Shown piece by piece: positions 1-23,010 of a DNA stretch of 23,010 nucleotides. How positions within the stretch are numbered: the first letter of the stretch is position 1; every line of letters starts with the position of its first letter. The DNA lies in IMG/VR virus record IMGVR_UViG_3300009149_000300, positions 1-23,010 of that record; one strand, given 5' to 3'. The translations under genes and the position numbers were made by a program. The notes below the pieces were generated by a model that saw nothing but the letters and a program-made list of their open reading frames with translations, did no database searches and had not been told where the DNA came from. The DNA is from a virus.

Positions 1-1
1 C

Positions 2-478
2 AGTGAGCTGGAGTTTATCACTAATGAAGGAGTGAGCGAGGCCGAATCCTATAAATTAGGTGATAAATGGTCTCATGACTTTGACTATGATGGTATGTTA
101 GAAATGGGATCTAAAGCGAAAGTATCATGGGGTGCCAAAAAACTTCAGAAGTTACAAGATTCATTTACTGATGTAAATTATCATAGCGAATCACAAGGTC
201 TAGGCATTGCTATCGATTATATAGAGGATGGTGATAAAAAAGGAGCAGTTTATTATATGGACATGTTTAATGATGCATGTAAAGCCTCATTGGGAGAATC
301 AGAATCAGTCAATGAAGGCAAACAAGATTATTCTGCTAGATATGACGGAGTAGATATTAATTTGAAGAATGGTTATAAGTATCTTAAAGACCATGAATTA
401 GAAGATTTATATACTAAAATTGGCAAACTTCTTAAAGGAAAGACAACGATGGCCAAAAGAGTAGATGTAGTCTTTTGA
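2..478 (+). CDS. Putative internal head protein, 5' end outside window
   Basis: The reading frame is open to the left edge, so the true start lies outside the window; a GTG at 32 is in frame but is probably internal. The visible N-terminus reads SELEFITNEGVSEAE, close to the FxxFLNEG / FxQFINE peptides at the starts of other small proteins here and to T4 capsid-targeting peptides cut by the gp21 protease. A second such site, ESVNEGK, lies in the C-terminal third and may separate two small domains. The rest is a soluble, charged protein with no family I recognise. A stop at 476-478 is followed by about 40 bases of leader for the Hc1-like gene. I infer that it is packaged in the head and processed; the function of the mature product is unknown. 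Confidence 0.6.
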   Translation, partial: SELEFITNEGVSEAESYKLGDKWSHDFDYDGMLEMGSKAKVSWGAKKLQKLQDSFTDVNYHSESQGLGIAIDYIEDGDKKGAVYYMDMFNDACKASLGESESVNEGKQDYSARYDGVDINLKNGYKYLKDHELEDLYTKIGKLLKGKTTMAKRVDVVF

Positions 479-520
479 ATCAGTAAACAAAAACAATCCG
501 ATTAAACTAAATTATTATTT

Positions 521-697
521 ATGGAAAAATACGAAGAAATTAAAAAATTAATAGCTCTTGTTGACGATGATGTAGAAAGATTTTACAAAAAAGGCAATAA
601 AGCAGCAGGAATCAGGATACGTAAATCTATGCAAGAAATTAAAAATTTAGCACAGGAAGTACGTGTACATGTACAAGAAACAAAAAATAATCTCTAA
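521..697 (+). CDS. Histone H1-like (Hc1 family) small DNA-binding protein
   Basis: This 58-residue lysine-rich protein starts MEKYEEIKKLIALVDDDVER and then contains FYKKGNKAAGIRIRKSMQEI followed by KNLAQEVR. The core KGNKAAGxRxRK followed by a helical LxxLxxExR stretch is what I recall of the short Hc1-type histone H1-like proteins common in Bacteroidota. Such proteins bind DNA non-specifically and help compact the nucleoid. In a phage it could compact or protect phage DNA, or interfere with the host nucleoid; this is inference. It sits alone between the putative internal head protein and the clamp gene, with an AT-rich leader and no Shine-Dalgarno sequence. It is likely acquired from a host of this group. 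Confidence 0.7.
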   Translation: MEKYEEIKKLIALVDDDVERFYKKGNKAAGIRIRKSMQEIKNLAQEVRVHVQETKNNL

Positions 698-717
698 ACT
701 AATTTTATTTCATTACA

Positions 718-736
718 TATAAGGACTAAACAAATC
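718..736 (+). promoter_or_regulatory. Conserved leader element upstream of the clamp gene
   Basis: The sequence CATATAAGGACTAAACAAA (717-735) lies 10 bases before the clamp ATG. An almost identical element, CATATAAAAACTAAACAAA, precedes uvsX at 6998-7016; 17 of 19 bases match by eye. It may be a promoter or translation-initiation element shared by replication genes, distinct from the TATATAAACC boxes ahead of structural genes. Confidence 0.4.
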
Positions 737-745
737 CTTAAAAAA

Positions 746-1507
746 ATGAAAGAAATTACATTTACTAAAATTGATGGTCGCGAGCTATCATCATTTGTCA
801 AAAAGTTATTACCAATTGACAAATTTATTTTTATGAAGATCGGAGGTGACAATACTATGTCATCTGTTTATCTACCAGAACGAGATGCTGTTAAACTAGT
901 AAAGCAAAATACATCTGATATTTTTGATGGTCATGTACCAGATCAAGTAAAGGTCAGCTTTTATAATGGTACAAAAGTAGTTGATGCACTATCACATTTT
1001 CATGGTGACATTAATGGACGTATAAAATACAGCGACATTGATGGTGAGCTAATGGCTAGTGATTTTATGATTGAAAATGAAGATCTTACTATTAATTTAG
1101 CTTGTTCAGATCCTAGTCTTTCTTTTATGGAAATGAACAAAGAAGAAATGTCACGAGCATTTAGTACTGATTCTAGTTTATTTCAATTTGATCTTTTAAC
1201 TACACAAACGGATCGTATTAAATCACTTTTTTCTTTAGATAAAGACGAAGAGGTTTTTACAATTTATGCTAAAGATGGTAACATTAGAGTAAAGGGTACT
1301 TCATATGATTCAATAGTATGTTCACATAACATTGATAACACTGATATAGTTAAAGAAGATTTATCAGTAGTTATTTATAAAAAATATCTAAATTTATTAG
1401 ATAAAGAAAATTATCAAGTAATTGTTTGTTCTAATAAAGTAGTTTTTAAATCTCTAGATACTGATACGGTACTTACCGTTGCAGTAGCAATGATGACCGA
1501 AGATTAA
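746..1507 (+). CDS. 45: DNA polymerase sliding clamp (T4 gp45-like)
   Basis: This 253-residue protein fits a T4 gp45-type sliding clamp (T4 gp45 is 228 residues), the ring that tethers the polymerase to DNA and also activates late transcription with gp55. Supporting features are the overall size, the alternating strand-rich pattern, a central hydrophobic FQFDLLTTQTDRIKSLFSL segment, and a C-terminal half (EVFTIYAKDGNIRVKGTSYD, then NYQVIVCSNKVVFKSL) typical of the repeated clamp fold. Context agrees: polymerase, UvsX, helicase and gp46/47 follow on the same strand. The start is the ATG after the A-rich sequence CCTTAAAAAA. A factor-independent terminator follows 24 bases after the stop, so it probably ends its own transcription unit. 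The family is moderately sure from sequence alone and stronger with context. Confidence 0.75.
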   Translation: MKEITFTKIDGRELSSFVKKLLPIDKFIFMKIGGDNTMSSVYLPERDAVKLVKQNTSDIFDGHVPDQVKVSFYNGTKVVDALSHFHGDINGRIKYSDIDGELMASDFMIENEDLTINLACSDPSLSFMEMNKEEMSRAFSTDSSLFQFDLLTTQTDRIKSLFSLDKDEEVFTIYAKDGNIRVKGTSYDSIVCSHNIDNTDIVKEDLSVVIYKKYLNLLDKENYQVIVCSNKVVFKSLDTDTVLTVAVAMMTED

Positions 1508-1531
1508 ATAATATTTTGTTTGATAGGATTT

Positions 1532-1557
1532 GGCGCTTTACTCATAGGCGCCTTTTC
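1532..1557 (+). terminator. Rho-independent terminator after the clamp gene
   Basis: GGCGC (1532-1536) pairs with GCGCC (1548-1552), and the stem can extend inward by a T-G and a T-A pair. It is followed by TTTTCT. It stands out in an AT-rich gap and separates the clamp gene from the homing endonuclease. Confidence 0.75.
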
Positions 1558-1612
1558 TATGCGTAAACAAATCTCTTTCTGAACTAAGACTAAAACTAAT
1601 GCTTAACTCCAA

Positions 1613-1620
1613 TATATAAA
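1613..1620 (+). promoter_or_regulatory. TATATAAA box before the HNH gene
   Basis: TATATAAA ends two bases before the HNH start codon. It matches the late-type boxes seen ahead of structural genes here, but the very short spacing and the AT-rich DNA make this weak. Confidence 0.25.
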
Positions 1621-1622
1621 AT

Positions 1623-1838
1623 ATGAATTGGAGAAAGATACACGATCAAATAATAAACAGAGCTAAAAATAGACTTTTAGAAGGATATTCAGAAAGACAT
1701 CATATTACACCAAAATGTATGGGTGGAACTAATGATAAGGAAAACCTAGTACACCTGACAGCTAAAGAACATTTTATCATACATAAGATATTAGTAGAAC
1801 TATATCCAAATGAAAGAGGTTTAGTATACGCAGCGTAA
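1623..1838 (+). pseudogene. HNH homing endonuclease, N-terminal part, interrupted by insertion
   Basis: The 71-residue reading frame holds a complete HNH core: ERHHITPKCMGG (residues 24-35), then NDKENLVHLTAKEHFIIHK (37-55), with H26/H27, N41 and H50 the likely HNH metal and catalytic positions. Phage HNH homing enzymes of this kind usually continue into NUMOD3 DNA-binding repeats. Here the frame stops at GLVYAA, while the missing continuation ([13 protein letters not shown]..., then NUMOD3 repeats) starts 1.3 kb downstream at 3161. The gene is therefore split by inserted DNA. Whether the 71-residue fragment still cuts DNA is unknown. The original enzyme probably targeted the neighbouring polymerase gene, where split genes and homing endonucleases often occur together. 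Confidence 0.8.
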
Positions 1839-3158
1839 ATCGAATATGTTAAATTGGCGACCTTAAAAAGACACCAGACCGAATGGCAAAAGAAACTCAA
1901 AACAAAAAGCTTACTGAGGCTAAAAAAAATAAAAAGGATGAGTTCTACACACAGCTTTCAGATATAGAAAGAGAATTAAAACACTACAAAGCGCATTTTA
2001 AAGATAAGGTTGTTTACTGTAACTGTGACGACCCACGAGTGAGTAATTTCTTTCATTACTTCTCTTACAATTTTGAAAAGTTAGGCCTGAAAAAGCTTAT
2101 TGCGACTTGCTATAAAAATCAGGACATGGACTTGTTCAGCCAAAACAAGTCAGAGCAAGCCATCTACTTAGAATATGATGGAGACAAGAATGGAAACTTT
2201 GTACCTGACCCAGATGAAATAGGCATAAAGCCATTAAATGGTGACGGAGATTTCAGGAGCAATGAAAGTATTGAGTTATTAAAGCAAGCCGACATTGTAG
2301 TAACCAATCCACCATTCTCACTTTTCAGAGAATATGTCGCTCAACTTATTGACTTCGATAAGAAGTTTGTGATTGTTGGACATCAGAATGCCACGAAAAA
2401 CACCGAAATATTTCCGTTAATAAAGGATAACAAACTTTGGCTGGGATATGGTTTTAAAGGAGGCGCTGGCCATTTTATAAATAAGCATTACCAAGATTAC
2501 GCTACCGCTGGTGATCACAAAGAAGGCATGATTAGAGTTTCGGGTGTGGTTTGGCTTACCAACTTAGAAATCTCCAAACGGCATGAAGATTTAATACTGT
2601 ATAAAGCCTACAATGTAGAAGATTATCCAAAGTATGATAACTATGACGCGATTAACGTGGATAAAGTCGCAGACATTCCAGTTGATTTTAAAGGTCACAT
2701 AGGTGTTCCAATTACATTTTTAAACAAATACAATCCTGAGCAATTTGAAATAATAGGACTTGGACAAGGGAATTTGTACCGGGAATTTGCTCCAAATGGT
2801 CTAAGCCAAAAATTTGTTGACGATTATTATAAGGCTGGAAACACAGGTTTAATTAAAGCAGACCACCCAATTCTAGGTTATTACGACAATAATGGCAAGG
2901 CTACGATACCATTCATGAGAATCATTATTAAGAACAAAAGATTATGAACATAGAGCTTAAAGAAATTACGGTTCGTGAACTCACCAATCAATATGTGGAT
3001 AATGAAGAAAACGGGGTCATCGGCTTTGGTGGTAAGCTGGATATTCGTCCTCCGTTTCAACGAGAGTTTATTTACGGAGAAAAAGAACGAAACGCGGTAA
3101 TTGATACCTTAAAAAAAGACTTTCCATTAAATGTAATGTACTGGGCTGTTCGGGACGT
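1837..3158 (+). other. Inserted host-like segment (methyltransferase plus DUF262 fragment)
   Basis: This stretch separates the two parts of the HNH/NUMOD3 gene. Hand counts of single 60-base lines inside it gave about 40 to 47% GC (lines 1981, 2461 and 3001), against about 30% for a line in the nearby polymerase gene (4081). It carries a complete EcoRI-type adenine methyltransferase and the first 70 or so residues of a DUF262 protein, cut off in mid-domain. No transposase, inverted repeat or target duplication is visible at either end, so it looks like illegitimate or nuclease-associated recombination. The edges are estimates to within about ten bases. Confidence 0.7.
1883..2947 (+). CDS. EcoRI-type adenine-specific DNA methyltransferase
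   Basis: This 354-residue protein belongs to the EcoRI methylase family, which transfers methyl groups to adenine N6 in a restriction site. Seen in the sequence: an N-terminal KKDEFYTQLSDIERELKHY stretch (residues 17-35), DKVVYCNCDDPRVSNFF (41-57), and the catalytic motif TNPPFSLFREY (141-151, NPPF type), followed by KKFVIVGHQNATKNTEIFPL. The length is normal for the family and the gene looks intact. The next gene, a truncated DUF262, overlaps it by ATGA, a pairing that suggests capture from a host restriction-modification locus. Its GC content is higher than that of its neighbours, indicating recent transfer. In the phage it could protect DNA from a cognate host nuclease. The recognition site cannot be read from the sequence. 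Confidence 0.9.
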   Translation: MAKETQNKKLTEAKKNKKDEFYTQLSDIERELKHYKAHFKDKVVYCNCDDPRVSNFFHYFSYNFEKLGLKKLIATCYKNQDMDLFSQNKSEQAIYLEYDGDKNGNFVPDPDEIGIKPLNGDGDFRSNESIELLKQADIVVTNPPFSLFREYVAQLIDFDKKFVIVGHQNATKNTEIFPLIKDNKLWLGYGFKGGAGHFINKHYQDYATAGDHKEGMIRVSGVVWLTNLEISKRHEDLILYKAYNVEDYPKYDNYDAINVDKVADIPVDFKGHIGVPITFLNKYNPEQFEIIGLGQGNLYREFAPNGLSQKFVDDYYKAGNTGLIKADHPILGYYDNNGKATIPFMRIIIKNKRL

Positions 3159-3171
3159 TCATGATGACTAA
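2944..3171 (+). pseudogene. Truncated DUF262 (GmrSD-like) protein, N-terminal fragment
   Basis: The 75-residue frame starts by overlapping the methyltransferase stop (ATGA) and contains GKLDIRPPFQREFIYGEKER and then [12 protein letters not shown], the typical start of DUF262 domains such as those of GmrSD-type restriction enzymes. The family normally continues with the DGQQR nucleotide-binding motif and several hundred more residues; here the sequence leaves the family right after YWAVRD and stops at DVHDD. All catalytic parts are missing, so it is a fragment. The break coincides with the right edge of the insertion, where HNH-gene sequence resumes in another frame. Confidence 0.8.
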
Positions 3172-3643
3172 TATGGCTAACACAAAAAACAAAAGACAAA
3201 AGAGGCAGTATAATATTTGTTCAGCTGAATACGAAAGGTTAAAGGAATCTTATAGTAAAGTGTTAAGTAAGAATAAGAAAGGTACAATACCGTGGAATAA
3301 AGGTATTCCAAGAACTGAAGAAACTAAACGGAAGATGATTGAAGCACTGAAAGGTAGAGTACCATCTTTTAAAGGTAAGAAACATTCAGAAGAAGCTAAA
3401 CGAAAGATAAGTGATAAAAACAAAGGTAATAAATACAGAGTAGGTATGACTCACTCTGAAGAATCTAAAAAGAAAATGAGTGAAGCAGCTAAAGGAAGAG
3501 TTTCACCAAATAAGGGTAAATCGTTATCTGAAGACACAAAACGAAAATTAAGCATAGCTGCTAAAAACAGAAAGAGGAGACCACACACTGAAGAAACAAA
3601 ACAGAAGATGAGAGCAACTGCACTTAAAAATAAAAATAAATGA
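3161..3643 (+). pseudogene. Homing endonuclease C-terminal part with NUMOD3 repeats
   Basis: This 160-residue frame is the continuation of the HNH gene at 1623. It opens with [13 protein letters not shown] and [16 protein letters not shown], the usual linker after an HNH core, and then has about four to five NUMOD3 repeats of the form (H/R)(S/T)EE(T/S/A)K(R/K)KM or KI, with KGR/KGK turns between them. NUMOD3 repeats bind DNA in homing endonucleases. It has no catalytic HNH residues of its own. Its stop overlaps the polymerase start (ATGA at 3640). The ATG at 3161 may not be a true start, since the frame became a separate unit only because of the insertion; it could still be translated as a DNA-binding fragment. 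Confidence 0.75.
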
Positions 3644-4761
3644 TAGACCAAGTCGAACTAGAAAAGGTAAAAAGAGAAGCTGATCAGTATTTCGCCTTCG
3701 AGCAAGCAATTAAGTTAATGCTCAATTCAATTTACGGTGCTTTTGGTAATGAGTATTTTTATTTTTTTAATGTAGATATTGCCGAAACTATTACACTACA
3801 GGGAAAAGATGCCATACTTTATACTGAAGAATTGGTTAATAAGTACTTTAGAGAATTTTGGCATAATGATAAAGCTACTCATGCTAAAATGGGCATAGAG
3901 GTTACAGAAAAAGTTAAAGAACCCATAGGTATTTATATTGATACCGATTCAATATACATGAAGTTTGATGAAGTAATTAAAAATACAACATGGGCTGGTT
4001 CTGAAAAAGATTTTATACTTAAATTATATGAAATCAGATTAAAGGAATTTATTGAAAAAATTATGCAAAAATATGCAGACACTAATAATGCAGAAAATTA
4101 CCTTTCTTTTGAATTAGAGTCTGTAGCAAAAAATGCGATCTGGTTAGCTAAGAAAAAATATATGCAAAATATTGTTTGGAAAGATCCGGATTTGCATTAT
4201 GATGATTTAAGTAAAATTAGTGCTAAAGGTTTTGAAATTATTCAATCTTCAGCACCTTCGTTTGCTAGGGAAAAATTAAAGCACTTAATTACTTATATTT
4301 TTTCTGTTGATGACGTAAATATGCAAGATTTTGCTAATTTACTAAAAGATATTAAGCGTGAATTTAAATTAGCAAACATTGACCATATTGCTGAATCTAA
4401 AAAAGTTAATAATTACCAGAAATATATTGTTAATGATAGAGAATCATTTCAAGTAGGATCCAAATGTCCAATAGGAGTAAGATCTGCAGGATACCATAAT
4501 TACTTGCTGAATAATTCACCACATCGTAAAAAATATAAACCTGTAGGAAACGGCGAAAAATTAAAAATGTATTACACAGTTGATAAAGCATGTGATACAT
4601 TTGCATATTCTCCAGGTGAATATCCATATGAATTTGCGCCATCTATTGATTATGATGCTCAATTTGAAAAGGTAATATTAGATCCAATTAATAGAGTGTT
4701 AAAGGTAATGGGATTTAAGCAATTCAATCGTAGTTTAATTTATACAAACGGTCTCTTTTGA
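3640..4761 (+). CDS. 43: Family B DNA polymerase, C-terminal part (split gp43)
   Basis: The 373-residue protein holds the C-terminal palm and thumb of a T4 gp43-type polymerase. Motif B is [13 protein letters not shown] (residues 25-37; K25, N29, Y32, G33) and motif C is YIDTDSIY (99-106, with catalytic D101 and D103). A later AKKKY matches the KxY motif that contacts the primer-template. The exonuclease domain and motif A (DxxSLYP) are absent, and nothing like them lies upstream in this window. The polymerase is therefore split just before motif B, and the N-terminal partner must be encoded elsewhere. The homing endonuclease immediately upstream suggests how the split arose. The halves would need to associate for activity. 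The C-terminus ends NGLF, perhaps a clamp-binding tail. Confidence 0.9.
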
Positions 4762-4782
4762 TAAATAGATAAAGATAATCAA

Positions 4783-5280
4783 GTGAGATTTTTATTTATT
4801 TTATTTTTTCCTTTATTTTCATTTGGTCAATGTATACTTGATGATCAATTAACAGTTAACCCAGTTTCTGCTACATATCAACCTGGTGATGTTCTTACTT
4901 TTACTTATACGATTAATAATTATCAAGGACTTTCTACTAATTGGTTACACGGTATTGCAGTAAACTTAGGACCCGGTTGGGTCGGTGTTAATCCACTAGG
5001 TAATCCAACTAATAATACAGGTACTGGATTGTGGCTATGGGTTAATACGGTGACATCATCAGCTAATGGAAACATTGTTAACAACCCTGGTTGGTTTTAT
5101 GACACAGCTTCCGGTGGTTTTTTAGACGGGGATCCTGGTAATAATTGGGGTGATGGTATGATTGGACCATGGACATTTCAATTTCAAGCCACTGTTGGTG
5201 ATTGTCCACCTGGTAATAATGGAGATATACTTAATTTAATTGTTGAAAATTATGCAGATGGTGTGATATATAAAGTATAA
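4783..5280 (+). CDS. Secreted protein of flavobacterial type
   Basis: The predicted start is GTG at 4783, because it gives a clean signal peptide, MRFLFILFFPLFSFG, with likely cleavage before Q16. The mature part (about 150 residues) is rich in Asn, Gly and Trp and has the pattern DVLTFTYTINNYQG, NWLHGIAVNLGPGWV, GLWLWVNT, NNWGDGMIGPWTFQFQATVG. This resembles beta-rich domains I associate with large secreted or surface proteins of Flavobacteriia, but I cannot name the family. It has no sorting domain of its own. It is the first gene of a compact cluster with capsid-targeted proteins and two more secreted proteins. A late-type TATATAAA box lies inside its 3' end for the next gene. It presumably acts outside the cytoplasm of the infected cell; its role is unknown. 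Confidence 0.65.
   Translation: MRFLFILFFPLFSFGQCILDDQLTVNPVSATYQPGDVLTFTYTINNYQGLSTNWLHGIAVNLGPGWVGVNPLGNPTNNTGTGLWLWVNTVTSSANGNIVNNPGWFYDTASGGFLDGDPGNNWGDGMIGPWTFQFQATVGDCPPGNNGDILNLIVENYADGVIYKV
5267..5274 (+). promoter_or_regulatory. Late-type promoter box before the capsid-targeted gene
   Basis: GTGATATATAAAG matches the box before the portal gene (GTGATATATAAACC) except in the last bases. It lies 20 bases before the ATG at 5294. Confidence 0.45.
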
Positions 5281-5293
5281 AAATATATTTAAA

Positions 5294-5575
5294 ATGAAAC
5301 TACTACCTACTAATTTCGAAGAATTTCTTAACGAAGGTGCATCTAAAAAGAAAGTAGATGCTAATGTAATAGCTGATAGAATGATGGACGCCAATTTAGG
5401 AGGCCATTATTTATTACGTAGATATGCTGAGGAAGTACGAGCACTTAAACGAGTATCTGAATATGATGTAGATCAAATCGTACCAGATCATCTACCAGGC
5501 CATCTTATTTACGGACTTTTTAAAGAATCAGTTAATGAAGCAAATGATATAGATCGTAACACGAAAGGTTTCTAA
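5294..5575 (+). CDS. Putative capsid-targeted internal protein, 5' part of a frameshifted gene
   Basis: The N-terminus MKLLPTNFEEFLNEGASKKK resembles the capsid-targeting peptide of T4 internal proteins (MKTYQEFIAEA), with a predicted gp21-type cut after FLNE. The next 60 or so residues form a small helical domain (VIADRMMDANLGGHYLLRRY, then EVRALKRVSEYDVDQIVPDH). The frame ends LFKESVNEANDIDRNTKGF. Immediately after, in another frame, the sequence continues SKDELFKESLNEAKEIELGG up to 5774. Removing one base near 5567-5568 would join the two. The joined product, about 160 residues, would have two nearly identical cleavage sites (LFKESVNEA and LFKESLNEA) between its two domains. The frameshift may be real, programmed or a sequencing error. 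Confidence 0.6.
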   Translation: MKLLPTNFEEFLNEGASKKKVDANVIADRMMDANLGGHYLLRRYAEEVRALKRVSEYDVDQIVPDHLPGHLIYGLFKESVNEANDIDRNTKGF

Positions 5576-5576
5576 A

Positions 5577-5774
5577 GATGAACTTTTTAAAGAATCACTT
5601 AATGAAGCTAAAGAAATAGAATTAGGTGGTATTAAAGCAGAACGATTTGAAAAATCAGGTATTGGTGGATGGAAACTTACTGTAGGTTCGGCCTTAGGAA
5701 GAGGTACACAGGTAATTATGATACCGGATTCCACTGGGACAAAATTATTTCAGTTTTTACACAAAAATACATAA
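5577..5774 (+). pseudogene. Out-of-frame continuation of the capsid-targeted protein
   Basis: This frame has no good start codon of its own; the first ATG lies about 40 codons in. It reads DELFKESLNEAKEIELGGIK, then a compact domain (RFEKSGIGGWKLTVGSALG, GTQVIMIPDSTG, LFQFLHKNT) ending at TAA 5772-5774. The beginning repeats the end of the previous frame (LFKESVNEA), so the two belong together as one protein with a tandem cleavage site. The next gene starts 4 bases after the stop. It is called broken because a one-base shift is needed to express it. Confidence 0.6.
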
Positions 5775-5777
5775 ACT

Positions 5778-6077
5778 ATGATTACAACATTCAATAGTTT
5801 TTTGAACGAAGGCAAATCATCATGGGGTGGTATGCAATTTACTGTAACTTCTTTTGTAGATAGAGATGGTATGTATATTTCATTTATTCCAAACAGTAAA
5901 ACGTTAGATCTAACAAGTACTGAAAGTTTAGCAGAACGAGTAAAAGATAAATTAGATACAAAGATGCCACTATTAGCATCAGCACTAGAATATAAATCTG
6001 ATCATCATGCAGCAGGTTTAATATTTAAATTAAATCAATATGATTTAGCTGATGCTGTTATAAAAGGTCTTAAATGA
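5778..6077 (+). CDS. Putative capsid-targeted internal protein
   Basis: This 99-residue protein starts MITTFNSFLNEGKSSWGG, again a short helix ending in L-N-E before Gly, the pattern of a gp21-type protease site after a capsid-targeting peptide. The mature part, about 88 residues, reads MQFTVTSFVDRDGMYISFIP, then two helices around ESLAERVKDKLDTKM and a strand, a small alpha-beta domain I cannot assign. Its stop overlaps the next start (ATGA at 6074), so it is co-translated with a secreted protein. A weak TACATAAAC box precedes the ATG. I infer packaging in the head and delivery with the DNA; activity unknown. Confidence 0.6.
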   Translation: MITTFNSFLNEGKSSWGGMQFTVTSFVDRDGMYISFIPNSKTLDLTSTESLAERVKDKLDTKMPLLASALEYKSDHHAAGLIFKLNQYDLADAVIKGLK

Positions 6078-6415
6078 AAAAAGTATTAATTACAATATCA
6101 TTCTTTTTATCGGCACACACCGTATTTTCCCAAGCCTTACCATGTCCTCATTTTATATGTGAACAAGACCCTAACTTAACAACATACACCGTAACTAATA
6201 CATTCGGATCTACTTATCAATGGGTTGTTGCTGGTGGTAATATAGCATTAGGTCAAGGTACTAATTCTATTGAAGTAGATTGGTCCGGTACATTACCCGG
6301 TAATTATCAAGTTGAAGTGACAGAAACTGATATTAATGGATGTATTGGAACGCCTGTTTTATGCGATATTACAATTAACCCAACTCCTGTAACTGGAGTA
6401 ATAACACACGATTAA
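6074..6415 (+). CDS. Secreted PKD-like domain protein
   Basis: The protein (113 residues) starts with a signal peptide, MKKVLITISFFLSAHTVFS, likely cut before Q20. The rest is one PKD-like beta-sandwich domain of the kind repeated in Bacteroidota surface proteins: STYQWVVAGGNIALGQGTNS, then IEVDWSGTLPGNYQVEVTET, NGCIGTPVLCDITINPTP. Domains of this type normally occur in chains within very long proteins; here a single one stands alone. The start overlaps the preceding capsid-targeted gene (ATGA) and its stop overlaps the next gene (TAATG), so the pair with the T9SS-domain protein at 6415 is almost surely co-translated. Four cysteines could form disulfides outside the cytoplasm. It may bind the partner protein or a cell-surface ligand; this is inference. 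Confidence 0.75.
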   Translation: MKKVLITISFFLSAHTVFSQALPCPHFICEQDPNLTTYTVTNTFGSTYQWVVAGGNIALGQGTNSIEVDWSGTLPGNYQVEVTETDINGCIGTPVLCDITINPTPVTGVITHD

Positions 6416-6978
6416 TGTTTAAGTTTTTATTGGCACTATTAGTGCTACCCATTTTTACATTTGGACAATATTTTCATCAAATTCCTGATTGCTATGGACA
6501 GAGAACGCCAGTACGCTATAGTATTGAAACTAAACCAGAACTAAATTATACATTTGAAGTAGTTGGAGGGCAAATACTAAATCAAAATGCAGGAGACCTA
6601 CTTGTTAATTGGCAAACTGACGGCCAAATAATTATTACGGCTAGCAATAACTTAGGATGCTCTACTCAATCTAATTTAATGATGCAATTGGTACCATGCG
6701 ATCAAACTTTAATATGGGTACCTAATTCATTTACACCTAATCGAGATGGTGTTAATGATAGATTTACACCAAAAGGAGTAAACCTTAAATATTACGAAAT
6801 GACTATTTATAACCGATGGGGACATCGATTATATTTTACACGAAATATAATGAAAGGTTGGAATGGTTATTACCATCATAGATTATGTCAAGCTGGTATT
6901 TATACATATAAAATTATGTACCAAGATCACCGTAACTATTATCACACTATAACAGGTAAGGTTGTCATTTTAAGGTAA
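6415..6978 (+). CDS. Secreted protein with T9SS type B sorting domain (gliding motility-type C-terminal domain)
   Basis: This 187-residue protein has three parts. A signal peptide (MFKFLLALLVLPIFTFG) is cut before Q18. A PKD-like domain follows (about 40-95: YTFEVVGGQILNQNAGDLLV, NWQTDGQIIITASN). The C-terminal domain (about 100-187) matches the gliding motility-associated, T9SS type B sorting domain: WVPNSFTPNRDGVNDRF (101-117), IYNRWGHRLYF (131-141), KGWNGYY, CQAGIYTYKIMYQD, and a final GKVVILR. In Bacteroidota this domain sends proteins across the outer membrane through the type IX secretion system. The whole protein looks complete. It overlaps the PKD gene before it (TAATG). A phage gene of this kind suggests a product placed on or released from the infected cell, for example to block receptors; the role is inference. 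Confidence 0.88.
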   Translation: MFKFLLALLVLPIFTFGQYFHQIPDCYGQRTPVRYSIETKPELNYTFEVVGGQILNQNAGDLLVNWQTDGQIIITASNNLGCSTQSNLMMQLVPCDQTLIWVPNSFTPNRDGVNDRFTPKGVNLKYYEMTIYNRWGHRLYFTRNIMKGWNGYYHHRLCQAGIYTYKIMYQDHRNYYHTITGKVVILR

Positions 6979-6998
6979 ACAAATTATAATAATCGCCA

Positions 6999-7016
6999 TA
7001 TAAAAACTAAACAAAG
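6999..7016 (+). promoter_or_regulatory. Conserved leader element upstream of uvsX
   Basis: CATATAAAAACTAAACAAA (6998-7016) lies 5 bases before the uvsX ATG and matches the element before the clamp gene at 17 of 19 bases. It is a possible promoter or leader for replication genes. Confidence 0.4.
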
Positions 7017-7021
7017 TTAAT

Positions 7022-7978
7022 ATGGCAAAAAAAGAATTTTCTTTCGCTGATCTTAATAAAGAGATGAGCAAAATCTCAGAGTACGGTGATACTTTAGATA
7101 AGTCTAGTATATCGTCGATAGATCACTACATACCTACTGGTAATTTTATGTTAAACGCATGCTTGACTGGAAGCTTATTTGGTGGATACCCAAATAATAG
7201 AGCAGTTGCATTGGCAGGACCTACTGGTACTGGTAAAACTTATCTTATTCTTAATGCAATTAAACAAGCACAGAAGCTAGGTTATAGTATTGTATTTTAT
7301 GATTCTGAAAATGCCGTAGATAAATCATTAGTTGAAAAATTTGGAATTGATCCTAAAACATTTAGGTATGAACCATGTAATACAGTACAAGAATATAGAA
7401 CATCAGTTACTACTTTAGTTGATACTCTTCTTGATCAAAAAAAGAAAGGCGTCGAATTACCTAAAATTATGATTGTGCTTGATTCTGCTGGAAACTTGGC
7501 TACTCAAAAAGAAATTGATGATGCAAGAACCGGTTCTGACAAATCAGATATGACAAGAGCCAAACTCCTTAAGTCCACATTTCGTATTTTAATGACCAAA
7601 CTAGGAATCTGTAAAATTCCATTATTATTTACAAATCATACTTACCAAACACAAGATCTATTTTCAAGACAAGTTGGTGGTGGCGGTTGTTTAACACCAG
7701 GTTCTTTAGTTTTAATGTCAGACAATTCATATAAAGAAATTGAACAAATTAAGGAAGGTGATTATGTCAAAACTTTAGTAGGTGACAAAGAAATAGAAGC
7801 AACTTGGGAATTTGAAAAACCAACATATAAAATAGAATTTGAAGATAGATCTATTTTAGGATGTTCAGAAGATCATCGATTTTTTATAGGCGAATCTAAT
7901 TCCAATCCATTAAATGATGATAATTGGGTATATGCCAGAGATTTAATAAATGGAGACAGTGTATCGATATATAATTAG
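7022..7978 (+). CDS. uvsX: UvsX recombinase N-terminal part fused to N-intein (split intein)
   Basis: Residues 1-222 are the N-terminal part of a T4 UvsX/RecA-type recombinase: Walker A GPTGTGKT (66-73), Walker B IMIVLDSAG (149-157), and FTNHTYQTQDLFSRQVGGGG leading up to the join. At Cys223 an intein begins: CLTPGSLVLMSDNSYKEIEQ (block A), a later GCSEDHRFF (block B, His), then it ends in YN and TAG after 96 residues. The C-terminal intein part and the rest of UvsX are encoded at 8974-9633. Protein trans-splicing would join VGGGG to TGPEYAAS, which restores the conserved GG-TGP stretch of UvsX and gives a 401-residue recombinase (T4 UvsX has 391). No hedgehog-type or LAGLIDADG domain is present in this half. 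Confidence 0.93.
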   Translation: MAKKEFSFADLNKEMSKISEYGDTLDKSSISSIDHYIPTGNFMLNACLTGSLFGGYPNNRAVALAGPTGTGKTYLILNAIKQAQKLGYSIVFYDSENAVDKSLVEKFGIDPKTFRYEPCNTVQEYRTSVTTLVDTLLDQKKKGVELPKIMIVLDSAGNLATQKEIDDARTGSDKSDMTRAKLLKSTFRILMTKLGICKIPLLFTNHTYQTQDLFSRQVGGGGCLTPGSLVLMSDNSYKEIEQIKEGDYVKTLVGDKEIEATWEFEKPTYKIEFEDRSILGCSEDHRFFIGESNSNPLNDDNWVYARDLINGDSVSIYN

Positions 7979-7999
7979 TGGCGGCGGGTAGCCACCGCC
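7978..7999 (+). other. GC-rich hairpin between N-intein stop and nuclease gene
   Basis: A 22-base GC-rich island with overlapping inverted repeats: GTGGC (7978-7982) with GCCAC (7991-7995), or GGCGG (7983-7987) with CCGCC (7995-7999). It begins on the last base of the N-intein stop codon. No U-run follows, so it is not a classical terminator. It could limit translation or transcription of the nuclease gene that starts 22 bases later. Confidence 0.45.
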
Positions 8000-8021
8000 T
8001 AGAATTAAAAATACACTAATT

Positions 8022-9026
8022 ATGAAACCTTCTTTTATTCCATATATAAATGCATCTGAAAATTATGAATCATTCAAAGAATTGATATTAAAACATTTTC
8101 CAAATTTTAATATAGATAATGAAATTTATTTATATGAATTATTTGATTCAATTTCTAATGTCAAAATAAAGGGAAAGGTTTCATTTATTAATGAATGTTC
8201 GATGTTTTTAAAAGAAAGGCGTAATGGTAAATCTGTCTCTAATATATCTAAAGATTATTGGATATCTATGGGATGGGATGATGCTTCTGCAATACAAAAA
8301 GTATCAGATCTACAGAGATCAAGATCTGTTTTAACAGTTGATTATTGGATAAAAAAAGGATTTTCTAAAGCAATTGCAACAATAAAGATTAAACAATATC
8401 AATCTAATAATTCAAAAAAAAGATATGCTAAATATTCAAGTGAAGAAATTTCTGAACAATCTGTGTGGTCTAAATCGTATTGGATTAATAAAGGATATTC
8501 TGAAGATGATGCACAGTATGAAGTCGATAAAAGAAATTACGGAAAGAGAGAATTTTGGACATCTAATGAAGAATATGAATATATTAGAAAATTAATAGGT
8601 AAAAAAACATCTAAGTTCATTAAAGAAAATCCGGAAAAATATAAATCTTTCTTCGGGTCTATTTCTAAAGAGGAAATTATTTTTTTTAACGAATTAATTA
8701 AACATAATGAAGAAATTAAACATAAGCAATTCATTATAAACATAAAAAAATCTAAAGATTTAGACCAAGGTATAATTAAATATGATGGATATTTAAAAAC
8801 AAATAAAGGTATTGTCTTGATAGAATATGATGGTTTATATTGGCATAATCAATCATATGATGAAATAAAGGATTCAGTAGCATTAGATATTAGAAATGAC
8901 ATAATTGGAATAATTAGAGTTTCGTGTGAAAAATTTAAAACTAACCAACAAAAATGTATAAAATATATAGAAAATGGAATTGAAAAAATTAAAAATAAAA
9001 AGTGTAACAGAATTAAAATCTACTAA
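8022..9026 (+). CDS. Free-standing Vsr-like (EDxHD-type) homing endonuclease
   Basis: This 334-residue protein lies between the two halves of the split uvsX. The N-terminal two thirds contain three copies of a YWI-x2-G(W/F/Y)-x4-A motif (about residues 79-90, 108-119, 153-164), probably DNA-binding modules. The C-terminal third looks like a Vsr-like nuclease: KYDGYL (253-258), IEYDGLYWHN (267-276; E268, D270, H275), then a KDSVALDIRNDIIGIIRVS stretch typical of the Vsr fold. The arrangement split intein / Vsr-like nuclease / split intein is the 'fractured gene' layout described from marine metagenomes. The enzyme presumably cuts intein-free uvsX and spreads the element. Its 3' end overlaps the start of the C-intein gene by 53 bases in another frame. 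Confidence 0.85.
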   Translation: MKPSFIPYINASENYESFKELILKHFPNFNIDNEIYLYELFDSISNVKIKGKVSFINECSMFLKERRNGKSVSNISKDYWISMGWDDASAIQKVSDLQRSRSVLTVDYWIKKGFSKAIATIKIKQYQSNNSKKRYAKYSSEEISEQSVWSKSYWINKGYSEDDAQYEVDKRNYGKREFWTSNEEYEYIRKLIGKKTSKFIKENPEKYKSFFGSISKEEIIFFNELIKHNEEIKHKQFIINIKKSKDLDQGIIKYDGYLKTNKGIVLIEYDGLYWHNQSYDEIKDSVALDIRNDIIGIIRVSCEKFKTNQQKCIKYIENGIEKIKNKKCNRIKIY

Positions 9027-9633
9027 GGTTCATGATTTAACTGTTGCTGATGCTCAACATTATATCACTGATAACGGTGTAATAAATCATAATACAGGAC
9101 CAGAATATGCAGCTTCGATTATCCTATTTTTAGCTAAGGCAAAATTAAAAGAAGGTGGTGATGGTAAAGAGCAAACAGGTATCGTAGTTACTGCTAAACC
9201 AAATAAAAATAGATTTGCTAAACCAAGACCTATTAAATTTCATATAAGCTTTAATAAAGGAATGAATCCATATGTAGGATTAGAAGAATTTATTGATTGG
9301 GATACTTGTGGTATTGAAAGAGGCCGATTCTTAGATCAAAAAAAGTATGATAAACTAAGTGATAGCGATAAATCTGAATGTAGACAGCACTGCTATACAG
9401 AAAATGATAAAGAAATAACTTTATACTTTCAACCTTCATCAACTGCACGTAAATTATGTGTAGCCCACTTAAATGATGTGGTAGATTTAAATCAGTTATT
9501 TACACCTCATGTTATTACTAGAGATGTATTAGAAAAATTAGAACCTACAATTAGTGCTGCTTATCAATATAGTGCAGAAGAAGCTAACACTGAAAATTTA
9601 ATGGAAGTATTTGACGATGCTGAAGAAGATTGA
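8974..9633 (+). CDS. uvsX: C-intein fused to UvsX recombinase C-terminal part
   Basis: The first 40 residues are the C-terminal intein part: MELKKLKIKSVTELKSTKVH, then DLTVADAQHYITDNGVINHN, a typical block F/G ending in His39-Asn40. Thr41 is the +1 nucleophile, followed by the C-terminal part of UvsX, 179 residues (TGPEYAASIILFLAKAKLKE and onward). The C-terminus is acidic (EVFDDAEED), as in T4 UvsX. After trans-splicing with the 7022 product this gives complete UvsX. The ATG at 8974 is chosen because it gives a C-intein of the expected size with a basic N-terminus; it lies inside the end of the nuclease gene. The final 23 bases overlap the next gene. Confidence 0.92.
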   Translation: MELKKLKIKSVTELKSTKVHDLTVADAQHYITDNGVINHNTGPEYAASIILFLAKAKLKEGGDGKEQTGIVVTAKPNKNRFAKPRPIKFHISFNKGMNPYVGLEEFIDWDTCGIERGRFLDQKKYDKLSDSDKSECRQHCYTENDKEITLYFQPSSTARKLCVAHLNDVVDLNQLFTPHVITRDVLEKLEPTISAAYQYSAEEANTENLMEVFDDAEED

Positions 9634-9913
9634 TCCTAATAAATTAAAAGTTAAATATGTACTAGGTAATTGGGCTAGTCTGTCCAATTATCCAGACATG
9701 GAAGATATACTTTATGAAGCAATCAGAGATTATTGTAGCAAAAGTAGTAATGAAATTAAATTTACTAACGTTGCATTAACTAAAAAATATAATATTGAAT
9801 TAGAACAAGCAACTGAGGTTATGCAATATATGGTAGATCGCAACCTTGCTAAAATTACGCATTCTACTAAATCCCATATTTCATACCAAATTATAAAAAA
9901 TCCGTACGCATGA
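9611..9913 (+). CDS. Hypothetical protein, possible winged-helix fold
   Basis: This 100-residue protein is not one I recognise. It is tucked between uvsX and the helicase gene, overlapping both (23 bases with uvsX, and ATGA with the helicase), so it is co-translated with the replication-recombination genes. The segment from about residue 48 to 95 (EIKFTNVALTKKYNIELEQA, TEVMQYMVDRNLAKI, HISYQIIKN) has the helix-helix-strand-strand look of a small winged-helix DNA-binding domain. A second in-frame ATG at 9617 is an equally plausible start. In T4 the small gene 40 lies between uvsX and 41, but I see no clear similarity and do not transfer that name. Confidence 0.6.
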   Translation: MTMLKKIDPNKLKVKYVLGNWASLSNYPDMEDILYEAIRDYCSKSSNEIKFTNVALTKKYNIELEQATEVMQYMVDRNLAKITHSTKSHISYQIIKNPYA

Positions 9914-11196
9914 ATGTTACAATAGAACACGAAAAAACTTTTTTTAATTATTATTTAGATGAACCTCAACTTTTAAAACAATTAAGTTCCGGATTTTTTT
10001 CTAATCCAGATATTGATCATGTTGCTAAAATTGCCAGAGACTTTTATAATAAGTTCGGTGAATCTCCGTCGTATGATCAAACATTAATGTTAATTAGTGA
10101 TGATCCTAATAATATTTCACCTGAAATTGTTGAATCTATTTATTCAGCAGATTATAAAAAGTATGAAAAAGATTGGGTAAAGCGAACAGCTGAAGCATGG
10201 ATACAATGGAGACACTTTAATAAACAATTAATACGTACTATTGAATTTGTAAAAACCCAAAATGTTAGTCCTGAAAATGTAGAAGATGTTGTACAGCGAG
10301 CATCTAATATGATTTCTACTGAAGGCATGCTTAGTTTTGATGTTAATGTTGGTTTGGACTTCTTTGAACCTGAACATCATATTCAAAGAAAAACAAAAAA
10401 AATAGAGACAGGCTGGACTTTTGTAGATCGTGTATCAGGCGGTGGGTACGATCCTAAATCATTAGTAATATATGCAGGTGAACAGAATATTGGAAAATCT
10501 ATATGGTTAGCTAATGACGCGGCTAATCTAGTTAGAATGGGACATAATGTAGTTTTTATTACAGCTGAAATGGCTGGGCAAAAAGTACTTAAGCGAATAG
10601 GTTCAAACCTGTTAAGTATATCTATGTCTCAATATGATGAAAAGTCAGCAAACCGCGACTTTATGAAAAGGCGATTAGAAAAGGTTTCTAGAGGCATAAT
10701 GCCACCGGGTAAACTTTTCGTAAAAGAGTTTCCAACTAGTCAAGCTACTGTTTTAGACATTGAAGCTTATTTAAAAATGCTGGAGGAATCACAAGATCAT
10801 AAAGTTAATGTAGTAGTTGTAGATTATATTAACATTTTGGCAAACTATCGTAATCCTAATACTGAAAATACCTATATGAAAATAAAGCAAATTGCTGAAG
10901 ACCTTAGGGCAATGGCAGTCAAACAAAACATGTTAGTAATTTCAGCAACACAAATTAATCGTGGAGCATGGGATGCTACTGAAGTAAAGATGGAAAACAT
11001 TGCAGAATCTACGGGTCTTGCACATACTGCGGATGTTATGTATGCACTGATACAGGATTCAATGATGCATGCAAATAAAGAGTATTGGTTAAAGGTATTA
11101 AAAATTAGAGATGGTGAAGGTAAGGGTACCCGATGTCGATTTGATATTGATTATGACCATATGAGACTTACTGAAACACAAGATATAACAAATTAA
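9910..11196 (+). CDS. 41: Replicative DNA helicase (DnaB family, T4 gp41-like)
   Basis: This 428-residue protein is a hexameric 5'-3' replicative helicase of the DnaB/gp41 family. The N-terminal 150 residues form the helical domain. The RecA-like motor follows: Walker A YAGEQNIGKS (188-197), FITAEMAGQKVLKRI with catalytic Glu220, Walker B VVVVDYINIL (301-310, D305), then the ISATQINRGAW motif and DVMYALIQD near the end. T4 gp41 has the same YAGxxxGKS, EMA and DY(I/L) signatures. The length is normal (T4 gp41 is 475). The start overlaps the previous stop (ATGA). It works with the polymerase, the clamp and UvsX at the phage replication fork. Confidence 0.92.
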   Translation: MNVTIEHEKTFFNYYLDEPQLLKQLSSGFFSNPDIDHVAKIARDFYNKFGESPSYDQTLMLISDDPNNISPEIVESIYSADYKKYEKDWVKRTAEAWIQWRHFNKQLIRTIEFVKTQNVSPENVEDVVQRASNMISTEGMLSFDVNVGLDFFEPEHHIQRKTKKIETGWTFVDRVSGGGYDPKSLVIYAGEQNIGKSIWLANDAANLVRMGHNVVFITAEMAGQKVLKRIGSNLLSISMSQYDEKSANRDFMKRRLEKVSRGIMPPGKLFVKEFPTSQATVLDIEAYLKMLEESQDHKVNVVVVDYINILANYRNPNTENTYMKIKQIAEDLRAMAVKQNMLVISATQINRGAWDATEVKMENIAESTGLAHTADVMYALIQDSMMHANKEYWLKVLKIRDGEGKGTRCRFDIDYDHMRLTETQDITN

Positions 11197-11199
11197 ATT

Positions 11200-11634
11200 A
11201 TGAAAGACGATAAAATATTTAACAATACATTTGGTCAACAGGATTTAAGTGAAAATCCAGTTAACTTTAAAATAGAATCTTCTTATGAAGATAAAATGGA
11301 TCCTGATGATAGAATTCATTATAATATGATGATGGATCGAATCGATGAAATTATTATAAATAGTGAATTTGATAAACTTAATAAAGTTACTGCTGATGGT
11401 ATCAATAAAAAATTAAATAAAATTCAAATTAATAGAGTATTTTTTTATATTATAGATCGAGTAGGCAACGACTATACTAAAATTGAAATTTTTGGAGCTC
11501 TTTCCGATTACTTTGACATATTTCCAAATAAATTTTATAATTCTCTTTCTAATAAGTATAAAGATGAATTGATGTTAGAGTTAGACAAAAAATATAATAT
11601 TAGAAAAAAACGAGGTATCGGTAAATTATTTTGA
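11200..11634 (+). CDS. Hypothetical protein in the replication operon
   Basis: This 144-residue acidic protein follows the helicase by three bases. I do not recognise it. The N-terminal 40 residues look disordered (NNTFGQQDLSENPVNFKIES); the rest is helical (NMMMDRIDEIIINSEFDKLN, INRVFFYIIDRVG, FGALSDYFDIFPNKFYNS) and ends in a basic KKYNIRKKRGIGKLF tail. The position between helicase and gp47 suggests a replication or recombination accessory role, but nothing in the sequence shows it. It has no signal peptide or membrane segment. Confidence 0.65.
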   Translation: MKDDKIFNNTFGQQDLSENPVNFKIESSYEDKMDPDDRIHYNMMMDRIDEIIINSEFDKLNKVTADGINKKLNKIQINRVFFYIIDRVGNDYTKIEIFGALSDYFDIFPNKFYNSLSNKYKDELMLELDKKYNIRKKRGIGKLF

Positions 11635-11644
11635 TGATGACTAA

Positions 11645-11866
11645 AACATATCAGATTTTTATATTCCAGTCAAAAAAGAAATCATAGAAATTAAATCTAA
11701 GTGGACTTATAACAAGAAGGGTTCTTGTTCTATATTGGAGAATAAAAATCTTGCAAAGCAAAACAGTGTAATTGCACATGGATATAATTTCAAATTTTTA
11801 ATTGAAAAGGATGAAATTTTCAAATATTTATCAAAAATAAAAAATGAAATCAAAACACACGACTAA
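11645..11866 (+). pseudogene. Remnant of a nuclease C-terminal domain
   Basis: Between the hypothetical gene and gp47, the frame from 11645 to TAA 11864-11866 reads ISDFYIPVKKEIIEIKSKW, TYNKKG, then NLAKQNSVIAHGYNFKFLIE. This is the end of a PD-(D/E)XK-like nuclease domain (DFY...EIK) of the kind found in phage homing or repair-type endonucleases, which often end EIKSxWTY...N...K...A...GYNFxFxI. It lacks a start codon and the N-terminal part, with TAA directly upstream, so it is a decayed fragment. Its end overlaps the gp47 start at 11844. It suggests a past mobile endonuclease insertion here. Confidence 0.6.
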
Positions 11867-12950
11867 AAGAATTTGGCTTTTGAGTGACACTCACTTAGGA
11901 TGCAGGTCAAATTCTGTACTTTGGTTGAACATAATTGAAGATTATTTCTTTAATTTTTTTATTCCCTTAGTTAAAGCAGAATATAAAGAAGGTGATATAT
12001 TATATCATCTCGGTGATGTATTTGATAATAGACAAAGTATAAATTTAGCAGCACAAGATTTAGGTATTAGGGTATTTGAAGAGCTTTCTAAGATTTTTCC
12101 AGACATACATGTCATTGTAGGTAACCATGATATTATGCGCAAAAATACAAATGATATTAGTTCTGTAGATTGCATTAAATATGTGCCAAATGTTACTGTA
12201 CATAAAGAACCTCATCTTATTAAATACAAAAATGCAAAATGTTTACTGATTCCCTGGAGAAGAAATGCAGAACATGAACGTGAAACTATTGAATCATATT
12301 CTGAAAATATTGATTATGTATTTTGTCATTCTGGAACACAGGGTGTTCAAACTAGTCCGAGTACTAGACATTTGCATGAAGGTGGCAATTCAGTTAATTT
12401 ATTTAAAAAGTTTAAACGCGTATATAGTGGCCACATACATTATAGACAAAACAAGAAAAATTTTGTATTAGTAGGTAATCCTTATCAAATGACTAGATCT
12501 GACAGAGGCAACCAAAAGGGCGTATATCTTTTAGATTTAGAAAGCGGCAAAGATACTTTTTTTGAAAACAATCATTCGCCAAAATTTATCAGATATTATA
12601 TTAATGATATTTTTAATATAAGAATGGAACAATTAGCCAAAGAGATTAAAGGTAATTTTGTTGATATTTACATTCCTAGTAAATTTTTATTAACATGTAG
12701 CATTAATCGATTTATGGATCAATTGGATGGCTTAGCATATAGATTAGAGCCTAAAATTTTTGATGAAGAATATGCTGCTCAATACGAGGACGGCGAAGTA
12801 ACAGACTTTAGCGGTGATATTGATTTAATCAAAATTTCAGAAGAATATGTAAATGCATTAGACTATGATGATGAACTTAAAAAAAGATTAATATCATCAA
12901 TTAAAAACTTATATAAAGAAGCAACTACAAGCAAGCATGAAGATTTTTAG
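11844..12950 (+). CDS. 47: Recombination nuclease subunit gp47 (Mre11/SbcD-like)
   Basis: This 368-residue protein has the metallophosphoesterase motifs of Mre11/SbcD: SDTHLG (14-19; D15, H17), HLGDVFDNR (55-63), VGNHD (92-96), HSGTQ (162-166) and SGHIHYR (195-201). These bind two metal ions at the nuclease centre. T4 gp47 is of similar size (339). Its partner gp46 follows with a 14-base overlap, so they are translationally coupled. The complex resects DNA ends to feed UvsX-dependent recombination and replication, and degrades host DNA. The gene ends with TAG (12948-12950), one of the few amber stops in the window, which shows that TAG is a normal stop here. It starts at ATG 11844, inside the end of the nuclease remnant. 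Confidence 0.93.
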   Translation: MKSKHTTKRIWLLSDTHLGCRSNSVLWLNIIEDYFFNFFIPLVKAEYKEGDILYHLGDVFDNRQSINLAAQDLGIRVFEELSKIFPDIHVIVGNHDIMRKNTNDISSVDCIKYVPNVTVHKEPHLIKYKNAKCLLIPWRRNAEHERETIESYSENIDYVFCHSGTQGVQTSPSTRHLHEGGNSVNLFKKFKRVYSGHIHYRQNKKNFVLVGNPYQMTRSDRGNQKGVYLLDLESGKDTFFENNHSPKFIRYYINDIFNIRMEQLAKEIKGNFVDIYIPSKFLLTCSINRFMDQLDGLAYRLEPKIFDEEYAAQYEDGEVTDFSGDIDLIKISEEYVNALDYDDELKKRLISSIKNLYKEATTSKHEDF

Positions 12951-14604
12951 TGTCGAATTTAAAAACTTTGCCAGTTATGGCAACAGATTACAGCGAATAG
13001 ATTTTGAAGAAAACAAAGGTGAATTATATCTTATATTAGGTAATAATGGAGCCGGCAAATCTAGTTTGGCTAGAGTAATTACTTATTTATGTTATGGTAA
13101 AGTAGAGGGATCTAATTTAACCGATTTGCCTAACAGAGTTAATAAAGAAATGTGGGGTAAAATAGTATTAGAAAGTAAAGGTAATCTTGTAGAAATAGAG
13201 CGAGGTATTAATCCTGGAATTTTTAATATTAAAATTAATGAAACTCCATATGATGTAGCAGGCAAACTAAATTTACAGGATTTTTTAGAAAGTGAAATTT
13301 TTGAGATTCCTTATCATGTTTTTAAAAATGTAGTTATTCTTTCTGTTAATGATTTCAAAAGTTTTATTACAATGTCTAACCGTGATAAAAAGGCTATTGT
13401 AGATCGTATTTTTGGATTTTCTATTATTAACGAAATGCGAGAAGTAATAAAACTAAAACGCAAAACCGTATTAGATGAAATTAGAACACTTGATGATGAA
13501 ATACGCACATTAACAGAATCTATTATATCAGTTGATGAAAAAATAAAAATAGTAGCAGAGTCTAAAAAAGAAAAAGATAAGACTCAAATAGAAAAACTAA
13601 AAAAAGAATTAAGCGATTTAAATACGTCAAAAAATAAGCTAAAAGATGCTAACACTAAATTAAAAGAACGAGTATATCAATTTGATCAAGAAAATAAACA
13701 AAATTCTACTAATAAAGTTCAATTAACATCTGATATTAATTCTACGAAAAAAGCTTTAAAGTTATATGAAAATCATGAATGTCCAATGTGTAATTCTACA
13801 TTAGATACTAAATTTCATAAAGAAATTAAATCAGAGCAAGAAAAAGTATTAATTACGTTAAATGAACAGTTAGATGAAATAAAAAAAGAATCTAGTCAAA
13901 TAGAAATTAATTTAACTAAATCAAGAGATCGTGCTAGGGAGGTTTCTATTAAATGTGGTCAATTAGATACACAAATGCAAAGCCTTAAGTCAGAATTGAT
14001 AAAAATAGCTAATGAAAAATCTACTGATGGCAATCATTTAAAGCAACTTGTTACTGATTTTAACCAGAAAAAAGGTGAAAAGGAAACAGGTAAACTTAAA
14101 ATTGATGGTGAAAATTATTATTTGACAGCATTAGAAGGTATATTAGGCGACGATGGAATTAAAAATTTAGCAATACGATCTATTTTACCATCATTTAATA
14201 ATAATATTATGATAATGAGTAAAGAAATGGGTATACCATTCGGTATTTTATTTGATGATAAATTTAATTGCATGCTTCACCATATAGGTGAGGAAATTAG
14301 TCCCAAATCATTATCTACTGGTGAAAAAAAGAAAGTAGATTTTGTTATTATTATGGCACTAATTAAAATGATTAAAAATAGATTTCCAGGACTTAATATT
14401 TTATTTTTAGATGAAATTTTTAGTTCAATAGATTCGGATGGAGTACATCATATTATTGATATACTACACAAAATTATTAAAGAGATTGGTATTAATACAT
14501 TTGTTATTAATCATACAGTATTACCCAGTGAATATTTTGATAAACGTATTGAAATTACAAAAGATGGAGGATTCAGTGAATTCTCTATAGAAACAATCGG
14601 ATAA
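12937..14604 (+). CDS. 46: Recombination nuclease subunit gp46 (Rad50/SbcC-like)
   Basis: This 555-residue SMC-like ATPase has Walker A LGNNGAGKS (34-42), a coiled coil from about 165 to 385 broken by a zinc-hook CPMC (282-285), the ABC signature SLSTGEKKK (458-466) and Walker B ILFLDEIFSSID (488-499). T4 gp46 is 560 residues. With gp47 it forms the end-processing nuclease; the zinc hooks of two complexes join to tether DNA. It starts inside gp47 (overlap 12937-12950) and the next gene begins 7 bases after its stop. No sign of damage. Confidence 0.93.
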   Translation: MKIFSVEFKNFASYGNRLQRIDFEENKGELYLILGNNGAGKSSLARVITYLCYGKVEGSNLTDLPNRVNKEMWGKIVLESKGNLVEIERGINPGIFNIKINETPYDVAGKLNLQDFLESEIFEIPYHVFKNVVILSVNDFKSFITMSNRDKKAIVDRIFGFSIINEMREVIKLKRKTVLDEIRTLDDEIRTLTESIISVDEKIKIVAESKKEKDKTQIEKLKKELSDLNTSKNKLKDANTKLKERVYQFDQENKQNSTNKVQLTSDINSTKKALKLYENHECPMCNSTLDTKFHKEIKSEQEKVLITLNEQLDEIKKESSQIEINLTKSRDRAREVSIKCGQLDTQMQSLKSELIKIANEKSTDGNHLKQLVTDFNQKKGEKETGKLKIDGENYYLTALEGILGDDGIKNLAIRSILPSFNNNIMIMSKEMGIPFGILFDDKFNCMLHHIGEEISPKSLSTGEKKKVDFVIIMALIKMIKNRFPGLNILFLDEIFSSIDSDGVHHIIDILHKIIKEIGINTFVINHTVLPSEYFDKRIEITKDGGFSEFSIETIG

Positions 14605-14611
14605 ATAGTTT

Positions 14612-15541
14612 ATGTCTGCATACAACCAAGAATTTAACCGGGATAACATAGTCCTTAGATATATTACAGTAGCTACATTGGCTGAACTCCGTAATAAAGT
14701 TTATTACTATAATCAAACTGATGAAAATACTTCAGTAAAAATTGATATTCCTTTTTACTATTCTATTACCGGTAACGAGCGATTATTATTGGATGTATTT
14801 AAATTTGGAGCAGAAGAGAATGGTGAGGCTATAGATGACTATGAAGTAGTACCACGCGGAATGTTACAAATGACAGCTGGCAGTATTGATTCTGGTAGTA
14901 TGACTAATAAATTTGTAAGATCCGAATTTGTAAGAGAATTTGAAGGGCAATTAAAAACATATTCATTAGAAACTTCATTTTTACCAGTTAACTTAAGTTT
15001 TGATTGTAGAGTAATATGTAGTAATAATACTGAAATGCTTAAAGCGACAGAATCAGTAATCAGTAAATTATATAAAACTACTCATTTTCAAGTAGATTTA
15101 GGAATGATGAGAGTACAAGCTTCGCTAGAAGTTCCTGAAGATTATGGCCAAAATAGATTATTTGAGTTTTCATTGAATGATAAAAAAGAATTTGAAGTTA
15201 CATTTCCGATTGAAGTTAAATCGTTTATGCCAGTTTTTGAAGGAGGTATTTTACTTTCGGAAATTGTGGAAATGACAAAAGATACAGCAGACAACCCAAA
15301 TCGAGATGGCATTGGTATGTTCCGAAATGGTGAAATAAGATTTGGTGGTGTAATACAACAGGCTAATTACACAGTAGATCATATGTCTAATGCACCTAGT
15401 GACGCTGCCTTTAGTAATTTAACAACTCCACCAGCTCCAGATCAGGATCCATTTTTACAAGATAATATAACCACAGCCCCAGAACCACCTGAAAATACTA
15501 ATAGTGAAGAATATAGAAATAAATCTGATAATGTTAAATAA
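14612..15541 (+). CDS. Tail sheath stabiliser / tail terminator (T4 gp15-like), tentative
   Basis: This 309-residue protein starts MSAYNQEFNRDNIVLRYITV. The order of features resembles T4 gp15, the sheath-stabilising protein at the head-proximal end of the tail: a short N-terminal helix, VKIDIPFYYSITGNERLLLD (like the VPITYASKEHF region), a VVPRGMLQM stretch (like ILPRINLHL), then LPVNLSFDCRVICSNNTEML (like PIKMIYELSIFTRYEDDMFQ), a second half with VTFPIEVKSFMP, and a Pro-rich tail (PPAPDQDPF, PEPPENTN). T4 gp15 is 272 residues and also ends Pro-rich. The match is of pattern rather than identity, hence the modest confidence; another neck or tail-terminator protein is possible. It follows gp46 directly and precedes late structural genes. 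Confidence 0.5.
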   Translation: MSAYNQEFNRDNIVLRYITVATLAELRNKVYYYNQTDENTSVKIDIPFYYSITGNERLLLDVFKFGAEENGEAIDDYEVVPRGMLQMTAGSIDSGSMTNKFVRSEFVREFEGQLKTYSLETSFLPVNLSFDCRVICSNNTEMLKATESVISKLYKTTHFQVDLGMMRVQASLEVPEDYGQNRLFEFSLNDKKEFEVTFPIEVKSFMPVFEGGILLSEIVEMTKDTADNPNRDGIGMFRNGEIRFGGVIQQANYTVDHMSNAPSDAAFSNLTTPPAPDQDPFLQDNITTAPEPPENTNSEEYRNKSDNVK

Positions 15542-15562
15542 ATACTTAACAAAGGCCTTTGA

Positions 15563-15570
15563 TATATAAA
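15563..15570 (+). promoter_or_regulatory. Late-type promoter box (TATATAAACC)
   Basis: GATATATAAACCAA, 17 bases before the ATG at 15588, is identical over 13 bases to the box before the portal gene. T4 late promoters use TATAAATA and are read by gp55, which is encoded nearby. Confidence 0.55.
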
Positions 15571-15587
15571 CCAAATAAGTCTGATAA

Positions 15588-17387
15588 ATGAATAATATTA
15601 ACGAGGGACAGACACAAGTCTATACGAATGGTATGGTAACTCCACAATATGGAGTAAATACTAATGCACCCTATTTAAACACTCCACCAAAACAGCTGAT
15701 GGATCTTACTAACGAGTTTTTTAAAAGTGGCAAAACACCATCACAGGTTCTTGCCATTCTTGTTGGAATGGGAACACCACAACAATTAGCAAAAACTGCA
15801 ATTGAAGCTTATACCATTGGAGCAATGCAAGAAAAACAACAAAAAAACCATAATAAAATGTTTACACTTACAGAACTCTATGAAAGAGTGAATAAGACTG
15901 CAGCTGAATTAAAAACAGTAGCCGAAGATACGTCTAGGGTTTCATACTCAGCAAAAAATGCAATGAATGTACTTAAGTCTGCTCTTAAAGAATTTCCAGC
16001 AATGTTTAAGGTCGATTCTACTATTAATGAAGAACTTGAAGCACAAGCACATCCAGTTCTTAAATTTAGAATTGCTAAAAATTTACACAGAAGTCTTTCT
16101 ACTTTTGATTGGATTGATTCAGTAAAAGAACTTAGATCATTTATTACAGAATCCCATAGTTCAAATAAGTGGAATTTTAGAATTAGCGAAGCTATTGACC
16201 AAACTGCTACTATGCGGGGTTCATTATATGAAAAATTAAATGCCGATCTTGTTGGTCTTTTAAGTGAATCGGATAATATTGTATCAAAAATGCAATTAGT
16301 TGCAAACAATCATCCATGGTCACCTACATGTAAAACAATTCTTAATGAAATGGCCAGTAGCGAAGGTAGTGCAGATCAAAAAACTGCTAGTGTAGTAAAA
16401 ATATTTTCTCCAATTTTAAAGGAGGGATCATCTATTACTTTCAGATTACACGGAACAGATTACCGATTAAATGAAGGTAAACTAGAATTAGCTACTGTAA
16501 CAGATTCACGGTATTTAATGACAGCTGATGCAATATCACACGCTAAAGTACTTAAAGAATCTTTTGTATTTTATGGAGATTCTGAAAAATCAATTGTTTT
16601 TGATATTAATGAAGGTACTATTAAAATGGGCAATCTTGATATGACTAGCTTTAGTGTTGGTGAAATTAAGCAAGCAATGACAGCAAACAAGTTTTACAAT
16701 TTTAGAAATACATGGCTAGCTGAAAAAGTTTGTAATCTTGCTGAATGTATGGAAGAACTTTGTGAAATGGATAGTTTATTAGGTCTTACCTCTGAACAAT
16801 TTGTTAATGTTTACTTAACTATGTTATCAGTAGAAGAAGGAGTATGGGTTAATAAAATTAATCCAGCTATGTATTTAAATGAAATGAAGTTTTTTAATAC
16901 TGCAACAGAAGCATTAAAAGAAGCTAAAGACTTTATAGGATATGATGCTACGACATATCTTTCTGAAGCACTTACATCAGAAGGACATAAAACTGCTATT
17001 GTAGAAAAAAAGCGATCTATAATTAATAATGAAATTTCATTTCTTGAAGAAAAGAAAAATCAAATTAATAATACAATCGCAAAAATTGGCAAAAGTGAAG
17101 AGTTAACAGAAGCTTTAACTCTTATTGAGTCTGAAATGACTAAAAAAGAAAAGGAACTTCAAGCAACTTATATTTCTGAAAAAAAAACTAAACTCGACTG
17201 GATGAATGACGGGTATACTGAAGCTACTATAGAAAATCCAGTGGGATCATTTGACAGGGGTGATGAAGTAATGGTAAATGCAGAAGAATATGCCGGTGCT
17301 GGTGATAATGAATTAGTAACTGTAGTTAATGTTGATTCATTAAATGACGAATTAGTTAAAAGAGCAAAACTAAAGGTTAAAATTTAA
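15588..17387 (+). CDS. Large late protein with predicted prohead-protease sites, function unknown
   Basis: This 599-residue protein has a late-type promoter box and its own terminator, so it forms a single-gene late unit, probably an abundant virion protein. I do not recognise the family. The N-terminus is short and polar (MNNINEGQTQVYTNGMVTPQ), then a possible UBA-like helix pair around LTNEFFKSGKTPSQVLAILV. Several (L/I)-x-E sites are present: NINE-G (residues 3-7), FITE-S, LLSE-S, LNE-G, INE-G and YLSE-A. These match the cleavage pattern of the gp21-type protease. The middle is mixed alpha-beta; residues about 480-540 form a coiled coil (IINNEISFLEEKKNQINNTI). The C-terminus contains a small beta domain with DRGDEVMVNAEEYAG. 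It may be a head core or inner-capsid protein. Confidence 0.7.
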   Translation: MNNINEGQTQVYTNGMVTPQYGVNTNAPYLNTPPKQLMDLTNEFFKSGKTPSQVLAILVGMGTPQQLAKTAIEAYTIGAMQEKQQKNHNKMFTLTELYERVNKTAAELKTVAEDTSRVSYSAKNAMNVLKSALKEFPAMFKVDSTINEELEAQAHPVLKFRIAKNLHRSLSTFDWIDSVKELRSFITESHSSNKWNFRISEAIDQTATMRGSLYEKLNADLVGLLSESDNIVSKMQLVANNHPWSPTCKTILNEMASSEGSADQKTASVVKIFSPILKEGSSITFRLHGTDYRLNEGKLELATVTDSRYLMTADAISHAKVLKESFVFYGDSEKSIVFDINEGTIKMGNLDMTSFSVGEIKQAMTANKFYNFRNTWLAEKVCNLAECMEELCEMDSLLGLTSEQFVNVYLTMLSVEEGVWVNKINPAMYLNEMKFFNTATEALKEAKDFIGYDATTYLSEALTSEGHKTAIVEKKRSIINNEISFLEEKKNQINNTIAKIGKSEELTEALTLIESEMTKKEKELQATYISEKKTKLDWMNDGYTEATIENPVGSFDRGDEVMVNAEEYAGAGDNELVTVVNVDSLNDELVKRAKLKVKI

Positions 17388-17410
17388 AATAGGAGTAATC
17401 AATTTATATA

Positions 17411-17444
17411 AAAAGGCCGAAATTTTAATCTTTCGGCCTTTTTT
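17411..17444 (+). terminator. Rho-independent terminator
   Basis: GGCCGAA (17415-17421) pairs with TTCGGCC (17432-17438), flanked by an A-run before and TTTTTT after. The stem extends through the A/T flanks. The A-run means it may work in both directions. It closes the 599-residue protein's unit. Confidence 0.9.
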
Positions 17445-17447
17445 GCA

Positions 17448-17455
17448 TATAAATA
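17448..17455 (+). promoter_or_regulatory. TATAAATA late-type promoter before gp55
   Basis: An exact TATAAATA, the T4 late promoter consensus, lies 15 bases before the gp55 ATG and directly after a terminator. If used, gp55 may help its own expression late; it could also be chance in AT-rich DNA. Confidence 0.5.
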
Positions 17456-17470
17456 TAAACGATAACAACA

Positions 17471-17836
17471 ATGGCAAGAAAAAGAAATTATTTAAATAAT
17501 AGAGATCTTTTAGAACAAATAATATTATCTAAAGAACAAGATGAGCTTACTCCAAAGGCTCTAGAGTTTCTAATGTTATTAGCAGACAAATGTTCTACAA
17601 AATTATCATATGCAAATCCTGACGATAGGCGAGACTGTATAGCAGTAGCTTATATGGATTTATATAAATATTGGAGAAACTTTAATCCTGAAAAAAGTAC
17701 CAACGCATTTGCATACTTTACTGAAATATGTAAACGTGGTTTTGCAAAGGGGTGGAATAAATTACATCCTAAAAAATATGGTAATACTGTTTCAATTCAC
17801 GGGTCAACAGACTCAGATGGTATTTACTCTCTATAA
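17471..17836 (+). CDS. 55: Late-transcription sigma factor (T4 gp55-like)
   Basis: This 121-residue protein aligns by eye with T4 gp55 over its conserved core: NYLNNRDLLEQIILSKEQDE (T4 NYVNNKELLQAIIDWK), then ALEFLMLLADKCSTKL, DDRRDCIAVAYMDLYKYWRN, FNPEKSTNAFAYFTEICKRG (T4 [20 protein letters not shown]). gp55 is a small sigma-family protein that directs host RNA polymerase to TATAAATA promoters and is stimulated by the gp45 clamp. It is shorter than T4 gp55 (185), lacking most of the C-terminal region; it ends SDGIYSL, possibly a short clamp-binding tail. It is followed two bases later by the gp4-like gene. Targets are probably the TATAAA-type boxes in this window. Confidence 0.85.
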   Translation: MARKRNYLNNRDLLEQIILSKEQDELTPKALEFLMLLADKCSTKLSYANPDDRRDCIAVAYMDLYKYWRNFNPEKSTNAFAYFTEICKRGFAKGWNKLHPKKYGNTVSIHGSTDSDGIYSL

Positions 17837-17838
17837 TT

Positions 17839-18330
17839 ATGAGTATTAAAAATGTAAAACCTACATCTAAATCAAAATATAAACAAGGTTATTATACTCC
17901 AAAAAATCCTAGTAAGTATAATGGACCATTTCCTATAATTTATAGAAGCAGTTGGGAGCGTAAGTTTTGCCATTGGTGCGATCATAATGAAGATGTAATA
18001 TCATGGATGAGTGAACCATTTTCCATTGATTATTTTAGTTTATTAGATAAAAAATTTCATAAATATTATCCAGATTTTTATATCAAACTTAAAAAGGGTG
18101 AAAAGGATGGAAATCCTATTATAGAAAATTATGTAGTTGAAGTTAAACCTAAGGCCCAATTACAAAAACCAAAAGAACCTAAACGTAAAACTGTAAAGTC
18201 TATGAAAAATTTTAAACATAGCTATGAACAATATGTTAAAAATTTATGCAAAACCGATGCACTTAAAAAAGCTGCCGAACACCGTAATTTTAAAGTAATG
18301 CTATTAACTGAAGATAGTAAACTATTCTAA
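17839..18330 (+). CDS. 4: Head completion nuclease (T4 gp4-like)
   Basis: This 163-residue protein has the pattern of the T4 gp4 (gp50) head-completion family: YYTPKNPSKYNG, YRSSWERKFCHWCDHNEDVI (35-54), WMSEPFSIDYFS, KYYPDFYI (76-82), YVVEVKPKAQL (98-108) and a final FKVMLLTEDS. E40, D79, E101 and K103 would form a PD-(D/E)XK nuclease site. The T4 protein is needed after packaging to make heads competent for tail joining. It lies right after gp55, and its stop shares a base with the next start (TAATG), so they are coupled. Confidence 0.85.
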   Translation: MSIKNVKPTSKSKYKQGYYTPKNPSKYNGPFPIIYRSSWERKFCHWCDHNEDVISWMSEPFSIDYFSLLDKKFHKYYPDFYIKLKKGEKDGNPIIENYVVEVKPKAQLQKPKEPKRKTVKSMKNFKHSYEQYVKNLCKTDALKKAAEHRNFKVMLLTEDSKLF

Positions 18331-18902
18331 TGACCGAAAACTTAAAAGAAAGCATTAATACTTATGTTAAGACTAACAAAGGTCAATCCTATGCATCTAA
18401 TGTTAGCCAGTCACAATTAAGTATGTTAGGTGACTCCTATGGAGGCCGATTTGATTTTGGTAAACTGTATTTTTTTCAATATTTTACACCAGATGAACCG
18501 TGGTATGATACAAATCCAATTGTATTAGGATTAGGTCCAAGCGATAATAATAATGAATTAGGTATAAATTTACACTATATGCCTTTCAAGGTTAGGGTAC
18601 AATTATTAAATAAAATTTGGACTTCTTTTTCAGGTACGATTAAAAAACAAATTAATGGACCAAATTCAGGTAAACCAGTCAATCAATCTGCTTTACCGGG
18701 ATTTAATTGGAACAATCTTAAAGCTGCATATGGACCAAACTTTAATTTAGAACACTGCATTAAACAATATAGATTAGATCGTATGAGATCCATGAAAATT
18801 TTAGGATATGAAAATTGGTATATTGCCACTACTAATGACGTGGATCGATTTCATAACATTTCGATTGGAGCAGTACAGTCTATGTATTACCGTGATATAT
18901 AA
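18330..18902 (+). CDS. Conserved T4-superfamily protein, probable virion or head-tail component
   Basis: This 190-residue protein carries a signature I recall from T4-like phages: LYFFQYFTPDEPWYDTNPIV (residues 46-65), then LGINLHYMPFKVRVQLLNKI (77-96), that is FFxYxP..P.YDxxPLVL...GLNxHYL..R..LL. The N-terminus is short and helical; the C-terminus (YRLDRMRSMKILGYENWYIA onward) is aromatic-rich. I cannot assign a T4 gene number with certainty; its place next to gp4 and just before the portal suggests a head-completion or DNA-end role like gp2, or a neck part. It overlaps gp4 by one base, and the portal's promoter box covers its stop codon. Confidence 0.6.
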   Translation: MTENLKESINTYVKTNKGQSYASNVSQSQLSMLGDSYGGRFDFGKLYFFQYFTPDEPWYDTNPIVLGLGPSDNNNELGINLHYMPFKVRVQLLNKIWTSFSGTIKKQINGPNSGKPVNQSALPGFNWNNLKAAYGPNFNLEHCIKQYRLDRMRSMKILGYENWYIATTNDVDRFHNISIGAVQSMYYRDI

Positions 18903-18903
18903 A
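18896..18903 (+). promoter_or_regulatory. Late-type promoter box before the portal gene
   Basis: GATATATAAACCAA overlaps the stop codon of the preceding gene and lies 15 bases before the portal ATG. It is identical to the box at 15561-15574. Confidence 0.6.
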
Positions 18904-18917
18904 CCAACACACACTTA

Positions 18918-20567
18918 ATGGCTGGATTTACAAATAGAAAAGGACCTTTATCAGAAGGAAACCCAGTACGAAAGATTTTAAAAGATCTTTCTAATCTTGG
19001 TATGGCTTACGACGATATGATTATCAGAAATTCGCGAGCCGTAGGATTTACAGAAAACCAATATGGTTATACTATGAATCCAATGGGTAGTGATGCCGAT
19101 GACATTTATTCGCCATTTGCGGCAATGTCGTTAACTGACACTACTATGAAGAAAAGTATAGCTTTCTTCGATCGTAATTATGCAGAAAAAGTAGAAAAAT
19201 ATAGACTTTTTGCAGTACAAGATGAAATAGAAGAAATTCTTGATGTGTTATGTGATGAAGCTATTGTATTTGATGAGAGTAATTATTGTGCATATGGACA
19301 TTTTAATACTCAAATTTCAGACTCAGTAGAAGATGAAATAGGTGATGCATATAATAATATTTATAATTATTTTGGTTTTAATGATGCTTTAAGTATTTGG
19401 AACTATTTTAGAAAATGGTTAGTTGATGGTTATATAGCATTTGAAATTGTTTATAACGATAAGCAAACTGAAATAATAGGATTTAAAGAATTGGATCCAC
19501 AATCACTAGTACATGGAGTTGACACCGATACCGGTAAAGTACAGTGGGTTCAGTATAAAGGACAGGGGGTAAAAGAACGTAAACTTTGGGATTCTCAAAT
19601 TATTTATATTTCTTATTCACAGGTTAATTCACCACAAAGAACTTCTTATGTTGAACGACTTATTAGATCGTTTAATATGCTTAGAATTATGGAGCATACT
19701 AGAATTATTTGGGCTGTAACTAATTCTAGTTTTAAAACTAAGTTTGTTATACCAGTTGGAGGTAAATCTAAGACACGGGCAAAGCAATCATTGGCACAAC
19801 TAATGAACAGTTATAGAGAAGTTGTAGATTTTGATTTTGACAGTGGTGAACTCACAACAAATGGCAAACCAATGATGCCATTTAATAAAGAATATTAGCT
19901 TCCTTCTAAAGATGGAGAAACTCCAGAAATTGAAAATGTAGGTGGCGACGGTCCGGACTTAGGAGATACTGAATCTTTAAAATATTTTGCAGATAGTTTA
20001 AAATTAGCATCTAAAATTCCTTTTTCCAGATTTGATAGAGATGGTGGTTCTGTTTGGGATCTAGAAGCTAGTGGTATGATGAGAGATGAAATTAAGTTTT
20101 CTAAATTTATTAGTAGATTAAGATCTATCTTTCAAGAAATATTAGTAAAGCCTCTTTATCTTCAAATGTGTCTTAACCACCCTGAATTAAAAAATGATGT
20201 ATCATTTAAAGCAGGTCTTGGATTAAAATGGGTTAAAGATAATGTATTTGAAGAACTTAAGGAAATGGAGCTTATGAATAAGCGTGTTGACTTTATAGGT
20301 AATATGAAAACTCAATTAAGTACAATGGGTCCTGATATGGAAGAAATACCATATTTTAATTTAGGATTCCTAATTAAACGATACGGTGGGTTTACACAGG
20401 ATGATATTAAAGCCAATGCTCGGGCCACAACCAGAGAAGATTTAGAAAAGGAGGGATATACGGATGATGATATAGAAAAGATTTTATTAGGTGCTAATAA
20501 AAAGGATTTTAAACCAGAAGAACCCGTTACTGATGATCCAACGGCAGATATGGATATGGACATCTAA
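18918..20567 (+). CDS. 20: Portal protein (T4 gp20-like) with in-frame amber codon
   Basis: Two frames in the same register, 18918-19898 and 19899-20567, together encode a 549-residue portal (T4 gp20 is 524). The first part has the usual portal start and FAVQDEIEEILDVLCDEAIV, FRKWLVDGYIAFEIVY and NMLRIMEHTRIIWAVTNSSF stretches. The second has LPSKDGETPEIENVGGDGPD, LKYFADSLKLASKIPFSRFD, and ends in an acidic tail. They are separated only by TAG at 19896-19898, at FNKEY-amber-LPSKDG. T4 gp20 has W at this place (FWLPRREG), so a TGG to TAG change is the simplest cause. The downstream part has no good start before 20076, inside conserved sequence. The product would need readthrough, suppression or correction of the base to be full length. 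The portal is essential, so this site matters. Confidence 0.85.
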
Positions 20568-20587
20568 AATTTTAAGAGACACTGTAA

Positions 20588-20595
20588 TATATAAA
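20588..20595 (+). promoter_or_regulatory. Late-type promoter box before protease-scaffold
   Basis: AATATATAAATCAAA, 17 bases before the ATG at 20613, matches the other late-type boxes with one change (ATC for ACC). The first part also matches TATAAAT of the T4 late consensus. Confidence 0.55.
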
Positions 20596-20612
20596 TCAAA
20601 TAAAACTATAAA

Positions 20613-22292
20613 ATGGCAGATAAAAACTTGCTAATATTAGAAAGATCAACAGCAAATCTATCTACATCAGAAGCAGATGATGGTAGTATTGTACTAGAAG
20701 GTGTATTTACACAGTTCGGCGTAAAGAATAAAAACAATCGTATTTACGAAGAAGCAGAAGTATTACCTCATATTAAAGAATTACAGGAAAAAGTAAAAAC
20801 TAAGAAATTATTAGGAGAATTAGATCATCCTAAAGATTTTGATATTAGTTTATCGAATGTAAGTCATGTTATTGAAGATCTTTCATATGATTCTGCTAAC
20901 AAGCAAGTAAAGGGTCGTATTAAATTACTTAATACATCTAAGGGTAAAGAAGCCCAAGCTTTAATTAAAGATGGTATTCCTTTACATATATCATCTAGAG
21001 CAGCTGGTACTGTAGGCGAAGATAACAAAGTAAAAATTAAAAAGTTTTTTACTTATGATTTAGTAGCTGATCCAGGATTTGAAAATGCCGAACTTGGTAG
21101 AGTTAATGAATCTTTTGGATTCGATCAAGACGATAGTCTTTTTATTTATGAAATTGATAAACCGATATATAAAGTACAAGAAAACAAATCAGAAAAAATG
21201 GAGCAATCTTACGTTACTAACGAGGACTTTAACAAGTATACAGAGTACCTCAAAAATGAAATTAATTCTTTAAAAGAGTCAAGCACATCTGCCGATAATG
21301 AAAAAATGGAAAAGCTAGTTAAATATGCTGAAACCATTGCTGAAAAGGTAAACGGTGTAACTGAATATGTTGACTATCTTGCTGAGAATGTTGATAAGGG
21401 TATTACTTATTCTAATTATCTTGCTGAAAATATGAATAGCATTAAAAATTATGCTGGTTATTTAGCAGAACAATTAGATAGCGGTATTCGTTATAGCGAG
21501 CATATTGCTGAAAAAACTGATCAATCTATTGAATTTTCTAATTACCTAGCTGAAAGCCTTGATAAAGGAATTAAGTATAGTGAATATGTTGGTGAAAAAG
21601 TTGATCAAAATATTGCTTACTCTGAATATCTTAGAGAAAATCTTGATAAAGGAATTAAGTATAGCGAATATATTGCAGAGCAAGTAAACACTGAATATGA
21701 TAAAGCTCTTATGGAAAAGACTGAAACGGTTGAATCAACTGAATCAATTAATGAAGAAGCTAAAACTGCATCTTATCAATCTACTTTAACTGAAAGTATT
21801 GATAATCTTATTAAAAATGCAGAAGCTAAATCTACATCAGATATGATCTTTATGAATTTCCTTACCGAAAGTAAGAAAAGAGAATTCGGTGCACTTACAA
21901 CTGAAATGAAAGATACAGTTGTAACTAAAATGAATGAAGGTCATGTAATGAGTAATCTAGATGCTAATCGCATTTGGGAATCTTGTTTTATAGTAGAAGA
22001 AGCTGCAGCTGATTTTATTAAAGATATGCCTGCAACTTACAAAGAAAAATGGAACGGTTTAAGCGAAGCTAGAAAAAATCAAATTGTAGCAGAATCTAAA
22101 TTTTATCCATTAACCAATGCATATAGTATTAACAACTTCTGGTCTACACGAGATCTTAGAGAGACTCAAGTTGTAATGGAAAAATTAAATGAAGGAGTAA
22201 CACCTGCAGTACCAACTCATAATCCATATGCGGTTGATGAAACCAGAAAGGCAGAAATTATCAATAAACTTAAATTTAACCTTAACAGATAA
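20613..22292 (+). CDS. 21: Prohead protease fused to scaffold (T4 gp21-gp22-like)
   Basis: This 559-residue protein joins two T4 functions. Residues 1-190 are a gp21-type prohead protease: GVFTQFGVKNKNNRIYEEAE (30-49), LLGELDHPKDFD (66-77, likely catalytic His72), VKGRIKLLNTSKG (99-111), HISSRAAGTV (125-134, likely catalytic Ser127 or Ser128) and YDLVADPGFENAEL (148-161). T4 gp21 is 212 residues. From about 195 the rest is helical; residues 255-367 are about eight 14-residue repeats of the form YLAENxDxGIxYSE, followed by a further helical region with FLTES, INEEA, LSEAR and LNEG motifs. This resembles the core scaffold gp22, normally a separate protein. The repeats carry (L/I)-A-E sites that the protease could cut. 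It has a late-type box and follows the portal. Confidence 0.88.
   Translation: MADKNLLILERSTANLSTSEADDGSIVLEGVFTQFGVKNKNNRIYEEAEVLPHIKELQEKVKTKKLLGELDHPKDFDISLSNVSHVIEDLSYDSANKQVKGRIKLLNTSKGKEAQALIKDGIPLHISSRAAGTVGEDNKVKIKKFFTYDLVADPGFENAELGRVNESFGFDQDDSLFIYEIDKPIYKVQENKSEKMEQSYVTNEDFNKYTEYLKNEINSLKESSTSADNEKMEKLVKYAETIAEKVNGVTEYVDYLAENVDKGITYSNYLAENMNSIKNYAGYLAEQLDSGIRYSEHIAEKTDQSIEFSNYLAESLDKGIKYSEYVGEKVDQNIAYSEYLRENLDKGIKYSEYIAEQVNTEYDKALMEKTETVESTESINEEAKTASYQSTLTESIDNLIKNAEAKSTSDMIFMNFLTESKKREFGALTTEMKDTVVTKMNEGHVMSNLDANRIWESCFIVEEAAADFIKDMPATYKEKWNGLSEARKNQIVAESKFYPLTNAYSINNFWSTRDLRETQVVMEKLNEGVTPAVPTHNPYAVDETRKAEIINKLKFNLNR
21375..21713 (+). repeat. Tandem 14-residue coding repeats in the scaffold
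   Basis: About eight 42-base units encode YLAENVDKGITYSN, YLAENMNSIKNYAG, YLAEQLDSGIRYSE, HIAEKTDQSIEFSN, YLAESLDKGIKYSE, YVGEKVDQNIAYSE, YLRENLDKGIKYSE and YIAEQVN. The units are related but not identical, so they are old. Most have a (L/I)-A-E motif at the same place. Confidence 0.85.
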
Positions 22293-22357
22293 TGAAAAAT
22301 CTACAAACACTCAATAAGTATCGATGTACTTCTCAAGAAATTGAAAGTAAAACCTAA
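22292..22357 (+). CDS. Small reading frame MKNLQTLNKYRC...
   Basis: A 21-residue frame starts on the last base of the scaffold stop (TAATG) and ends at TAA 22355-22357. It shares its final 13 residues, KYRCTSQEIESKT, with the small gene at 22808. It may be a truncated remnant left by duplication rather than a working gene. Confidence 0.3.
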   Translation: MKNLQTLNKYRCTSQEIESKT

Positions 22358-22408
22358 AATTATAAACCAATGAAACACATTAAATTATTTGAACAGTTTA
22401 TTAATGAA
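22316..22408 (+). repeat. 93-base direct repeat, copy 1
   Basis: Identical to 22871-22963 by eye. It runs from AAGTATCGATGTACTTCTCA through the ATTATAAACCAATG leader to the end of the MKHIKLFEQFINE coding part, so it joins a promoter-like leader with a capsid-targeting peptide. Confidence 0.92.
22361..22368 (+). promoter_or_regulatory. TATAAACC box before the first MKHIKLFEQF gene
   Basis: TTATAAACCAATG: a late-type box 9 bases before the start codon, which would give a very short or absent leader. It is within the 93-base repeat. Confidence 0.4.
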
Positions 22409-22636
22409 AATAAAGAAAATAAAGATTTAGAAAAATTAGTATCTAAAATTCTTAAATCAGATAACACTACAGCTAAAAAATTAAAAAAAGAATTAAAAGA
22501 AGAAGGTTCAGATACGAAAAATTATCATAATTATTATAAAGAATTAGTTACTATAATAAAAAAAGAAGCTGGTGATGACGTAAAAAGATCTGATATAGAA
22601 ATAGTATTAGCAGATGCTTTAGATTTTTTAGATTAA
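22370..22636 (+). CDS. Putative capsid-targeted internal protein
   Basis: This 88-residue protein begins MKHIKLFEQFINENKEN, a near match in form to T4 internal protein leaders (MKTYQEFIAEA), with a predicted protease cut after FINE. The mature part, about 75 residues, is very lysine- and glutamate-rich and helical (LEKLVSKILKSDNTTAKKLK, KELVTIIKKEAGDDVKRSD, IEIVLADALDFLD). The charge pattern would suit a DNA- or protein-binding head protein, but I do not recognise the domain. The same N-terminal peptide occurs in the genes at 22808 and 22925. It lies after the scaffold, where T4 has the major capsid gene, suggesting local insertion of cargo genes. Confidence 0.6.
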   Translation: MKHIKLFEQFINENKENKDLEKLVSKILKSDNTTAKKLKKELKEEGSDTKNYHNYYKELVTIIKKEAGDDVKRSDIEIVLADALDFLD

Positions 22637-22664
22637 TAAAATAAAATAAAATAAAAATATAATT

Positions 22665-22795
22665 ATGATAACGTCTATAAACGAATTTAAAAAGTCATTA
22701 CAAACTAATGAAATCTTTGGTTTTTCTAAGCCGGACTTGTAGAGGCATGTAATAATGCAGCTAACGGCGAAGCTGGTCAGTATTTTTATGATTAA
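22665..22795 (+). pseudogene. Short, probably frameshifted capsid-targeted protein
   Basis: The first frame reads MITSINEFKKSLQTNEIFGF, then SKPDL and TAG at 22740-22742 (25 residues). SINEFKKSLQTNE looks like another targeting peptide. A second frame, out of step by one base, overlaps and reads LVEACNNAANGEAGQYFYD to TAA 22793-22795. Joining them needs a one-base shift near 22737. The second part has a natural residue mix, so a small gene of about 44 residues damaged by one indel is likely. A sequencing error is possible. Confidence 0.4.
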
Positions 22796-22807
22796 AATTG
22801 GATAACA

Positions 22808-22912
22808 ATGAAACACATTAAATTATTTGAACAGTTTATCGGAATAGATGAATCTAAAAAAGAAATTACAAAGTATCGATGTACTTCTCAAGAAATTGAA
22901 AGTAAAACCTAA
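22808..22912 (+). CDS. Small protein with duplicated capsid-targeting start
   Basis: This 34-residue frame starts MKHIKLFEQFIGIDESKKEI and ends TKYRCTSQEIESKT. The first 32 or so coding bases repeat the starts at 22370 and 22925; the end lies inside the second 93-base repeat and matches the end of the frame at 22292. The gene appears to be a mosaic made by recombination between repeats. FIGIDE-S may still be cut by the protease. It is too short to name. Confidence 0.45.
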   Translation: MKHIKLFEQFIGIDESKKEITKYRCTSQEIESKT

Positions 22913-22963
22913 AATTATAAACCAATGAAACACATTAAATTATTTGAACAGTTTATTAATGAA
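22871..22963 (+). repeat. 93-base direct repeat, copy 2
   Basis: Identical to 22316-22408. After the repeat the coding sequences differ (NKEN... versus AAAST...), so the same leader and targeting peptide are joined to different payloads. Confidence 0.92.
22916..22923 (+). promoter_or_regulatory. TATAAACC box, second repeat copy
   Basis: Same TTATAAACCAATG arrangement as at 22361, before the ATG at 22925. Confidence 0.4.
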
Positions 22964-23010
22964 GCAGCAGCTTCAACTCATACCATTTTTGATTTTATTG
23001 ATTTTGATTA
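22925..23010 (+). CDS. Putative capsid-targeted protein, 3' end outside window
   Basis: The 28 visible residues read MKHIKLFEQFINEAAAS, then THTIFDFIDFD, and run off the right edge. The leader is identical to that at 22370 with a cut predicted after FINE, here followed by Ala, the best match in the window to the T4 site FIAE-A. The payload cannot be judged. Confidence 0.6.
   Translation, partial: MKHIKLFEQFINEAAASTHTIFDFIDFD

Follow-up and report, generated by a model that had tools for sequence, protein, structure and literature searches.

A candidate T9SS-exported, tag-linked surface complex encoded by a conserved gene cassette of Bacteroidota phages

Introduction

Phage-encoded cargo of the type IX secretion system (T9SS) is already known (PMC7468147, PMC6949934). 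In a cryoconite phage, type A sorting domains are found on an endoglucanase, a GH39 protein and a PA14 protein, i.e., each protein carries its own C-terminal sorting domain (CTD), and the host machine is presumed to export them (PMC7468147). T9SS sorting domains are also reported for crAss-like phages of Bacteroidota, where they come with BACON repeats near head genes (PMC6949934). Within the literature we found, phage T9SS cargo consists of single proteins only, each equipped with its own sorting domain. On the host side, proteins with a type B CTD are held by PorP/SprF-like barrels, and in the pairs SprB/SprF and PG1035/PorP the host encodes both the barrel and a single cargo chain (PMC9143113). 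A type B CTD is also part of the Aureispira grappling hook protein GhpA (PDB 9flp), a host protein of 5,898 residues. Further points of reference are type V and chaperone-usher pili, which are built from exported Ig-like subunits joined by a terminal peptide, as well as Llp of phage T5, a single periplasmic lipoprotein with early expression that inactivates the receptor of its own phage, on lysed fragments as well (PMC9586334).

The phage locus analysed here resembles the cryoconite and crAss-like cases in that a protein with a T9SS sorting domain is encoded by a phage, and the SprB/SprF and PG1035/PorP pairs in that a type B CTD protein is present for which anchoring by a PorP-like barrel is expected. 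It differs from the latter since the phage brings no barrel and its cargo is split. Neither is a tag-linked three-protein cassette described for the cryoconite phage, nor are a short type B carrier and C-terminal tags described for the crAss-like phages, and a split T9SS cargo joined by tags is not reported in the literature we searched. The likeness to the pili would be functional: in contrast to them, the cassette has only three or four subunits and a CTD anchor, and its signal peptides lack a lipobox. Pfam/TIGRFAM-type profile searches of the trio gave no fimbrial or usher family match. GhpA has the type B CTD in common with the third protein of the cassette (E 1.2e-5), while with Llp the cassette may share a purpose.

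Results

The window, i.e., the whole stretch of DNA that was analysed, is an entire virus record of 23,010 nt; all coordinates refer to it and all features named lie on its + strand. A T4-like identity is indicated by a prohead protease of family S77 (20613..22292; PF03420 with 56.8 bits, phrog_207), a gp20-like portal, a T4 gp55-like late sigma factor (17471..17836; phrog_234 with 55.8 bits) and recombinase/replication genes. The C-terminal part of a DNA polymerase and a RecA/UvsX-like recombinase are also encoded. As measured by the tail sheath of L015, a relative of 153 kb, the closest cultured phage is Flavobacterium phage immuto (host Flavobacterium sp. LMO8; 49.7% identity), and a flavobacterial host is thus likely for the window phage. 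Among the cultured phages of INPHARED, none was found to carry the cassette.

A preliminary description of the stretch had listed three ORFs with signal peptides at 4783, 6074 and 6415, coupled to each other or to interleaved ORFs. All three exist at these positions, and the couplings are found as ATGA at 6074 and TAATG at 6415. In the following, we refer to the ORFs as gene1 (4783..5280), gene2 (6074..6415) and gene3 (6415..6978). Their signal peptides read MRFLFILFFPLFSFG/Q, MKKVLITISFFLSAHTVFS/Q and MFKFLLALLVLPIFTFG/Q, as assigned by eye and by a crude hydropathy score rather than by a trained predictor. They are kept in relatives; e.g., the N-terminus of gene3 is hydrophobic and mostly ends in x-Q across the 29 homologues aligned. 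The preliminary description covered neither the C-terminal tags nor the conservation of the cassette, the damage to gene1 or the confinement of the sorting signal to gene3.

gene3 comprises a signal peptide, a PKD-like domain and a T9SS type B CTD and is the putative carrier and anchor. Its CTD (6718..6957) matches positions 3-79 of the 85 positions of TIGR04131 with 50.7 bits (cut-off 35) and Pfam's CHU_C with 55.3 bits (cut-off 27). Since both curated cut-offs are passed, the complete type B CTD claimed for this ORF is borne out. The predicted export of the module via the host T9SS is well supported. The PKD-like domain said to precede the CTD is retained as well: its Pfam score is weak (13.8 bits), yet it aligns with the PKD_6 domain of gene2. 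That is, in an alignment of fused gene2 and gene3 sequences, MAFFT placed the one PKD-like domain upon the other, which is a sign that both are related. A fold search with the gene3 model resulted in generic Ig-like matches. gene2, described as a lone PKD-like domain, indeed matches the PKD_6 profile (30.9 bits, cut-off 25) behind its signal peptide and ends in the tag I-T-H-D (6401..6412), which is kept in all close homologues aligned. When compared to the related contig L002, identities are 77% for gene2 and 73% for gene3.

For gene1, presence and signal peptide stand as described, while the ORF turned out to be truncated: compared with L002 (identity 78-81%), 107 nt are deleted. At the junction (5259..5275), GGTG is joined to the old TGA context and the frame is shifted, such that the tag and the C-terminal 36 residues are lost; in L002, gene1 runs these 36 codons further (ETGSW...SPILHN). 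Either the window phage lost gene1 as the putative tip of the complex or the assembly is wrong. Unless the latter applies, the complete trio would be dispensable in the window phage, because the tag of gene1 is deleted there. The remaining part encodes a signal peptide and a beta domain for which the term cohesin/adhesin-like is a hint only: the intact L015 homologue yields an all-beta AF2 model (mean pLDDT 71.9), whose fold search returned weak cohesin, pilin and adhesin matches with a TM of about 0.4.

The order of an adhesin-like gene1, a PKD-like gene2 and a mini carrier gene3 (signal peptide, PKD-like domain, type B CTD) defines a cassette that recurs in two genomic settings among the relatives. 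It is located between DNA polymerase and RecA in the window, L002, L040 and L050, and ahead of neck/sheath genes in L015 and L038, a site at which L042, L043 and L047 show genes 2-3. In L015, tail-fibre-like genes directly precede the cassette and neck/sheath genes follow, and in L094 it adjoins endolysins and tail-fibre genes. Homologues of gene2-gene3 with an exchangeable gene1 are also found in many other, distant Bacteroidota phage contigs. A large phage terminase is present in five larger cassette-bearing contigs; several other ones are fragments, the phage status of which is given by IMG/VR. For genes 2 and 3 of L015 and relatives, dN/dS values of 0.06-0.19 suggest strong purifying selection; this group was used as dS between the window and L002 is saturated. 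Given the syntenic homologues in L002 and these dN/dS values, the ORFs are not chance.

In a scan of viral contigs, the sorting domain was confirmed in 439 stretches, of which 80 were examined. The respective proteins are mainly of two sorts, i.e., either long and host-like or short carriers of about 183-204 residues. Directly upstream of most short carriers, one or two exported proteins are encoded, often overlapping; L110 and L111 are exceptions. The large CHU_C proteins of phages of 634 and 642 kb mostly show another, host-like architecture and were not considered to be of the cassette type.

The members of a cassette are probably linked by a tag. Genes 1 and 2 end in I-x-H-N/D, while other cassettes show I-Y/F-T-N/D, H-Y or S-D-(Q)-N. 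The viral loci comprise 1,248 non-redundant ORFs; I.H[ND] forms the C-terminus of 36 and [IVL][YF]T[ND] that of 16 of these, and 52/52 are cassette genes; as the patterns were first noticed in these very cassettes, this value gauges specificity and not discovery. A chance origin of the tag was rejected on this ground. The tag is also the sole common feature of gene1 proteins, which fall into five unconnected groups once signal peptide and tail are removed. Within a cassette, gene1 and gene2 carry the same tag subtype in 22/22 cases; the permutation value for this agreement disregards relatedness. The objection that this reflects mere kinship is answered by two natural tag swaps: the gene1 proteins of L055 and L090 are 67% identical and end in SQINHN and QIYTN, respectively, those of L074 and L085 are 84% identical and end in AIYTN and LYSDQN, and each end fits the own gene2. 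Most simply, the tag would be dictated by a partner within the cassette.

A structural hint comes from L051, where gene2 and gene3 share a frame with TAA and one codon in between. We built a single AF2 chain from the 20 C-terminal residues of gene2, followed by the read-through and gene3, with the TAA treated as a residue and the gene3 signal peptide serving as linker. The mean pLDDT of this one model is 81.7. Values drop under 50 for residues 1-12 and 21-36 but not for residues 13-20, the tag stretch TLSPIQHN, which makes beta bridges at modest confidence (block mean 59). An ordered tag beside gene3 with disordered flanks is suggestive of docking. From the co-variation of the tags and this model, we infer that genes 1 and 2 may dock via their tags.

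What would hold the complex on the cell also has to be considered from the host side. Profiles of the CTD families revealed neither a type A nor a type B CTD of their own in gene1 and gene2. As the sorting signal is on gene3 only, both have to be held by something else. PorP/SprF (PF11751) was found in none of 24 phage records, while all Bacteroidota host genomes screened (7/7) encode 2-11 copies each, and the phage thus must borrow the barrel of its host. In host genomes, a barrel gene near type B cargo is usual, not universal. We know of no documented case in which partners without a CTD pass the T9SS.

In hosts, the cassette domains occur in a different format. Among the matches listed for 300 Flavobacteriaceae genomes, the gene2 domain is found only within frames of at least 312 residues. 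A gene2 scan of genome contigs gave large host proteins only. Among the matches listed for 395 Bacteroidota genomes, host carrier matches lie in frames of at least 300 residues, bar one cut by a contig start. A scan of genome contigs for gene1 found no homologue; the matches listed for the 395 genomes include one, a 412-residue protein whose end seems to resemble a T9SS type A tail. The host loci examined showed no tagged ORF. The first of these surveys scored few candidates per genome, and the matches considered are those listed, such that rare host cassettes may have escaped.

Regarding timing, a late-promoter-like ATAAATA (4761..4767) is located 22 nt upstream of gene1 in the window and 23 nt in both L002 and L040; L050 shows no exact match. 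The motif is also found at fixed distances before the two tail genes at 14612 (11 nt) and 15588 (50 nt) in the window, L002 and L016. It is not enriched in the AT-rich window (9 observed vs. 17 expected), and its informative part is therefore the gene distance conserved across genomes. Together with the gp55-like sigma factor and the tail and lysis neighbourhoods in other phages, i.e., tail-fibre and endolysin genes, the motif favours late expression of the cassette, and the preliminary view of one late cluster gains support. Two ORFs with an FLNE N-terminus are interleaved with the trio, namely at 5294..5575, outside the secreted module, and at 5778..6077, the latter conserved in L002 and L040. 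Since FLNE resembles the L-x-E cleavage sites of T4 and a prohead protease (PF03420) is encoded at 20613, it is plausible that this is a capsid-targeting peptide and that both ORFs are capsid-targeted.

Discussion

Our best explanation of the whole, towards which we lean somewhat, is a late three-subunit surface complex that is exported by the T9SS, linked by tags and masks a receptor. The core of it, i.e., that the cassette encodes a T9SS-exported, tag-linked complex, we consider probable. According to this model, the phage would produce the three subunits late in infection, and all of them would cross the inner membrane by Sec, as their signal peptides suggest. gene3 would act as a minimal carrier that is passed through the host T9SS by its type B CTD. 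Judging from type B CTD biology and the lack of PorP/SprF in phages, it would then be held on the outer membrane by a PorP/SprF-like barrel of the host. The tags of gene1 and gene2 would dock onto the PKD-like domains of gene2/gene3, such that gene3 holds gene2 and the exchangeable gene1 is presented as an outward tip, which may be lost in the window phage as gene1 is damaged there. The complex would finally coat the dying cell and block the phage's own receptor, and progeny would be spared from rebinding to fragments of the envelope or to cells already infected. We put the final step forward as a guess and regard it as rather doubtful; it follows the analogy to T5 Llp, which is weakened by the early expression of Llp. 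More generally, the cassette could be a split T9SS cargo, in which a generic mini-carrier serves exchangeable adhesin-like proteins without CTD that bear a cassette-specific tag of about four residues and are moved through, or held outside, the T9SS at lysis. We regard the chances for and against this reading as balanced.

Among the alternatives, the tag might be a short signal that is read by a host envelope factor for export or attachment, with each protein acting alone. Its position at the extreme C-terminus is indeed reminiscent of T9SS signals, and the tagged proteins have signal peptides. However, such a signal should not co-switch within cassettes, nor should gene1 proteins of 67-84% identity differ in tag according to their neighbours, unless the hosts vary likewise. 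Given also that AF2 orders the tag beside gene3 and that tagged ORFs were not seen in host loci, this reading is unlikely. Less likely again is an early role, i.e., superinfection exclusion or interference with gliding or adhesion before progeny assembly, as proposed in the preliminary description. It has precedents, since phage type A cargo was proposed to serve superinfection exclusion or competition (PMC7468147) and T5 Llp both inactivates the receptor and counters adsorption to lysed fragments (PMC9586334). Still, Llp itself is described as early, while the promoter-like element and the gene neighbourhoods of the cassette are of a late type. The late timing fits better to a masking of lysed envelopes than to classical early superinfection exclusion.

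Late expression alone would equally suit virion components, e.g., a decoration of tail or head. Such a role would explain the tail-fibre neighbourhood, i.e., the tail-fibre/neck genes next to the cassette in L015 and the tail-fibre/lysis genes in L094. Ig-like domains are common on virions, and among PDB entries the gene2 profile shows weak matches to decoration proteins of phages. Against this, three conserved signal peptides and a T9SS CTD would remove the proteins from the cytoplasm, where T4-like virions are assembled, which renders a virion role very unlikely. We give even less credit to a passenger cassette that derives from a host surface protein, brings no benefit to the phage and is now decaying. 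While the same domains occur in host proteins and gene1 is damaged in the window, such decay conflicts with the purifying selection in relatives (dN/dS as given above), the matched tags and a three-part layout conserved in distant phages.

If the preferred reading of a tag-linked, T9SS-exported complex is true, it would reveal a new principle by which proteins lacking a CTD reach the surface of Bacteroidota, and it would provide a simple sequence signature to spot such modules in unannotated phage genomes. The tag could possibly be used for display in biotechnology. Furthermore, the cassette would be a lead on late, phage-driven envelope changes in environmental Bacteroidota, i.e., it would point to a new viral way of remodelling the host cell surface before lysis.

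Interrupted genes and neighboring regions of the window

In the window, an apparent split intein interrupts the RecA/UvsX-like gene (7022-9633). Its N-part (7022-7978) carries Hint motifs and its C-part (8974-9633) begins with the intein C-end, while a separate endonuclease-like ORF (8022-9026) lies inside the region. Among the close relatives, the interruption is shared by L040; in L002, RecA is intact (414 residues, no interruption).

Two further ORFs appear broken. Directly after ORF 5294-5575 follows an open stretch without a start (5576-5774), where a frame break is probable since the L002 counterpart of both is a single longer ORF of 299 residues. The portal protein (18918-20567) is apparently distributed over two ORFs of 326 and 163 residues with a gap between them, which suggests that the gene has a frameshift or insertion or that the sequence is in error here.

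Only the C-terminal part of the DNA polymerase is found in the window. Upstream of it, in the region covered by 1883-2947 and 2944-3643, an EcoRI-type adenine methylase (444.9 bits) is adjoined by a short GmrSD_N-like ORF as well as by a repeat-rich, homing endonuclease-like ORF.

Several window ORFs (5294, 5778, 22370) start with F-x-x-F-L/I-N-E or a similar motif. These N-termini resemble the T4 capsid-targeting peptides that are cut by the prohead protease, and similar ones occur in the huge phages described below.

Related modules in other phages

Type B CTDs are encoded by the huge phages L003 and L004 (LR756502, LR745206; 642 and 635 kb): the first has three and the second four, several of them on proteins of 700-1,670 residues. 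LR756502 also holds a gene1-like domain (33% identity).

In L002, L040 and L050, a conserved multi-pass membrane protein (3014-3490, 7567-7992 and 660-1133, respectively), absent from the window, lies 5' of the adhesin-like gene1 with overlapping ends. An untagged exported protein of ~155-161 residues, with the motif IVPIIENEDL or similar, recurs upstream of or within the cassette in several phages (L074, L088, L055, L094). Finally, some cassettes encode additional tagged exported proteins 3' of the carrier gene (L095 6293-6886, L086 6228-7673, L055 9055-10449), so that cassettes differ in the number of putative tips, the part assigned to the exchangeable gene1 in the proposed complex.
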